Shown piece after piece: positions 1 to 64,000 of a DNA stretch of 64,000 nt. Positions within the stretch are counted from its first letter, which is position 1, and each line of letters opens with the position of its first letter. Under the pieces are notes generated by a model, which made no database searches, had not been told where the DNA came from, and was given only the letters and a program-made list of their open reading frames with translations. Position numbers and translations under genes: made by a program. Source of the stretch: Bacteroidota bacterium (lineage in GTDB: Bacteria; Bacteroidota; Ignavibacteria; Kryptoniales; JAKASW01); NCBI GenBank assembly GCA_021825585.1, contig JAKAGT010000009.1, forward strand, positions 1 through 64,000, in the 5' to 3' direction.

Positions 1-45
1 CTCCGCGAGCAGGTAGCTGATTCAATACCCCCAAGAAAGTTCCCT

Positions 46-112
46 AAAGTGTAAACGATGTTGTGACACAGCTAAGAGTCCTAAAAAGTGTAAACGATGT
101 TATGAAACATGA
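46..112. repeat. Two direct repeats, possibly the end of an IS21-like element
   Basis: A 17-base unit, AAAGTGTAAACGATGTT, occurs at 46-62 and again at 85-101. Each copy is followed by a similar TGA-ACA tail, and the offset is 39 bases. Repeated short units of this kind are what the multiple terminal subrepeats of IS21-family elements look like, and the body would then lie left of the window. No transposase is visible here, so the IS assignment is inference from recollection of such termini. Confidence 0.35.
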
Positions 113-245
113 CAACTAAACTCTAAATCCTAAACAACGTTCAAAACCAAAGTCGCCCGGCTCCGAAACGCAACCGATTGTGAATTTCCATTTTTGTGGC
201 TTAGGATTTGTTTAGAGTTTAGGATTTCGGATTTAGAGTTTAACG
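113..245. repeat. Intergenic inverted-repeat element, family 1, copy 1
   Basis: An A/C/T-rich left arm (114-150) and a G/T/A-rich right arm (186-244) flank a GC-richer centre. TAAACTCTAAATCC at 117-130 is perfectly complementary to 229-242, and the right arm carries the unit in more than one register. The left arm nearly lacks G and the right arm nearly lacks C. The element abuts the 3' end of the broken aldo/keto reductase. No coding potential is seen. Confidence 0.8.
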
Positions 246-246
246 T

Positions 247-1257
247 TCATCTGTCCTGAACCGTTCTTTCAAGCATCCAGTAAGGATACGCTCTCGGCGG
301 TTTGCTGAGCTCGTCGAGCCGCGCGACCTCTTCCGGCGTCATCTCCCAATCGGTGGTCTTCAGGTTGTCGCCAAGCTGCTCCTTTGTCTTCGCACCGATT
401 ATCACGGACGTTACGCCCGGTTTTCTGAGGAGATAGTTCAAAGCGGCCTGCGTGATTGTGGCGCCATGCTCCCTTGCAGTTTTCTCCAGCTCATCGACGA
501 TATCGAAACCCTTTTCTTCGTCATACTGGAGGAACTGGTTTGTCGGATCGGTCCTGCGGGCACCTTCGGGACGGGGTTTGCCGCGCCTGTACTTCCCCGT
601 CAGGAAACCGCCGCCCAACGGGCTCCACGGGAGTATGCCCAGCTTCTGGTCCAGGGAAAGCGGGACAAGCTCGTTTTCGAGATCGCGGGCGATAAGGGAA
701 TACAACGCCTGCAGGGTTACGAACCTCTCGAACTTATATTTGTCTGAAATGGCGAGCGCCTTCATGAGCTGCCAGCCGGTGAAGTTCGATACTCCGATGT
801 ATCTCACCTTACCGTCTCTCACCAGGTCATCAAGAGCTCTTAAGGTCTCTTCGAGCGGCGTGCGGGGATCGAAACTGTGAACCTAGTACAGGTCGATGTA
901 GTCGGTGCCGAGTCTCTTCAGGCTGCCGTTGCACGAGTCGAGGACATGTTTCCGCGAGAGACCGACGTCGTTCGGGCCCGATCCCGTCCTGCCTCGGACC
1001 TTCGTCGCCAGTATGATATCTTTCCGCCTGTCGCCGAGCGCCTTCCCGAGAATTTCTTCCGATCTTCCCTCCGAATAGACGTCCGCGGTATCGAAGAAAT
1101 TCACCCCGCCGTCGATTGCCATCGCCACAATGTCATCGGCTTCCTTCTGCTGGACCTGGCCGATGCCGGTCCAGTATCCTTTCCCGCCGAATGTCATTGC
1201 GCCGAAGCACAGCTCCGACACCCTCACACCGCTGTTACCGAGAAACCTTGTCTTCAT
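247..1257 (-). pseudogene. Aldo/keto reductase interrupted by an in-frame amber codon
   Basis: The product would be a roughly 336-residue NAD(P)H-dependent aldo/keto reductase with a TIM barrel. The N-terminal part carries the GxxxFDTADVY region with the catalytic-type Asp and Tyr, and the C-terminal part carries YIGVSNF and the cofactor-binding VIIGAKTKEQL segment. Codon 125 is TAG (883-885), inside IDLY-stop-VHSFDP. Family members usually have Gln there, so a single CAG to TAG change explains the break. Both halves stay in the same frame. AAGGAG lies immediately before a first ATG at 1266 but sits at good spacing (8-9 bases) from the second ATG at 1257, so I start there ([10 protein letters not shown]). 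It could be a true pseudogene or a base error. Confidence 0.85.
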
Positions 1258-1284
1258 ATTTTGCATCTCCTTTTCGGATTAAGG

Positions 1285-1475
1285 TCCAAATTCCAAACGC
1301 CAAGCTCCAAGTAAAAACAAACTTCCAAACGGCAAGAAACTAAATGTACGTTTTATAATTCATGTTTTCCTTAGTTGTTGGAGCTTGTCCCGTTAAATCA
1401 TCTGTGTGTCGGGATGCCGCAAAGCGGCATTTGGAACTTGGATTTTGGTGTTTGGAGCTTTCATTTTGGTTTAGC
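1285..1475. repeat. Intergenic inverted-repeat element, family 1, copy 2, with central hairpin
   Basis: The left arm (about 1285-1340) is made of CCAAA/TTCCAAA-like units and the right arm (1426-1475) of TTTGGA/TTTTGG units. AAGCTCCAA at 1302-1310 is complementary to 1452-1460. In the middle sits a perfect hairpin, ATGCCGC (1414-1420), loop AAA, GCGGCAT (1424-1430). The right arm contains the stop codon and last codons of the neighbouring Old Yellow Enzyme gene. Confidence 0.75.
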
Positions 1476-2528
1476 TCTCAAATACTGGTTCGGGTATTGC
1501 GGATCGTCGCCCAACGCTTTCGCGGCATGAAGCGGAAAGTAGGGATCGCGAAGTAATTCACGCGCCATCAGTACAGCGTCTGCCTGCTCGGTGACCAGAA
1601 CGTTTTCCGCCTGCGCTGCGTCGGTGATAAGGCCAATGGCTCCCGTCATAATCCCGGCCTGCCTCCTTACCTCCTCGGCGAATTTCACCTGGTATCCGGG
1701 CGCAATCGGAATCTTCGCGTTCGGCACGAGTCCGCCGGTGGATGAATCGATGAGGTCAATCCCGAGTTTCTTCAATTCCTTCGCGAGCTCAATCGACTGC
1801 GGCAGGTCCCAGCCACCTTCAGTCCAATCGGTGGCGGAAATGCGGACGAAAACAGGAAGATTGTTCGGCCAGACATCCCTTACAGCTTGTGCAACTTCGA
1901 GCGGGAACCGCATCCTGTTCTCCAGGCTGCCGCCATATTCGTCGGTCCTCTTGTTTGAAAGGGGCGACAGGAACTGGTGAAGCAGATAGCCGTGAGCCAT
2001 GTGGATCTCGGCAACCTGGAAGCCCGCCTCGAGGCTCCTGCGAGCCGCGTCTCTCCATTGCTGAACGACGCTCTTTATGTCCGCCGGAGTCATTTCTTTC
2101 GGCTGCGGATAGCTGTCTGAAAATTTGTAAGGACTGGGGCCTATAACCTTCCACCCGCCTTCCGATTCCGGCACCATCCCCTCGCCCGCCCAGGGTACTT
2201 TAGTCGACGCCTTTCTACCGGCGTGGGCGAGTTGAATTCCCGGAACCGAGTCCTGGGACTTGATGAAATCCGTGATCCGCTTGAACGCGTCTCTCTGCTC
2301 ATCATTCCAGATTCCCAAATCGGCGGGCGAGATTCTTCCTTCCGGAGATACGGCCGTCGCTTCGGTTATCACGAGTCCGGCTCCGCCGATCGCCCTGCTT
2401 CCAAGATGGACCAGGTGCCAGTCGTTAGGTACTCCATCCTTAGCAGAGTACTGGCACATAGGTGATACGAAAATCCTGTTTCTGAACTGTAATTCTCTGA
2501 TCTTGAGTGATGACAGCAGTTTGCTCAT
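1461..2528 (-). CDS. namA: Old Yellow Enzyme family NADPH:flavin oxidoreductase (YqjM/NamA type)
   Basis: A 355-residue FMN-dependent ene-reductase of the OYE superfamily, which reduces activated C=C bonds with NAD(P)H in the cytosol. The N-terminus has the YqjM-class PMCQYS motif with Cys25, the residue that tunes the flavin in this subclass. GIQLAHAGRKAS and the substrate-binding HMAHGYLLHQF pair of histidines follow, then the C-terminal FMN phosphate site (TGAIGLI). Its ATG overlaps the TGA of the upstream peptidase gene by four bases (ATGA), which suggests translational coupling. The last codons (AKPK) run into the right arm of a repeat element, so the natural C-terminus may have been replaced. 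The physiological substrate cannot be read from sequence. Confidence 0.92.
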   Translation of the reverse strand: MSKLLSSLKIRELQFRNRIFVSPMCQYSAKDGVPNDWHLVHLGSRAIGGAGLVITEATAVSPEGRISPADLGIWNDEQRDAFKRITDFIKSQDSVPGIQLAHAGRKASTKVPWAGEGMVPESEGGWKVIGPSPYKFSDSYPQPKEMTPADIKSVVQQWRDAARRSLEAGFQVAEIHMAHGYLLHQFLSPLSNKRTDEYGGSLENRMRFPLEVAQAVRDVWPNNLPVFVRISATDWTEGGWDLPQSIELAKELKKLGIDLIDSSTGGLVPNAKIPIAPGYQVKFAEEVRRQAGIMTGAIGLITDAAQAENVLVTEQADAVLMARELLRDPYFPLHAAKALGDDPQYPNQYLRAKPK

Positions 2529-4063
2529 TTTCCTGATCGGTTATTTTGACTTTCCATACCTTCATTCATCGAAAAGCTCGCAAGCCGTTCACACACCCCG
2601 TCTTCCGCTTTCTCCGCCAGCGAAGTCGGGACTGTGAAATGGTTAACCATCATTGAGAACACAAAGACCTCTCCGTCCTTGTCGGTGACATAACCGGATA
2701 GGCTCGAGACATGCTCAATGGTTCCGGTCTTCGCGTGAACGTTGTTTTCGGCCGCAGTCCCTTTCATACGATACCTCAGCGATCCGTCAACTCCGGCAAT
2801 AGGAAGCGACTCGTAAAAAGGCTTGAAGTATTTGCCGTGATACATCGCCGTCAACACAGACACGGTGGTTGTCGGAGAAACCATGTCGTCGGGGGAGAGG
2901 CCGCAGCCGTCGTGCATCTGGATTCGCGTCGTGTCGATTCCCCAGCGGGAATAGAGCGGGTACGCTACATAGCGGCCGGTTCTCATATTCCCGTGCCCGA
3001 AGAAGACCATGCCCATCGTTCTGAACAGCTGCTCCGCATACAGATTCTGGCTTCGCTTGTTTATCGTCTCGACGATGACCGAGAGTTCGGGAGACGTGTA
3101 AGTCGCAAGGGTCGTCGCAGACTCGTAATCCGGCTTGATCCTTGCTTCATGAATATCCTCGGCTTCGCCGTCGACTGTGATTCCCTCCCGCTCGAGGACT
3201 TCCTTCAGGACAGTCGCCGCATAGCGTGCAGGATTGTCAACCGAAATCGATTCGTGCCACGCGGGCTTGTTGATCGGAAAATCACCGGACACATGCACCA
3301 CGTTCGAGCTCCATGCACGGTGAAACGAAATATAGTAACCCGGGGGATTTGAATCGGGCGGAGTTGTGACCGTTTCGTTGACGACGCTGATGTATTTCGT
3401 ATTCGGGTTCCATGAAATCCTGGCGGGAGCGCCGACCGAGTCACCTGCCGTGACCGTCATGTCGACGCAATTGTCATTAAAGACTATTCCCCCCATCTGG
3501 GCGGCATACCAGTCCGTCTCGTAGTCGGCCGCCCATCCCGCGCCGTAAGCGCTGCCGTCGAATGCGCTGTTGTCGCCGACGATATTACCCTTAATCTCAC
3601 GAATTCCTGCCGCCTTCAGGCTGTCCGCCCACTGCTGGAACGTAAGTATGACGTTGCCGCCGTTGTAGCGCCCGCAAATGGTGGGATCGCCGCTCCCTTT
3701 CAAATACACGTCTCCGGTCAGAATACCTCCCGCCGTACTACCGTTCGTCTCGAGCTTTGTCACATACCTGAATTCAGGCGTAAGCATGGTAAGAGCTGCA
3801 GACGTCGTGTATAATTTCAAATTTGAAGCGGGCATAAAGCTCTTGTTCGCATTTTGCTGGTAAATTATCTGGCCTGTTTTCAGCGACTGAATCTTCACTC
3901 CCCAGAACGCGTTGAAGAACTCCGGGTCATGGAACCTGGATGCAAGTTCCTTCCGGAGTAATTCTGCCGGCGAATGCCGTACGTTTGCTTCCTTCACCAC
4001 GACGGAAGAAGCGCAGCCGGACACGATGACAGCAAACAGGATAACAACGGGAATAAGTTTCAT
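2525..4063 (-). CDS. dacB: D-alanyl-D-alanine carboxypeptidase/endopeptidase, PBP4 (DacB) family lipoprotein
   Basis: A 512-residue class C low-molecular-weight penicillin-binding protein that trims peptidoglycan cross-links in the periplasm. The three active-site motifs are visible: S80-N-L-K83 (SxxK), SQN in the RSQNLYAEQ segment (SxN) and KTG in HAKTGTIEH. The N-terminus MKLIPVVILFAVIVSGC has a lipobox ending in Cys17, so the protein is probably lipid-anchored, which is less usual for this family. I chose the ATG at 4063 because GGAGG lies 10-11 bases upstream and because it alone gives a proper signal peptide; a longer reading up to 4144 runs into the upstream repeat element. It overlaps the OYE gene by four bases. 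Confidence 0.9.
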   Translation of the reverse strand: MKLIPVVILFAVIVSGCASSVVVKEANVRHSPAELLRKELASRFHDPEFFNAFWGVKIQSLKTGQIIYQQNANKSFMPASNLKLYTTSAALTMLTPEFRYVTKLETNGSTAGGILTGDVYLKGSGDPTICGRYNGGNVILTFQQWADSLKAAGIREIKGNIVGDNSAFDGSAYGAGWAADYETDWYAAQMGGIVFNDNCVDMTVTAGDSVGAPARISWNPNTKYISVVNETVTTPPDSNPPGYYISFHRAWSSNVVHVSGDFPINKPAWHESISVDNPARYAATVLKEVLEREGITVDGEAEDIHEARIKPDYESATTLATYTSPELSVIVETINKRSQNLYAEQLFRTMGMVFFGHGNMRTGRYVAYPLYSRWGIDTTRIQMHDGCGLSPDDMVSPTTTVSVLTAMYHGKYFKPFYESLPIAGVDGSLRYRMKGTAAENNVHAKTGTIEHVSSLSGYVTDKDGEVFVFSMMVNHFTVPTSLAEKAEDGVCERLASFSMNEGMESQNNRSGK

Positions 4064-4099
4064 AGATTGACAAACCTCCATTTTGTGAACTGCAAATAC

Positions 4100-4235
4100 C
4101 GGGTTCCAAGTGCGATATTCCAAACAAACTCCAGCTTCCAACATCGAAGAATATCAGAACCTGCTTCAACGAGTTTAATTTCATGTCATGATTTTGGGAC
4201 TTGTTCGGAGCTTGTAAATTGGAACTTTCGTTTCA
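4100..4235. repeat. Intergenic inverted-repeat element, family 1, diverged copy 3
   Basis: The left arm (4101-4142) has repeated TTCCAA/CCAAAC/CTCCAG units and the right arm (4192-4230) has TTTTGGGA, TTCGGAGC and TTGGAAC units. GTTCCAA at 4103-4109 is complementary to 4219-4225. This copy is more diverged than the others. It lies between the PBP4 gene and the dienelactone hydrolase gene. Confidence 0.6.
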
Positions 4236-4258
4236 ATAAACCAATGATAGAGACAGAT

Positions 4259-4969
4259 TTATTTAAGATGGTACTTTAGAAATTCCAAAGTCATCGGCCA
4301 CGCCTGCTTCGCAGCCTTCTCGTTATACGCGGGCCTCTGGTCGCAGAAGAAGCCATGATCGGCGTAAGAAAAAGTCACGTTGCCGAATTCTTTGCCGGCG
4401 CCGCGGAGAGCATCCTCGACTGCCCGCGTGTGCTCCGGCAGGATGTGTTTGTCGAGTCCGCCCCAGAAAAAGAGCATCGGGCCGTGAAGATTCCCGGCGC
4501 GATCGAGAAGTCCCGGTGCAATGCCGCCGCCGTAAAAAGAAACCGCTGCCGCCAAGGGCACAACCGAATTTGCCAGGTACGAAACCCTGCCCCCCATGCA
4601 GAACCCGACGGAAAAAATCTTCCCGGCGACTGTCCTGTCATCCTTTGTGAGCCAGTCGTACGTTGCTCTGATGTCGGCTTCCAGGCCGTCGTGCGTCAGT
4701 TTGGATGTATGCGGCTGAACCGCTGGAAAGTCCGCGTAACTTCCTTCAAAACCGGGGGCTGTCCTGTGAAAGAGCTCAGGTGCGATTGCGGTGAATCCTT
4801 CTTTCGCAAATCTATCTGCCACGTCTCTAATATAGGCATTAACTCCAAACGCTTCCTGAAGCACGATTATTCCGGGATGCATGCCTGTGTCCTTCGGCCT
4901 CGCAACGTAAGCCGCCATCGTTGTCCTGTCAGATACTGTCAGGTCGACGTAATTCTTCTCCTTTGACAT
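4259..4969 (-). CDS. Dienelactone hydrolase family protein
   Basis: A 236-residue cytosolic alpha/beta hydrolase of the dienelactone hydrolase family. The nucleophile elbow is GFCMGG with Cys124 in place of serine, as in true dienelactone hydrolases. The triad is completed by Asp173 (GGLDKH) and His205 (YADHGF). The N-terminal part has the usual GIIVLQEAFGVN oxyanion strand. The length is normal. No chlorocatechol or other aromatic-degradation genes are nearby, so the native ester or lactone substrate is unknown. Confidence 0.9.
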   Translation of the reverse strand: MSKEKNYVDLTVSDRTTMAAYVARPKDTGMHPGIIVLQEAFGVNAYIRDVADRFAKEGFTAIAPELFHRTAPGFEGSYADFPAVQPHTSKLTHDGLEADIRATYDWLTKDDRTVAGKIFSVGFCMGGRVSYLANSVVPLAAAVSFYGGGIAPGLLDRAGNLHGPMLFFWGGLDKHILPEHTRAVEDALRGAGKEFGNVTFSYADHGFFCDQRPAYNEKAAKQAWPMTLEFLKYHLK

Positions 4970-5053
4970 AGTGCTAAACCCTCCTCTGATGACATCTACA
5001 ATTCAAAAGACACAAATGCCGCCGGCAGTAAATGCCCCGCAGCTTGTCGTCTT

Positions 5054-5501
5054 TTACTTTTGCTTTTTGACCTGCTTCTTACCTTCTTTCGCAAGATCGC
5101 CCACGTACTTCCAAACGGTTTCCCTTGCGACAGGGTCCAGCAGCCCGATGGTCGGCTCGTCCAGACACAAAATGTGTGGCCTGTGCAGAACCCCTGGGCA
5201 ATCTCCAATCGCCTGATCATGCCACCCGAATAACTTCTCACAAGCCTGTCAGAAGATTCCGAGAGTCCCATAAAGTGCAGCGAATCCCGGATCAGGTTCT
5301 CGCGTCCCTTTGCCGGTATGTCGTACAGCTTTGCAAAAACGAGAAGATTTTCATAGCCGCTGAGGCTCCCGTCGGCAGAGAGGAGCTGGGGAACATAACC
5401 TATCATGCGCCGGACTCCACGCAGAATGTAATAGAGTCGACCGCCGTGAAGCTGCCGAATTTCTTTGTCAGGTTTCTTACGTCTAAAATCGTCTTACTCA
5501 T
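5054..5501 (-). pseudogene. Remnant of an ABC transporter ATP-binding protein
   Basis: Reading down the minus strand from ATG at 5501, the first 31 or so residues are a normal ABC start (MSKTILDVRNLTKKFGSFT). The sequence then jumps out of frame into IGYVPQLL. About 50 residues including the Walker A loop are missing. The Q-loop region and the signature SYSGGMIRRLEIAQG follow. A second frameshift (about 5190) is needed to reach the Walker B segment ILCLDEPTIGLLDP, and the gene stops at 5054 after VWKYVGDLAKEG without the H-loop. Three separate lesions make this a true remnant. No partner permease is adjacent. It starts 22 bases after the glycosyltransferase stop. Confidence 0.85.
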
Positions 5502-5522
5502 CAACCGTTTGCCCTATTTTTC

Positions 5523-6629
5523 TCACTGCGCGTAATAGTCCTCGAGGTTTTGCGTGAGATACTGTATACTGAAATATCTTTCCACTCGCTCGCGTCCGGC
5601 GGCTGCATATCTGATGCGGCTGTCGGGATCTGATGCAAGTCGCCCGATTCCATCTGCGAGAGCATTATAGTCCTTCGGAGAAACGAGGATCCCGGTTTGC
5701 CGGTCGAGGACTATGTCCAGAACCCCGGCGCTCGAGCTTGCCACTGCCGGGACTCTCATCGCCATCGCTTCGACCAACGCGAGACCGAAGGATTCCTCGT
5801 GTGATGGGAAGGCAAAAATATCCAGCGCGGATAAGAGGCGCGGAACATCCTCTCGGAATCCGGTGAACCGCACAACATCGGTCAGAGCGAGATCATCGAC
5901 CAGTTCTTCCATTCGCGTCTCAAACGATTCCTCGCCGTGACTTGCCCCGCCGATGATCACGAACATCAGGTCCAATTCAGACGAATCCGTCAGTTTCCTG
6001 GCTGCTCTGAGAAACTCCTCATGCCCCTTCCCCGGGGTAATTCTGCCTGTCATCCCTATCAATAGTGCATTCCCGGGAATGCTGAGTTCGTTTCGGACCT
6101 CAGCCCCGCTGTAAAGAGCAGGATTGAATGTCTCGAGCGAGATGCCCGGATGGAGGACATGAACACTTTTCTCGGGGACCGGACAGGTGTTAAGCACGCT
6201 GCCTCTGATATAGTTTGAAATCGCGAACGTGTCCTGAACCCTTCCATAGAGGAAGCGGTGGAGCGGATCGGTTTTCTTTACGCCGCTTGCCATGTGCTTC
6301 GTCAGGAAAAGTTTCGAATGAGACGACGAGAGCTTGAGTGCAGGGACGAGCCACCAGAGGTCGTGCGAAAGATGGGTGTGCACGACGTCAAAATCATAGC
6401 TCTTGAGGAACTTGCTCAGATCCTTGATAGTCCCGAAAGCCTGCTTGTCGTCGCCGAGCAGTCCGAAAGCCGGTACTCCGACCGCACCCGCCTCTTTGAG
6501 AATCGCCGAACGCGGCGCGCAGAGCAGACTGACGTCATGACCGCGGTTCCTCAGCTCGCGAGAAATCAGGAGGGCCTGCATCTCCAGACCACCCCAGGAC
6601 CGTGAACCACAAGATTGAAGGATCTTCAA
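5523..6629 (-). CDS. GT4-type glycosyltransferase
   Basis: A 368-residue GT-B fold glycosyltransferase, group 1 (GT4). The N-terminal acceptor domain begins MKILQSCGSRSWGG, with the glycine loop typical of nucleotide-sugar retaining enzymes. The C-terminal domain has GMTGRITPGKGHEEFL and the E-x7-E motif in HEESFGLALVEAMAMRVP. It probably transfers a sugar to a lipid or polysaccharide at the inner face of the cytoplasmic membrane. It is an isolated gene between the efflux operon and an ABC remnant, so neither donor nor acceptor can be inferred. Confidence 0.88.
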   Translation of the reverse strand: MKILQSCGSRSWGGLEMQALLISRELRNRGHDVSLLCAPRSAILKEAGAVGVPAFGLLGDDKQAFGTIKDLSKFLKSYDFDVVHTHLSHDLWWLVPALKLSSSHSKLFLTKHMASGVKKTDPLHRFLYGRVQDTFAISNYIRGSVLNTCPVPEKSVHVLHPGISLETFNPALYSGAEVRNELSIPGNALLIGMTGRITPGKGHEEFLRAARKLTDSSELDLMFVIIGGASHGEESFETRMEELVDDLALTDVVRFTGFREDVPRLLSALDIFAFPSHEESFGLALVEAMAMRVPAVASSSAGVLDIVLDRQTGILVSPKDYNALADGIGRLASDPDSRIRYAAAGRERVERYFSIQYLTQNLEDYYAQ

Positions 6630-6649
6630 GTTTCAGCCTGTCCTCGTTT

Positions 6650-6795
6650 GGAATAAATCCTAAACTCTAAGCCCGAATTCCTGAACAAAACCAAAACTCC
6701 AAAATTCTAAAAAGTAAGCCATACTAACTTTTTAACGAATCTGATTCCTGAAAATTTGAATTTGTTTAGAGTTTGCATTTAGGATTTAGTGTTTT
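6650..6795. repeat. Intergenic inverted-repeat element, family 1, copy 4
   Basis: This is one of the best-preserved copies. TAAATCCTAAA (6654-6664) pairs perfectly with 6778-6788, and AAACTCTAA (6662-6670) pairs with TTAGAGTTT at 6766-6774, separated by a three-base bulge. The centre (about 6700-6735) forms a looser AAAAGT/ACTTTTT pairing. The right arm ends within a few bases of the TolC-family stop codon at 6800. Confidence 0.8.
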
Positions 6796-6799
6796 TCCT

Positions 6800-8128
6800 T
6801 TACCAGGCCTTCTCACCGATAGCCTGTTCAAGTTCGTATCTTCCATTCACATAATTGTAAAGGGCCTGCAGTCGTTCCAGCCTTGTCTGGGCAAGTGCCG
6901 TCTCCGCATCGAGAAGATCGAGGTTCGTGACAGTACCGGCTTCGTAGCGGATCCTGGCAAGACTAAGCGCTGTTTCAGCCTGCTGCACCGCGACTTCTGT
7001 GGTCCGCAGTTTGTCCGTGCTGGAGTGAAGGTCAGAGATTCCTTTCTGAACATCGGCAGACACTTGCTGGGCAACTTCACTTCTGTAAGACTGCGCCTGT
7101 TGTATGTTTGCGGAAGCCTGCTGTTCCATATTCTGTTTCCTGTAGCCGCCGAAATACGGAACGACGCTGGATATCGGAATTTCCACCTGGGCCCCGATCA
7201 TGTAGTTACCTCTCCACGCATTGATGTCGGGCTCATATCCGTTCTTGAAGCCGTATGCAGCCGCAACGTTCAATGTAGGGTTATATACTGCCGATGCGAC
7301 GTTATAGGCCGCTTGTGCCGTCAGAATGCGGTCATCCGCGGCTTTCATCTCGACACGATTCTTCAGTGCGACATCGACGAGCGAATCCACATTCAGAGTC
7401 ACCGGGGTCTCCATAAATTGGCCCGACACGTTTATGGGGGAACCGGCAGGAAGTCCGAGAAGGTGTCGAAGTGCTATCCTGGTGTTCGCAAGAGAATTCT
7501 CGAGGCTGATTTTCTGGTCCTGCGCCGCCGCCACTCTCACTTGAGTGGTCAGAACGTCAAAGTCGGTTGCCGTTCCTGCTTCCACCTTCTTCTTTGTTAT
7601 GAGAAGATGCTGGTCGAGTGTCCTTATTTCATCATTCTGAACCGTGATGGCTTTCTCAAGAAATAATATACCGTAGAAGGTCTGAATCGTGCGATACGCC
7701 AGGTCCAGCCTGACGAGAGCGAGACCGTCTTTTGATCTCTGCACCTCGGTCCTGGCAAGATCGATGCTCTTCTTCCGCTTGCCGAAATCATAAAGGGTTG
7801 TGCTCGCTCCGACATGCTCGTCGAAGTTGCTCGTCGGGAAAAGCTGGAATGTTCCGAACCCCGGAAAGCTGAAAGAAGATGCCGGGCCGATGAGCGTGTA
7901 GTTCAAAGATACGTCCGCGTTCGGGTAAAGTGAACTCTTGCTGACCTGAACCCCCGCTTCGGATGCCTCTATGGCATGAACTGCCTGCTGGACCGCAGGA
8001 TTTCTGGAGAGTGCCATGTGAATCGCCTGGTCGAGTGTCAACGAGTCCGGCAAGCTTGTCTGCGAGAATACTGCAGAAGTGCCTGATAAAAGAAAAACCG
8101 ATATTAACAGAATGAATCTGGATTTCAT
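6800..8128 (-). CDS. TolC-family outer membrane efflux protein
   Basis: About 442 residues with a signal peptide (MKSRFILLISVFLLSG, ending near VFSQ) followed by two outer-membrane efflux (OEP) repeats rich in long amphipathic helices, such as SLDLAYRTIQTFY and LSLARIRYEAGTVTNLDLL. It would form the trimeric exit duct of a tripartite pump. It is the last gene of a tetR-hlyD-MFS-MFS-tolC block, 151 bases after the second MFS gene. The ATG at 8128 is preferred over 8140 because it starts the signal peptide directly. Confidence 0.9.
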   Translation of the reverse strand: MKSRFILLISVFLLSGTSAVFSQTSLPDSLTLDQAIHMALSRNPAVQQAVHAIEASEAGVQVSKSSLYPNADVSLNYTLIGPASSFSFPGFGTFQLFPTSNFDEHVGASTTLYDFGKRKKSIDLARTEVQRSKDGLALVRLDLAYRTIQTFYGILFLEKAITVQNDEIRTLDQHLLITKKKVEAGTATDFDVLTTQVRVAAAQDQKISLENSLANTRIALRHLLGLPAGSPINVSGQFMETPVTLNVDSLVDVALKNRVEMKAADDRILTAQAAYNVASAVYNPTLNVAAAYGFKNGYEPDINAWRGNYMIGAQVEIPISSVVPYFGGYRKQNMEQQASANIQQAQSYRSEVAQQVSADVQKGISDLHSSTDKLRTTEVAVQQAETALSLARIRYEAGTVTNLDLLDAETALAQTRLERLQALYNYVNGRYELEQAIGEKAW

Positions 8129-8149
8129 TATTTCCACCATTATTTTTAT

Positions 8150-8190
8150 CTAGCTTTCGGCTGTCCGCTGTCGGCTTTCAGCCAAATGTT
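8150..8190. repeat. GCTGTC/TCAGC-rich intergenic repeat, family 2, copy 1
   Basis: A short GC-rich run around AGCTTTCGGCTGTCCGC and GGCTTTCAGCC, related in composition and units to the stretches at 9947-9996 and 30363-30432. It lies in the 151-base gap between the second MFS gene and the TolC gene. Confidence 0.5.
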
Positions 8191-8279
8191 GTATGTCAAT
8201 TTGTATTCGTCCTGACCTCTCGTCCTTTTCGTGGGACCAGTGACTGGTAATTCCGACATCCCTTAGATCGGGGAGTACA

Positions 8280-9920
8280 TCATTCCATTGCCATCAGGTG
8301 CTCGCCATGTTGCTTTTTCTTTTTGCTTCGCAGGAATAAGACAGGTATAACGCAGAGGAACGTTATTGCCGCGGCGATGAAGAAATCGTCGTCCACTGCA
8401 GAGACGAACGCCTGCTGGCTGACGTTGTAAACCAGAAGCGCGTTTGCCCGCGCGGTCGATATTGCCGCATTGCCTCCCACTGCCTGCTGGGCAAACGACT
8501 TGAGCCCGAACAGAGCATTCCGCACAGCCGGCGAATATTTGTTCACAGCCTGGCCGTAAACGGTTTCGTGAAAAGCGGTTCGGTCGGTAAGCAGCGTTCC
8601 CATAATCGCAACTCCGAAACTTCCGCCCACCTGTCTTAACACGTTATAGAGTCCAGAAGCGCGCGCCATCCTCTCCTTCGGCACCTTGGAGAGAGAGAGC
8701 GAACTGAGCGGCGCAAATATGAATCCCATACCGAGTCCGCGCAGATAAATCGATATCATAACGGTGTGAGTTTCGGAAAAGAGCGACAGGAAATGATTGC
8801 TGAAAAGGCTCAAAGCCAGGACGATGACGCCGTAAAGGGCCAGGTATTTCGGATTGAGCTTGTCGGACAAGTATCCCGCGAGCGGTCCCATCGTCCCCTG
8901 AAGGAAACCGAGCGGGAGGAAAAGCGAGCCAGCCTGGAATGCAGAGTATCCCAGCCCGTTCTGAAGGTACAAAGGCAATAGGAAAGTGCTTCCGAACATC
9001 CCCATTCCGAAGATGAAGAGGACCAGGTTGGCCATCGCGAAGTTGAAGTTCTTCATCAGACTCAGGTCTACCAGCGGTTCACGGGTGTTCAGCTCCACGG
9101 CAATGAAAGCGACGAATCCGATGAGCGACAGCGCGAAACATGTCAGTATGAACGGCGATGTCCACCCGCCTGTGTTCCACGATGCGTCTCCATCCGATAA
9201 CGCAAGAAGAAGACTGGTAAGAAAGAGCGCCATGGAGATGAAGCCCGCCAGGTCGAAGGAACGCGTTTTCTGCGACTGGTATTCGCGCTGTATAACGAAT
9301 GTGGCGAAGATAGCGACGATCCCTATCGGTACATTTATATCGTATATCGAGTGCCAGGCGTAATTATCAATGAGATAGCCGCCGAGTGTGGGTCCAAGGG
9401 AGACCGACGCGGCAGAGGCGACTGACCAGAACCCGATGGCAGTCCCGCGCTTTTCCGGAGGAAACTCTCTCATGACGATGGCCATGCCGACAGGCATCAG
9501 GAGTCCACCGCCGATACCCTGAATCACGCGAAACGCTACCAGCGCCGTGATGCTCCATGACAATGAACAGAGCAGAGATCCCGCGGTAAAAAGAGTGAGT
9601 GCCGTAGCATAAGTCTTCTTGTAACCGAACCTGTCGGCGATCCACCCCGAAGTCGGCAGCATTACCGCCATGGCCAGCAAGTACGCCGTTGCGACCCATT
9701 TCGCGGTATCTACGGTGACTCCAAAAGTCGCCATTATTGTCGGCATCGAGACATCGACGATGCTTGAATCGAGCACCACCATAAATGTCCCGAACATGAC
9801 GTTGAACAGCACCCACCATTTATATGACGGATGCTCGTGATGCGGAATTCCTATTGCGGATGACAGGGACCTTTCGTTCCCGATTGAATTGTGATTTGAA
9901 CGGTGATTATCGTTATTCAT
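8280..9920 (-). CDS. DHA2-family MFS multidrug exporter (EmrB/QacA type), second of a tandem pair
   Basis: A 546-residue inner-membrane drug:H+ antiporter with the 14-helix DHA2 layout. Visible signatures include DSSIVDVSMPTI (motif D1, helix 1), GWIADRFGYKK (motif A, loop 2-3), FRVIQGIGGGLLMP (motif B, helix 4) and SLGPTLGGYL (motif C, helix 5). The cytosolic start PHHEHPSYKWW is shared with the adjacent paralogue. It should work with the HlyD/EmrA-like adaptor and the TolC-like duct encoded in the same block. The last helix is followed by a lysine-rich tail. Confidence 0.93.
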   Translation of the reverse strand: MNNDNHRSNHNSIGNERSLSSAIGIPHHEHPSYKWWVLFNVMFGTFMVVLDSSIVDVSMPTIMATFGVTVDTAKWVATAYLLAMAVMLPTSGWIADRFGYKKTYATALTLFTAGSLLCSLSWSITALVAFRVIQGIGGGLLMPVGMAIVMREFPPEKRGTAIGFWSVASAASVSLGPTLGGYLIDNYAWHSIYDINVPIGIVAIFATFVIQREYQSQKTRSFDLAGFISMALFLTSLLLALSDGDASWNTGGWTSPFILTCFALSLIGFVAFIAVELNTREPLVDLSLMKNFNFAMANLVLFIFGMGMFGSTFLLPLYLQNGLGYSAFQAGSLFLPLGFLQGTMGPLAGYLSDKLNPKYLALYGVIVLALSLFSNHFLSLFSETHTVMISIYLRGLGMGFIFAPLSSLSLSKVPKERMARASGLYNVLRQVGGSFGVAIMGTLLTDRTAFHETVYGQAVNKYSPAVRNALFGLKSFAQQAVGGNAAISTARANALLVYNVSQQAFVSAVDDDFFIAAAITFLCVIPVLFLRSKKKKQHGEHLMAME

Positions 9921-9946
9921 TTTTTTGGTGCTTTAATTACTCCAAT

Positions 9947-9996
9947 AGAGCTATCGGCCTTCAGCGATCAGCCAAACGCTGACTGCTGAGTGCTGG
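9947..9996. repeat. TCAGC-type hairpin repeat, family 2, copy 2
   Basis: TCAGC-GA-TCAGC (9961-9972), loop CAAAC, then GCTGA-CT-GCTGA (9978-9989) form a stem of two 5-bp blocks separated by a two-base mismatch. It sits exactly between the two tandem MFS genes. It may stabilise or attenuate the operon transcript, but no U-tract follows, so I do not call it a terminator. Confidence 0.6.
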
Positions 9997-11628
9997 TTAA
10001 TCCATTGCCACGACTTTCACCCTCTCGCCTTGCGGTTTCTTGTATCGCAGGAAGAGAATTGGGACTACGCAGAGAATTGTTATCATCGATGCAACAAGGA
10101 AGTCGTCATCGACGGCCGAGACAAAAGCCTGCTGGCTGATGCTGTACGCCAGAAGCGCGTTCGCACGCATAGCTGCAAGCGACACCGAGCTGCCGAGCGC
10201 ATTCTGGGCAAAACTCTGAAGTCCGTAGAGCACGCTCTGCGTAACCGGAGAGGCTTTGCTGACGACCTGGCCGTATATCGTAGTATGGAAGACGGTCCGG
10301 TCCGTCAGAAGAGTCCCCATTATGGCCACGCCAAAGCTCCCTCCTACTTGCCGGATTACATTGAAAAGGCCCGATGCCTGAGCAAGCCGCTCTTTCGGAA
10401 TCTCCGCGAGCGATAGCGTATTAAGGGGTGTGAAAATCAGAGCCATTCCCAACCCACGGAGGTAAAGCGAGACCATGATGTCCGATGTCATCGAGAAAAG
10501 CGAGAGATAGCGGTTGACGAAAAGGCTAAGCGCCAAAAGCGCAATCCCAATCGAAGAAATGATCTTTGGGTTCAGCTTGTCGGAGAGGATGCCGGCTATC
10601 GGGCCCATGACCGCCATTATGAGACCGAGGGGCAGGAAAAGGGATCCTGCCTGAAAGGCGGTAAATCCAAGCCCGTTCTGCAGGTACAGCGGCAGGAGAA
10701 AAGTGCTGCCGAACATTCCCATTCCGAAGATGAAGAGGACGAGGTTGGACATGCCGAAATTGAAGTTCTTCAAGAGCCTCAACTCGATCAATGGATGGCG
10801 AACGTTGAACTCGACGACAAGAAATGTCACCAATCCGATCAGAGAAAGGGCGAAACAGCCCAGCGTAAAGCCCGAGGTCCATCCTCCCGTGTTCCAGCTT
10901 GCGTTTCCGTCCGAGAGGGCTACGAGCAGAGGTGCAAGGAACAATACGATGGAAAGGAACCCTATGATATCGAAGGCCCGCCGGGTTTCAGTCTTGTACT
11001 CGCGTTGAATGACCAGTGTTGCAAAAACTCCCAGGATGCCTACCGGCACATTAATGTCAAAGATCGAGTGCCAGGCGAAGTTGTCGATGAGATACCCGCC
11101 CAGCGTCGGACCGAGAGAAACAGAAGCGGCGGCGGCAATTGCCCAGAAACCCAGAGCCATGCCGCGTTTGTCCGGCGGAAACTCGCGAACGACTATCGCC
11201 ATGCCGACGGGCATGAGTAATCCGCCGCCCGCCCCCTGAATAACCCGGAACATTATCAGGGCCGTCATGTTCCACGAAATCGAGCAAAGCAGAGAACCGA
11301 GCGTAAAGAGAGCCAGTCCGAGACTGTATGTCTTTCTGAACCCGAAATGATCCGCGATCCAGCCGGACGTGGGAAGAAAGATGGCGAACACGAGCAGATA
11401 AGCCGTCGCAATCCATTTCACCGTGTCGATACCGACTCCGAACGTCGCCATCACCTTTGCCAGTGAGACATCAACGATAGTGGAATCGAGGACCACCATG
11501 AACGTACCCATCATTACATTTACAAGCACCCACCATTTATACGAGGGATGCTCGTGATGGGGGACACCCATGCTGCCGGAGAGACCGGATCCGTTCGATC
11601 TATTTGGAGACTTTCCTTTGCTCTTCAT
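9997..11628 (-). CDS. DHA2-family MFS multidrug exporter (EmrB/QacA type), first of a tandem pair
   Basis: A 543-residue paralogue of the gene just downstream, alignable over its whole length. It shares PHHEHPSYKWWVL, motif A (GWIADHFGFRK), motif B (FRVIQGAGGGLLMP) and motif C (SLGPTLGGYL), and the C-terminal ISQQAFVSAVDDDF block. Divergence is spread across the whole protein, so the duplication is old enough for the substrates to have diverged. It follows the HlyD-like gene by 51 bases. Predicted location is the inner membrane, with drug efflux driven by protons. Confidence 0.93.
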   Translation of the reverse strand: MKSKGKSPNRSNGSGLSGSMGVPHHEHPSYKWWVLVNVMMGTFMVVLDSTIVDVSLAKVMATFGVGIDTVKWIATAYLLVFAIFLPTSGWIADHFGFRKTYSLGLALFTLGSLLCSISWNMTALIMFRVIQGAGGGLLMPVGMAIVVREFPPDKRGMALGFWAIAAAASVSLGPTLGGYLIDNFAWHSIFDINVPVGILGVFATLVIQREYKTETRRAFDIIGFLSIVLFLAPLLVALSDGNASWNTGGWTSGFTLGCFALSLIGLVTFLVVEFNVRHPLIELRLLKNFNFGMSNLVLFIFGMGMFGSTFLLPLYLQNGLGFTAFQAGSLFLPLGLIMAVMGPIAGILSDKLNPKIISSIGIALLALSLFVNRYLSLFSMTSDIMVSLYLRGLGMALIFTPLNTLSLAEIPKERLAQASGLFNVIRQVGGSFGVAIMGTLLTDRTVFHTTIYGQVVSKASPVTQSVLYGLQSFAQNALGSSVSLAAMRANALLAYSISQQAFVSAVDDDFLVASMITILCVVPILFLRYKKPQGERVKVVAMD

Positions 11629-11679
11629 TAAGTTCCTTTCTATATGAAAACGGCCAATGCGAGCGACATTCTCTTATTC

Positions 11680-12690
11680 CTACTTCACTCTGACTGAAAC
11701 TTCAACAGACATACCGGGCCGCAGAACGGGCTTTCCCCCGGTCGGCATCTTCGGATCGTCTATCGTAATCTTGATCGGTACGCGCTGTGTCACCTTGGTG
11801 AAGTTGCCCGACGCGTTATCAGGCGGGATGAGCGAGAATTCTGATGCCGTATAGCTTCCCATCTCGAAGACTTTTCCGAAAAACTTTATGCCGGGGTACG
11901 TGTCGACGTTTATGTCCACCGGGTCTCCGATGTGAATGTAACCGAGCTTGGTTTCCTCGAGGTTGGCCGTTACCCAGATGTTCTTCAAATCATAGATCGT
12001 AAACACCGGTTGTCCGGGCTGCACGACGTCGCCAGTCAACACCCACCTCTTTGCGACTACTCCATCTGCAGGAGAAGTCACGACCGTGTTCAGGAGCTGC
12101 GCCTTGATGACGCCGACCTGAGCGCGAGCCGCAGGTATCTTCGACTGTGCAATCGCCAGCTCTGCCTTGGCCGCCTGCAGTGCCTGTTGTGCATGCTGGT
12201 ACTGTTCCTTCGTGATGATGCCGCCTTTATACTGTACTTCGGCCCGGTTGAAATCGTCCGACGCCCGGTTGACCTGCACCTCCGCCAGCGGTACGCTCTG
12301 CTCCGCAAGTTGAAGGGCGGCTCTTGCAGAAGCTTCTTCGGCCCGAAGGTCTCTGTCGTCAAGCCGGACAAGAACCTGACCGGTCTTCACCGTATCTCCC
12401 TCGTCTGTTCCGAGGTATATTATTCTTCCCAGCATCTTGGTGCTGATTGACACGCTGTTGGCGTCAACATAGGCATCGTCGGTCGACACGAAATCCTGCA
12501 TGTTTATGTACCAGTAGTATCCGGCAACGGCAATCGCCACGAGCACCAGAAGAATGGGGATTATAACCCGCTTTTTACGGAAGAGAGGGACGTCTTCTAT
12601 ATCCTCGTCCGACTCTCCGTTTGCCGCGGACCTCGATGCCTTAACGGCTTCCTGCCCGAGGTCCTTGTCGATTTTATCCTTGGTTTCCAT
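11680..12690 (-). CDS. HlyD/EmrA-family membrane fusion protein
   Basis: A 336-residue periplasmic adaptor. An acidic cytosolic start is followed by one membrane segment (about 40-60, PILLVLVAIAVAGYYWY). Next come the EmrA hallmark STDDAYVDAN, a lipoyl half-motif, a coiled-coil hairpin (residues about 105-185, many Ala/Gln/Glu), the second lipoyl half (VVTSPADGVVAKRW) and a beta-barrel domain ending in VLRPGMSVEVSV. It links the MFS pumps to the TolC-like protein. It begins 15 bases after the TetR gene and is surely cotranscribed with it. Confidence 0.93.
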   Translation of the reverse strand: METKDKIDKDLGQEAVKASRSAANGESDEDIEDVPLFRKKRVIIPILLVLVAIAVAGYYWYINMQDFVSTDDAYVDANSVSISTKMLGRIIYLGTDEGDTVKTGQVLVRLDDRDLRAEEASARAALQLAEQSVPLAEVQVNRASDDFNRAEVQYKGGIITKEQYQHAQQALQAAKAELAIAQSKIPAARAQVGVIKAQLLNTVVTSPADGVVAKRWVLTGDVVQPGQPVFTIYDLKNIWVTANLEETKLGYIHIGDPVDINVDTYPGIKFFGKVFEMGSYTASEFSLIPPDNASGNFTKVTQRVPIKITIDDPKMPTGGKPVLRPGMSVEVSVRVK

Positions 12691-12705
12691 TTATCTCTTT
12701 CCTCT

Positions 12706-13317
12706 TTAATTTCTTTTTCTGATTCCGTTCAAAATTATCTCCACAATTTCCTTCGACGACTGTTCAAGCACCCTGTAGGTCTCGTCATCCAGGGTGTTTC
12801 CGCGCTTGTGCAGGTACCACGCGCGCGGTCCGTAAAGCATCATGATGATGATCTCAGCGGATTGCTCCGGACTCGTAAGAGAAAACTCGCCAGCTTGCTT
12901 GCCGATCACGAGTATCTGCTGAAGCAGGCTTACCTCCTGCTTCTGGAAGTCTTTGAAGAGTTCCAGAAAGGGCAATCTCAGTTCGGCAGTCTGTTGAAAC
13001 TGGAGCGCCCTCAAGTTGGCGAGGTTCCTGAAGTGTTCAATTCTCTTTGCTGCGTACATCCGGAGCATGTCGCACGGGGGGATCTTCTCGTTGATCATCG
13101 ACTGTATGTCATCGAGAAACTGATTCGACTCCTGCTTGATGACTTCCTGAAAGAGGCTTTCCTTCGTCGGGAAATAGTAATAAAGCGATGCCTTCCCCAT
13201 GCCTATATCGGCGGCTATCTCATCCATCGTGACCTTTGAGAATCCGTAGTAAGCAAATCGCTTCCTGGCGGCATCGAGTATCACCGCTTGTTTTTCTGTT
13301 GATAGTTGTTCTGTCAT
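12706..13317 (-). CDS. TetR/AcrR-family transcriptional regulator
   Basis: A 203-residue dimeric repressor with an N-terminal helix-turn-helix (MDEIAADIGMGKASLYYYFPTKESLF, residues about 30-55, shown in part: MGKASLYYYFPTKESL) and a ligand-binding C-terminal domain. I start at ATG 13317 (MTEQLSTEKQ), which has AAGG eight bases upstream; a longer reading to 13392 lacks support. It is first in the efflux operon, so it most likely represses its own promoter and the pump genes until a ligand binds. No clear palindromic operator was found upstream. Confidence 0.9.
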   Translation of the reverse strand: MTEQLSTEKQAVILDAARKRFAYYGFSKVTMDEIAADIGMGKASLYYYFPTKESLFQEVIKQESNQFLDDIQSMINEKIPPCDMLRMYAAKRIEHFRNLANLRALQFQQTAELRLPFLELFKDFQKQEVSLLQQILVIGKQAGEFSLTSPEQSAEIIIMMLYGPRAWYLHKRGNTLDDETYRVLEQSSKEIVEIILNGIRKRN

Positions 13318-13574
13318 TTTTTCGACCTTGCGACCGTTCGACTGTTTCAGTAATTGCGTCGAAAATATACAACATAGGGATGGAATTGTCAAGTTCCCGA
13401 AGTGTGCTCGATGCCGCTCTCCGATGCAGAATCATCTGAATTCGTGAAACCGAACAACCAGCATCACGATCTTATAACGGCACTTCAGTGGATACACCCA
13501 AAAACCGCCACTTTCTGCGTTCTCGGCACGCTGGAGTGAGTTAACTCTGATTCAATGCAAACGGTCGGGCGCGA
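13318..13574. promoter_or_regulatory. Intergenic region holding the efflux-operon promoter
   Basis: The 257 bases between the adenosine deaminase stop and the TetR start must hold the promoter of the efflux operon. On the minus strand a TATATTTTCG stretch lies about 40 bases upstream of the TetR ATG and loosely resembles the Bacteroidota -7 element. Two direct TTCGAC-type blocks (13321-13342) could be operator half sites but are not palindromic. No gene and no strong terminator are seen. Confidence 0.3.
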
Positions 13575-14615
13575 TTAGCCTGGGGAATCCCCTGAGCCAT
13601 TGAGCCAAAACCCAAATATCTTCCCGATCAGCGCTCTCTTGTCGTCTATCGGCAGAAACGACGAACCGACTGCATTTAGTGTCAACTCAATCAGATCTTC
13701 TTCTGAGTAGCCAAGTTTGTTCACAAGGAGTGCGAACTCGTCCGTAATACTCGAGCCGAACATAGATGGATCATCGGAGTTGACTGTCAGCATCAAGCCA
13801 TCCTTGAACATTTTGTCGAAGGGATGTTCCTCCACGGAGGAATAGACTCCCGTCTTCAGATTGCTCGTGATGCACACTTCAAGTGGAATCTGTCTCTCTT
13901 TAAGGACCTCGAGCAGCCGATGGTCCTCGCTTGCCCTGACTCCGTGTCCGATTCGCTCCGCCTCAAGTGCCGTAACCGCATTCCACACCGACGCCGGACC
14001 GGATGCCTCCCCCGCATGAACGGTCGTCCTGAAGCCGAGCTGTCTTGCCGTACGGAAAGCCGTTTGAAACAGCTCAGGGGGAAAATCCCGTTCGTTGCCA
14101 CCGAGACCGATTCCGATTACTCCTCTGTCGAGGTAAGGCGCCATTTGCCTGACTCTTTCCTCCGCCGCTTCTGCTCCGTAATCGCGAACTATATCTGCGA
14201 TCAGCCCGCACCTTATCGGGAACTCACGCTCGGCACTCTTCATCCCCGATATGGTTGCCTCCGTGATTTCCTCGACGCGAAGTCCGTTTGACACGAAGTC
14301 CCATGGTGAAAAAAACGCCTCGGCATAAATCACGTTCTGGTCGGAGAGATTCTTCAGAACCAGCCGCGCGGACTCCTCAAAGTCGGCGGGCGACCGAAAG
14401 AACCTGTTTTTCCAGAACCACGTCTCGATGAAGTGCGCAAAGTCTCTGAACACGAACCGACGACTTAGTTCATCCACACTCGAAATTCTTTCTTCACCTC
14501 CGTATTTCTGAATCAGGCCGAACAGGAATTCATACGTGAAGGCTCCTTCCAGGTGAACGTGCAGCTCGACCTTCGGCATGGTTCCAATGACCTCCGGAAG
14601 AAATCTTGCTTCCAT
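13575..14615 (-). CDS. add: Adenosine deaminase
   Basis: A 346-residue zinc-dependent metal hydrolase that converts adenosine to inosine. The metal ligands are visible as ELHVHLEGAF (His19, His21), the HAGEASGP block, and SDDPSMFG with the Asp pair near the C-terminus. I choose ATG 14615, seven bases after the nupC stop, with GAGG upstream; a TTG at 14633 would be inside nupC. It is the last gene of an ahcY-nupC-add run, where it would consume adenosine released by AhcY or imported by NupC. Aminodeoxyfutalosine deaminase is a related alternative but no menaquinone genes are near. Confidence 0.88.
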   Translation of the reverse strand: MEARFLPEVIGTMPKVELHVHLEGAFTYEFLFGLIQKYGGEERISSVDELSRRFVFRDFAHFIETWFWKNRFFRSPADFEESARLVLKNLSDQNVIYAEAFFSPWDFVSNGLRVEEITEATISGMKSAEREFPIRCGLIADIVRDYGAEAAEERVRQMAPYLDRGVIGIGLGGNERDFPPELFQTAFRTARQLGFRTTVHAGEASGPASVWNAVTALEAERIGHGVRASEDHRLLEVLKERQIPLEVCITSNLKTGVYSSVEEHPFDKMFKDGLMLTVNSDDPSMFGSSITDEFALLVNKLGYSEEDLIELTLNAVGSSFLPIDDKRALIGKIFGFWLNGSGDSPG

Positions 14616-14622
14616 CGACACC

Positions 14623-15930
14623 TCACAGACCAAGTATGGCTGAACTCGTGAAGAAGAGACCCGACATGCAAGCAGTCATCAGGCATGCAAGATTAGCCCC
14701 GACCAATGCACGCAGACCGAACCTGGCAATGTCTCTTGTCCGCTCGGGGGCGATTGCCGCATACCCTCCAACGAAGATGGCCACAGACGCAATGTGGGCG
14801 AACCCGGTCAGAGCATACGTGGCCATGACGGCTGAGCGAGGGGAAATTCCTGCTCCGCTGGAATAGAGTCTCGCCAGGTCCTGAAATGCCGGCACTTCCG
14901 TCAGCACCAGCCGTTCTCCGATTATCTTCGCGATATAACCGGCATCATGCAGTGGCACGCCGATGAGAAGTGTGAGCGGATAGAACACATAACCCAGGAG
15001 ACCTCTCAAAGTCCACTCGAGATTGATCGAGAACAGGCTGTTGACATGCGAGCCGGCAATCACCATGACCTTGTCCAGGAGTGCTACGAGTCCGAGCACC
15101 GCCAGAAGCATCCCGACAATTCCGACGACGAGTTTGACGCCCGCATTTGCGCTGTTGATTATCGCCTCGAACAAGCCGCTTTCTCTCTTATATTCCGGAG
15201 TCACCTTTTTCCCTATGGTTTCAGGTTCCTCTGTCTCGGGATATAATATTTTCGAGAAGACAATTGCTGCGGTCACGTTCATGACGGCCGCAGATACAAG
15301 GTGGCCGGCAATGTTGGGGAATTGTCCGCGGAGGATTGTTATATAAGCCGCGAGCATGCTCGATGCAATCGTCGCCATTCCGGTCGTCATGATCGTATTC
15401 AATTCCGAACGCGTCATTTTTCCCAGGAACGGCCTTATCACCAAAGCCGCCTCGACACCGACGAAGATGTTTGCCGATCCACAGAGCGACTCTGCTCCGC
15501 TTATCTTCATGAGCTTCGTGAACATAAACGAAAAAGCCCTTATCACCCTCGTCATGATCCCGGTATAGTAGAATATACCGACGAGCGCCGAAAAGAATAC
15601 CATCGTGGAAAGGCTTTGAATCGCGAGTATGAAGCCGATTGATGTCTGGCCGATCTCGTCAGTGGTCCCCGGCGCAAGCGCGAGACGACCGAAAACGAAC
15701 CTCGTCCCCGCGGTCGCGCTGTCCAGTATGCCGTTCATCAGGTTATTTATGAGGAGAAAAAACTCCGCACCTATCGGCAGGACGAAGACAAACACGTCAA
15801 AAACCAGGATGATGACCAGCCCGGAAACAACGATCCTCCAGCTGATCATCTTTCTGTTTGCCGACAGCAGCCAGGCGATAAACAGAAGTCCTGCAATGCC
15901 AAATACGCCTGTTAGTTTGGAGAAATCCAT
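14623..15930 (-). CDS. nupC: Concentrative nucleoside transporter, NupC/CNT family
   Basis: A 435-residue inner-membrane symporter for nucleosides driven by H+ or Na+. It has the CNT order of segments: an N-terminal hydrophobic helix set, the SLSTMVFFSALVGI loop, the GAESLCGSANIFVGVEAAL motif (partly quoted: ESLCGSANIFVGVEAAL) that lines the nucleoside site, and the C-terminal TYALTGFAHIASVAIFVGG motif. It sits 16 bases after ahcY and seven before add, so it provides uptake of nucleosides, probably adenosine, for the two enzymes. Confidence 0.92.
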   Translation of the reverse strand: MDFSKLTGVFGIAGLLFIAWLLSANRKMISWRIVVSGLVIILVFDVFVFVLPIGAEFFLLINNLMNGILDSATAGTRFVFGRLALAPGTTDEIGQTSIGFILAIQSLSTMVFFSALVGIFYYTGIMTRVIRAFSFMFTKLMKISGAESLCGSANIFVGVEAALVIRPFLGKMTRSELNTIMTTGMATIASSMLAAYITILRGQFPNIAGHLVSAAVMNVTAAIVFSKILYPETEEPETIGKKVTPEYKRESGLFEAIINSANAGVKLVVGIVGMLLAVLGLVALLDKVMVIAGSHVNSLFSINLEWTLRGLLGYVFYPLTLLIGVPLHDAGYIAKIIGERLVLTEVPAFQDLARLYSSGAGISPRSAVMATYALTGFAHIASVAIFVGGYAAIAPERTRDIARFGLRALVGANLACLMTACMSGLFFTSSAILGL

Positions 15931-15946
15931 TATACCCTCAGGAAAT

Positions 15947-17152
15947 CTACTTATCGATTGAGATGCCTTCCGCTTTCAACTTTTCCTCCACAACGATTCT
16001 GTCGATCTCTACCGGGACCGGATAAATTTTCGGCTCGAGTTTTGGAGACGACAGGAAGTGATGAAGGCAGGACAACTGGACGGAAAAAGACATGTCCATT
16101 ATGTCGGCCGGATGGCCCAGCCCGCCGGCAATATTAACGATGCCTCCGCTCGCCAGCAGGTAGAGCCTCTTTTGGTTCCACAGCATGTATTCATCGATTT
16201 CATCGCGTACCCTGGCGGCGGACACGGAATTCTTCTTCAGCGTCTGAATGTCGATCTCAAAATCAAAGTGACCCGCATTTGCAAGGAACGCTCCGTCCTT
16301 CATTTTCTCCATATGGTCGAACCTGATTACACTTTCGGCACCCGTCGTCGTCACGAAGAAATCGCCGAGCGGTGCGGCGTCGGTCATCCGCATCACACGA
16401 TATCCGTCCATCCTGGCTTCCAGGGCTTTCCACGGATCGATCTCGGTCACTATCACCTCTGCACCGAGGCCCGCGGCTCTCGCGGCGACCCCTTTCCCGA
16501 CCCAGCCGTAGCCGACGACAACCACCGTCTTGCCCGCAACGTTCATGTTGGTCAGATGCGTTATTGCTGTCCAGGTAGACTGTCCGGTGCCGTACCTGTT
16601 GTCGAAAAGGTGCTTCGAGCCGGCATCGTTCACCGCAACGGCAGGATACCTGAGTCGGCCGGTCGCCTCTAACGCTCTCAGCCGGTTTACGCCTGTCGTG
16701 GTTTCCTCGCAAATGCCGAGCATGTTTTGACCGTATTCCGGATGCTCATGAAGGTACTCACAGATGTCGCCTCCGTCGTCTACTGCAGCATCCATCCCGT
16801 CCCTGAGAATCGAGTGGATGAAGGAAAAATACTCTTCGCGGGACGCAGCATGCTTTGCGTAAACATGCACGCCGTGTTTCGCCAGCGCGGCCGCGACTTC
16901 ATCCTTTGTCGAGAGCGGGTTGCTCCCGGTGATCCACACGTCGGCTCCCAGCTTCTTGATGGAGAGTGCAAGGTGTGCTGTCTTGGCTTCGAGATGTATG
17001 CAGAGTGCAACCCGCTTATTCCTGAATTCACCCGTGCGCTCGAACTTCTCACGCAGGCCGTTCAGCACGGGCATTCGTCTGGAAACCCACTCGATCTGGC
17101 GTTCTCCTTCTTCCGCCAACCCGATATCGCGTACAAGATAATCTTCGGACAT
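15947..17152 (-). CDS. ahcY: S-adenosylhomocysteine hydrolase, short archaeal/Thermotoga-like form
   Basis: A 401-residue NAD-dependent enzyme that splits S-adenosylhomocysteine into adenosine and homocysteine. Seen: CIHLEAKTAHLA, the substrate loop CEETTTGVNRL, DNRYGTGQSTW, the Rossmann glycine motif VVVGYGWVGKGVA, and GHPADIMDMSFSVQ. The length is near 400, it appears to lack the roughly 40-residue insert, and its C-terminus lacks the KPDHYRY tail of mesophilic enzymes, so it belongs to the short class. GGAG lies eight bases before the ATG. It starts 47 bases after the TonB receptor gene and heads the ahcY-nupC-add run. Confidence 0.93.
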   Translation of the reverse strand: MSEDYLVRDIGLAEEGERQIEWVSRRMPVLNGLREKFERTGEFRNKRVALCIHLEAKTAHLALSIKKLGADVWITGSNPLSTKDEVAAALAKHGVHVYAKHAASREEYFSFIHSILRDGMDAAVDDGGDICEYLHEHPEYGQNMLGICEETTTGVNRLRALEATGRLRYPAVAVNDAGSKHLFDNRYGTGQSTWTAITHLTNMNVAGKTVVVVGYGWVGKGVAARAAGLGAEVIVTEIDPWKALEARMDGYRVMRMTDAAPLGDFFVTTTGAESVIRFDHMEKMKDGAFLANAGHFDFEIDIQTLKKNSVSAARVRDEIDEYMLWNQKRLYLLASGGIVNIAGGLGHPADIMDMSFSVQLSCLHHFLSSPKLEPKIYPVPVEIDRIVVEEKLKAEGISIDK

Positions 17153-17199
17153 GCTTCAGCTCCAAATGCCTTGGTTAAGATATCATTGCCTTCGCTCGC

Positions 17200-19419
17200 T
17201 CATTCTTTTCCCGTCAACAAGGAGCCACTGATTCCGATTGAGAGTCTTACCTCCCTTCCCGGCACGGGCGAGCCATCCACGATCTGAATTTCCTTGTTGG
17301 CAAGATTGTTCCCTTCGATACGAATCATCCAGTCGAGTCCCGCCCAATTTGGAGTGATACCCGCGTTGGCGCCGAACAGGCTGTATCCTCCCAGGGCCAC
17401 TGTGTTTTGCGGATCATTAAACCTCTTGCCCACATAATTGTAGTAGAAGTTCACCGAAGCGATCAGGTAATTCAGGTTGAGGCTCAGATCGAACTTGTCC
17501 TTCGGCCTGTAGATGAGATATTTTCCAGCGGTCGTCGGATCGTTGCCGTCATCCTTCGCAATCATATAGGTATACCCGGCCTGTATTTCGACCGCATTGT
17601 TGAAACCCATCCATCCGAGTTTCGACTCGAGACCGTCGGTCTTTGCCCTTGCGACGTTTTCCGGCATCCACTTTTCGGCCGGCGCCCAGAGGATGAGATC
17701 GTTCATCCTGCTGCCGAAGTAGGTCTCTTCGATATTCCAGCTTCCCAGCCCTGCAAATTGAAATATGAATCCGAAATCGAACGTCGTGCCTCTTTCCGGC
17801 TTCAGGTTCGGGTTCCCTTTCGTCCAGGAGTCCTCCGGCCAATAAAGATCATTATATGTTGGTGCCCTATAGACCCTTCCAACGTTAGCGCGGACGGAAC
17901 CCCGCCATCCCTGATCGTGGCTAAGGTTTATACCGACTTTCGGGGAAAACTGCGAACCGATCGATTTCTCCGGGTAGGCATCGAGTCGGGCGGCGGGTAC
18001 GATCGAAAGCTTCCACACATGGTCGAAGTCATATTTCCAATCGTCCTGGAAATAGACGCTGTTTATGTCCCGCTGGTGATCACCCAAATAGGGGACCTCG
18101 ACGCGATTCACAAAATCGCGGCTCTCCAACCTGTCCTGCCGGTACTCGTAACCGTACGAAAAGAGCCCGTATTGTGCAAGATCGGTAAAGACCTGAAACA
18201 ACACACCGAGCGCCCGGTTATTGAATTTGTTCTCCTCCAGACCGAGGTACGATTGCGGGTCAGAGTACCGGGACTCCTGATCGGCGAGGTAAACATTCAG
18301 GCTGAACGCAAAAGCTCCGAACGAGAGCCCGTCATACGTGATGCTGTAAAGGTTGCTTCTCGTCCGTTGTCTAGCAAGCGTGTTCGGAAAATCGGTTGAT
18401 CCGGGCGAGCCGTTGTTGGAATATCTGTACTTGAAGAATGCCGCCAGGCGCGACCGGTCGGGGAACAAATATCCCGCCTTGAAGAATGCATTGTCAGACT
18501 TTGTGTCGGAGTTAAGAAACGGGACCTTCTCCCCTGCATTGTTCGTGTAATCGTAATTCCCGCCCGACTGGGTCTGATTGTAAGAGGCGAAGTAATTGAA
18601 GTCGCTTATCCCCTGGCCGACTGACAGGTCGTATATCTTCGTATTGTACGTCCCGTACAGGCCTTGGGCGGAAAAATCCAGAGTGTGCTTTCGCGTCATC
18701 GGCTTGGTTATGATGTTGATCACCCCTCCGACCGCGTCGCTCCCGTACATGGCTGTGTTCCCGCCCTTTACGACTTCGACCCTCTCCACGGCATCAAGAG
18801 GAATCGTGCTCAGGTCCACCGATCCGGACTGTGCGTCGTTAACCCTTTGTCCGTCGATCAGGACAAGGACCTGCGCGTCGGTGGATCCCCTGAGAGAAAT
18901 AGTCTGCAGCGAGCCTGCGGCTCCGTAACTCTTCACAAAAGATGCGCCGACCGTCCTCAACGCCTCACCCACGTTCTTCGCATTCGACTCTTCGATCGTC
19001 TTCGTGCTCAGGACTTCAGTAGATGCGGGGACCGATGTGACCAGCGCCTCGTTTCTTGTTGCCGTGACGACTACCTCTGTAAACGAAAGCTCGTCATTCG
19101 CCAAATCGAAATTGTAAACGGCGTCTGCGGCTCCCTCGATGGTAATGTCCTTCTCGATTCTTCTGTAGCCCAGCATACTGCAAACCAGAATCCATTTGCC
19201 GGCCGGGACGGAGGTCATCGTGTATCTTCCCTCGTCGTCCGTCATCCCGCCGGTATGGGTGCCTTTCAGATAGACGCTCGCACCGACGAGCGCCTTGCCC
19301 GACTTCCCATCCTTCACCACTCCGCTGACCGTCGAGGTACTCTGGGCGGGGAGTTCCCGGGCCACGAAGAGCATCAGGAACGCAATAACGGTTCTGAAAA
19401 GAATAACTTTCAATTTCAT
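17200..19419 (-). CDS. TonB-dependent receptor with carboxypeptidase-like N-terminal domain (BtuB-like)
   Basis: A 739-residue outer-membrane receptor. A signal peptide is followed by a carboxypeptidase-regulatory-like fold (VSGVVKDGKSGKALVGASV, residues about 30-115), a TonB-box-like stretch (TEVVVTATR), the plug (LRTVGASFVKSY to MYGSDAVGGVINIIT) and a 22-strand barrel ending PVPGREVRLSIGISGSL. Plug and barrel resemble cobalamin receptors of the BtuB class. It is a paralogue of the next gene upstream, which lacks the N-terminal domain. Position suggests cobamide or a related corrinoid as cargo; specificity cannot be proved from sequence. Confidence 0.88.
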   Translation of the reverse strand: MKLKVILFRTVIAFLMLFVARELPAQSTSTVSGVVKDGKSGKALVGASVYLKGTHTGGMTDDEGRYTMTSVPAGKWILVCSMLGYRRIEKDITIEGAADAVYNFDLANDELSFTEVVVTATRNEALVTSVPASTEVLSTKTIEESNAKNVGEALRTVGASFVKSYGAAGSLQTISLRGSTDAQVLVLIDGQRVNDAQSGSVDLSTIPLDAVERVEVVKGGNTAMYGSDAVGGVINIITKPMTRKHTLDFSAQGLYGTYNTKIYDLSVGQGISDFNYFASYNQTQSGGNYDYTNNAGEKVPFLNSDTKSDNAFFKAGYLFPDRSRLAAFFKYRYSNNGSPGSTDFPNTLARQRTRSNLYSITYDGLSFGAFAFSLNVYLADQESRYSDPQSYLGLEENKFNNRALGVLFQVFTDLAQYGLFSYGYEYRQDRLESRDFVNRVEVPYLGDHQRDINSVYFQDDWKYDFDHVWKLSIVPAARLDAYPEKSIGSQFSPKVGINLSHDQGWRGSVRANVGRVYRAPTYNDLYWPEDSWTKGNPNLKPERGTTFDFGFIFQFAGLGSWNIEETYFGSRMNDLILWAPAEKWMPENVARAKTDGLESKLGWMGFNNAVEIQAGYTYMIAKDDGNDPTTAGKYLIYRPKDKFDLSLNLNYLIASVNFYYNYVGKRFNDPQNTVALGGYSLFGANAGITPNWAGLDWMIRIEGNNLANKEIQIVDGSPVPGREVRLSIGISGSLLTGKE

Positions 19420-19471
19420 TTCCCTCCTTTTGCTGCGGCTTTCAGGCCGGGAATGCCTCTAAGAAAATGAA

Positions 19472-19496
19472 CGTGCCCGCAATCGCAGCGGGCGCA
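19472..19496 (-). terminator. Hairpin between the two TonB receptor genes
   Basis: GCCCGC (19475-19480) pairs with GCGGGC (19488-19493), and a G-T wobble plus a G-C pair extend the stem outward. The loop is seven bases. On the minus strand it is followed by an imperfect T-rich stretch (ACGTTCATTTTCTTA). It could be a weak terminator or a processing stem giving the two receptors different expression levels. Confidence 0.45.
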
Positions 19497-19518
19497 TTCC
19501 TCTCCCGCACTATGAGAA

Positions 19519-21387
19519 TTACAGAAGACTTATCCCAACGGTAAAGCGGACTTCCCGGCCCGGCATCGGATAGCCGTCGCTGAGACGGTAATTCTTGTTG
19601 AGAATATTATTGAGATCAAACCTCGCCGACCACTTCAGGCCAAGGTAAGCCGGCGTGACTCCCACGTTCGCGTTCCACAGACTTACATCGGATAAAGCGG
19701 CGGTGTTACCTACGTCGACGTATCTCTTGCTCAGGAACTGATAGTTCAGGTTCACGTTTACCAGTCCCATCGTGAGCGAGCCGTTGAGATCAAGTTTATG
19801 ATAAGGCCGGTATATAAGGAGCTTCCCGTCGCTGGAGCCGCCGCTCTTATCGCGTGCGTCCATGTAAGTGTGATTGATTTCCAGGTTCAGCATGTCGTTC
19901 ATGAGCTTCACCCCAACGTACGTTTCCAGGCCCGTCGTGAGAGACTGAGAGACGTTGGTCGGCACCCACTTGTAATCGGCTCTCGGCGCCCAGATGATCT
20001 GGTCGGTGAGCTTGCTGTAGAAGTAGTTCATCTTCACCAAGGTCTTGCTGAGAAACGGAATCGTAACGCCGTACCCTAGCTCAAAAGTCGTCCCCTTCTC
20101 CGGTTTCAAATTCGGGTTGCCGGCGGTGTAAGCGTCTTCCGGCCAGTAAAGGTCGTTGAACGTTGGCGCCCTGTAAGACTTGCTGAGATTTGCATCGATT
20201 CCGAATGCGTATTCACTGGTATTGCCGAGCGTGACACTGATCTTCGGACTGAATACCTTGTCGAAGTCGGACGGCGCATCGTAGCGAACGGCCGGAACGA
20301 CGGAGACATTGTCGAAGAAGAAGCCGAGGTTCTTCAATCCGAAGTTCACGGCAAGGTGGCCGCTTTGCGTATCGCGGTTTTTTATGCCGATCGAATTGCT
20401 GTTCGCATGGTCGTGCCGGTAAACGTAACCGTAAGTAAGAGTCATGAGACTTGAAACCGGGTTGTTCTGCGTCAGCTCCAATCCATAAGCGCTGCTCTTC
20501 TGGTCGCTGTGAGTGGGAGCCGGGTAACTGTCGGGATCATCGTAACGAATCCGGAAGTTGTGATAATATGTATTCGCAGCGAAATCGGCGTCGCCGAACA
20601 CCTTGCTCTGACTGTAGTTGAGGTTGTAGATCATGTTGTCCAGCCGCATGTAGGCATTCGGCGTTATGATGGGCCAATTGACAAGACCCACGACGCTTCC
20701 CGGCGTCCCGGTTTCTGATGAGGTAACTTGCGTGGAGAAGGTGAGTTTCGAGAGCGGCAGAAGTTCGTCGTAACCCAATTTCACGAGGAAGTCGTTCGCC
20801 TTGTTGTAATTATTGGTCCGGGTTGCCTCGGTTCCGTTCGTCTCTTTGTAGGTAAAATTCCCGTCGGTCTGGGTTCTCTTATAAGACAGGTAATAGTTGA
20901 AATGCTTGACGGAATTTGACGTGTAGACGTTGTAGAACTGCGAGTTGAACGAGCCGTAAGTCGCGCGCAGACCGAGGTCCATGTTCGATTTCTCGCCGGC
21001 CCGCCTCGTGATGAAATTCACGACACCTCCGACGGCATCGGCGCCGTAGCGCGCGGAGTTGCCGCCGCGCAGGACTTCCACTTTCTCGATGGCGTCGATC
21101 GGAATCGAAGTCGCATCGAATTCCCCGCTCTGCGCGCTGTTCATCCGCTGGCCGTCGATGAGTATCAGGACTTTGTTGGAGGAAGCATCCCTGATATTGA
21201 TTTGACCCTCACGGATGTAAATTCCGGGAATGGACTTTAAAGCCTCAGCCATATCCTCCGCGTTCGTTTTATCCGAGAGGTCTTTAGCCGACACGACTTC
21301 TTTCTCAGTGTTCTCCTGGCTGTAAGCGAGCCCGCTGAATGAAAGAAGCATCGTCAGCATAAATACAACAGCGCCCCTGTGTTTCAT
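19519..21387 (-). CDS. TonB-dependent receptor, BtuB-like
   Basis: A 622-residue outer-membrane receptor close in size to BtuB. It has a signal peptide (MKHRGAVVFMLTMLLSF), a plug with IPGIYIREGQINIR, DGQRMNSAQSG and GADAVGGVVNFIT, and a barrel ending MPGREVRFTVGISLL, an aromatic-last-strand form. It starts 31 bases after the DraG/PHP gene and probably shares its transcript. Together with the BtuF-like and ECF genes it fits an outer-membrane step for corrinoids or their fragments. Alternative cargo, for example another nucleotide-like cofactor, is possible. Confidence 0.88.
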   Translation of the reverse strand: MKHRGAVVFMLTMLLSFSGLAYSQENTEKEVVSAKDLSDKTNAEDMAEALKSIPGIYIREGQINIRDASSNKVLILIDGQRMNSAQSGEFDATSIPIDAIEKVEVLRGGNSARYGADAVGGVVNFITRRAGEKSNMDLGLRATYGSFNSQFYNVYTSNSVKHFNYYLSYKRTQTDGNFTYKETNGTEATRTNNYNKANDFLVKLGYDELLPLSKLTFSTQVTSSETGTPGSVVGLVNWPIITPNAYMRLDNMIYNLNYSQSKVFGDADFAANTYYHNFRIRYDDPDSYPAPTHSDQKSSAYGLELTQNNPVSSLMTLTYGYVYRHDHANSNSIGIKNRDTQSGHLAVNFGLKNLGFFFDNVSVVPAVRYDAPSDFDKVFSPKISVTLGNTSEYAFGIDANLSKSYRAPTFNDLYWPEDAYTAGNPNLKPEKGTTFELGYGVTIPFLSKTLVKMNYFYSKLTDQIIWAPRADYKWVPTNVSQSLTTGLETYVGVKLMNDMLNLEINHTYMDARDKSGGSSDGKLLIYRPYHKLDLNGSLTMGLVNVNLNYQFLSKRYVDVGNTAALSDVSLWNANVGVTPAYLGLKWSARFDLNNILNKNYRLSDGYPMPGREVRFTVGISLL

Positions 21388-21418
21388 GACGAGTTCTCCT
21401 TTTTTTGTTTAGTTCATA

Positions 21419-23131
21419 TCAATTGGGATCGATACCTCTATTTGCATGCCTTGTTGAGTTTCCGGTATTTTTCCAGCTTGTCGGACCGTCCTGCATGTTT
21501 ATTTGCGGATGGGAGAGAAACCTGTTCCATTCGACCGCTTGTTTTGGATCCTTCCACTCCTGCTTCGCATTGTGGGAATACGGGGGATAATCCAGGTAAA
21601 TCGGATCGGTAATCGCATACATCGGCCACTCTCCGAAGCATTCGACGACCATCCATCCGTCCTCCTTCGTCGTCAAATGCAGCTTGACATCGAGAGCGTA
21701 AGTAGAATCGGTAGGGATTTCCCTTGCAGTTTCTCCGTTTACGATTACCCTGATTGCACGGCGGCTTTTAAGCAGCGGCCGGTTCGCAAATACTTTTATT
21801 TCAATTCCGACCGTCCCGTCACCGGCAACTCTTGCCGTCTCCCCCGGAATTCTGCCGTTTGCCTCAACGAGTACGAGAGGTCCGAAAGAGGAGTCCGATG
21901 CCTCTGTTGTGATTTCGCAGCCCAGAATCGGCAGGAAGACTCTGCTTTTTGCCGTGAGCCATTCACGTGCGCCGGCAATGGTGTTGTGGTCGGTCAATAT
22001 CCCCCACGAAAGTCCCACTCCTTTCATCGCGCGTGCAACTTCCCACGGCGGCTGCACTCCGTCGCTGTAGAAACTATGGTGGTGCATATCGCCCGGATAC
22101 CAGCCGAGATTTTGCAGGTCGTACATTCTGACAATCGATGTGTCGAACTCTATGCCATCGAATTCATTTGCACCTGCGGCGAAGACTTTCTTGACAAGGC
22201 TCCATTCGGGACCCTTCGTCACGATAAGAACGACCGTGTCGCAGTCTCCTCCGATGTTGGCGGCAGCCATGGCAGCCTTCACGGGATTCCCATCGTAGTA
22301 AACAACGAGCGCCAGAGCACTCGGCACAGATTCCGACATGGCAACTCCCGTCCCGATATAGTCGTACAAGTCCCTCCAGATCTTCTGCTCGTCGCCGTTC
22401 GACTTCACTATTTTCAACGCCTCCTCGGCGCGCTTGGCGATCGATGCGCCGTACCACCTGTTTCCGAATTTCGATCCCTTATCGATTCCATAGAAGAACG
22501 CCCCGACGACGCCGTCAAGAGTTGCTCCCGCCATCGCTGCAGATACGGCACACGCTACTGCCGACGCTCCGGATATCGCGATGTCGGTATTGTGCGTCGG
22601 AAGACAGACCTCCGCAACGTCTTCTACCACCTCGTTGAATTTGCCCGGGTGCACGATTCCGACCGGGGCGATTTTCATGGCGGCTCCGTTGGTATCTCCC
22701 ATCGATCCTGAACTCTCGAGCGCCGCCCCGTCTTCGATCATCTTCAACGCTTTCAGTGTGCTCGGCCCGAGAATCATGGACTCGTAAGCATTCAGGCTCT
22801 TCGCCCACTCGAGCAGCTTGCGAGCCACGCCCTCTCTGGTGAATCTCTTTTCCTCGAGAAACAGGTCGACGAGCAGCAGAGTCTGCTGGGTATCGTCGGT
22901 CACCTGGCCGGCCTTCAGGCCGTCATGGATGATGTGACCTCTCGGAGCGGGCAGAAGCGACTTGATCCCGCCGGGAAACTGTTTCCTGATCGTTTCCGGC
23001 GACATAAGCGAACTGGGCATCCCCATAGCATCGCCATATGCGACACCCAGCAGCGATCCGAGAGCTTTTTCGTAAATAATTTCTTTCACCTGCGAACGTT
23101 TTCCTTTTTCGACCGATTCGATATTTACCAT
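21419..23131 (-). CDS. ADP-ribosylglycohydrolase (DraG) domain fused to a shortened PHP phosphoesterase domain
   Basis: 570 residues. Residues about 20-325 are a DraG/ARH-type domain: the first metal motif TDDT is at 78-81, GDTNGAAM at 145-152, and the last metal motif GGDCDT at 294-299. Known members are Mg-dependent hydrolases of alpha-N-glycosidic bonds to ribose. Residues about 344-410 begin a PHP domain of the CehA/McbA kind: GDMHHHS (His350, His352), TDHN (380-383) and GCE (404-406). The sequence then passes straight to the C-terminal beta part (ECFGEWPMYAITDPIYLD), so the middle third of the PHP fold with its later metal ligands seems absent. The ATG at 23131 overlaps the ecfT stop (TAATG) with GGAG upstream. 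Its role in this cobamide-type locus is unknown; see findings. Confidence 0.85.
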   Translation of the reverse strand: MVNIESVEKGKRSQVKEIIYEKALGSLLGVAYGDAMGMPSSLMSPETIRKQFPGGIKSLLPAPRGHIIHDGLKAGQVTDDTQQTLLLVDLFLEEKRFTREGVARKLLEWAKSLNAYESMILGPSTLKALKMIEDGAALESSGSMGDTNGAAMKIAPVGIVHPGKFNEVVEDVAEVCLPTHNTDIAISGASAVACAVSAAMAGATLDGVVGAFFYGIDKGSKFGNRWYGASIAKRAEEALKIVKSNGDEQKIWRDLYDYIGTGVAMSESVPSALALVVYYDGNPVKAAMAAANIGGDCDTVVLIVTKGPEWSLVKKVFAAGANEFDGIEFDTSIVRMYDLQNLGWYPGDMHHHSFYSDGVQPPWEVARAMKGVGLSWGILTDHNTIAGAREWLTAKSRVFLPILGCEITTEASDSSFGPLVLVEANGRIPGETARVAGDGTVGIEIKVFANRPLLKSRRAIRVIVNGETAREIPTDSTYALDVKLHLTTKEDGWMVVECFGEWPMYAITDPIYLDYPPYSHNAKQEWKDPKQAVEWNRFLSHPQINMQDGPTSWKNTGNSTRHANRGIDPN

Positions 23132-23940
23132 TACAGGACTCCTAAGTTCTTGACTTTCGCCAGGATTGCCGCCGCCAGCACAACGACTTCCCCCGCACAC
23201 ACTGCGTAATCGACCGGGGCCATCCTTATCTCGTGAAGGCTGGTCGTCGTCTTCATGGCACCGAACCCGCGGTTGAGCATCGCTACCGCAAGGTTGTCCG
23301 ACATCCTGATAGATTCCACTATCATCGGTACCAGAACTGGTATATAGGACTTCAGGCTGTCGATCGGCCCTCCCTTGCCGAAGGCGGCACCCCTGGACAT
23401 CTGGGCCTGCTGAATCAATTCAGCCTTCCTCCGCATGACGGGGACGAATCGAATTCCGGTCGCGATCACGAACGCAATCTGATATGGCATCTTCATCTTC
23501 TTCATCATCTGGAGTATGTCAGCTACAGAGGTAGTGTAGGTCATGACCGTGGACGCGACCACCATGACCAATATCCTCATCGCAAGCGTCGTCCCGTAAA
23601 AAAGCCCGCCCATCGAAAAGGCAAACGCATCGCCGGACGACAGACGAAAGATGACCGCCGCATTTCCCGGATCGCGAAAATTCTGTGGGGGAAAAGTGAA
23701 CCCGGTTATCACGACCATCAGCAAGAATATCGGCAGAAGAGGTTTGAGTACCGGAGTTACGCCAGAGACAGGCACGCGTGCTTCGATGAGCATAAGTACG
23801 GACACAACAAGGGGGACGAGCACGAACATCGGGGAGATAAATACAAACGAGACAACTGTCAGCACGACAAACCCGGCGACCTTCGTCCGTACATCGAGTC
23901 TGTGAAGGAAACTGTCGGACGGCCTGTATTCTACGAACAT
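23131..23940 (-). CDS. ecfT: ECF transporter transmembrane (T) component, CbiQ/EcfT family
   Basis: A 269-residue integral membrane coupling subunit. Several hydrophobic helices are followed by the two cytosolic coupling-helix motifs, MSRGAAFG and MLNRGFGA, which dock onto the ATPases. The start PSDSFLHRLDVRTKV matches the CbiQ N-terminus. It begins four bases after the ECF ATPase stop and overlaps the DraG/PHP gene by one base. It would couple ATP hydrolysis to the S-component encoded three genes upstream. Confidence 0.93.
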   Translation of the reverse strand: MFVEYRPSDSFLHRLDVRTKVAGFVVLTVVSFVFISPMFVLVPLVVSVLMLIEARVPVSGVTPVLKPLLPIFLLMVVITGFTFPPQNFRDPGNAAVIFRLSSGDAFAFSMGGLFYGTTLAMRILVMVVASTVMTYTTSVADILQMMKKMKMPYQIAFVIATGIRFVPVMRRKAELIQQAQMSRGAAFGKGGPIDSLKSYIPVLVPMIVESIRMSDNLAVAMLNRGFGAMKTTTSLHEIRMAPVDYAVCAGEVVVLAAAILAKVKNLGVL

Positions 23941-23944
23941 AACG

Positions 23945-25693
23945 TTAATTCACCCGCACATTCTGCATACGTTCCACTATTCCTCTCATGGTAAAAGGCG
24001 CGTTTGCCAGGCCCTTTTCTTTAAGCCGGCAGCCTATTCTGGCGCTAAGCGGTGGTACTACGCCCGCGGCGGAGAGCAGGTCCGGGTGAGAGAACACATC
24101 AGTCGGCGAACCATCCAGTAAGCACCGGCCGTTCGAAAAAAGGATAATGCGATCCGCATACTCGACTGCGAGCCTCATGTTGTGAGTAATGGCGAGGATG
24201 GTGTGCCCCCGGGCATGCAGATCCTCGATCATTTGCAACATCCTCTTCGTGCCGTCCCAGTCCTGACCTGTCGTCGGTTCGTCTATTACGAGAATGCCCG
24301 GCTCCATCACGAGTATCGAAGCAAATGCGAGCTTTTGCCTTTCGCCTTTTCCAAGCGTGAATGGATGACGCTCGGAATCGCCGTCGAGCCCCACGAACCG
24401 CAGCGCAGCAAGTACCCTCTTCTCTATTTCGGCCCCGGGCAGATGCAGTTAACCGAGTCCGAACGCGACTTCATCCCGGACCGTTGCTGAGAAGATCTGG
24501 TGGTCGGGATTTTGAAACACGTAACCCACTTCTCTGCTCAATTCCGTCGTGGTGAGTCTCTCGATGTTTCTACCGTTGATCCTTACCTCGCCTGCGTTCG
24601 GACGGATAAGCCCATTGAGCAATTTCGAGAACGTCGTTTTGCCAGCGCCGTTCTTCCCGATCAACGCGACAAACTCCCCCCTGCCGATACCGATGTTGAG
24701 ATGATCCAGCGCAAGTATTTCTCCGCCGTAAGAAAAACTTACGTCGCGGACTTCTATGACCGGCGTAGAATATCCCTCTGAGAACAAATCGCCGCGCTCT
24801 TCAACTTTTTTGGCCGAAATCGAATAAATATCTGAAACCTTATTTACGAACTCTTCCTCACCTGCTGCCGTCGCCGTTACGTGCGCATCGTTCCCGGCAA
24901 AAATCAAATCCGACATCTCGACCGTCTCGAGCGGGCGTATGCCGTACCTGCTCATAACGTCCAGGTCGGTTAATATATTGGCAGGGACATCGTCGCAGGC
25001 GACCTTACCTCCATCCAGCACCACCAGCCGGTCGACATACTTCGCCATTTCCTCGGTGTCGTGCCCTGAGATTATTAACGTGGTGCCCTCTTTCTCCCTC
25101 AAGTTCGAAAGGAGGCGATAAATCTCCTCCCTCCCGCTCGGATCGAGTTCAGACGTCGGCTCGTCGAGGACAATTATCTCCGGCTCCATAGCCAGCACTC
25201 CCGCAATTGCCAGCCGCTGCTTTTCACCGCCGGACAGCTCCGACGCCAGTCTCTTTTCGAACCCTTCCAGTCCCACGGTCGCGAGTGATTTGCGAACGAG
25301 AAAATCGATCCTCTCCCGAGGAAAGGAGAAGTTCGAGGGCCCGAACGCCACGTCTTCCTCCACGGTTCGCCCGAAAATTTGGGTCTCCGGGTCCTGCATG
25401 ACCAGCCCAATGAATCTGGCAAGTGTTTGAACCCTATATTTCCGAGTGTTCATCGTATTCGAGAACACGGTACCGTCGAATTTCCCCTCGAAAAAGTGCG
25501 GGATCAGGCCGTTCAACAGCATTAGAACCGTGGTCTTGCCGGCACCTGTCCTTCCCATTACACCGACAAAATCCCCCTTCTTGATCTCCAGATCGATCTG
25601 CCGGAGAGTGTCTCCGCTTGCCTTCTGATACCGGAAATTCGCAAGCTTTATGACGATAGAACCGCGCTCCATCTCGCCACCGGTGTGAGTCAT
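23945..25693 (-). pseudogene. Double ECF ATPase (EcfA1-EcfA2 in one chain) interrupted by an in-frame ochre codon
   Basis: The frame would encode about 582 residues with two complete ABC domains. Domain 1 has GRTGAGKTT, LSGGEKQRLAI and VLDEPTSELDP; domain 2 has GKNGAGKTT, VGYVFQNPDHQIF, LGKGERQKLAF and VIDEPTTGQDW. Codon 415 is TAA (24449-24451), between DEVAFGLG and LHLPGAEIEKR, where homologues continue without a gap; both sides stay in the same frame. As written, domain 2 loses its signature and Walker B. It may be a genuine inactivation or a base error. The start ATG at 25693 overlaps the kinase stop by four bases (ATGA). Confidence 0.85.
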
Positions 25694-26508
25694 TTGCGAA
25701 GCCCGCCGATTATGGAAACAGGTTTCGGAATTCTTCTTATCAGGTCCTCGCCGCCGCCACGGGAGAGTGAAACCAGGCAGCATGTTGAAGGACCCGCCGA
25801 CTTGTCGACGTCGACGCCGGCTGTGCCGTGAGTCTCCGGGGCCAGTCCCGCCACCCGGGCCAGCTCACCAAACTCATACCGGATTCCTTTCGAACCGACC
25901 GGAAGAATTTCGTGCACATATTCCAGCTTCGTCAGCGCCGAGATGGTTTCCGGCGTGGCGATCTCAGGGTCGTGATAGGTGATCTTATACTCGGGAGCCG
26001 ATTTCGGAAGACCCACGGAAACAATGACGTCCCCGTCCGTACTTCTCCCCGGCCTGAAGTCGAACCTGCTTACAAGTCCGATGACCACTACCCCCATTCC
26101 GGTCGATACCGTAACGACATTGTCCTCCGTACTCCCCGTGATCATGACATCAAAGTCCAGCCCTGCCTCTGACACCTCGTCCTTAACACCGCGGATAATT
26201 TCTTTTCCGGTCGGGTCCATCTCCACCGCGAGCGCATCAACCACCGCAATCGGAACAGCTCCGCACGCAAGTATCTCCATCAGGGGAACACGCGTACCCA
26301 GCCTTCCAAGGTCGTAAGCCGGCGAATAGACGGAGTCGAACTTCTTCGGCCCGATTCCCCCGTCCGAATCGCAGGCTACGACCATCCACAGATCCTCACT
26401 GAGTTGAGTCAATGTCAGGTCCCGCACCTGGCGGCTTACAGTAGTATTTGCGCGCTTCCCATCTTTCAGTGACAGATAGAAGTCCATTATGTTTCCCGGT
26501 GCAGACAT
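25690..26508 (-). CDS. cblS: CblS-like alpha-ribazole kinase (AIR-synthase-related)
   Basis: A 272-residue PurM/AIR-synthase-like ATP-binding protein. It carries the features I recognise from CblS, the kinase that phosphorylates alpha-ribazole for cobamide nucleotide-loop assembly: RDLTLTQL, the VVACDSDGGIGPKK segment, GTRVPLMEILACGA, EMDPTGKEIIRG and the ITGSTEDN motif. The neighbouring S-component gene matches the transport partner CblT, which strengthens the call. It starts one base after that gene's stop. A thiamine-monophosphate-kinase-like role is the main alternative, but no thiamine genes are nearby. Confidence 0.78.
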   Translation of the reverse strand: MSAPGNIMDFYLSLKDGKRANTTVSRQVRDLTLTQLSEDLWMVVACDSDGGIGPKKFDSVYSPAYDLGRLGTRVPLMEILACGAVPIAVVDALAVEMDPTGKEIIRGVKDEVSEAGLDFDVMITGSTEDNVVTVSTGMGVVVIGLVSRFDFRPGRSTDGDVIVSVGLPKSAPEYKITYHDPEIATPETISALTKLEYVHEILPVGSKGIRYEFGELARVAGLAPETHGTAGVDVDKSAGPSTCCLVSLSRGGGEDLIRRIPKPVSIIGGLRK

Positions 26509-26509
26509 C

Positions 26510-27046
26510 TTACACCATCATGCTCCTTTTGATGATCGTATACGCGGCTATAGCGACGGACACGTTGACGGCCGCCCCGATCGTAAGCGGAAGTACGAGC
26601 GCTATTGCGAGTCCCAGACCCCCGATAGGAACCACTAGTAGTGAAGATCCAGGTCCGTTCAGGAGTACCGCTACGAAGGCACCGAACCACACGTGAACTT
26701 TTTTGGCAAGGAGTTGGAACGCTGTGACCCACGCCGCCATCTGGACGGCGATGAACACGTGCATCGGCAGGCTGAGCGGGAAACCGGTCGTCAGCGCGGT
26801 CAGCATGTGCCCAAACGCGGCTACGATGGCCCCTTCGCGCCAGCCGAATGTAATCGCGGAGAAGAACCCGAACGCCGCATCGAGGGCTACGGTCCCGGTC
26901 GGACTGGGAACCTTGACCATCGCTCCGACGGCGCTCATCGATATAAATATCGCCATGCGCGCGACCCTTTTCGGGGACCAGAACGAGCGCCCCGCCGACA
27001 GGTCAAGCTCTTCCTCGGGAATCGGAACGTTTGACAAGCCAATCAC
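26510..27046 (-). CDS. cblT: CblT-like ECF transporter S-component (predicted alpha-ribazole uptake)
   Basis: A 178-residue membrane protein with about six hydrophobic segments. It shows the AMVKVPSPTGTVALD and GHMLTALTTGFPLSLP features that I associate with CblT-type substrate-binding subunits. It starts with GTG at 27046, overlapping the regulator stop by four bases (GTGA). Its neighbours are the CblS-like kinase, the ECF ATPases and EcfT, so a complete ECF importer is encoded. Substrate assignment to alpha-ribazole rests on CblT/CblS pairing, which is known from Firmicutes, and is inference here. Confidence 0.75.
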   Translation of the reverse strand: MIGLSNVPIPEEELDLSAGRSFWSPKRVARMAIFISMSAVGAMVKVPSPTGTVALDAAFGFFSAITFGWREGAIVAAFGHMLTALTTGFPLSLPMHVFIAVQMAAWVTAFQLLAKKVHVWFGAFVAVLLNGPGSSLLVVPIGGLGLAIALVLPLTIGAAVNVSVAIAAYTIIKRSMMV

Positions 27047-27804
27047 CGTACGAGTTCGTTTAATTCCAGGCTCACCCTCTCGTCCTTTCCAAACGAGAAC
27101 TCGCAGCGATCACCCGGCATGAAAGAGCGTGTAACTTCGACAATCTCACCATTTTTTGTGAATGTCTTGCGCGTCAGAAAGAATATCGGCGAGCCTCGCT
27201 TCACATTTAGCAGATCGGCTTCATACTGCTCAGCCTTCAGACACGAGAGGCTCTCGGCAGAGTAGCCTATCGACACGCCGAATTTTTCCCGGAGTATTTC
27301 GTACAACGAGTTCTTCTCGAGATCATAGGACAGCAGGCCGGGACAGAAGAATTTCGGGACGTATGAAGTCTGCAGTGCGACCGGCACCTCGCTCATCAGC
27401 CTCAGCCTCTGGATCCGGAAAACCTCCGTACTCTCCTTCAGCTTCAGATATCCCAGTGACTCCGGAGATTCTTTCACCTCTTCGGACAGAATAACCTTTG
27501 TAACGAGATGACCCCCGTTCGATTTGAATTCGGAAGAAAAGCTCAGCGCCTCCGTAAGCCCGACGAATTTCTTCTTGCTTGCGACGAACGTCCCTTTCCC
27601 CTGAACCCGGTACAAGATTCCCTCCGAGACCAGATCGGATAGCGCCTGGCGTGCCGTGTTCCGGCTCACCTTCACCAGGCCGACGAATTCGTTTTCGGAA
27701 GGAATACGATCTCCCGGCTTATACCTGCCGATGTCGATCTCCTCTTTTATGATCTCTTCCAGCTGGTAATAAAGCGGCATCAGGCTGTCTCTGTTGATTT
27801 CCAT
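27043..27804 (-). CDS. GntR-family regulator, HutC/UTRA subfamily
   Basis: 253 residues. An N-terminal winged helix (PLYYQLEEIIKEEIDIGRYK, DRIPSENEF, VSRNTARQALSDL) is followed by a UTRA ligand-binding domain (from about residue 85 to the end, with VFRIQRLRL and EVTRSFMPGDRCEF). It lies at the head of the ECF genes and behind the BtuF-like gene, with AAGG eight bases before its ATG. It most likely senses a pathway metabolite and controls this operon. UTRA ligands in known members are small phosphosugars or nucleoside-like molecules, which would fit a ribotide effector. Confidence 0.9.
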   Translation of the reverse strand: MEINRDSLMPLYYQLEEIIKEEIDIGRYKPGDRIPSENEFVGLVKVSRNTARQALSDLVSEGILYRVQGKGTFVASKKKFVGLTEALSFSSEFKSNGGHLVTKVILSEEVKESPESLGYLKLKESTEVFRIQRLRLMSEVPVALQTSYVPKFFCPGLLSYDLEKNSLYEILREKFGVSIGYSAESLSCLKAEQYEADLLNVKRGSPIFFLTRKTFTKNGEIVEVTRSFMPGDRCEFSFGKDERVSLELNELVR

Positions 27805-27823
27805 GACTATTTTCCTTGTATCT

Positions 27824-28862
27824 CTAGTTGCCTTTATAATTCGTGCTTAATAACAGTTCGCCGCCCGCGGGCAGGGGAGGCAGGAATCTAAGCAGATTCG
27901 AAAATGTGGTTTCCATATTGGAGGGCACTCTGTCCAATTCCATGAGTGTCGTGTCGCCCGGTGCATGGATCGTCTTCCCGAATAAGTCTGCCGCTGTCGG
28001 AATCAGCGGCTCCGCCTGCTTTGTCTTGGCGGAGTTTATGTAACGAACCCTTCCATACCTGACCGCATTTACGGTTCCCGCGCCGGGCCTGTGTGCTATT
28101 TCATAAGGCGTCGTTGTACCGTAGCCGACCGAGTCGCCGGAGAAGTAAGGGCCCTCCCGCGTTTTCCCAGAGCGGCACCAGGATCACGTCCGGATTTGCC
28201 TCAACGATCTCTTCCCATGATACGCTCGGTGCGATTCCTGCCCTGTCGGAAAAAACCGGCTCCGCTCCCACCATCTTCATAAGCTCGGTGATGTACGAGT
28301 CCTTTCCCGGTACACACTTATATGCATAGTTGATTTCGTAGTAGACCTTCACCTTCGGCTTACCGGCGTATTTCGCTACGACAGATTTTAGCCCGGTCCT
28401 GATGCTGTCTACCAGCGTCTCGGCGTTCCTTTCCCTTCCAATTGCCTTCCCGAGATCCAATATCTTCGTGTAGACTTCTTTCAGGCCCGCTTCATCCATG
28501 TGGACCACCTTGTATCCCTCGGCTGAGAATTTCTTGCGTAATGAGGATTGAAGCCCGGTGCAGGTGAGGATAACATCCGGGTGGAGAGCCTCTACTTTCC
28601 TGACATCGATGTCGGTAAGGCCGCCGACCACCTCAAGCTTCCCTTCCTTGACCAGCCGCGGGATGGAATCGGGGAAGATGCAGTATCTGGTGACGCCGAC
28701 CAGGTTGCCTGCCGCTCCAAGGGCCGCCACTACATTCGTCCAATTGGGTGCCAAGGATACTATCCTCAGCTCCTGAGTCACGCCCTGACTCAAGGCGGTC
28801 AGACATAGAAGAAAACCGACAAAAGATGCCCGAAGACGGAAATTAGCCTCTCTCTTACCCAT
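27824..28862 (-). pseudogene. BtuF-like periplasmic corrinoid-binding protein, single frameshift
   Basis: From ATG 28862 (GGAGG five bases upstream) comes a signal peptide and a class III binding-protein domain: LRIVSLAPNWTNVVAALGA, GGLTDIDVRKVEALHPDVI, and VPLWENAGGP near residue 235. There the frame shifts. As written the chain ends at 28101, but the next frame continues YFSGDSVGYGTTTPYEIAH, NAVRYGRVRYIN and a further 65 or so residues to TAG at 27824. The total span is 3n+1 bases, so one extra base near 28144-28151 accounts for it. The tail after the GRVRYI strand is longer than in BtuF and unfamiliar to me. It leads the cobamide-type operon, 19 bases before the GntR gene. Confidence 0.82.
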
Positions 28863-29338
28863 TTCAGCCTCCGACTTGTTGGGTTGTTGGTACAAGTTAA
28901 ACTCAAAACCTACGTTTGTCAAGTGCCCTGGAGATTCCAGCCGCCGCTGCAATTAACAGGCTTCCATAGCTGCTTGCACCGCACTCACCCGTGCTTTGAG
29001 TGATACTACCGCTGCTCCCTATCCTTCTTCTTCTGAGGCAAGCGACCTCCCCCATCGGGCGTTTCAATCACTTTCGTTGACCACGGCAGCTGCTCTCCAA
29101 AAGTAATTCCCCATGTGATTCCGCACGACGACGGGATAGCGCAAGCATCCCGCCGTGAGTCGACAAGGCGGGCTACCGTTCCCTTTGAACTTAACATTCG
29201 TTTCAGTCGTTAGGTCGGTATATTCTCCGTTATCGGAATATCGGCTGCCCCGCTGCCACCATAGCCTGTTGCCGGCAGCGTCATCGTCTTAGGAACATAT
29301 TCTCCCTTTCAAAAGAAATAATTTGAAATTACTTTCTA
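28863..29338. promoter_or_regulatory. Divergent intergenic region between the BtuF-like gene and moxR
   Basis: These 476 bases must hold two divergent promoters. I found no clear gene and no canonical cobalamin or TPP riboswitch, though this is where a cobalamin riboswitch would be expected. The minus strand does hold a GGGAA, CCCG, GGAGA, CTGCC series over 29080-29190, which is only loosely reminiscent of one. A strong stem-loop lies inside (listed separately). A 63-codon open frame at 29006-29197 is not convincing. Confidence 0.4.
29128..29156. other. Stem-loop in the divergent intergenic region
   Basis: ACGACGGGAT (29128-29137) pairs with ATCCCGCCGT (29147-29156) with one A-C mismatch. 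Inside, GC (29139-29140) and GC (29145-29146) close a GCAA tetraloop with one bulged A. It is about 12 pairs in all and lies 266 bases upstream of the BtuF-like start. The function is unknown: a leader element for the minus-strand operon or a mobile palindrome are both possible. Confidence 0.55.
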
Positions 29339-30364
29339 ATGACAACTGATTTTACGGAAACAAGAAATGAGGTTCGTGACTTGGATATCACTGCACTGAA
29401 CGAGAAGATCAAACAGGAAAGCGCGTTCGTCGATCTTCTTATGAACGAAATCGGGAAGGTCATCGTCGGCCAGAAAGCCATGGTCGAAAGGCTCGTCATC
29501 GGTCTGCTCAGCAACGGCCACGTTTTGCTTGAAGGCGTTCCGGGTCTTGCGAAGACTCTTGCGATAAAGACTCTGTCGTCCGCGATGAAGGCGAAGTTCC
29601 AGAGGATTCAGTTCACTCCCGATCTTCTTCCCGCCGACCTGGTCGGAACTCAGATATACAACCAGAAGGAAGGAAATTTCCTCATCCGGAAAGGACCGAT
29701 CTTCTCGAACTTCATACTTGCCGACGAAATAAACCGCGCCCCCGCGAAGGTGCAGAGTGCGCTGCTGGAGGCAATGCAGGAGAGACAGGTTACGATCGGC
29801 GAGCAGACGTTCAAACTTACGGAGCCTTTTCTCGTCCTGGCCACCCAGAACCCGATCGAGCAGGAGGGAACCTATCCTCTTCCCGAGGCGCAGGTGGACC
29901 GCTTCATGCTGAAGGTAAGAATATCTTATCCGTCGCGAGACGAAGAACTGAGGATAATGCGGCAGAACGTAAACATGCTCGACGGCAAAGTGCAACAGGT
30001 TATATCTCCCGAAGACATTCTCAAGGCGAGAGAACTGGTGCACGAAGTTTATATAGATGAGAAGGTCGAGAAGTACATCCTCGACATAGTCTTTGCGACG
30101 CGTTCCCCGAAAGACTTCGGTCTCGACAGGTTGACCGACCTCATCAGTTACGGTGCATCCCCGAGGGCTTCGATCAACCTGGCGCTCGGCGCGAAAGCCA
30201 TGGCGTTCATCAGGAGAAGAGGGTATGTCATCCCGGAAGATGTGCGCGCCGTCTGCTTCGATGTCCTCCGTCACCGCATCGCGGTGACCTACGAGGCAGA
30301 GGCGGAAGAAATCACGAGCGAGAATGTGGTCCGCGACATTCTAGACAAGGTAGAAGTACCCTAG
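29339..30364 (+). CDS. moxR: MoxR-family AAA+ ATPase
   Basis: A 341-residue AAA+ chaperone-like ATPase. Walker A is GVPGLAKT, Walker B is ILADEINR, and sensor 1 lies in VLATQNPIEQEGTYPLPEAQ. MoxR proteins act with VWA-domain partners, here the DUF58 and BatA/BatB proteins encoded downstream, in maturation or assembly of envelope or metalloprotein complexes. No Shine-Dalgarno sequence precedes the ATG, which is common in this phylum. It is the first gene of the eight-gene plus-strand cluster. Confidence 0.95.
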   Translation: MTTDFTETRNEVRDLDITALNEKIKQESAFVDLLMNEIGKVIVGQKAMVERLVIGLLSNGHVLLEGVPGLAKTLAIKTLSSAMKAKFQRIQFTPDLLPADLVGTQIYNQKEGNFLIRKGPIFSNFILADEINRAPAKVQSALLEAMQERQVTIGEQTFKLTEPFLVLATQNPIEQEGTYPLPEAQVDRFMLKVRISYPSRDEELRIMRQNVNMLDGKVQQVISPEDILKARELVHEVYIDEKVEKYILDIVFATRSPKDFGLDRLTDLISYGASPRASINLALGAKAMAFIRRRGYVIPEDVRAVCFDVLRHRIAVTYEAEAEEITSENVVRDILDKVEVP

Positions 30365-30432
30365 CAGCTTTCAGCGGCCTGCAGCCGGCTCCCAGCGGCT
30401 GAATCCTATCCGCCGGCAGCTGACCGCAGTAC
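30363..30432. repeat. GCAGC/CGGCTG-rich repeat, family 2, copy 3
   Basis: The gap between moxR and the DUF58 gene is filled by CAGC/GCTG-rich sequence, including a stem CAGCCG (30382-30387) with CGGCTG (30396-30401). It resembles the stretches at 8150 and 9947. It sits inside an operon, so it may act on transcript stability. No U-tract follows. Confidence 0.5.
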
Positions 30433-30444
30433 GCTTATTATCCC

Positions 30445-31320
30445 ATGCTCACAAAAGAACTCCTAAAGCAAGTCAGGCAAATAGAGATTCGCACTAAGGG
30501 ACTGGTCAACCAGGTCTTTTCCGGCGAGTACCACTCCGTCTTCAAGGGAAGAGGAATGGAATTCTCGGAAGTCAGGGAATATCAGTTCGGCGACGACATC
30601 CGGAACATCGACTGGAACGTGACTGCGCGTTTCGGACATCCCTTCATCAAGGTATTCGAGGAGGAAAGAGAATTGACGGTCATGCTCATGATCGACATGA
30701 GCGGGTCGCTGATATTCGGCTCCGTCAACAAAACGAAACAGCAGATCGCCGCCGAAATAAGCGCGATCCTCGCATTTTCTGCTTTAAAGAACAACGACAA
30801 AGCAGGCCTCGTACTCTTCACGGACAAGATCGAGAAGTTCGTCCCTCCGCGAAAAGGAAGGTCTCACGTCCTGAGAATCATTCGGGAGGTGCTGTCGTTT
30901 GAGCCGGAGGGAAAATCGACGGATATGAAAGCCGCCCTCGAGTACCTGAACAATGCCGTCAAAAAGCGGAGTATCGTGTTCCTCCTCTCGGACTTCATGG
31001 ATTCCGGTTATGAGAAGATCCTCCGAATAGTCGGCAAAAGGCACGACCTTATCGGCATAGTGCTCAACGACAAACGCGAGGACGAAATCCCTCCGATGGG
31101 GCTCGTGAAATTCGTCGACGCCGAGAGCGGGATGGAAAGATGGATTGACACGGCGGACAGAAAAACGAGATTTTTATTCCAGCAGATGAGAGAGAAGAAC
31201 AAAGCAGATCGAAAGGCGCTCTTTCTATCCAGTCGCCTGGACAGCATCGAGATCCAGACCGGGGAAGACTACATAAAACCCATCGTGAAGTTTTTCAGAC
31301 TCAGAGAGGGAAGATGGTAA
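30445..31320 (+). CDS. DUF58 domain protein (Bat/MoxR cluster)
   Basis: A 291-residue cytosolic protein with a VWA-like fold. It carries the DUF58 hallmark FKGRGMEFSEVREYQFGDD (partly: GMEFSEVREYQFGDD) and IDWNVTARFG, then a MIDAS-type DMSGSLIFG motif. Family members pair with MoxR. The next reading frame starts inside its last codons (seven-base overlap), which indicates coupled translation with the cluster. Confidence 0.92.
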   Translation: MLTKELLKQVRQIEIRTKGLVNQVFSGEYHSVFKGRGMEFSEVREYQFGDDIRNIDWNVTARFGHPFIKVFEEERELTVMLMIDMSGSLIFGSVNKTKQQIAAEISAILAFSALKNNDKAGLVLFTDKIEKFVPPRKGRSHVLRIIREVLSFEPEGKSTDMKAALEYLNNAVKKRSIVFLLSDFMDSGYEKILRIVGKRHDLIGIVLNDKREDEIPPMGLVKFVDAESGMERWIDTADRKTRFLFQQMREKNKADRKALFLSSRLDSIEIQTGEDYIKPIVKFFRLREGRW

Positions 31321-32273
31321 GAAGAATCTCGCTCGCAGTTCTCCTTGTTTCCGTGCTCGCCACCACCGCGCTCTCTCAGGGCATAACCGCGAAAGCGTTC
31401 ACCGATAAGACTCAATATCAGGTCGGTGATTACATTCACTATTCCATTCAGATCGGCTATGACAAGGGGACGGTAGTCCACCCGCCGCTTATAGCGGACA
31501 GCGTAAAGACAGTCTCGATATTGCAGACCGAGAAGCCTGTCGAGGCAGCGAAGAACAATGCGGTACTTGTCACATATGATTTCATCCTTGCCGGATACGA
31601 TTCCGAGGGCGTAACGATACCCCCGATTCCCGTCTTTTACCAAATTCCCGGCAAAGCGGTGCTGGACTCGGTTGTGACGAACCCGGTGAGTTTCACGGTC
31701 AGCACGCTGAAGGTAAATCTCCAGAGCAACATCAAAGACGTAAACGGGCCTCTTAAAATCCCGCTCAACTGGCTGTGGGTTGCGCTCTGGGTTGTCGTTG
31801 CTCTTCTTGTCCTCGGCGCCGCTTACTACCTCTACCGGAGATACAAGCGGGGAGCCGGCAATCCGCAGCAGGTGGCCGCCGCGCCCGCACTTCCTCCGGA
31901 CGAAATCGCCCTAAATTCTCTCCGCGAGCTCGAAAAAGCGCAACTCTGGCAGAACGGGATGATAAAGGAGTATCACTCGGCCATTACCGAGATCATAAGA
32001 AGGTACTTCGAAGGGAGGTTCGGCATGCCGGCGATGGAGCTCCCCACTTCGGAGGCCGTCGAACTCTTGAGAAAGCAGCGGGGAAGCGAACCCGTCGTGG
32101 AGACGACGTATGACTTTCTGTCGAACGCAGACCTGGTGAAGTTCGCAAAGTATACTCCGCTCGGACCGGTGAACGAAGAAATGATGCAGCAGGCCTGCGA
32201 GATCGTGAACAAATCGCGGCAGAAGCCGAATTCGGAAGAAGAAAAGCAGGCAGCGACGACCGATGTTCAATGA
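31314..32273 (+). CDS. Bat-cluster membrane protein with periplasmic N-terminal domain
   Basis: 319 residues. A signal sequence (MVRRISLAVLLVSVLATTAL) is followed by a beta-rich periplasmic domain of about 120 residues. A single membrane segment (LWVALWVVVALLVLGAAYYL, near 165-185) precedes a helical cytosolic part with ITEIIRRYFEGRFG and PTSEAVELL. Position and build match the short protein usually found between DUF58 and BatA in Bacteroidota, sometimes called BatD-like or DUF4381-like. It overlaps the genes on both sides (7 and 11 bases). Its biochemical role is not established. Confidence 0.8.
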   Translation: MVRRISLAVLLVSVLATTALSQGITAKAFTDKTQYQVGDYIHYSIQIGYDKGTVVHPPLIADSVKTVSILQTEKPVEAAKNNAVLVTYDFILAGYDSEGVTIPPIPVFYQIPGKAVLDSVVTNPVSFTVSTLKVNLQSNIKDVNGPLKIPLNWLWVALWVVVALLVLGAAYYLYRRYKRGAGNPQQVAAAPALPPDEIALNSLRELEKAQLWQNGMIKEYHSAITEIIRRYFEGRFGMPAMELPTSEAVELLRKQRGSEPVVETTYDFLSNADLVKFAKYTPLGPVNEEMMQQACEIVNKSRQKPNSEEEKQAATTDVQ

Positions 32274-33258
32274 TGTGACGTTCGCATATCCGTGGATGCT
32301 CTATTTCCTCCTAATCATCCCCGCGATGATCATCTGGCATTGGAAGGTCGGGAAATCCAGACAGCCGTCGATAACCTACTCTTCCCTCAAAATCTTCAGC
32401 GGGATCAGACCGTCCTGGAAGGAAAAATTTCGCAACGCTCCGATCATGCTCCGATCCGCTGCAGTTGCCCTCCTGATCGTTGCGCTCGCGAGACCACAGA
32501 GTTTCTCTTCAGGCCAGAATGTGACGACAGAAGGGATCGACATCGTGATCACGCTCGATATTTCTTCGAGCATGCTATCGCAGGACTTCCACCCGAACCG
32601 GGTGGAGGCCGCAAAGGATGTGGCGGAAAAGTTCATCGAATCGAGGCCGAACGACAGGATCGGGCTCGTGATCTTCGCGCGCGAAGCCTTCACACAATGC
32701 CCGGTCACCATCGACCATACCGTTCTCATAAACCTCCTGAAGAAAGTCGAGCCGGGGATGGTGCCTGACGGTACGGCAATAGGTAACGGGATCGCGGACG
32801 CGGTTTCCAGACTGAAGGACGGGAAAGCCAAGAGCAGAGTGATCATCCTCCTCACGGACGGCGTCAACAACGCGGGAGAAATCGATCCTCTGACCGCGGC
32901 TGAAATCGCGAAGACTTACGGCGTCAGGGTCTACACGATAGGCGTAGGTACTCAAGGCCAGGCTCCTTATCCGGTGCAAACGCCGCTGGGAATACAGTAC
33001 CAGATGCTGCCCGTTCAAATTGACGAGAACCTGCTGAAACAAATTGCGTCGATAACGGGTGGAGAGTATTTCAGGGCCACGGGCAACAGGACATTGGACG
33101 AAATTTATCGCAAGATCGACAAACTGGAGAAATCGAAAATCAAGGTTACCTCTTACCGCAGCGCCGCAGAGCTTTTTTCAGGTTGGCTCGACGCAGGCCT
33201 GATTTTGCTGCTCCTGGAACTCGGCCTGTCCAGGACTATTTTGAGAAGAATTCCTTAA
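32263..33258 (+). CDS. batA: BatA, VWA-domain membrane protein
   Basis: 331 residues. Two N-terminal membrane segments (PWMLYFLLIIPAMIIW; a second near 65-80) come before a VWA domain with an intact MIDAS DISSSM, followed by the TDG of LLTDGVNN, and a last membrane helix (LDAGLILLLLELGLS). It is part of the Bacteroides aerotolerance-type complex in the cytoplasmic membrane, with the VWA domain able to bind a partner through a metal. It is separated from batB by 63 bases holding a T-rich repeat half-copy. Confidence 0.93.
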   Translation: MFNDVTFAYPWMLYFLLIIPAMIIWHWKVGKSRQPSITYSSLKIFSGIRPSWKEKFRNAPIMLRSAAVALLIVALARPQSFSSGQNVTTEGIDIVITLDISSSMLSQDFHPNRVEAAKDVAEKFIESRPNDRIGLVIFAREAFTQCPVTIDHTVLINLLKKVEPGMVPDGTAIGNGIADAVSRLKDGKAKSRVIILLTDGVNNAGEIDPLTAAEIAKTYGVRVYTIGVGTQGQAPYPVQTPLGIQYQMLPVQIDENLLKQIASITGGEYFRATGNRTLDEIYRKIDKLEKSKIKVTSYRSAAELFSGWLDAGLILLLLELGLSRTILRRIP

Positions 33259-33276
33259 ATGAAAAAATGCGTGTAC

Positions 33277-33318
33277 ATATTTGAATTTTGAATTTTGACT
33301 TTTTACTTTTGACTTTGA
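33277..33318. repeat. T/G-rich half-copy of the family 1 repeat
   Basis: TTGAATTTTGAATTTTGAC and TTTTACTTTTGACTTTG make a right-arm-like run with almost no C and no matching left arm. It fills the gap between batA and batB inside an operon. It is therefore either a decayed copy or an independent T-rich run. Confidence 0.5.
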
Positions 33319-33321
33319 AGC

Positions 33322-34383
33322 ATGTTTAGATTCGCACATCCCGAGTATCTTTACGGTTTGTATTTCGTCCCGGTGCTCATCGCAGCGTTCTGGTATTCTA
33401 TCCGAAGGCGAAGCAGACTGATCGACCAATTCGCCGGGAAAACGCTCCAACCGGTCCTGCTCCCGACATTCAGCAAGGGGATGGCGGCTCTCAGGCCGGC
33501 GATTATCGTCATGGCGGTCATTCTCCTGCTGATCGCGGCTTCGGACCCGCAAATCGGAACGAAGATCGAAAACGTCAAAGAAAAGGGAATCGACATCTAC
33601 GCCCTGCTCGACGTCTCCCTAAGCATGCAAGCACAGGACATCAAGCCGAGCAGACTCGACAAGGCGAAGCTTGAACTGTCGAACCTTCTCCCGAGGCTGA
33701 GAGGCGACCGGATCGGCCTGATCGTCTTCGCCGGAGAGCCGTTCGTTCAGTTCCCGCTGACTAGCGACTATTCCGCCGCTGACCTCTTTCTTTCCGCAGC
33801 CAATGTCAACTCCGTGCCGGAACAGGGAACCGCAATCGCTCCCGCAATAAACCTCGCACTGAACTCCTTCGAAGTCTCATCCAAGAACGACCCGTCGGAT
33901 AAGGCAGAACAAGTGATTGTCATATTCTCCGACGGCGGCGACCACGAAGGCCACATTCAGGAGGCAATCGACAGGGCAAAGAAAGACCACGTGAAGATTT
34001 ATACCGTAGGATTCGGCTCGCCGGACGGCGCCCCCATCCCGATTTACAACGATCAGGGACAGCAAATCGGATTCAAGAAAGACGACAAGGGCAACATAGT
34101 CCTGGCAAAACTCCATGCCACCGAACTCCAACAAATCGCGTCGGGCACCGGCGGAAAATTTTTCAGGGCGGCAAACGGGAGAGACGAGCTCGAACTGATC
34201 TACGGCGACCTCTCCAAAATCAGGAAGAGTGAACTCGGTGAGAAAAGGGTCACTGACTACGAGGACAGGTTTTATTATTTTCTGGCGCCGGCGATCATGC
34301 TTCTCCTCCTTGAATTCTTCATGTCGGAGCGCAGGTCGCGCTTACTCGGCAAGTTGAACGAAAAACTGGGAACCGTACAATAA
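33322..34383 (+). CDS. batB: BatB, VWA-domain membrane protein
   Basis: A 353-residue paralogue of BatA with the same plan: N-terminal membrane helices, a VWA domain with MIDAS DVSLSM and FSDGGDHEG, and a C-terminal membrane helix (YFLAPAIMLLLLEFFMS). The DQGQQIGFKKDDKGN insertion after the VWA strands is typical of BatB rather than BatA. The stop is five bases before batC. Confidence 0.93.
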   Translation: MFRFAHPEYLYGLYFVPVLIAAFWYSIRRRSRLIDQFAGKTLQPVLLPTFSKGMAALRPAIIVMAVILLLIAASDPQIGTKIENVKEKGIDIYALLDVSLSMQAQDIKPSRLDKAKLELSNLLPRLRGDRIGLIVFAGEPFVQFPLTSDYSAADLFLSAANVNSVPEQGTAIAPAINLALNSFEVSSKNDPSDKAEQVIVIFSDGGDHEGHIQEAIDRAKKDHVKIYTVGFGSPDGAPIPIYNDQGQQIGFKKDDKGNIVLAKLHATELQQIASGTGGKFFRAANGRDELELIYGDLSKIRKSELGEKRVTDYEDRFYYFLAPAIMLLLLEFFMSERRSRLLGKLNEKLGTVQ

Positions 34384-34387
34384 GAAA

Positions 34388-35146
34388 ATGAACAAAGTCT
34401 TCTCGCTCGGTTATATCATATCCTTTGGGCTTCTGCTCGTATGCGGAGACGTGTCGGCCCAGGGCGTGCGCTCCTACGTCAACAAAGGTGTGGACCTCTA
34501 TAAGAGCGGCAAGTATGTGGGTTCGGAAGTGGAATTCAAGAAAGGACTGGAGAAATCGCCAAAGAACTTCCATGCGCATTTCAATCTGGGCGATTCCTAT
34601 TATAAACAGGGAAAATACCAGGAGGCGCTCGACTCTTACATGGCAGCACTGCCTGACGCCAGGAGCAACGTCCTGAAATCACAGGTTTACCACAACATCG
34701 GCAACGCCCTGCTGAAGGACAAGAAGATCAAGGAAAGCATCGGGGCCTATACGAACGCGCTGAAACTCAATCCGAACGATCAGGCGACGAAGTACAACCT
34801 CTCTTACGCCCTTGATCTGCTGAAGAATCAGAACAAGCAAAATAAGGACGACAAGAAAAACGATAAGAACAACAAGAACAAGCAGAACCAGAATAACAAG
34901 AACAACAATCAGCAGAATAAGAAAAACAACCAACAGAACAACAAGAACAATCAGCAGAATCAGAATCAGAACCAGAACAACAAGCAGAACCAGCAGCAAA
35001 ATCAACAGAACCGGCCCCAACAGGACAAAATATCGAGACAGCAGGCGCAGGCCATATTCTCCGCTCTGAACAATGACGAGAAGGCCCTGCAAAAACAGCT
35101 GAGGAAAATGGCCGGTAAGCCCGTGAAAACCACGAAAGACTGGTAA
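34388..35146 (+). CDS. batC: BatC, TPR protein with a long Asn/Gln/Lys-rich segment
   Basis: 252 residues. A signal peptide (ending near VSAQG) and three or so TPR units (residues about 28-145, with FHAHFNLGDSYYKQGKYQEA) are followed by about 60 residues (147-208) made almost only of Asn, Gln, Lys and Asp. A conserved-looking end follows (ISRQQAQAIFSALNNDEKAL). The protein should be periplasmic and act as a scaffold for the other Bat proteins. The low-complexity tract is encoded by AAC/AAG/CAG triplets, so slippage could change its length. Long N/Q linkers are common in BatC, but this one is extreme. Confidence 0.9.
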   Translation: MNKVFSLGYIISFGLLLVCGDVSAQGVRSYVNKGVDLYKSGKYVGSEVEFKKGLEKSPKNFHAHFNLGDSYYKQGKYQEALDSYMAALPDARSNVLKSQVYHNIGNALLKDKKIKESIGAYTNALKLNPNDQATKYNLSYALDLLKNQNKQNKDDKKNDKNNKNKQNQNNKNNNQQNKKNNQQNNKNNQQNQNQNQNNKQNQQQNQQNRPQQDKISRQQAQAIFSALNNDEKALQKQLRKMAGKPVKTTKDW

Positions 35147-35222
35147 TGAGCCTGAGCCGAATACTGATTGCGCATTACCAAACAGGCCCGGATGCTTCGC
35201 GGCATGACCAACGGAGCCGTCG

Positions 35223-37100
35223 ATGAGTTTGGAAAGACTTAACGCTGAAACGAGATTCGGATTAGTTCGGAAGATGAGGCTCCTGCTCACCTTGACCTTG
35301 ATGATGCCGGCGTCCCTCTTTTCGCAAACTTTCACGGCTTCCGTCAATAACACCACCGTGGGTCTTAACGAGCAATTCCAGATCTCGTTTACCTTCTCGG
35401 GACCGAACGTAAACGGAGCAAGCGACTTCAACCAGCCCAACTTCAACGGATTCACGGTGGTATCGGGACCGAACCAGTCGAGCAGCATGCAGTTCATCAA
35501 CGGATCGGTCTCCGGTTCGATGACCTATACATATTATCTCCAGCCCAAGAGCATCGGGAGGTTCACGATCGGGAGCGCGACGATCGACTACAACGGCAGG
35601 CCGATGAGCACGGACCCTCTGACGATAACGGTGGTTAAAGGAACGCCGAAGAAGGCCGCCCCGGCCGGGCAGGGGAACACCGGGGTCACCACTCAGGACA
35701 TCAGCGACAACCTCTTCATCCTTGCCACTGCAGACAAAAGCGATATTTACCTGGGACAGCAGGTCATCGTCACTTATAAACTCTATACAAGGCTGCCTAT
35801 TGCCTCGCAACTGCAGGTTTCGAAACTTCCCTCCTACGAAGGTCTTTGGGCCGAAGAAATCAATCTTCCCGGCCTCATCACTTTCACGACCGAAGTCTAT
35901 AAGGGAAAAGAGTATCGCGTCGGAGTGTTGAAGAGGGTTGCACTCTTCCCCTCTCAGCTTGGGGAGCTTTCCGTCACCCCCATGGTCCTGGATATCCCGG
36001 TCCAAGTGCGACAGAAGAGGTCCGGCGGCGATGTATTCAACCAGTTCTTCAATGACCCGTTCTTCAACAGTTACCAGACGATCGATTACAAGGCGACATC
36101 AAACACCATAAAGCTTCATGTACGCCCGCTTCCCGCCAAAAATGTTCCCAAATCGTTCGCCGGAGCCGTGGGTGATTATACACTCACATCACAGCTCGAC
36201 ACGACGGGTGCACAGGCGAACGAGCCGATGACTTGGAAGATCAAGCTTAGCGGCGAAGGCAATATCCAGCTGCTGGATATGCCGACGATCAACCTTCCGC
36301 AGGGATTCGACCAGTATCAACCGAAGACATCTCAGCAGATCAACAGAGACGGCACGATTTCCGGCTCGAAAACTTTCGACTATCTTGTGGTTCCGAGGGT
36401 CTCTGGAAAAAAGGTCATTCCACCGATTGAGTTTTCTTATTTTAGCCCGGCAAGAAACTCTTACGTGACTCTTTCAACCCCGTCATACACGGTCGATATC
36501 CGGCCGGGAACGGGCGGCACCGGCACCGAGACGGCGGGCTATTCGAAAGAGGGAATAAAAGTCCTGGGCGAGGACATACGATACATAATGACCTCCACCA
36601 ACGACCTGCACCGGATGGGCACTTCGGATGTTTTCGGAGCAGGCTTCTGGACAGCCACGTTTCTGCCGCTGATCGCGCTCACAGGGCTCGTATCGTACAA
36701 GCGAAGACACGACAAACTTGCCGGCAATATCCAGCTCCTGCGCTACCGCCAGGCGGAGAAGATCGCCCGCTCACGGTTCAAGAACGCGAAGGTACTCATG
36801 GAAGCGGGCAACGAGACCGGATTCTACGCGGAGACATCACAGGCGTTGTTCGGCTACCTAGAGGACAAGCTCCATATCCCGAAATCGGAAATCTCCCTCG
36901 ATAGAGCAGTCGAGGATCTCAGAGCCAGAGACGTCGATCCCGGGCTGATAGCAAGCCTGAAGGATTCCATCGAGAAGTGCGAGTTCGCGCGATTCGCTCC
37001 GCCCGGCAACGGGACCTCGGCAATGAGCGGTATGTACAACGAGCTTTCGCGTGTGATCATCGAATTGGAAAGGTCTCTTTCGGTCAAAAAGCATGCATAG
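35223..37100 (+). CDS. batD: BatD, membrane protein with beta-sandwich periplasmic repeats
   Basis: 625 residues. After a signal segment (MRLLLTLTLMMPASLFSQ) comes the BatD beta-sandwich (FTASVNNTTVGLNEQFQISF, with its usual NGASDFNQPNFNGFTVVSGP region, quoted in part: NQPNFNGFTVVSGP). Further beta domains follow, then a membrane helix near residue 480 and a helical cytosolic tail. GGAG six bases before 35223 favours that ATG even though the signal peptide starts 17 codons later at 35274, so the start is uncertain. It ends inside batE (eight-base overlap). Confidence 0.92.
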   Translation: MSLERLNAETRFGLVRKMRLLLTLTLMMPASLFSQTFTASVNNTTVGLNEQFQISFTFSGPNVNGASDFNQPNFNGFTVVSGPNQSSSMQFINGSVSGSMTYTYYLQPKSIGRFTIGSATIDYNGRPMSTDPLTITVVKGTPKKAAPAGQGNTGVTTQDISDNLFILATADKSDIYLGQQVIVTYKLYTRLPIASQLQVSKLPSYEGLWAEEINLPGLITFTTEVYKGKEYRVGVLKRVALFPSQLGELSVTPMVLDIPVQVRQKRSGGDVFNQFFNDPFFNSYQTIDYKATSNTIKLHVRPLPAKNVPKSFAGAVGDYTLTSQLDTTGAQANEPMTWKIKLSGEGNIQLLDMPTINLPQGFDQYQPKTSQQINRDGTISGSKTFDYLVVPRVSGKKVIPPIEFSYFSPARNSYVTLSTPSYTVDIRPGTGGTGTETAGYSKEGIKVLGEDIRYIMTSTNDLHRMGTSDVFGAGFWTATFLPLIALTGLVSYKRRHDKLAGNIQLLRYRQAEKIARSRFKNAKVLMEAGNETGFYAETSQALFGYLEDKLHIPKSEISLDRAVEDLRARDVDPGLIASLKDSIEKCEFARFAPPGNGTSAMSGMYNELSRVIIELERSLSVKKHA

Positions 37101-37905
37101 AAGAAGAGTGCATATCCGTTTGTCAACCAGATTCCTTATCCCCCTCTCGGCAATCGTCCTTTTCACCATTCCTGGGCTCGGATTCGCCGGCGGCGTGTCG
37201 GAAAGAGTCCAGGCCGAAGACCTGGTGAAGCAGGGGAATCAATATTACCAGGACAGGCAATACGAAAATGCGGTAGAGAGTTACCAGAAGGCTATCGCTT
37301 TGGGATTCGAAGGTACTTCTGTATACTACAACCTGGGGGATGCATACTACCGCGAAGGGAAGATCGGGTACTCCATTCTCTATTACGAGAAGGCGCTGAG
37401 GCTCTCGCCCAACGACCCGGATATCATTCACAATTTGAGAATCGCAAATTCAAAGACAGTCGACAAGATCGACGCACTCCCGAAGTTCTTCCTGTTCCAG
37501 TGGTGGGAAAGCCTGCTCGCCCTTTTTTCGACAGACGGATGGGCCAGGATTTCCTATGCTTTCTATCTCCTGCTTCTCGTGTCTATCGGGCTTTACTTCT
37601 ACGCGAAGAGATCGAACTTGCAGAGATACTCGTTCTTTATAGGCTTCGTCTCCACAGTCTTTCTTGTAATTACCGGTGCGCTCTGGGTTATTAACCTGAA
37701 CAGAGATCTCAATACGAAGGAAGCCATCGTGGTCCAGCCGACCGCGGTGGTAAAACTCTCTCCCGACTCGACCAGCAATGACGCCTTCATAATTCATGAA
37801 GGATTGAAAGTGAGGGAGATGAACAACGTCGGCCACTGGATCGAGATAGAGCTCCAGGACGGCAAAGTCGGCTGGATACAAGACAGCGAAATCAGGACAA
37901 TATGA
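37093..37905 (+). CDS. batE: BatE, TPR and SH3-like membrane protein
   Basis: 270 residues. A signal segment precedes TPR units (QAEDLVKQGNQYYQDRQYEN and SVYYNLGDAYYREGKIGYS). Two membrane helices follow (AFYLLLLVSIGLYFYA and FFIGFVSTVFLVITGALWV), then a C-terminal bacterial SH3 domain (AVVKLSPDS to GKVGWIQDSEIRTI). This is the standard BatE layout. It closes the Bat cluster and is convergent with the GH92 gene, with only seven bases between the two stops and no room for a terminator. Confidence 0.92.
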   Translation: MHRRRVHIRLSTRFLIPLSAIVLFTIPGLGFAGGVSERVQAEDLVKQGNQYYQDRQYENAVESYQKAIALGFEGTSVYYNLGDAYYREGKIGYSILYYEKALRLSPNDPDIIHNLRIANSKTVDKIDALPKFFLFQWWESLLALFSTDGWARISYAFYLLLLVSIGLYFYAKRSNLQRYSFFIGFVSTVFLVITGALWVINLNRDLNTKEAIVVQPTAVVKLSPDSTSNDAFIIHEGLKVREMNNVGHWIEIELQDGKVGWIQDSEIRTI

Positions 37906-37912
37906 GATTCCC

Positions 37913-40189
37913 TTACCGGCTGTAAGAACTGGCCGGCGGCGAATCGGACTTACTGCTTCCCCAATTCTTGTTCGGCTTATTTCCCATTTGAAAAACAAGC
38001 GTACTACCTGTCATTAATTCTTTCTGTGTAATGTATGGCCGGTTGAGAGACTTGCCGTTCAGCTTCGCAGACTGAATATAGCAATTCCGGTTTGAGACGC
38101 CCTTAGCCATTACCACGAAGTCTTTTCCATTTCCGACATCGATCCTCACTTTGTCAAACATCGGACTCCCGATCGCATAGACTCCGCTGGCTGGGTTTAC
38201 CGGATAAAAGCCTATCGAGCTGAAGACGTACCATGCTGACATTTGCCCGCAATCGTCGTTGCCGCACAGGCCGTTCGTGGAATCTGTATAGAGCGTCGAA
38301 GCCACTTTCCTTACCATTTCCTGCGTCCGCCACGGTTCTCCGGCATAGTCGTACAAATATGCGATCTGATGACTTTGTTCGTCTCCCTGCGCATATTGGC
38401 CCACCATCCCGGTGATATCCGATTGGAACCGGCCGGCGAGAGCACTCGAAGCGCTGAAGAGCGAGTCCAGTTTCACGTCGAACTTCTTGTCGCCTCCGTA
38501 AAGCTTTATCAACCCCTTTGCATCCTGGGGGACAAAGAAACTATAAGGCCATGCGTTCGACTCGGTATACTCATGCGTCACGGCAAATGGATTGAACGGC
38601 TCGACCCATTTCCCGTCGGACAGTCTTCCCTGCATGAACCCCGTCGACGGGTTGAACAGATTCTTGTAGTTCTCCGACCTCTTCATGAAATACTCGTAGT
38701 CGGCCTTCCTGTGGAGAAATCTTGCGACCTGTGCAATGCACCAATCGTCGTATGCGTATTCCAGTGTGCGTGAGACGGATTCGCTCTCTTTATCTGCGGG
38801 CACGTATCCGTACTTCTTGTAGTAATTGATGCCGAACTTGTCCTGCATCGCGCTCTTCTTCATCGCCGTGTACGCCTCGTCCACCTTGAACCCGCGGAAC
38901 CCTTTCAGGATAGCGTCAGCGACCACCGGGACGGCGGGATATCCGATCATGGTATTTGTCTCGTTCCCTTCGAGCTCCCAGACCGGAAGCAGCCCCGTCT
39001 CTTCATAGTGAGCAAGCATCGAACGGATGAAGTCGTTGACCCGGTCTCTCTCGACTATCGTGAAGAGCGGATGCTCTGCCCTGAAGGTATCCCAGAGCGA
39101 AAACACCGTATACTGTTTGTACCCTACCGCCCTGTGCACTTTGCCGTCCGCGCCTTTGAAATACCCGTCGGCATCGCTGAAAACGTTGGGCGCCATCATG
39201 GTGTGGTACAACGCCGTATAAAACGTCGCTTTCAGGCTGCTGTCCGGCGTTTCAACCTTTATCCTGCTCAGCTCCTTCCGCCACATCTTCTGCGCGGTTT
39301 CCCTCACCTTGTCAAAATTCCAGCCGGGAATTTCCGTGTCCAGGTCCTTCATCGCGCCTTCAATGCTCGCGGAAGAAATACCGGTCTTCACGTAAATTGT
39401 CTTGCCCGCATTCGTTCTAAATTTGAAGGCACCGATAACATAACGTCCCCTCACATCTTTCCTGCTTCTGACTAACGAGCTGTCCACGTAAAACAACGAG
39501 CTCCCGAACGGTCTGGAGAACCTGGCTGCAAAATACACCCTCTGGTCTTTCGCCCATCCGGTAGAGAACCTGTAGCCGACGATTGTGCTGTCATTGACGA
39601 TTTTCAGGTATCCCTCGGTCGTCCTGTCCCAGTTGATCGCGTGTCCGAGATTCAGCACGACTACCGCGTTGTCACTCTGCGGAAATATATATTTCTGGAA
39701 CCCGGCACGCTCGGTCGCCGTCAATTGAACTCTTATGTCGAATGACTTCAGCAAAACCGAATAATATCCCGGCTCCGCACTCTCTTCTTCGTGGGAAATC
39801 ACGGAATGAAGGTCCAGAAGCTTGGTGGTATCGGCTTCTGAGTTAAGCGTTAGAATGGCGGGCATGAATAGAATGTCACACAAGTCGCCGATGCCTGTTC
39901 CGCTCAGATGTGTATGGCTGAAACCGATAATAGCGGTGTCCGCGTAATTGTATCCCGAACACCAGTCCCAACCGTCGGTCCCGTTGTCCGGACTCAGCTG
40001 GACCATGCCGAACGGAACCGTCGCACCGGGGAACGCATGACCGTGATCTGCAGTCCCGATGAAAGGATTCACGTATGCGGTCGGATCAGATCCCCTGATT
40101 CCCTGCTTGCAGACGCCCCTCGAGACGACGAAGGCAAAGAGAAGAAGTGGAATTAGCGGCTTGACTGCATCTCTGAATCTGTAGTTCAT
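37913..40189 (-). CDS. GH92 family glycoside hydrolase (alpha-mannosidase type)
   Basis: A 758-residue secreted enzyme with a signal peptide. GH92 hallmarks are present: DPTAYVNPFIGTADHGHAFP near the N-terminus, SPDNGTDGWDWCSGYNY, the (alpha/alpha)6 segment with TVFSLWDTFRAEHPLF, and the calcium/catalytic region CGNDDCGQMSAWYVFSS. Family members are calcium-dependent inverting exo-alpha-mannosidases that trim mannan or N-glycans. No SusC/SusD pair is adjacent, so it is not part of an obvious polysaccharide utilisation locus. A GH18-like gene follows on the same strand. Confidence 0.93.
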   Translation of the reverse strand: MNYRFRDAVKPLIPLLLFAFVVSRGVCKQGIRGSDPTAYVNPFIGTADHGHAFPGATVPFGMVQLSPDNGTDGWDWCSGYNYADTAIIGFSHTHLSGTGIGDLCDILFMPAILTLNSEADTTKLLDLHSVISHEEESAEPGYYSVLLKSFDIRVQLTATERAGFQKYIFPQSDNAVVVLNLGHAINWDRTTEGYLKIVNDSTIVGYRFSTGWAKDQRVYFAARFSRPFGSSLFYVDSSLVRSRKDVRGRYVIGAFKFRTNAGKTIYVKTGISSASIEGAMKDLDTEIPGWNFDKVRETAQKMWRKELSRIKVETPDSSLKATFYTALYHTMMAPNVFSDADGYFKGADGKVHRAVGYKQYTVFSLWDTFRAEHPLFTIVERDRVNDFIRSMLAHYEETGLLPVWELEGNETNTMIGYPAVPVVADAILKGFRGFKVDEAYTAMKKSAMQDKFGINYYKKYGYVPADKESESVSRTLEYAYDDWCIAQVARFLHRKADYEYFMKRSENYKNLFNPSTGFMQGRLSDGKWVEPFNPFAVTHEYTESNAWPYSFFVPQDAKGLIKLYGGDKKFDVKLDSLFSASSALAGRFQSDITGMVGQYAQGDEQSHQIAYLYDYAGEPWRTQEMVRKVASTLYTDSTNGLCGNDDCGQMSAWYVFSSIGFYPVNPASGVYAIGSPMFDKVRIDVGNGKDFVVMAKGVSNRNCYIQSAKLNGKSLNRPYITQKELMTGSTLVFQMGNKPNKNWGSSKSDSPPASSYSR

Positions 40190-40219
40190 GGTTGATTCCT
40201 TCGATAAAATAAGACGTTT

Positions 40220-41263
40220 CTATTTGTGCGACGGCAGTTCTTTCCATATTCCCGGATCTTCCGACCCTAGAACCCAGGAGCAAAATCCTTCGAGACCTCT
40301 GTCTCTAACGAGGTCGTATCTCGCCTTGAAGGTCCGCGTGTCCGTATAAAACACCCACTCCCGAGTATCATCCCGATAGAAATAGAACCATGCGGTGCGG
40401 TCGACGGGATCCCATTCGATCTTTCCGCCGTAAGTCTCCGCGAGGCGCGCTGCATCTGGTTCGCCGATGGACTGTGCCTCGATCTTCGGTTTTCCCTCGC
40501 CGTTGTATGACATTCCTGCGAACCAGTGATAGCCGTATAACGGGATTCCGAGCATGAGTTTGTCTCTCGGGACGTACTTCAGAGCATAGTCAAGGTTTTC
40601 GATTGTCCACGGATAACCCGCAACCGGTCCGGGTGGAGTAAGGCCGGTGTGCTGGTCGTAGGTCATGAGGCAGATCATATCGACAGACTTCGCAAGCACG
40701 GCGAGGTCGTACACGTTCCGCCAGTCCCTGAATATCCAATAACTGAATCCCGTTTGTCCCGGGTAGCCTGGTGCGTTAGGAACCGTAGCAATAGACAGTT
40801 TGAGTCCCTCCTTGTGAAAGGCGTCTGCAGTTTCTTTCACAAGGTTTGAGAGGGCATCTCGATCAGTCCAGCTGATGTTTTCGAAATCGATCTGGATCCC
40901 GGCATATCCGTTAAGCTTGCATTCCCGGATGAGCGATTGAATAAACGGGAGGTGTGCCGGGGAATTTGTCAGAAACTGGTGGAAGGTTTCCGGACCGAAG
41001 CCCGTTCCAGTAACAATCGGCATTACCTCGACGTGATGTTCCTTCGCAGTCTCGAGTACGAGCGGATCAGGTCCGCCCCATAGCATCCCTTCCTTGTCGA
41101 CATGGTACCATGTAGGCACGATGATGTCGATCTTGTTGTAATGTTCGAGAAAGGAATTCACCGAAGCCGAAGACTCCGTCATATAGAAAAGGGACTTGGG
41201 CTGCGCCGCAGCAACCGAAGCACCCAAAATAAGGAATGTCAAAACGCGTATCATTTTCCCCAT
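40220..41263 (-). CDS. GH18-fold glycoside hydrolase-like protein (YaaH/chitinase type)
   Basis: 347 residues with a signal peptide (MIRVLTFLILGASVAAAQ). The TIM-barrel GH18 strands can be followed: FYMTESSASV, DIIVPTWYHVD, the catalytic strand AGIQIDFENIS with Asp126 and Glu128 (DxE kept, the earlier aspartates of the DxxDxDxE motif replaced), MICLMTYDQHTG, and LMLGIPLYGYHWF. I start at ATG 41263 with GGAG upstream. No LysM domain is present. Substrates may be peptidoglycan or chitin-like N-acetylglucosamine polymers. Confidence 0.85.
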   Translation of the reverse strand: MGKMIRVLTFLILGASVAAAQPKSLFYMTESSASVNSFLEHYNKIDIIVPTWYHVDKEGMLWGGPDPLVLETAKEHHVEVMPIVTGTGFGPETFHQFLTNSPAHLPFIQSLIRECKLNGYAGIQIDFENISWTDRDALSNLVKETADAFHKEGLKLSIATVPNAPGYPGQTGFSYWIFRDWRNVYDLAVLAKSVDMICLMTYDQHTGLTPPGPVAGYPWTIENLDYALKYVPRDKLMLGIPLYGYHWFAGMSYNGEGKPKIEAQSIGEPDAARLAETYGGKIEWDPVDRTAWFYFYRDDTREWVFYTDTRTFKARYDLVRDRGLEGFCSWVLGSEDPGIWKELPSHK

Positions 41264-41470
41264 GGTATAAACATTCTCCTTCTGACTTCCTTGCTTTGTT
41301 CTACTCTCTCCAGGTTCTTCAAAAGCCCAAAGATGCCGTGCCTTGCGCGACTCTGAAATTATAACCGAATCCCAAGGCAAATCCAAAGATGCCGTGTGAC
41401 GGTGTTCAGTATGCATTCGGCCGAAGTTATCGTGTGGATGGGATCCCATTGTCTTCTTAAATTGTCAGCG

Positions 41471-42328
41471 ATGAAGAACGAAACCCCGTGGGGTCTATAT
41501 CTGTCCGAGCTTATCGGCACGGCACTGCTGCTCCTTCTCGGGCTATCGTTCGTGATACTCGACTTCGGCAAGGGGAGCTTCGTGGTGACCGCGATCCCCG
41601 ATGCAGGACTCCGCAGGTTGATAACGGGTTTCCTGTTCGGGTCGACAGGTGCTGCGATCGCATATTCGCGGGTCGGAAAGGTCAGCGGAGCGCACATCAA
41701 TCCTGTCGTGACGCTCGCTTTTCATATTAAGGGTAAACTCTCCGCGCGCAATGCAGCCGGCTACATCGGAGCTCAGTTTGCGGGTGCAGTGCTGGGCTCG
41801 ATCCCGCTGCTGATCTGGGGAAAGCGGGGAACCAGTGTGGGTTATGGCGTTACGACGCCGGGGCCGGGATTCACCGTCTGGGAGGCGTTCCTCGGCGAAG
41901 TCGTGACGACAATTTGCCTTGTCGTCGGCCTCTTCACGTTTCTGGGCCACAAGAGACTGCGGAATTATACGCCGCTCCTCTTTCCGTTCCTCTATGCGGC
42001 CATGGTCTATCTCGAAGCACAGGTATCCGGGACGAGCACAAACCCCGCGCGGAGCTTCGGACCTTCCGTCGTGTCGGGAATATGGTTCGGGTGGTGGATT
42101 TACTTTCTCGGACCTCTCATCGGGATGCTTATCGGATTGGGCATTCACCGCTACAGCTGGCTGAAGAAGTTCGAAGTGGAGGTCGCCAAGATTTATCACT
42201 TCGAGCACGACATGTATGGGGTTTTCAAGATGGGCAACAATTGCGACGAGCAGTTGTTCCCTCCAATTGGAGGAAATTCTAAACTCGAAACACTAAACTC
42301 TAAACAAATCCGGAAATCCAAAACGTAA
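41471..42328 (+). CDS. MIP-family aquaporin/glycerol channel with a repeat-derived C-terminus
   Basis: 285 residues, six membrane helices and two half-helices. The first NPA box is changed to NPV (HINPVVT, 77-79) and the second is normal (TSTNPARSFGPS, 191-193) with the selectivity arginine Arg194. Length and the aromatic-rich helices suggest a water-type or plant-NIP-like channel rather than GlpF. I start at ATG 41471 (MKNETPWG); upstream in-frame codons look noncoding. The last 17 residues, from about 42274, are encoded by the left arm of an intergenic repeat, so the native C-terminus has been extended or replaced. Confidence 0.85.
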   Translation: MKNETPWGLYLSELIGTALLLLLGLSFVILDFGKGSFVVTAIPDAGLRRLITGFLFGSTGAAIAYSRVGKVSGAHINPVVTLAFHIKGKLSARNAAGYIGAQFAGAVLGSIPLLIWGKRGTSVGYGVTTPGPGFTVWEAFLGEVVTTICLVVGLFTFLGHKRLRNYTPLLFPFLYAAMVYLEAQVSGTSTNPARSFGPSVVSGIWFGWWIYFLGPLIGMLIGLGIHRYSWLKKFEVEVAKIYHFEHDMYGVFKMGNNCDEQLFPPIGGNSKLETLNSKQIRKSKT

Positions 42329-42438
42329 ATGTTCAAACCCGATACTTGCCCGGGACAGAATACGATCACTTCAGATTAGCATTTTTGAATTTGGCGTTTT
42401 GAATTTGTTTAGGATTTCGAGCTTGCAGTTTAGAATTT
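42274..42438. repeat. Intergenic inverted-repeat element, family 1, copy 5
   Basis: AAATTCTAAACT (42274-42285) is perfectly complementary to 42427-42438. Between them lie further units (GAAACACTAAACTCTAAAC on the left, TTGAATTTGTTTAGGATTT on the right) and a GC-richer centre around 42335-42360. The left arm supplies the last codons and stop of the aquaporin gene, and the right arm ends just before the stop of the PP2C gene. Confidence 0.8.
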
Positions 42439-42444
42439 GACTGC

Positions 42445-43566
42445 CTAGCCCCACCTCTTGACCAATACAAGCGAGAGGTCGTCGCTGCGCGGAGCATCGC
42501 CGACGAAGGCGTCCACTTCGGCGAGTATCTTTTCTCCGGCGTTTTCCGGCGAGATGCCCGCAGATTTTCCAATGACGGCCTTCAGCCGCTGGTCACCGTA
42601 GAAATCATCTTGCTCGTTGCGCGCCTCAGTAACCCCGTCAGAATACGCGACGAACAGATCCCCCGGCCCTAATTCAATCTCCACTTCCTCAAACTTCGAA
42701 GTCTTCAGCAAACCGAGCGCGGGCGCCCCGCGAGGGAGTTCCTCTACCTTCCCGCTGCGAAGCACCAGCGGTGGCAAATGGCCGGCGTTCAACAGCCGGA
42801 CCTTCCCCGAATTTTCCTTCAGTTCCAGGTAAACCAGCGTGGCAAACTTGCTTGGCAGGCTGTCCCGGCAGAAAATTGCATTTATGCGGTTGCCCAGATC
42901 GGAAAGCGATTCATACTCGGGCGCGATTGCACGGAGCGTCGATTGAAGTTTCGACATCAGCAGCGCTGCGCCCAGCCCCTTTCCCGCAACGTCGCCGAGC
43001 GCAAGTCCGAGTCTGTTGTTCTCAAGATTTATGTAGTCGACCAGGTCTCCCCCGACGTCGTTGGCCGGGCGCGTGAAAAGCCATACCGACCACCCGGCTA
43101 TCGTAGGGTTGTCTTCCGGAAGCAGTGCCTTCTGCACCGTGCGGCCGATTCGAAGCTCGTCATGCGCAAGGAGCTTGTCCTTCAGCTCGAGCATAAGCAC
43201 CAGAAGCAGGAGGAGATAGCTTAGCGGACTCGCGTCTATCGTTACATTATAACTACCGGCGCTCCACGACGTGCTTCCCCAGAAGAAGAAGATGATGCTG
43301 AGCAATAAGAGAAAGCGCCGGGCGGGATTAAGTCTAAGGATGAGACTTTTCAATAAGTACCACGATACATAAATAAAACGCTTCACGCGGGGGTACGATT
43401 CGAGGCGATGCTGCGTTTCGGCGTCTATGTAGAAACGGTACAGTTCCTTGAAGTCTCTCCTCAACGACTCGCCGATCTCGCCCTTCCTGAAATCGTTGAC
43501 TATCGTCTCCCTCAGAACGTGGTCCCCTTTCCGAGAACCTTTACCTGCCGATTTGTCTTCGATCAT
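42445..43566 (-). CDS. SpoIIE/RsbU-type PP2C serine phosphatase with membrane helices
   Basis: 373 residues. A cytosolic N-terminus is followed by two hydrophobic segments (FLLLLSIIFFFWGS near 90-105 and LSYLLLLLVLMLEL near 118-131) and a SpoIIE phosphatase domain. The metal motifs are visible: NDVGGDLVDYI, GDVAGKGLGAALLM, YSDGVTEARN and DDLSLVLV. Such proteins reset anti-sigma-factor antagonists by dephosphorylation. No STAS or kinase partner is adjacent. A second PP2C protein of this type lies at 54685. Confidence 0.9.
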   Translation of the reverse strand: MIEDKSAGKGSRKGDHVLRETIVNDFRKGEIGESLRRDFKELYRFYIDAETQHRLESYPRVKRFIYVSWYLLKSLILRLNPARRFLLLLSIIFFFWGSTSWSAGSYNVTIDASPLSYLLLLLVLMLELKDKLLAHDELRIGRTVQKALLPEDNPTIAGWSVWLFTRPANDVGGDLVDYINLENNRLGLALGDVAGKGLGAALLMSKLQSTLRAIAPEYESLSDLGNRINAIFCRDSLPSKFATLVYLELKENSGKVRLLNAGHLPPLVLRSGKVEELPRGAPALGLLKTSKFEEVEIELGPGDLFVAYSDGVTEARNEQDDFYGDQRLKAVIGKSAGISPENAGEKILAEVDAFVGDAPRSDDLSLVLVKRWG

Positions 43567-43765
43567 GCCGAATTCACCCTGAGATGATTCATTCCATTAT
43601 TCTCACAGAAGATAACGGTTGGCCGCGTTACTTGTTTCAACGGGTTGCCCAAACTGGCGTTCTCGGCCAATGCAATCGTAATCATTCGAAGCATATCCCA
43701 TCATGGAATTCCGCAATTGCGTCCCTTCAGACCGAATTAACCATGAACACTCAACTTAGTTCGCT

Positions 43766-44338
43766 TCACGCGGATTTGCCCGACAGCCTCCTGATCACGG
43801 CCTCTGCCAGTTCCAGGCCCCCACCGATTCCGATGCCGATAAGAAAACCCTGCGCAATGTCGTAATATATCATTTGTGAGAGACTTACTTGCGGCACCGA
43901 CGGGATAGACCGGTACGCGAGATAAATAATTACCGTCACTACGGCGTAACTCACCGCTAGCAGCGAACTCACAACGAGAAGACGGTCCAGCGCGGCCCGG
44001 GAGAGTCTCGGAAAATAATACTTTGCAGAGACTATCAATGCCACGCACAAACCCGCATAATAGAGAATGTCCTGCCACAAAATGGCCTGGCCCGCCGATA
44101 TTAAGAGCATCTCGTTGAGAATTACGAGAATAAGAACGATCACGATTGCAAGCCACCGGTTCAGATACCTGAAGCCTGAGAGGATCGCACTGCCGATAAT
44201 TCCGAATGAGAGAAACTGAAACACCCCCCTCCCCGCGAGGAATATGCGTTGTTGAAAGAGGAGAAGACCGATCACAACAGCACCCGATGCACAAAAAAGA
44301 AGCGCAATGAAGAACGGTTTGATTTTTTCACCACCCAT
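43766..44338 (-). CDS. Uncharacterised multi-pass membrane protein
   Basis: 190 residues with about five hydrophobic helices (FIALLFCASGAVVIGLLLF, LAIVIVLILVILNEMLL, ILYYAGLCVALIVSA, LAVSYAVVTVIIYLAY, IAQGFLIGIGIGGGLELA). I do not recognise the family. It starts five bases after the stop of the epimerase-like gene and is probably cotranscribed with it. A short basic C-terminus (EAVIRRLSGKSA) follows the last helix. Confidence 0.7.
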   Translation of the reverse strand: MGGEKIKPFFIALLFCASGAVVIGLLLFQQRIFLAGRGVFQFLSFGIIGSAILSGFRYLNRWLAIVIVLILVILNEMLLISAGQAILWQDILYYAGLCVALIVSAKYYFPRLSRAALDRLLVVSSLLAVSYAVVTVIIYLAYRSIPSVPQVSLSQMIYYDIAQGFLIGIGIGGGLELAEAVIRRLSGKSA

Positions 44339-44343
44339 TTCAT

Positions 44344-45291
44344 CTACTCCTTTCGGTCCGGCAATGACTTGTAGAACTCGGCGGTCTCCCTGACCCCCTC
44401 GGCGTATGAAGTTGCTGTGTTACCGAATGCATTTGTGAACTTGGACGAATCGAAAATATAGTCGAACTCGTTTTGGTAGAGCATCTCCACAATTTCATAT
44501 ACATTCCTGTCGAACAGCCCCGCCGCCCTCAGCATCCACCTCGATAGGACTGTAAATCCCCGGCCGGCTCCAAATTCCCTGGCGGCAAGTGCGACAAACT
44601 CGCTCGCCGTTGGAGGGTCGGGCGAGGTTGGCAAATGCCATACCTGGTCGTAGGCTCCTTCCGAATTGGCCATCGTGTAGAGAGCCTGAGCGATATCGAG
44701 TGTGTAAGTATAGGAATGTTTCTTATCGGCATCGACAAGAATGTTCGGCTTGTTCCCTTCCGCGAGCCGCTCGAACACGAGCATATTCGGGACCGCGACT
44801 TTGCCTGCATATGGTCCGTAGAAGTCGGCCGCCCGTGCGATGACAGCGTGGAGGTTCCCGGCTTTCACTTCGTCCATCAACTTCGTCGCGATCTGTGCCC
44901 GGACCTCCCCCTTCTTGCTCGACGGGTTGTATGATGTGGATTCGGTCATCTTGCCGGTAACCCTTCCGTAAGAATAGACGTTATCGAAGAACACGAGCCT
45001 CGAGCCGCTCCGCTTGCATGCCTCCAGCGTATTTGACATGATTACAGGCCAGAATTCGCTCCAGACCCTTATGTCGTATTTCAAACCGACGCAGAGAAAC
45101 ACGACCGAGGAGCCCTTAACCGCCTCCACAGTCTGATCGAGCTTAGCTACATCCGCCTTATGAGTTATTGCGCCCTGAATTGAATGACCGCTCCTGGAGA
45201 TTAACCTGACCTCCTCCTTCCTGCCGAGAAGCAGTTTTGCCAACTCGTTCGCAACGACTCCTCCGCCTCCAAGAATCGTATAGACACTCAT
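44344..45291 (-). CDS. NAD-dependent epimerase/dehydratase-like protein
   Basis: A 315-residue Rossmann-fold protein of the extended SDR type. The dinucleotide loop is TILGGGGVVANELAKLL, more like GxGGxxG than the classical form. VVFLCVGLKYD and a substrate region with YSYGRVTGKMTE and ADFYGPYAG follow. The usual YxxxK catalytic pair is not obvious, so it is likely an atypical SDR of the sugar-epimerase or NmrA-like type. It is upstream of a membrane protein gene in a probable two-gene unit. Confidence 0.85.
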   Translation of the reverse strand: MSVYTILGGGGVVANELAKLLLGRKEEVRLISRSGHSIQGAITHKADVAKLDQTVEAVKGSSVVFLCVGLKYDIRVWSEFWPVIMSNTLEACKRSGSRLVFFDNVYSYGRVTGKMTESTSYNPSSKKGEVRAQIATKLMDEVKAGNLHAVIARAADFYGPYAGKVAVPNMLVFERLAEGNKPNILVDADKKHSYTYTLDIAQALYTMANSEGAYDQVWHLPTSPDPPTASEFVALAAREFGAGRGFTVLSRWMLRAAGLFDRNVYEIVEMLYQNEFDYIFDSSKFTNAFGNTATSYAEGVRETAEFYKSLPDRKE

Positions 45292-45396
45292 ACATCCTCA
45301 CATTTGCTGAAACATAGCATTTGCCCTGAACCCATTCAAATCCGAACTGACTTCCCGCGGCCTTCTGCCATCACAGAGAATTAAAGAGGGGCACGC

Positions 45397-46536
45397 TCAA
45401 AGTACGAGGAGGAGCCCGATAGCAGCCAGGATGCCCATTCCGCTGCCGAAATAGAAAGCTGCCGCAGGACCGATATGCTGCCAGAGCTCGCCGGCAATGA
45501 AGGAAGCGGGAAAGAGACCGATGCCGAGTATCGTCGCGTGCAATCCGATCGCAGTGGCGCGCACATCTGCAGGGGCCAGGTCAGCAACAAGAGCTTTCTC
45601 GATACCGTCAGTAAATGCACTGTAGAACCCATACACGCCGAACAGCGTCCACATGAGCCATGCATGCTCGGGACCGGAAATGAACGCGAATCCCAGGTAA
45701 ACGAGCCCGTAGAAGAGATAACCGGCCACGAGGAGCCTCTTGCGTCCGATCCTGTCGGAGAGTCTTCCGGCAGGGTACGACACGGCACCGTAGATGATGT
45801 TGTAAACAAGGTACAGAAGTATGGCGGTGGCCGGCGTGAATCCTATGTCCTTCGACCGAAGGAGAAGAAAGGTGTTAGATGAGTTACCAAGCGTGAAGAT
45901 GAACGCTACGATAAGGAAGAGCTGCAGCTTTCTCGGAAGGATTTTCCATTTAAGAGACGGCGGCTTCCTTGCAGAAGTTTCCATTTTCTTTTCTCTGACC
46001 AGAAAGAGAAGCAGGATCCCGATTACCGCCGGAACCAGCGACCATAAGAAGACCTCTGAGTACTCGCCCGAGTAATGCGTCAGGAAATAATATGCAAGCA
46101 TGACGCCGATCACCGCACCACCGGTGTCCATCGCTCTATGGAGCCCGAATGCCGTACCATGTTTCCCGGGATCGGTGCTCTCTGCAATGAGAGCATCGCG
46201 CGGAGCCGTGCGGATCCCCTTCCCGAGCCGGTCGACTATTCTGCCGGCAAAGACGAATCCCCAGCTATTTGCAATATACAGGAGGAGTTTGCCAAACGCC
46301 GACGAAGAATAACCGGTGATCGCAAGAACTTTTCTCTTGCGTAATCTATCGGAAATATAGCCGGAGAAAACCTTAAGCAGGCTGGCTGTGCTTTCCGCTA
46401 CGCCCTCTATGAGACCGAGTACGGCGGGACTCGCTCCGAGTGTAACGGTAAGGAAGAACGGTATGAGCGGGTAGACCATCTCGCTCGCGATGTCCGTGAA
46501 GAACGAGGTCAGGCCGAGTATGATTACGTTGAACAT
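45397..46536 (-). CDS. Major facilitator superfamily transporter
   Basis: 379 residues, about 12 membrane helices. It starts MFNVIILGLTSFFTDIASEM, a start seen in a subgroup of MFS proteins of unknown substrate, with GYISDRLRKRKVLAI (motif A-like) after helix 2, RIVDRLGKGIRTAPRDALIA after helix 4, and GRLSDRIGRKRLL after helix 8. It is not closely related to the DHA2 pair at 8-11.6 kb. It stands alone, so neither substrate nor direction can be inferred. Confidence 0.88.
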   Translation of the reverse strand: MFNVIILGLTSFFTDIASEMVYPLIPFFLTVTLGASPAVLGLIEGVAESTASLLKVFSGYISDRLRKRKVLAITGYSSSAFGKLLLYIANSWGFVFAGRIVDRLGKGIRTAPRDALIAESTDPGKHGTAFGLHRAMDTGGAVIGVMLAYYFLTHYSGEYSEVFLWSLVPAVIGILLLFLVREKKMETSARKPPSLKWKILPRKLQLFLIVAFIFTLGNSSNTFLLLRSKDIGFTPATAILLYLVYNIIYGAVSYPAGRLSDRIGRKRLLVAGYLFYGLVYLGFAFISGPEHAWLMWTLFGVYGFYSAFTDGIEKALVADLAPADVRATAIGLHATILGIGLFPASFIAGELWQHIGPAAAFYFGSGMGILAAIGLLLVL

Positions 46537-47030
46537 GAATGAAGTTAAGGCAACATCGGGAAATTTTCACAATTCCGATGGAGCAAATACAAGATCGGTT
46601 GTCCTTCAGTGAATTCCGATAAGTGTCGGGCAAAACCCGAAACCAAATGCTAAATGATATTGCGAACTCAGAGATTCTAACGGAGTATGTTGATTGTCCT
46701 TTTGAGGATAGGGATATCTTTTTGCGGCAATATCCTGCCATGGAATATTCTGATTCGATTTCGCTCCCACCGGAATCACAATCGACGTTGACCTACCGGA
46801 CTCATAGCTTGAAGTGAGCAGTCGTCATCACTCGCCAAGCACCTCGTTCCCGCAACCGCCACTCAAGCCGTTCGACTGCCCGACAAGCCTGTCCGACTCC
46901 GGTCCCGGTGACCTCACGAATTGCGTTCCTTGTTTATCGCAGCCGAGAATGATAATATCAACGCGCTGGGTCCTCATGACGCACTAGTTGCAGACAGGCT
47001 AAGTTTTTTCGTGATGTAAAGAGAGAGAAG
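46537..47030. other. Intergenic region with no recognised feature
   Basis: 494 bases between a minus-strand MFS gene and a plus-strand desaturase gene. It must hold both promoters. A 64-codon open frame at 46623-46817 lacks a ribosome site and protein-like composition. No strong hairpin, tRNA or repeat-family copy was seen. Confidence 0.5.
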
Positions 47031-47990
47031 ATGCAGAAACTATTCGAATCAAAATGCGACGTATTACACGACCTTGAGGGCCCGGTGCGGGAGATGATTT
47101 CCCGCCACCTCTCCAAGCGCGAACTCTGGTACCCATCGGATTTTCTGCCGGCCGACCAGAGGGTTTGCGACGACAAGCAGATTTCCGAGCTTCGAAGCCG
47201 GGCACAAGGTATAAGCGACAACGCTAGAATTGCGCTGACGCTAAACGTCCTTACCGAGGAAGGACTGCCTCACTTTCACCGGCTGATCGCTCATGCGCTG
47301 GGTGAAGATACAGCCTGGCGGGAATGGAACGGTCTTTGGACGGCCGAAGAGGACCGTCATGGTAACGTCCTGCGTGATTATATCCGGGATGCGAGGCTGC
47401 TTAATTTCTCCATCCTGGAAAAACTCCAGTTCGACTATATCAGGTCCGGGTTCCACCCTGCCTGGAGCGGCGACCCATACAAAATCTTCGTCTACACCAG
47501 CGCGCAGGAAAAGGCGACGTTCATTTCGCACCTCAATACCGGTAAACTCATAGCCGGACAGGAGCCGCTTCTCTATTCCATCACACAGAAAATCGCCCAG
47601 GACGAATCGAGACATTACGCATTTTACTTGAATGTCTTTAAAGAAATCCTGGACCGCGATCCAAACACCGCACTCGAATCGGCCGCCGACGTGATGCCGA
47701 GCATAGACATGCCCGGCATTTCGATGGCGAATTTCAACGAATACGCAGACGTAGTGCGTCGGTCGGGGATTTACGGCCCGCGCGATTACCAGAAAATCGT
47801 GGAGCAGCTCATCGGATCATGGAACATCGCCCTCCTTACTCAGTTGAACGAGATTGGAAGGAAGGCGCAGGATAAAATTATGTCGATTCCCTCGCGCCTG
47901 CAGAAAGTGTCTGACTTCATCGAATCCCGGATCAAGGCCAAGAGTTTCACGTTCGACGTTATCTTCGGACGAATACTCGAGATGGCCTGA
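47031..47990 (+). CDS. Acyl-ACP desaturase-like diiron protein
   Basis: A 319-residue soluble all-helical protein of the fatty-acid desaturase type 2 family. The two carboxylate-bridged iron motifs are present as EEDRH (in WTAEEDRHGNVL) and DESRH (in AQDESRHYAFYL), with further Glu ligands in NVLTEEGLPHF and SAQEKATFISH. Relatives introduce a double bond into acyl-ACP using O2 and ferredoxin. That fits an organism that meets oxygen. It is an isolated gene with GAGAGAG upstream of the ATG. Confidence 0.88.
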   Translation: MQKLFESKCDVLHDLEGPVREMISRHLSKRELWYPSDFLPADQRVCDDKQISELRSRAQGISDNARIALTLNVLTEEGLPHFHRLIAHALGEDTAWREWNGLWTAEEDRHGNVLRDYIRDARLLNFSILEKLQFDYIRSGFHPAWSGDPYKIFVYTSAQEKATFISHLNTGKLIAGQEPLLYSITQKIAQDESRHYAFYLNVFKEILDRDPNTALESAADVMPSIDMPGISMANFNEYADVVRRSGIYGPRDYQKIVEQLIGSWNIALLTQLNEIGRKAQDKIMSIPSRLQKVSDFIESRIKAKSFTFDVIFGRILEMA

Positions 47991-48012
47991 TCTGACGCCC
48001 GATCGTTGCGCC

Positions 48013-48030
48013 TGAGGGATCTTTCCCTCA
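48013..48030 (+). terminator. Hairpin after the desaturase gene, weak terminator candidate
   Basis: TGAGGGA (48013-48019), loop TCTT, TCCCTCA (48024-48030): a perfect seven-base stem starting 23 bases after the desaturase stop. Only two T residues follow, so intrinsic termination would be weak. Smaller palindromes lie at 48078-48091 and 48227-48248 in the same 300-base gap, which otherwise holds no gene. Confidence 0.4.
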
Positions 48031-48297
48031 TTACGACATTCCTGTGCAGGTCATGCCGGCACATCGCTTCCCCAGGGCATCGCGAGCGATGGACAAATGA
48101 ATCCGTCCTCGCCCCGGCGCATCAAATCTTCGAGAAGGTAACGTACACATATTAAATCACGTTTCCTGGCACCGTCAAAATGGGTTTAGCAAGAGCGGCG
48201 CGCGCAAGCACAAAAATCTATCCGGATCCCGGAAGGTCGATGCCGGGAATATGAATTCGATTAAGTCTGTCAACCGATAATCCTATTGGGAAGAGAA

Positions 48298-48648
48298 ATG
48301 AAAAAATATAGAGTGGTCTTTCATCTCGACGAGGGAGGCAAGGGCCGAGTGGACATGACCCTGAACAACATAGAGAACCTTATAACGGATCTCGGTGAAG
48401 AAAACGTGGACGTAGAGCTCGTATCGAACTCGGAAGGCGTGACTGCTTTTCTCAGGGTTCCGGCTCTCCATGAAGCAAAGGTGAAGCGGCTTGCCGCGAA
48501 AGGGGTTCGCTTTGCCGTCTGCGCTAACTCGCTCCGCCAGTTTGGACTCACAGAAGACGCATTGCTGGATCAGATGGAAGTTGTTCCGGCCGGAGTCGGA
48601 GAACTCGTGAGAAAACAGGCGGAGGGATGGGCATACATCCGTCCTTAA
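48298..48648 (+). CDS. DsrE-family small protein
   Basis: 116 residues with the alternating beta/alpha fold of DsrE/YchN proteins: KYRVVFHLDEGG, VDVELVSNSEGVTAFL and RFAVCANSLRQFGL with the conserved Cys75. DsrE-type proteins relay persulfide sulfur, but single stand-alone members often have unknown roles. I start at ATG 48298, which has GGGAAGAG just upstream, rather than an in-frame TTG at 48286. It lies 62 bases before a membrane protein gene on the same strand. Confidence 0.85.
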   Translation: MKKYRVVFHLDEGGKGRVDMTLNNIENLITDLGEENVDVELVSNSEGVTAFLRVPALHEAKVKRLAAKGVRFAVCANSLRQFGLTEDALLDQMEVVPAGVGELVRKQAEGWAYIRP

Positions 48649-48710
48649 CATCATGGAGCACGTTTCTTTACGTTCTTAGTACTCCCTTTTTTATCTTGTA
48701 GGACATTAAC

Positions 48711-49559
48711 ATGACACCATTAACAGCGGTAATATATTCGCTCTTGTTCGGATTGCTTCACGGCATTTTGCCTGATGAGCACACCTGGCCTATCACGTTC
48801 AGCTATGCCATCGGGGGTGCGACCGGTCGGGAAGGGATGAAAGCGGGCCTTTTCTTCTCCGCCGCCTTTACCGTGCAACGTATGCTCCTTGCGGAGATCG
48901 CTTACCTCGCGCTGGCGCCTTTCCTCCTCTCGCCTACCATAAATGGGATCGTCTACATGATAGTAGGCGCTGCGATGTCGGCCGCAGGTGCAATTGTTAT
49001 TCGCAACAACCGTTATCCCCACCTTCATGTCTTCGGTCACCACCACGAGAAGGCGCGCGACATGGGCGTGTCGATGTCGGTGCTCTCCAAACACCACAAA
49101 GAATCGTCTCTCCCTGCGTCCGAGCCCTTGCCGGCCAGGTGGACGATCGTTCACGGGTTCATCGCGGGGTTCGGCTTCGGCGGTTTCTCTCTCTTCGTGA
49201 ACACGGTCGCGGCGCCTGCCATGCGCAGCCCGTGGCTGGGCTTCGTGCCCGGTCTCGCCTTTGGCGTCGGAACCGCGATTACACTTGTAGTAGTAGGGTA
49301 CCTCTTCGGCGCTTCGATGAGATGGACGCACCTTTTGAGCGAGCAGGAAGTCAAACAGATCGGGGCGCAAACCGGCGGCAGGACGCTCTTCTTCGGCGGT
49401 TTGCTTTTCGCAATCTTCGGAATCGGAACGCTACTGGGTCTCGACCGGAACCTCCCAATGGATGAAGGCTACGTATTGATCGGATTATTCATGATTATTA
49501 TCGCCGTCCCGGCCTTCATCTTCACGCTGAAGGAAGTTCTATCGTTACGGGAGCAATGA
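48711..49559 (+). CDS. NicO/RcnA-like polytopic membrane protein with a His-rich loop
   Basis: 282 residues with six to seven hydrophobic helices. Helix 1 ends in H17-GILP-D22-E-H24, close to the HX4DH signature of nickel/cobalt permeases. A cytosolic or periplasmic loop near residues 100-115 is rich in histidine (PHLHVFGHHHEKARD), as in RcnA-type exporters. FIAGFGFGGFSLFVNT and GIGTLLGLD are later helix features. I infer a divalent metal transporter, cobalt or nickel being the natural guess, but similar proteins are annotated only as membrane proteins. Confidence 0.5.
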   Translation: MTPLTAVIYSLLFGLLHGILPDEHTWPITFSYAIGGATGREGMKAGLFFSAAFTVQRMLLAEIAYLALAPFLLSPTINGIVYMIVGAAMSAAGAIVIRNNRYPHLHVFGHHHEKARDMGVSMSVLSKHHKESSLPASEPLPARWTIVHGFIAGFGFGGFSLFVNTVAAPAMRSPWLGFVPGLAFGVGTAITLVVVGYLFGASMRWTHLLSEQEVKQIGAQTGGRTLFFGGLLFAIFGIGTLLGLDRNLPMDEGYVLIGLFMIIIAVPAFIFTLKEVLSLREQ

Positions 49560-49656
49560 TCTCGGGATTCGCATTCGACAGCATCCCGGCAACGTCGAAA
49601 CGATTGTACGCCACGATATAGCTCTCGATTAGCCTGCATCTCAGCTCGTCGCCCAT
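49522..49656 (-). pseudogene. N-terminal fragment of a SnoaL/NTF2-like protein
   Basis: From ATG 49656 the minus strand reads MGDELRCRLIESYIVAYNRF and DVAGMLSNANPEI, the start of an NTF2-like (SnoaL) fold. It then goes out of homology and stops at 49522 after about 44 residues. It overlaps the 3' end of the convergent membrane protein gene by 38 bases, so that gene's end or the fragment arose by a rearrangement. No remaining part of the fold is found nearby. Confidence 0.45.
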
Positions 49657-49704
49657 CTCACAATTTCCCGAGCCGTATTTCCGCCGGCAACAATACCGCC
49701 TTCT

Positions 49705-50337
49705 CTAGAATGCGAACCCCGCGCCGATTGAAAAGTCTCCGCCGTTGTAATTGCTTCTCCCCGCAATCGACGAAGAAAAGTCAGTCATAAGATTGTACCC
49801 GGCATTAGCCACGAGCTTGAAGTGGTTGCTGAGATAGAAATCGATTCCCGCCCCGAGACGTCCGCCAAACGCGTTTTCGCTTCGAGCCTGCTGCACCATG
49901 AGTTCGCCGAAAGTATTACCGGCTTCAAAACCGAGAAAGGACCCGATGCCCAGCGACAGGAACGGGCGAACCTTTGCTCCCTCTTCCGGCGACGGAACAT
50001 AGTAGCGGATGCCGATGAGAATCGGGATTATCGAGCTTGACCGCTGGTCAATCCCCTGGGTGCCAAAGTTGGAACTCGCGCCAGCAGTCAAGAGTCCGGC
50101 GCTCAAGGTGACCGCCACGTCTTCCCGTAATCCGTATGCATAGACAATATTCCCCGCAAACGAACCGGTGTTTGCACTCACATCGACTCCGTTAATTCCG
50201 ATTGTGCTTGAGGCTCTCGATCCGCCCCACATGCCCATGTTGAGCTCAAGAACGGATTTGTCCTTCAGCACCAGTCCCTGGGCAAACACGGACGAAACAG
50301 CGAATACGATCAACAAACCGAGCGATAGCATTTTCAT
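49705..50337 (-). CDS. Small outer-membrane beta-barrel protein
   Basis: 210 residues. A signal peptide (MKMLSLGLLIVFAVSSVFAQ) is followed by alternating strands with aromatic girdle residues, for example IPILIGIRYYVP, VRPFLSLGIGSFLGF and FSIGAGFAF as the last strand ending in Phe. GGAGG lies close upstream of ATG 50337, fixing the start 20 codons inside the longest open frame. It resembles the generic OmpA/OprF-like eight-strand barrel proteins of Bacteroidota; its function is unknown. Confidence 0.8.
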   Translation of the reverse strand: MKMLSLGLLIVFAVSSVFAQGLVLKDKSVLELNMGMWGGSRASSTIGINGVDVSANTGSFAGNIVYAYGLREDVAVTLSAGLLTAGASSNFGTQGIDQRSSSIIPILIGIRYYVPSPEEGAKVRPFLSLGIGSFLGFEAGNTFGELMVQQARSENAFGGRLGAGIDFYLSNHFKLVANAGYNLMTDFSSSIAGRSNYNGGDFSIGAGFAF

Positions 50338-50551
50338 CGCAGACCTCCATCCAATGTTTTGTTGAAAACAAGACATTTTATATGGAAATATCGCCAACCT
50401 TGGTTGCCGCGATCACTGGTCCGTCCCGTTATCCCTGACGTGCTACTCGGTAAATCAACCTGTGAAAGAGTCGCTCTTTCTCATATCCTTTATCACTACT
50501 TCCAACTGAAATTAGTTTCCTGTTCCCCGAAAAGCAAATGGCAAGCGAGCA

Positions 50552-51040
50552 TTACATACCGGGCCTTCTCAGCCGCGCCCTGAGATGTCTGTCAAACAGC
50601 GGGTTGTCCGTCGTGCTCATCCGCAGCTCATAGTCCACGGTGGTCTCGGAAAAACGATACCGCCGGCCCGACTTGATCATCCTCGCATCGTTCGAGATGG
50701 AAACGCTGAAGAAATCTATCCCTATTCCTCCTCCGTCCGTTGGCTTTGCTTCGCCCCTCAGTATCTCAACGCGTCCGCTTCTCTGTGCGCTCACGAGCTC
50801 GAACTGTTCGTTCCCCTTGTCTATGATGAACCCCGATTCCCAGAAGATCGGTTCGCCGTTCCTCTTGTCCGACGACTTGATCCATGCGCGCTGTTCGTAG
50901 TGGATCACAGGGTCTTTATCATTCCTTGCAAAGACAAGCCCTTCATCGTAGTCGACGGGGGAGATCGTCGGATATTCGGCGAGTCCGGTTCCCTGCCATT
51001 TCCCGACGATGAAGGTGAGATTGACAATCGTCAATGCCAT
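50552..51040 (-). CDS. Nitrobindin-like heme-binding beta-barrel protein (DUF1794)
   Basis: 162 residues. The N-terminal GKWQGTGLAEYP matches the GxWxGxG motif, and the C-terminal FDRHLRARLRR carries the His that ligates ferric heme in nitrobindins. These proteins bind NO or isomerise peroxynitrite. I choose ATG 51040 because GGAG lies six bases upstream; the longer form starts with GTG at 51052. It is 27 bases from the DinB remnant. Confidence 0.85.
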   Translation of the reverse strand: MALTIVNLTFIVGKWQGTGLAEYPTISPVDYDEGLVFARNDKDPVIHYEQRAWIKSSDKRNGEPIFWESGFIIDKGNEQFELVSAQRSGRVEILRGEAKPTDGGGIGIDFFSVSISNDARMIKSGRRYRFSETTVDYELRMSTTDNPLFDRHLRARLRRPGM

Positions 51041-51067
51041 TTCATGCTCCACTAATTGATGGTTAAG

Positions 51068-51373
51068 TCAGGCCAGTTTCCTGTAGACAGTTCCGATGTA
51101 ATCTACAAAATCCGGTTCGAGACCCTGCGCGCGGTGATGTATCGAGTGGTAATTTAACTGGAGGGCGATATCTTTCAACTGCGCGGTCCACTCGCCGCCG
51201 TCGAACCCGACAAACCGCCTCTCTTCGTACATCTGGTCTTCGCTCCTCTCACTTATGTAGTCTGTCCACAACCGCAGACTGGCATTCCATTGTCCTTCAA
51301 GCTCTTCGAACAAATAAACCGGCTCCCACCAATCCATCCCTGGCGCGTTCGGATCGCGGACGATCCGTGCCAT
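51068..51373 (-). pseudogene. C-terminal remnant of a DinB-family protein
   Basis: 101 residues (MARIVRDPNAPGMDWW to the end) match the second half of DinB/DUF664 four-helix proteins, with the metal-site block LQLNYHSIHHRAQGLEP. The first 45 or so residues with the first His ligand are missing. Upstream codons read WW and then a stop, and then a different gene begins. The junction with the GT39-type remnant (about 51374-51380) marks a deletion or rearrangement that cut both genes. Confidence 0.6.
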
Positions 51374-51379
51374 CCACCA

Positions 51380-52414
51380 CTATGAGTCCGAGAAAGACCA
51401 TAAGCAGCAGCGTATAGACTGCGAGAGATTTGGTTTCGTCGGCAAAGAGTTTTTTCTGTTCACTATGAGATTGAAGAAGAACAGCGACGACGGAATGATG
51501 ATCTCGGGTCTTCGGAACAGCCGCTCATGCTCGCGCAACAAGTTCTTGAACGGCTTCAGAAACGTGAAGTGCATTTTCGCAATGATGTACGGATTGGAAA
51601 TCTGGATCAGGAAGATTTGATAATGAAAGTAGATGTCTACGAGATACGGCAGGAAGGCTATTAGAGCCATTGCACAGAACAGCAGACATGAGAGCGGTTT
51701 TTTCCTGATCAGTAAGACGGTCAATCCGGTTGCGATAAAAATGGAACCGTTGAGATGTGCCAGCATCGCAAGCCCGGCAAAGAAAACCGCAGCGCCTGCC
51801 AGCCAATATTCTTCGGTACCGGAATATTTCACGAGGAAATAGTAGCTGAGAAACCCCAACGCTGTCACGAGCATTTCCGGACGGGCAACCTTCGCCAAAT
51901 AAAAAAACGCGAATCGCCAATAGCACGGCGATGCTCAGAACAAATTGCAGCCTGCCGGAATCCGGAAGAAATGTTTTCTGGTACTTGAGGAAAAAAACAG
52001 AAGAAGGGCAAAGGAGCAAATCGGTATAAGCCTGAAAACAAACAGGCCGAAATGAAACAGCCTGAATAATGCGGCTCCAAGATAGATGAACAGCTTATGC
52101 TGGACCACGATGCGGACGTTTTGAAGGTCGAAACCGGTGAAGAGGTTGGAGGTTGAATAGCCTTTCTTGCTCATGAAGTAAGCCTGTTCCGCACACCAGG
52201 CTTCGTCCCCGTTCATTTTATAGAAGGGAATGCTCAGAATGAGAAGGATAAGCTCCGTCGCCGCGAGAGCCGTGATCAGCTGCGCTTTTCTATCAGAAAT
52301 CTTCTTCAACATATTCATCGGCATTGAGATATCCTTATCGTGCTGTACGGGAACAGGTTTTATCTCAGGACGATTCTCAATCGTCTGCAGTTTAATGCGT
52401 TCAGAATTTCTCAC
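51380..52414 (-). pseudogene. GT39-type membrane glycosyltransferase, two poly-T frameshifts and truncated end
   Basis: Read in three frames this is one polytopic membrane protein. Frame 1 holds KMNGDEAWCAEQAYFM, with the acidic pair of PMT/ArnT-like enzymes, and KLFIYLGAALFRLFHFG. At a run of seven T near 51990 the frame moves to LKYQKTFLPDSGRLQFVL. At another run of seven T near 51905 it moves to AKVARPEMLVTALGFLSYYF and runs on to 51380. Changing each run by one T restores a continuous chain. The C-terminus is cut at the DinB junction. Lipid-linked sugar would be the donor in intact relatives. Confidence 0.8.
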
Positions 52415-52667
52415 CCGTTCCCTGCCGAAACAGCAAGGCTACCGCTTCACTTAATTCCACAATCTAGGTTGCCCCCGTCGGAGTCGGCGTTTCAGAATCT
52501 CAGTTTGCCTCTGAATCCAGAGGCCGCCGCATAGAAAAGGCCAGTCCGTAACCCTTCCACCACATCGGGCGGAACGTCTGTCTCCCTCTCCGGCCTTCTG
52601 CTTCCACTTTCAGAGGTCCCGTTTGCACAAGGCCGGGGTCGCTAATCCATTACTTATGAATTTACTA
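52415..52667. other. Gap with a possible gene-tail remnant
   Basis: On the minus strand an open stretch from about 52644 to 52505 can be read WISDPGLVQTGPLKVEAEG and then FRPMWWKGYGLAFS to a stop. It has no start codon and no family I recognise. Nothing else stands out. Confidence 0.25.
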
Positions 52668-53447
52668 TTACCTCAAAATGCCTTTGAGAATCATCGGTGC
52701 GATCGACTGAATCCCCTGAACCGGGTTGGACGCCGGTGCGGGCTTTTTCTGCTTTCCACCGATCAGGTTGTCATTTATAATCGGAGCACCCGGCATTTCT
52801 TTGCTCAGGGTGACTCCCCATCCCTGATCGTTCACCACACCGTACGCCATATTAATTGTGTAGCCCGTGTAATCTTGCCTTAGAATGTCGGCCGGACCTT
52901 TCGCAAACCAGTACGTAGTAGAGTACTGAGTGACTCCGTTTATCGCACCTGTTGATTGAAGCACCCTGGAATCGGCGAATGTGCCGAAAGGAACCCCTAC
53001 TGTGGTGGTATCGACCAGAGCTTCCAGGTCCGTCAGCATGTAGCTCGTACCTTGATACGAAAAAGTTGTTTGCAAAGTGTATGTCTGCCCTCCGATCATA
53101 GTATCGGGAATCGAGGCGAGCACTGAATCGAACATGACTAGAGAACCGCCGTAAGGCCAGAAGCCGGCGTATCCGGTCGGCCCGTAGAAGTACTCATACC
53201 CCGTGTTTTCGAGGAGTACCGTATACTTTGTCCCACTTATCGTCGTATCCATGTAGTATTCTTCCCACGAACTGTCGGACCACACCTTATAATACGTGGA
53301 ATCGAGATTAATGCCGTATCCCACCATATTGAACGGCTCCCCCGTGATTCCCTGTGGAAGCACAGACGATGTGGGAGCAGCGTTTTGAGAACAAGAGGAT
53401 AAGAAGATAGCCAAGGAAAGCAGGCTGAATGCACTTAATGATCTCAT
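52668..53447 (-). CDS. Secreted lipoprotein of unknown function
   Basis: 259 residues. The N-terminus MRSLSAFSLLSLAIFLSSC has a lipobox ending in Cys19. The mature part is rich in Tyr, Thr, Gly and Ser and looks like a beta-rich extracellular domain (TISGTKYTVLLENTGYEYFY, GGQTYTLQTTFSYQGTSYML). A short Gly/Lys/Pro tail (GGKQKKPAPASNPVQG) comes near the end. I do not recognise the family. It probably lies at the cell surface. Confidence 0.75.
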   Translation of the reverse strand: MRSLSAFSLLSLAIFLSSCSQNAAPTSSVLPQGITGEPFNMVGYGINLDSTYYKVWSDSSWEEYYMDTTISGTKYTVLLENTGYEYFYGPTGYAGFWPYGGSLVMFDSVLASIPDTMIGGQTYTLQTTFSYQGTSYMLTDLEALVDTTTVGVPFGTFADSRVLQSTGAINGVTQYSTTYWFAKGPADILRQDYTGYTINMAYGVVNDQGWGVTLSKEMPGAPIINDNLIGGKQKKPAPASNPVQGIQSIAPMILKGILR

Positions 53448-53707
53448 ACGTCAATTCAACGTTGGTTTAATTGTACTTGTTCCTGCCGCCTGGGCCAACT
53501 CAAGGGCGCGCACACGACAGGTGCCGTCTTCTTTGCAACAACCGAAAGCTATATGCGAACAGTCCCAGTATCAAGGCCAAGATGGCGGAATAGTCGCAAG
53601 CGTCTCCCGGTCGGGCTCCTGTCCGTGCCTCCCGCCTAAGGCAGTCTTTCTGCTTCCGCCGTCAATCAGGCATTCTTGATTGTATGAACCCGCTCAACAA
53701 CGTGACC

Positions 53708-54031
53708 TTATTTAAAAAGCATTATCTTCTTGGTTAGAGAGTAGGCCTCTGTTTGCAGGTGGTAGAAGTAGACGCCGCTGGCGAACCGCTCTCCGTTGAA
53801 TGTGACTTGATGTCCTCCGGTTGTCTGCATGCCTGAATAGAGAGTCTCGACTCTCTGGCCAAGTACATCATAAATGGTAATCGTCACTAACTCCTGCTTC
53901 GGTATTGAATATTGGATCTGAGCCGTCAGGTTGACAGGAATCGGAGTGGGTACCAAACTGAAGTTTCTCACCCGCGCAGTAATAGTTATAATATCTCCGG
54001 CCTGAGGTGAATCGTTACTGAAGACATTCCG
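53708..54031 (-). pseudogene. Orphan type IX secretion C-terminal sorting domain
   Basis: The last 80 or so residues are a T9SS type A sorting domain: LTAQIQYSIPKQ, VTITIYDVLGQRVETL, GHQVTFNGERFASGVYFYHL and LTKKIMLFK at the end. Upstream the frame is open only to 54031, and no cargo domain precedes it (the local reading is DSPQAGDIITITARVRNFSL). The usual YPNPFNP motif is altered to TPIPVN. It is the tail of a lost or deleted secreted protein, and it shows that this lineage uses or used T9SS. Confidence 0.7.
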
Positions 54032-54095
54032 TTATGAACAGCAGCCCGATCTCCCTGAACGATTAAACTACGAACAGAGATCCGGCAGTTCCGGA

Positions 54096-54590
54096 TTACA
54101 GATTGTTCTCCGTAAACTCCTCGAGTTTCTTCTTGAGCTCCGCGGGAGTGAACTGTTTTTCTATCTTTGACATTTCCATATTGGCGAGCATGTCGCAACG
54201 TTCGTTGCCGGCGTGGCCATTATGCCCTTTGAGCCAGTGCCAGTTTACCTCGTGTTTCGATGCCAGGGAGTCAAGCCTGCGCCAGAGGTCTTCGTTCTTA
54301 ACGGGCTTCTTCGATTTCGTCCTCCAGCCGTTCCGCTTCCAATTTGCCAACCAGCTGGACATTCCGTTCTTCAGATATTCCGAATCGGTGTAGAACTCGA
54401 CTTCGCACGGCTCCTTCAATGAACCGAGCGCCTCTATGGCGGCCTGCAGCTCCATGCGATTGTTTGTCGTTGCAGGTTCGCCGCCGCTGATCTCGCGATG
54501 ATGAGAGCCGTGGTCGAGCGTTGCAGCCCATCCTCCCGGGCCGGGGTTACCGCGGCACCCGCCGTCGGTGTGTATCGTTACTTTTTTCAT
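54096..54590 (-). CDS. rnhA: Ribonuclease HI
   Basis: 164 residues. All catalytic residues are visible: Asp8 ([14 protein letters not shown]), Glu47 (RMELQA), Asp69 (YTDSEY), His126 (GHNGHAGNE) and Asp133 (RCDMLA). It removes RNA from RNA-DNA hybrids during replication. I choose ATG 54590 ([11 protein letters not shown]), which is the usual N-terminus; upstream codons to 54659 are not part of the family. The last 25 residues form an extra helical tail. Confidence 0.93.
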
Positions 54591-54684
54591 CGTAATAATT
54601 TGTTCGGTTTGGTTCAGCAAATGGAAATTTAATAAACGCTGGCATATAATCCCCGTCAAATATCCGGCAATCGGCCGTCAAATT

Positions 54685-56232
54685 TCATTTGCGTTCGAGA
54701 ACAACAACCGTCATATCGTCTGCCTGAGACGCCTTCCCGGCATGCGCGGTTACGGCAGAGATGATCGCGTCGATCGCGCCTTTCGCGGAGGAAATTGCCG
54801 CACGACGGACGGTATCGATCAGCCTCTCATCGCCGAATTGTTCCCTGTTTACGTTCATCGCTTCGATGACCCCGTCGGAAAACAGGATGAGAACGTCTCC
54901 CGCTTCGATGTTGATCTCTTCCTCCTCGTACGCCGAATCTTCCCTGACCCCGAGAACAAGCCCGTGACGGGCAAGTCTGCGCGGCGCACCCGCCGGTGAG
55001 AATATCATGGGCCAGTTTTGACCCGCGTTGGCGTAGGCGAGCGTGTGCCTCGTGGTGTCGAGCATCCCGTAGAATAGGGAGACGAACGTGTGCGAATCGG
55101 TGCTGTGGTAAAGAAGTTTATTCGCCCGTTCCAGACATCTGGCCGGGTCGGGATCGAATGAGGCCTGGCTTCTTATAGTTGCCTGCAAATTCGCCATGAC
55201 AAGCGCAGAAGAAAGCCCGTGCCCGCTGACATCACCGAGCCCCACCGCAATCCGGTGTTCGTCAAGCCGGATGAAATCATAATAGTCCCCGCCGACGTTC
55301 AAGGCCGGTATACTCTTCCCTGCGATTGCGTAGCCGGGCACAACCGGATCCGAGCCGGGCAGAAAATTCATCTGTATGTTCCGCGCCGTGCGCGCCTCAG
55401 TCTCGGCCTGCAATCGCGCCTCTTCGGCCTTCTTCCGTTCCGTTATGTCACGGTAAATGGCGTAATCCCCAATCTGTTTTCCGCCCCGCGAGATGGGGGA
55501 ACCTATCACCCAAACGTCGACCAGGCTTCCGTCTTTCCGCCTCCTCTTGGTGTCGGCTTCTATTCTCTCGCCGCCGATCACTCTCTTTGAAAAGTCAACC
55601 CCCTCTCCCTTGAGCCCGTCGGGTACAAGCAGGTCGTTTATGGGTCTGCCGACCGCCTCATCGCGCGAATACCCGAACATTCTCGTAAACTCATCGTTGA
55701 CGTTGACAATGCGATCCGTGTTGTCGTGCCAGACGATCGCCTCGGGAGCGCTGTTGAATAGCCTCTCCAAATATGTCTTTTGAAGGATTATCTCCTCCTC
55801 TGCTTTCTTGCGCTCCGAAATGTCGCGGTAGATTGCGAACACTCCCATCTGCTTTCCATCGTGAATAATCGGCGCCCCGAGTATCGAGACGTCGAAGACC
55901 GTCCCGTCTTTCCGCTTCCGCTTCGAATCCCCTTCTATCCTCTGGCCGTGGAGAACCATCCCGGAAAACATGTCCGCGTGTTCGCGGTATTCCTTCGGTG
56001 CTACCAGGTCGTTTATACGTTTGCCGATAGCCTCTTCCCTTGTATAACCGAACATTCGCGTGAACTCGTCGTTCACGTTGACGATTACGTCGTTGTTGTC
56101 ATGCCAGATAATCGCTTCCGGCGCGCTGTTGAAGAGTCGTTCCAGGTACACAGCCTGAATCTGGAGCTGTGTTTTCTCTTCCTCGAGTCTTGCCATACGT
56201 TTCTGCAATTCCACGTAAGTCGGGTTGTCCAT
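54685..56232 (-). CDS. PAS-PAS-PP2C (SpoIIE/RsbU-type) signalling phosphatase
   Basis: A 515-residue cytosolic protein. A short coiled coil is followed by two PAS domains (about 25-145 and 150-270) that are near copies (YLERLFNSAPEAI, WHDN, VNVNDEFTRMFGY shared). A coiled linker (ERKKAEEARLQAETEART) leads to a SpoIIE phosphatase domain with LNVGGDYYDFIRLDE, GDVSGHGLSSALVMANLQ, FSDGVIEAMN and ADDMTVVVL. The PAS pair would sense a ligand or redox state and tune phosphatase action on an anti-sigma antagonist. No partner gene is adjacent. Confidence 0.93.
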   Translation of the reverse strand: MDNPTYVELQKRMARLEEEKTQLQIQAVYLERLFNSAPEAIIWHDNNDVIVNVNDEFTRMFGYTREEAIGKRINDLVAPKEYREHADMFSGMVLHGQRIEGDSKRKRKDGTVFDVSILGAPIIHDGKQMGVFAIYRDISERKKAEEEIILQKTYLERLFNSAPEAIVWHDNTDRIVNVNDEFTRMFGYSRDEAVGRPINDLLVPDGLKGEGVDFSKRVIGGERIEADTKRRRKDGSLVDVWVIGSPISRGGKQIGDYAIYRDITERKKAEEARLQAETEARTARNIQMNFLPGSDPVVPGYAIAGKSIPALNVGGDYYDFIRLDEHRIAVGLGDVSGHGLSSALVMANLQATIRSQASFDPDPARCLERANKLLYHSTDSHTFVSLFYGMLDTTRHTLAYANAGQNWPMIFSPAGAPRRLARHGLVLGVREDSAYEEEEINIEAGDVLILFSDGVIEAMNVNREQFGDERLIDTVRRAAISSAKGAIDAIISAVTAHAGKASQADDMTVVVLERK

Positions 56233-56485
56233 CTCACAAACCTCCTTTCGGAATTGTCGGATGTCTTGACGTATCGTAACAATGCAGGTGCAGAAAGGTG
56301 CCGGGTTGTTGACACGAAAAGAAAGTCGCAGAGAATTCGTTCATCCCTCAGCCTCCGACAGTGAAAAGCTATCCCGAATAACACAGAATTGCAATCATCA
56401 ACGGCGCGCAAGAGCGGCGGGAAATTTCGAATACATTCAGGGTTTAGTGTTTCCCGGCGCAATTCCGCACAGCTAACGGCAGAAA

Positions 56486-56905
56486 TCACCTGACGCTGAG
56501 CCTGGCGTTCACAAGCGTGAAGACATCATCGATGCCGCTTTTCGCGTCGACATGAATGAAGACCCAGCGTCCCTCTTTGAAGTCTGTGGCACGATTGACA
56601 GCCTCTTTAGTTGTGTCGGAGACGCCATGCTCATATGCAGCCGTCAGCAGCTGTCGTTTCATTATGATCTGCGCGGTGAAACTGTCCCTGTCAGGATAGA
56701 GCGCGACCACGGACTTTCCTGATTTCGCATACCTTATCGTCCAGCCGTAGTTCACACCGTAGAACTTGAGCTCGCCCTTGAGTTTAAGGGTGGTGGCGAG
56801 AAAGTCGTTCAGCTCTTCCCAGTTTGATTTGGCAGTACCGACAGAATTTTCCATCTCTCTTGCCCGTGGCTTATTGCTTCTGTCTGTGAACGCTCCTATG
56901 CCCAT
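56486..56905 (-). CDS. DUF3788-like small protein
   Basis: 139 residues. WEELNDFLATTLKLKGELK, YGVNYGWTIRYAKSGKSVVA and SGIDDVFTLVNARLSVR match the pattern of DUF3788 proteins, a family without assigned function that sometimes occurs near DinB-like or GyrI-like small proteins. AGGAGG lies six bases upstream of ATG 56905, which fixes the start 42 codons inside the longest open frame. Confidence 0.75.
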   Translation of the reverse strand: MGIGAFTDRSNKPRAREMENSVGTAKSNWEELNDFLATTLKLKGELKFYGVNYGWTIRYAKSGKSVVALYPDRDSFTAQIIMKRQLLTAAYEHGVSDTTKEAVNRATDFKEGRWVFIHVDAKSGIDDVFTLVNARLSVR

Positions 56906-57086
56906 GCCCGACCTCCTGAGTAAATGACCAAATAATATCACTTGGCCGCCGCTACGAAACAATCCGCCGGGGTAGATGCCTTCGCGATAAACACCAAGCA
57001 TTTCCGCAGTGTTGGGGCAATTCCTATTCAAACTCTCATGTCAAACGGGCCATCCCACATCACAGGGATGAGACTTCTCGTGCATC

Positions 57087-57431
57087 TCACGTCTTGCCGC
57101 TGAAGTCTCCTCTCGTCCTCTCATAGCCTTCCTGGCAGCTTCGCCCCCCTTTTGTCGCCCTGAAATTGTAGTTCGGCTCGATCATGGGAATCTTCGGGCC
57201 GCTTCTGACGAACTCGACGATTCTCTCGTTTCCTATCTGTCCGCGGTCGAGTCCGATATCGTTCGAGTCGACGCCGTGCGCAAGCTCGTTGACGAAGAGG
57301 AACTCGCTATCGAGTCTGTCTATCTGGAGCCAGATATTTCCTTCTTGATTGTCCCAGTAGAAAGTGAAGAAGCCGGAATTCTTCTCATGTGCTACGCCTC
57401 CATCGTTTGTGCTTTTGGCTATCGTGAAGAA
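57087..57431 (-). pseudogene. Fragment of a DUF5117/DUF5118-type zinc metalloprotease
   Basis: The frame directly after the TAG of the BNR-type gene reads FFTIAKSTNDGG, then GFFTFYWDNQEGNIWLQI, LDSEFLFVNELAHGVDSNDI, GLDRGQIGNERIVEFV and MIEPNYNFRA, and stops at 57087. This is the N-terminal region of a large secreted zinc-dependent metalloprotease family of Bacteroidota. The catalytic HExxH part is absent and there is no start codon of its own. It is a relic about 115 codons long. Confidence 0.7.
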
Positions 57432-58496
57432 CTACTTCCCGTTCAGCTTCCCCCCGGCAAGGCTACCGCCTGTCCACTTGAGAATCTCGCCGCCTCCACC
57501 CACGATCCAGCAGCCGGTCGGCGAGGCAAATGTGACTGACCTGATCCGCTCGGTTCCTGCCGGCAGAGTAACTATCTTCCAGGTATTCGATCCATGTACC
57601 AGCCTCAGGACGTAGCCCGAATCGACTTCTCCGCCCGCTATTATCATCGATTTCGATCCAGGCACAAATTTTATGTCGCGCAGCCAGAGTGAATCGCCCG
57701 TATCGTGAACGGTCCATTTCTTCCCGCCGTCCATAGTCTCCGCCCACCTGCCGCCGAGGTTATCGACAACCACACCGTGTTTGGCGTCTTTGAAATCGAG
57801 GGAGACCGCAATTCCACTCAACCCCGGGATCGGCGCGGACGAGGTCCACATCCTTCCCATGTCGGTTGAATGATAGACTCTCGGATGAAATCCCGGCTTC
57901 TGTGAGGCGGTGGCAAACCACGCGTTCTTTCCGTGAAGATCGAGACACGCTGTAACGCCGAACTCGCTTTCTGCGCTGTCGGCCGGCGGCAGGTATTTCC
58001 TGCCTGCCCTGTGCCACGATGATCCGCCGTCAGAAGTCGTGTACACATTGAAATAATCGCCGGGGAAAGGATCGCCGAGCGCTATGCCGTGTTTCGAATC
58101 GAAGAACCGTACCGCGTCGCCGAATGTATGTTCTCTCCTGAAGACCTCGCGCCACATCCTCCCGCCGTTCGTCGTCTTGAAAATCCTGAAGTCGGTACCG
58201 GTGGCTGCGTCGATTGAAACGACCCACGCCGTCGATGAGCTGCGCGGTTCGATGCAGACGTTGTCGAAGCCTTTGAGCGGGATGAAGCAGTTTTCCCAAT
58301 GGGCGCCGCCGTCAACAGTCCGAAGCACGGACCCTCCCGATCCGCAGGCCCAAACGACGGCGGAGTTCACCGCCTTCACGTTCATCAGGGTATCCGTTAC
58401 GCCGAAGTCCTGGACCTGCCAGACTTGCGCGTTGGACATTGAAGGAGACAGGAAAAGGAAGACAAAGACCAGAAGCCGCATCCTGATTGCGTTCAA
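57432..58496 (-). CDS. Secreted BNR/Ycf48-like beta-propeller protein
   Basis: About 354 residues with a signal peptide (RLLVFVFLFLSPSMSNAQ) and repeated propeller blades of the WxxxxGxxxxILxTxDGGxxW kind, for example GGSVLRTVDGGAHW, IFKTTNGGRMW, VYTTSDGGSSWH and VYHSTDMGRMW. The last blade ends GCWIVGGGGEILKWTGG. A TTG at 58496 sits eight bases from GGAGG and is the likeliest start; the ATG at 58481 has no usable ribosome site. The role is unknown; relatives include photosystem II assembly factors and oxidoreductase-associated propellers. Confidence 0.8.
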   Translation of the reverse strand: MNAIRMRLLVFVFLFLSPSMSNAQVWQVQDFGVTDTLMNVKAVNSAVVWACGSGGSVLRTVDGGAHWENCFIPLKGFDNVCIEPRSSSTAWVVSIDAATGTDFRIFKTTNGGRMWREVFRREHTFGDAVRFFDSKHGIALGDPFPGDYFNVYTTSDGGSSWHRAGRKYLPPADSAESEFGVTACLDLHGKNAWFATASQKPGFHPRVYHSTDMGRMWTSSAPIPGLSGIAVSLDFKDAKHGVVVDNLGGRWAETMDGGKKWTVHDTGDSLWLRDIKFVPGSKSMIIAGGEVDSGYVLRLVHGSNTWKIVTLPAGTERIRSVTFASPTGCWIVGGGGEILKWTGGSLAGGKLNGK

Positions 58497-58568
58497 TCCA
58501 ATCACCTCCGGAGAAGACTCACCGGCAGCAGCCTTAAACAATCGTTCTGCGGCTGATCGAAGCAACGT

Positions 58569-59711
58569 CTACTTCTTTACAGAAAATTTGTAGACGGTAG
58601 TCTGTCTGTAAGTCTGTCCGGGCCTGAGAGTCGCGGACGGAAACTTCCGCTCGTTGGGCGAGTCTGGATACAGCTGCGTCTCGAGTGTGAGCGCAGTCCT
58701 GTGTTGATAGTGCACTCCGTCTTTTCCCACTTCGGTTCCGTTCAGGAAGTTTCCCGTGTAGAACTGGATCCCCGGCTGATCCGTATAAACCGCGAGGATT
58801 CTTCCGCTCGTCGGATCGTACACCTCTGCGACTTTCCTCACTTTCTTGTTGTAATCATTAAGGACCCAGTTGAGGTCGTATCCGCCGCACCGCTTCAGCT
58901 GGACGTTGTCCTCGTTTATACGGGCGCCGATCATGGTCGTCTTTCGGAAATCCATCGGGGTACCGGCAACGCTCGCGATTTCGCCCGTAGGTATCAGGTT
59001 CTCGTTCACGGGCGTGTACTTGTTCGCGTCGATCATCAGGTCTTCATCGAGGATCGTCTTGTTCGGATCGCCGCTCAGATTGAAATAAGTGTGGTTCGTC
59101 ATGTTGAGAATTGTCGTCCTGTCGGTCGTGCCCCTGTAATCGATTTGCAGCGCATTGTCTTTCAAGAGTGTGTACGTGACCGTCACCTTGACAGTCCCGG
59201 GATACCCGTCTTCGCCCGCCTTGCTTACGTACGAGAAGCGGACCGCGGGGCCTTTTACAGTCTCGAGCGGCTTGGCCGTCCAGATTTCTTTATTGAATCC
59301 GATCGTCCCTCCATGCAGACTGTTCGGGCCGTCATTAAGAGGAACGTGATATACTTTCCCGTTCAGCTTGAAGGTTCCATGCGCTATTCTGTTGGCGTAT
59401 CTCCCTATCGTTCCGCCGAAATACGACTTGCCGTTAATGTAACCCGCGACGTTATCGTAACCGAGCGCAACGTCCGCCAATTTACCGTTGCGGTCCGGGA
59501 CAAGGATCCCGACGGTTGTCGCGCCGTAGTTCGTGACCTTCACAATCATACCCGAAGGATTCTTAAGCGTGTAGAGATATGCCTCCTGACCGTCAGACAG
59601 CTTGCCGAACGGCTCCTTTTTAATGGCCGAACCCGCCTTGCCCTTTGTACGGGAAAATCCAACCGTCGAAAAGACCATCGCGACAGCCACAAAAAAAAGT
59701 ATTGTCTTCAT
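58569..59711 (-). CDS. galM: Aldose 1-epimerase (galactose mutarotase), exported form
   Basis: A 380-residue galactose mutarotase-like protein with a signal peptide (MKTILFFVAVAMVFSTVG), so it probably acts in the periplasm. The family residues are visible: GRYANRIAHGTFKLNG, NSLHGGTIGFNKEIW (catalytic His), NMTNHTYFNLSG (second His), GGYDLNWVL (Asp) and the late Glu in LTLETQLYPDSPNE. It interconverts alpha and beta anomers of free sugars after polysaccharide breakdown. It is 72 bases upstream of the BNR-type gene. Confidence 0.92.
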   Translation of the reverse strand: MKTILFFVAVAMVFSTVGFSRTKGKAGSAIKKEPFGKLSDGQEAYLYTLKNPSGMIVKVTNYGATTVGILVPDRNGKLADVALGYDNVAGYINGKSYFGGTIGRYANRIAHGTFKLNGKVYHVPLNDGPNSLHGGTIGFNKEIWTAKPLETVKGPAVRFSYVSKAGEDGYPGTVKVTVTYTLLKDNALQIDYRGTTDRTTILNMTNHTYFNLSGDPNKTILDEDLMIDANKYTPVNENLIPTGEIASVAGTPMDFRKTTMIGARINEDNVQLKRCGGYDLNWVLNDYNKKVRKVAEVYDPTSGRILAVYTDQPGIQFYTGNFLNGTEVGKDGVHYQHRTALTLETQLYPDSPNERKFPSATLRPGQTYRQTTVYKFSVKK

Positions 59712-59807
59712 TGTGTACCTCCTCTCATGTGAGCATTCCCTGTAAAGACGAAGGTTTCCTTACCTCAGTTCATCCACCCGGCAAAGGAAACCCTCAACGT
59801 CCATTCT

Positions 59808-61442
59808 CTATTTCTCAGACATAAACGGATAGCGATAGTTCTTCGGCGGCAAGAGGTTCTCCTTCGTGCTCCGTGGCGACATCCATCGCACCATATTCAG
59901 AAAGCTGCCGGCCTTGTCGTTCGTACCGCTGGCCCGGGCGCCGCCGAAAGGCTGCTGCCCGACAACCGCTCCCGTCGGTTTGTCGTTGATGTAGAAGTTG
60001 CCCGACGAGTTCACCAGAATCCTGTTAGCCGTGGCGACCGCATACCGATCGTGGGCGAAGATCGCTCCTGTCAGCGCGTAGGGCGAAGTTTCGTCGCAAA
60101 GGTGGAGCGTCTCTTCGTACTTGTTGTCGTCATACACGTAGACGGTCATGACGGGGCCGAAGATTTCCTCTTCCATCGTTCGGAAGTGCGGGGTCTTTGC
60201 GAGGATAATCGTCGGCTCTATGAAATAACCCTTCGAGTCGTCGTAATTGCCTCCAAAGACAATCTCTGCATCGGTGGCTTTCTTCGCGAACTCTATGTAC
60301 TCGGTTATCGTCGAGAAGGCGCCCTTATCAATGACGGCGTTCATGAAGTTGCTGAAGTCGCGCGGGTCGCCCATCTTCACGGTCTTCAGTTCTTTCACCA
60401 TGTAATCCTTAAGATCGCCCCACATCGATTTCGGAATGTAAGAACGGGAAGCCGCCGAACATTTCTGTCCCTGGTATTCGAACGCGCCGCGGATTATCGC
60501 GACTCCGAGCTCCTCGATGTCCGCACTCTTATGTGCGAAGATGAAGTCCTTGCCGCCCGTCTCCCCGACGATGCGCGGGTAGGATTTGTAGTTGGCGATG
60601 TTGGTTCCTACGGTCTTCCACATATCCTGGAACACCGAGGTGCTGCCGGTGAAATGTATGCCGGCAAGATACGGGGAGGTCATCGCGGGGCGTCCCACTG
60701 CTCCGCCCGGCCCTGGCACGAAGTTTATCACGCCGGGCGGCACACCGGCTTCCTGGAGAAGCTTCATTATATGATAGGCTGAATAGACCGCGCTCGAAGC
60801 CGGCTTGTCGAGCACGACGTTTCCGACCATCGCCGGAGCGGTCGGCAAATTACCGGCTATGGACGTAAAATTAAACGGTGAAACCGCGAACACGAACCCT
60901 TCAAGCGGGCGGTATTCCATCTTATTCCTTACGTCCATCGGCGAATGAGGCGGCTGCTGCTCGAAAAGCTGCATCGCGTAGTATGCATTTAATCTGAAGA
61001 AGTCCGTCAGCTCCGCCGCCGAGTCGATCTCGGCCTGGAAGGCATTCTTGCTCTGTCCGAGCATCGTCGCCGCGTTCAGCGTGTCGCGCCAAGGGCCCGA
61101 GAGAAGCGCCGCCGCTTTCATGAATATGGAAAGGCGCTCTTCCCAATCGAGTGCCGCCCAGGCGGTGCGAGCGGCGAGCGCGGCTTTTATCGCCATCTCG
61201 ACTTCCCTTTCACCTGCTTGGTGATATGCAGCGATGACCGTCTTGTGGTCGTGCGGAAGTACGCAGTTCGCCGTTTTTCCCGTCCTGATCTCTTCACCGC
61301 CTATGATCAGGGGAATCTCAATTTGCTTATTCTGCATCTCTTCCAGTTTTGCCTTCAGAGATGCCCGCTCTGGCGAACCGGGAAGGTAGCTTCTCACCGG
61401 CTCGTTCGGCGGCAGCGGGATTTCGTATTTCGCATTTGGCAT
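59808..61442 (-). CDS. pruA: Delta-1-pyrroline-5-carboxylate dehydrogenase
   Basis: A 544-residue aldehyde dehydrogenase superfamily enzyme that oxidises glutamate semialdehyde to glutamate with NAD, the second step of proline use. Seen: SPFNFTSIAGNLPTAPAM, the cofactor lysine in VVLDKPASS, FTGSTSVFQDMW, the general-base Glu in IVGETGGKDF, the catalytic Cys in YQGQKCSAASR and EEIFGPVMTVYVYDD. Length and the FINDKPTGA-type end (YINDKPTGAVVGQQPFGG) fit P5C dehydrogenase. The proline dehydrogenase gene lies just upstream on the same strand, separated by a repeat element. Confidence 0.95.
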   Translation of the reverse strand: MPNAKYEIPLPPNEPVRSYLPGSPERASLKAKLEEMQNKQIEIPLIIGGEEIRTGKTANCVLPHDHKTVIAAYHQAGEREVEMAIKAALAARTAWAALDWEERLSIFMKAAALLSGPWRDTLNAATMLGQSKNAFQAEIDSAAELTDFFRLNAYYAMQLFEQQPPHSPMDVRNKMEYRPLEGFVFAVSPFNFTSIAGNLPTAPAMVGNVVLDKPASSAVYSAYHIMKLLQEAGVPPGVINFVPGPGGAVGRPAMTSPYLAGIHFTGSTSVFQDMWKTVGTNIANYKSYPRIVGETGGKDFIFAHKSADIEELGVAIIRGAFEYQGQKCSAASRSYIPKSMWGDLKDYMVKELKTVKMGDPRDFSNFMNAVIDKGAFSTITEYIEFAKKATDAEIVFGGNYDDSKGYFIEPTIILAKTPHFRTMEEEIFGPVMTVYVYDDNKYEETLHLCDETSPYALTGAIFAHDRYAVATANRILVNSSGNFYINDKPTGAVVGQQPFGGARASGTNDKAGSFLNMVRWMSPRSTKENLLPPKNYRYPFMSEK

Positions 61443-61477
61443 TTCTGATTTTCTCCTTGTGTGGATTATCTAAAAAA

Positions 61478-61625
61478 TTATATCAAACTCTAAGTCCTAA
61501 GCTCGAAATACTAAACAATGCCCAAAAATCTAAAATCAAAATACAAAACGCGGGCGGTTTATACTTTCGAATTTCTGATTTAGAATTTGTTTAGGATTTA
61601 GAGTTTCGAATTTAGTATTTAGCCA
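61478..61625. repeat. Intergenic inverted-repeat element, family 1, copy 6
   Basis: AAACTCTAAGTCCTAA (61485-61500) pairs with 61591-61606 over 16 positions with one G-T wobble. Further out-of-register pairing exists (AAATACTAAA near 61506 with TTTAGTATTT at 61611-61620). The centre is a GC-rich ACGCGGGCGG. It separates the proline dehydrogenase and P5C dehydrogenase genes and supplies the stop codon of the former. Confidence 0.8.
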
Positions 61626-62584
61626 ATCTTCGCCGATAAGCAAAATTCCACCCACTTAGAAAAGATATTCCTTACCACAAATCCTACATTTGCCGGTCTC
61701 TCGGCGAGGCGGCGCACGTACCACTTGTACCACGCCTTGCCGTAACTTATCAGCACGCGAATGTTGTAGCCCTCCCGGGCGAGACGTTTCTGTTCGCCAG
61801 GCTTTATGCCGTACAACATCTGTATCTCGACCTTCTCTCTAGGAACTCCAAACCGACCGGAGCGTTGATAATCTTTCCATGCAAACCGGTGTCGTGGGTG
61901 CCGAAGGCGGCTCTGACCCCGTCATCACCGATTCCTTTCAACAGCATCATTGAAAGCTCGAAGTAATTCCTGTCGACGTCGGTCTTGTCCGGAAATGCGA
62001 TTCCCGCAGGCTCGTTGTATGCGCCCTTGACCAGGCGCACCATCGGCGAGATATCAAGAAGATCCTCCAGGTCCCTGCCGGTACGCCGCAGGTAAGACTG
62101 AAGGCCGACGCCGGTGTTGGCATATTCTCTTTTCACTTTCCTGTAAAGCTCGAGCGTCGAATCGACATAATTGCTCCGCTCCATGTCGATCCAAACGACA
62201 TCGTTCAGCTCCCTGGCTCTCGCAGCAAGAGCCTTTAAATTCCGGTAGGCATGGTCGGCGGAAAGATCGAGCACGAGCTGGGTGAGTCTCACAGACACTT
62301 CGATGTCCAGCTTCTCCGATGATATTCTGTCGAGGAGAGCGAGGTAATGATCCCTGACCGCGACTGCCTCGGTAAGATCCGTAATACTCTCGCCGAGATA
62401 CGTAAACACGGTCGGGATCCCGTCACTCACCCTGAAAAAGTCTCGCCGCGCCGATTGCCTCATCCAGCTCTTCACCAGGCATGAACCTCTTGAGGGCCTT
62501 ACGCACAAATCGGTAGTTCGGGACATGCCTCAACAAGTATTGATTTTCCGAAGCCCACAATAGAATATTTCGCGAAAGGCCCAC
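61619..62584 (-). pseudogene. Proline dehydrogenase with two frameshifts
   Basis: The locus encodes a roughly 320-residue FAD-dependent proline dehydrogenase in three frames: a start with SRNILLWASENQYLLRHVPN and RFMPGEELDEAIGAARLF; a middle with DGIPTVFTYLGESITDL, VSVRLTQLVLDLS, WIDMERSNYVDSTLELY and FGTHDTGLHG; and an end with KVEIQMLYGIKPGEQKR and YGKAWYKWYVRRLAERPAN. Shifts are needed near 62445 (a CTTTTTCAGGG run) and near 61825 (a GAGAGAAGG run). A GTG at 62584 with AGGAG eight bases upstream is the likeliest start. It would feed P5C to the adjacent pruA product. Confidence 0.85.
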
Positions 62585-62844
62585 GCCCGCTGCTCCTGTT
62601 TTCTTGAACCGCTGACAAAACAAATGGAGTACGGCCTGCCGTCCTCCGGGTGTCTTTACCGTTCACGAAGCCATGACAACAGCAACACTCGACGTTGGCG
62701 CATCCTGAAACACCGCGTCGGATAGACTAATCTAACAGTTCGGTCGGAAACTTTCGACATCGCCGCGCCCTTCAACTGCCAGCAAGAATCGGGTTTTGCC
62801 TCAACTCGCCGATTGGTAAATTTGTCGGAGACTTAGGAGAAATC

Positions 62845-63693
62845 ATGACAGACTACGATATAATAGCCGGGGCAATTACTTACATAATCGAGAACTATAG
62901 CAATCAGCCGGACCTTGAGCGCGTGGCGCACCAGGTACACTTGAGTCCGTTCCATTTCCAGCGCTTGTTCAAGAAGTGGGCCGGTGTTAGCCCGAAGAAG
63001 TTCCTTGAATACATCAGCATAGAACATGCAAAAGTGCTGTTGAAGAAAAACGCCTCCCTGTCGGAGGCAAGCTTCGAGACGGGCCTGTCCGGAACGGGAC
63101 GACTCCACGACCTTTTCATTAGTATAGAAGGAATGACGCTAGGCGAATTCAAAAACGGCGGCGAGAACCTCGTCATCGGCTACAGCTTCTCCAAAACGCC
63201 ATTCGGGGATATAATCGCAGCGTCGACCCCACGGGGGGTTTGTCATCTTGCATTCGCGGACAACGAAAATCAGGCTTTGCAGCGATTGCGTGCCAGGTTT
63301 GCTAATGCCTCCTTAATGAAAAAGCGTGACGTATTCCAGAGCAATGCCCTTCGCATTTTCGAAGACGACTGGAGCGACCTTCCGAAGATCAGGCTTCACT
63401 TGAAAGGGACTCCGTTTCAGATTAAAGTCTGGGAGACGCTGCTGAAAATCCCGTTCGCCCAGCTGACTACGTATTATCAGGTTGCTGAAACGATCGGTCA
63501 TCCGACGGCTTCACGCGCTGTGGGCAGAGCAATCGGAAGCAACCCGGTTGCGTATCTCATACCGTGTCACAGGGTAATCAGATCGACGGGTATAATCGGC
63601 GAATACCATTGGGGCGATGCGCGGAAAGCGGCGATCATCGGATGGGAAGCGGCTAAGTCCGAATCAAACGGCGCATTACAGGACGATGAATGA
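62845..63693 (+). CDS. AraC-type HTH fused to O6-methylguanine-DNA methyltransferase (Ada-like, lacking the N-terminal domain)
   Basis: 282 residues. Residues 1-100 hold an AraC helix-turn-helix (ERVAHQVHLSPFHFQRLFKK). Residues about 110-265 hold the methyltransferase with the acceptor motif IPCHRVIRSTG (Cys241), the arginine-finger helix (PTASRAVGRAIGSNP) and GEYHWGDARKAAIIGWE. The zinc Cys domain of full-length Ada that repairs phosphotriesters is missing. It repairs O6-alkylguanine and may regulate its own gene. AGGAG lies five bases before the ATG. Confidence 0.93.
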   Translation: MTDYDIIAGAITYIIENYSNQPDLERVAHQVHLSPFHFQRLFKKWAGVSPKKFLEYISIEHAKVLLKKNASLSEASFETGLSGTGRLHDLFISIEGMTLGEFKNGGENLVIGYSFSKTPFGDIIAASTPRGVCHLAFADNENQALQRLRARFANASLMKKRDVFQSNALRIFEDDWSDLPKIRLHLKGTPFQIKVWETLLKIPFAQLTTYYQVAETIGHPTASRAVGRAIGSNPVAYLIPCHRVIRSTGIIGEYHWGDARKAAIIGWEAAKSESNGALQDDE

Positions 63694-63800
63694 CATATCG
63701 TTCCGCCGCAGTCAGCGGACATTTGAAGGCGAGGCCGGTGTGGCTAATTTATCGATGGCGGCACCGTTAAACAAACGAAAAAGGTAAAGGAAGCAGGGAT

Positions 63801-64000
63801 ATGTACGTTCCAAAATTTTTTGAAATGAAAGACTGGCCGGAGATAACTCGATTCATGAAGGCCAACCCGCTGGCGACGCTTGTGAGCAGAGGAGGAGAGT
63901 ATCCAATCGCGGCTCATATTCCTTTGGAATTGGAAGAGGACGAAAATGGCGAAACGATTCTATCCGGCCACATTGCGCGGGCAAATCATCACTGGCATCT
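63801..64000 (+). CDS. PaiB-like FMN-binding negative transcriptional regulator, partial
   Basis: The gene starts at ATG 63801 and runs off the window after 66 or so codons. MYVPKFFEMKDWPEITRFMK, LATLVSRGGEYPIAAHIPLE and LSGHIARANHHW are the split-barrel start of PaiB/FMN-binding proteins. AGGGAT lies just upstream. It follows the Ogt-type gene on the same strand. Confidence 0.88.
   Translation, partial: MYVPKFFEMKDWPEITRFMKANPLATLVSRGGEYPIAAHIPLELEEDENGETILSGHIARANHHWH

Follow-up and report, generated by a model that had tools for sequence, protein, structure and literature searches.

We suggest that YegU-type enzymes of the DraG/ARH superfamily, where intact, belong to modules that import and break down ribosides (nucleosides), and that they cleave the bond between ribose and base. 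Drawing on sequence comparisons, we give this reading a probability of roughly 55%. The new element is the link of YegU-type DraG enzymes to a CblS-like clade and to nucleoside catabolism, which offers an orphan family of wide occurrence a concrete function that can be tested. The copy in the window (the whole stretch of 64,000 nucleotides that was analysed) is truncated and probably inactive. Since it is damaged, what we say about function rests on intact relatives.

The window copy is part of a fused, probably decaying gene

The initial annotation described a DraG-type glycosidase with intact TDDT and GGDCDT metal motifs and a gene that overlaps ecfT. Both motifs can be read directly in the DraG part of the ORF (TDDT at residues 78-81), and the ATG overlaps the end of ecfT by one base. 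Pfam PF03747 (ADP_ribosyl_GH) covers residues 25-303 (E 4.4e-56; 191 bits against a cut-off of 26.2), which places the protein in the DraG/ARH superfamily. The DraG-type gene is real, but the ORF, judged from its alignments, is a fusion of about 300 DraG residues with a twice-deleted CehA/McbA metallohydrolase. Beyond about residue 303 the sequence is no longer DraG and consists of pieces of a CehA/McbA (PHP) metallohydrolase (NF038032, 5e-26), with the PHP and CehA/McbA matches beginning at residue 343. For each of five related genomes, the ORF aligns in three pieces to two separate genes, one for a DraG protein about 344-347 aa long and one for a CehA-like protein of roughly 550 aa, whose N-terminus is hydrophobic and resembles a signal peptide.

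The DraG part stops straight after GGDCDT, where the orthologues run on for about 45 residues, and the C-terminal helices are absent, so that the domain is incomplete. The "1-330 domain" that the initial annotation had put forward for purification is therefore not a natural one, because DraG sequence ends near residue 303 without those helices. The joint is in frame, at an Asp-Thr position common to both genes. Compared with the relatives, about 470-535 bp are lost there, comprising the DraG C-terminus, the intergenic stretch and the CehA N-terminus. A second loss relative to the orthologues, of 537 bp at about 21887 inside CehA, takes the metal-ligand-like motifs GHLNQ, NHP and SDCHD and leaves an incomplete PHP domain. 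The second half of the ORF thus resembles the CehA/McbA metallohydrolases, intact in the neighbouring gene of the relatives, but the remnant in the window is without the middle of the PHP domain and the N-terminus. A search of solved structures with the CehA-like orthologue returned no match.

The frame is kept at both joints and 570 codons run without a stop, which could point to a functional new bifunctional enzyme in place of a decaying gene. We regard this as very improbable, given that the fused protein has lost the CehA metal-ligand-like motifs, the CehA N-terminus and the DraG C-terminal helices, and that two other genes of the operon, EcfA and the BtuF-like one, are broken as well. The EcfAA´ gene is broken up at 24449-24451 by a TAA that lies in frame. 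Its two ORFs lie in one frame and align continuously to a 584-aa orthologue, the gene being a single ORF of 576-585 aa in relatives; a frameshift, suspected from the two ORFs, was thereby replaced by the in-frame TAA as the explanation and ruled out. The BtuF-like gene is frameshifted near 28150, with two frames that match one 334-aa orthologue. The remaining nine genes of the cassette appear complete. That a single operon carries four lesions suggests decay, and from these readings we consider the window copy of the cassette to be probably decaying; assembly error is possible as an alternative source of the lesions.

The CehA-like gene is also split into two ORFs in locus L052 (7174-8853), the same locus as in L064. 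CehA may therefore be lost more readily than its neighbours.

A conserved 13-gene cassette

A scan of 395 genomes of the phylum found close orthologues of the DraG part (58-72% identity) in five other genomes, all of which carry a fully syntenic 13-gene cassette; a DraG orthologue was found in none of 12 genus-mates. The cassette begins with genes for a BtuF-like protein, a GntR regulator, an ECF S component, an AIRS-like protein, EcfAA´, EcfT and DraG, and continues after DraG with a CehA-like hydrolase, two TonB receptors, an S-adenosylhomocysteine hydrolase (SAHase), a CNT nucleoside transporter and adenosine deaminase (Table 1). The first of the TonB-dependent receptors falls under the TIGR01779 cut-off (151 against 599.7 bits).

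Table 1. Features of the cassette in the window, with the basis of each assignment.
Feature	Position	Strand	Basis
Fused ORF	21419-23131	minus	ATG at 23131, 570 aa
DraG/YegU-type part, residues 1-303	22223..23131	minus	Pfam PF03747; 58-72% identity to intact orthologues
CehA/McbA (PHP) metallohydrolase remnant, in-frame fusion to DraG	21419..22222	minus	NCBIfam NF038032
EcfT (ECF transporter T component)	23131..23940	minus	Pfam CbiQ 5.3e-30; syntenic orthologues
Fused EcfAA´ ATPase gene	23945..25783	minus	two ORFs split by TAA
AIRS/PurM-like protein, CblS homologue, DraG-linked clade	25690..26508	minus	Pfam AIRS 3.3e-8; tree of 125
ECF S component, CblT-like	26510..27046	minus	Pfam ECF_trnsprt 2.6e-8
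GntR-UTRA transcription regulator	27043..27804	minus	Pfam UTRA 2.9e-35, GntR 6.3e-20
BtuF-like (Peripla_BP_2) substrate-binding protein gene	27878..28952	minus	orthologue Peripla_BP_2 2.1e-20
TonB-dependent receptor 1	19519..21387	minus	syntenic; TonB-B12 family best match
TonB-dependent receptor 2	17200..19419	minus	syntenic orthologues, 56-61% identical
Second, divergent S-adenosylhomocysteine hydrolase	15947..17152	minus	Pfam 5e-49
CNT/NupC-type nucleoside transporter	14623..15930	minus	Pfam Nucleos_tra2_C 3.9e-61
Adenosine deaminase	13575..14633	minus	Pfam A_deaminase 5.9e-87; TIGR01430 301 bits vs cut-off 216.6

The DraG-linked PurM-like proteins form a clade apart from cobamide genes

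The initial annotation took the neighbours for cblST and proposed that, by splitting imported nucleosides of the alpha-ribazole type, the enzyme may allow the lower ligand of a cobamide to be exchanged. Homologues of CblT and CblS do lie beside DraG, and DraG and a cblST-like pair occur in the same six of 395 phylum genomes, but the pair is not of the cobamide-linked kind and its PurM-like member falls in a separate clade. The check that the initial annotation had named, co-occurrence with cblST, thus has a mixed outcome. Scanning named genomes with an AIRS alignment yielded 45 loci; sampling added 4 of 396 Actinomycetota and 95 of 398 Bacillota genomes, and we read eighty more regions as well. 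Among 125 PurM-like (AIRS) "CblS" homologues placed in one tree, a single clade of 42 rows (support 98/97) takes in all 28 DraG-linked AIRS proteins, and all 33 AIRS proteins with cobamide genes nearby lie outside it. DraG adjoins AIRS in 28 of the 42 rows of the clade, several of the other rows being cut contigs. No cob genes were found within about 9 kb at any of the 28 DraG-linked loci, and DraG is absent where CblS homologues stand beside cobS, cobU, cobC, cobQ or cobD. ECF S homologues adjoin the AIRS genes in most loci. The structure model of the AIRS protein is nearest to HypE, ThiL, SelD and PurM/PurL, consistent with an ATP-using enzyme, though not necessarily a kinase.

The host genomes point in the same direction. 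With positive controls throughout, CobT was not found in the window genome, the five genomes with intact cassettes or two neighbours, and CobS was not found in the window genome, the same five genomes or 11 other related genomes. The window has no Rfam match to the cobalamin riboswitch at gathering thresholds. Of 27 genomes with a DraG-linked AIRS protein, 7 have CobS, versus 81 of 83 in which the AIRS protein lies outside the clade; the Fisher p of 4e-14 for this contrast ignores shared ancestry, so that it is safer to rely on the split between clades. Where nucleotide-loop assembly is absent, there is nothing for an exchanged lower ligand to go onto, and in a host without the genes to rebuild the B12 tail a role in B12 remodelling is very unlikely. 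The homology of the S component and AIRS protein to CblT and CblS, together with the BtuB-like and BtuF-like proteins of the cassette, speaks for such a role. Against these stand the missing CobS and CobT, the separation of all cobamide-linked loci from the DraG-linked clade, the skewed distribution of CobS and the lack of a riboswitch match. On the absence of CobS and CobT and the separation of the clades, we rejected cobamide remodelling for these hosts, which we rate the most improbable of the alternatives considered.

Alpha-ribazole salvage by CblT and CblS in Listeria and Geobacillus, as papers citing the original work describe it, likewise involves an S component and a PurM-like protein in tandem. 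The cassette proteins differ in that they fall in a separate clade, are joined by DraG, have no cobamide genes nearby and occur in hosts that mostly have no CobS. As some genes annotated cblT or cblS are not cobamide genes, alpha-ribazole salvagers may be overcounted where the count relies on CblS annotation.

Five Cutibacterium AIRS proteins (L094, L096, L099, L101 and L105) lie inside the DraG-linked clade with no adjacent DraG, and their genomes have CobS. These may represent a return to cobamide use.

Neighbourhoods of the nucleoside type

A core of GntR-EcfS-AIRS-EcfAA´-EcfT-DraG is common to Ignavibacteriota, Bacillota and Leifsonia. At six loci (L079, L081, L090, L110, L128 and L166), a Bmp-type nucleoside ABC importer takes the place of the ECF importer alongside DraG and AIRS. 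One of these, L110, combines a PfkB kinase, the Bmp-type importer, two IU nucleoside hydrolases, AIRS and DraG; another, L128, has GntR, DraG, a PfkB kinase, the Bmp-type importer, AIRS, an IF-2B-family protein and an Indigoidine_A (PsuG-family) protein. The two are, in effect, bacterial nucleoside catabolic operons, of the sort made up of a Bmp-type importer, IU nucleoside hydrolase, ribokinase and PsuG, with DraG and AIRS added. The ECF form differs from such operons in having no IU hydrolase, and DraG may take that place. At locus L080, AIRS adjoins an IU nucleoside hydrolase and no DraG was found. A YegV-like PfkB stretch lies between the GntR and ECF genes at L091 and L095, and the window cassette itself also has the CNT transporter and adenosine deaminase. 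From the IU hydrolase and the PsuG-family protein as neighbours, no more can be read than an involvement of nucleosides in general.

Upstream of the cassette at L077, on the opposite strand, there is a second YegU-type DraG together with a PfkB stretch that weakly resembles YegV (8-1996).

E. coli YegU belongs to the same subfamily

In a tree built with the orthologues, the window protein being truncated, E. coli YegU groups within the AIRS-linked DraG clade (support 99/99) and away from the remaining DraG-family members in the phylum. The window protein is 35.5% identical to YegU over 287 aa. In yegTUV, yegT codes for a predicted nucleoside symporter and yegV for a PfkB kinase, and the regulator is the GntR protein YegW. 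As in the cassette, a GntR-UTRA regulator and a transporter of nucleoside type (here the predicted symporter) thus accompany the DraG-type gene; yegTUV differs in its MFS-type YegT and PfkB-type YegV and in having neither an ECF importer nor a PurM-like protein. A search of the accessible literature on YegU and on DraG-family nucleoside hydrolases found no enzymatic activity for the clade and returned only the GgaR paper (PMC10819704). That study of GgaR (YegW) ties yegTUV to ADP-glucose and glycogen.

The cassette DraG shares its fold and metal motifs with the ADP-ribosyl hydrolases DraG, ARH1 and ARH3, and one could assign it, with DraG, Tri1 and ARH, to the enzymes that remove ADP-ribose from proteins. 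We hold this to be very improbable. The protein falls far under the equivalog cut-offs for dinitrogenase-reductase DraG (TIGR02662, 53.6 against 337.05 bits) and for the Tri1 ADP-ribosylarginine hydrolase (NF041672, 37.7 against 490 bits), and the genes conserved around it encode importers, kinases and nucleoside enzymes rather than ADP-ribosyltransferases. A model of the intact DraG orthologue (pLDDT 91.8) is nearest to MJ1187 among solved structures, then to DraG and ARH3; identity to DraG, ARH1 and ARH3 is about 20-24% in structural alignments, and the gene context differs from theirs in being one of nucleoside import and catabolism. A search for DraT gave no match in 17 genomes, with the controls silent too.

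Somewhat less remote, though still unlikely, is a substrate such as alpha-NAD, ADP-ribose or ADP-glucose, an ADP-sugar or NAD-derived compound in place of a nucleoside. Characterised relatives bind ADP-ribose, ARH1 and ARH3 cleave alpha-NAD+, and GgaR, the repressor of yegTUV, has been proposed to sense ADP-glucose (PMC10819704). The importers and neighbours in the modules are, however, of the nucleoside type, and charged dinucleotides would presumably make unlikely cargo.

A proposed route of riboside breakdown

The sequences show directly the architecture, the lesions, the phylogeny, the gene neighbourhoods and the lack of CobS and CobT. We infer which reaction the module carries out, in what order its steps run, and which substrate and anomer it takes, as follows. 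A riboside would enter through the ECF or the Bmp-type ABC importer. The PurM-fold enzyme (in the cassette), a PfkB kinase (such as E. coli YegV) or both would phosphorylate the riboside or the freed sugar, either before or after cleavage. The DraG-type enzyme, probably Mg-dependent, would hydrolyse the ribose-base bond and so release the base together with either ribose or ribose 5-phosphate.

The initial annotation suggested that the enzyme may act on the alpha-N-ribosidic bond of cobamide nucleotides. The cobamide link fell away with the host genomes and the clade split; by analogy, cleavage of an alpha-N-ribosidic bond by a DraG-type enzyme stays plausible, as the families of the S component, the PurM-like protein and DraG include proteins that act on alpha-ribosides. 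Because characterised relatives of all three act on such compounds, an alpha-anomeric substrate is favoured, though not established; IU hydrolase and PsuG-family neighbours act on ordinary (beta) nucleosides, so that alpha specificity may be wrong. More tentatively, and with odds well short of even, there may be a pathway of alpha-riboside breakdown in which CblT-like import, a CblS-like PurM-fold kinase and YegU-type cleavage of the alpha-N-ribosidic bond act together in at least three phyla, and to which E. coli yegTUV would belong. A pathway of this kind, for alpha-ribazole-like or other alpha-nucleosides, would be previously undescribed. Alpha-ribosides such as alpha-ribazole have been reported in the environment (PMC9296465), and they could thus have a route of breakdown.

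If YegU-type DraG enzymes do cleave ribosides, E. coli yegTUV would be an operon of nucleoside catabolism rather than of ADP-ribosylation, and many genes annotated as "ADP-ribosylglycohydrolase" would likewise become nucleoside-catabolic. In the Ignavibacteriota form of the cassette, simple nucleoside uptake does not account for the TonB receptors, the BtuF-like protein or the CehA-like hydrolase, and the proposed route leaves the second SAHase unexplained as well. There are two SAHases in each genome with the cassette, and one or none in related genomes without it; the real substrate of the cassette SAHase may differ from S-adenosylhomocysteine.
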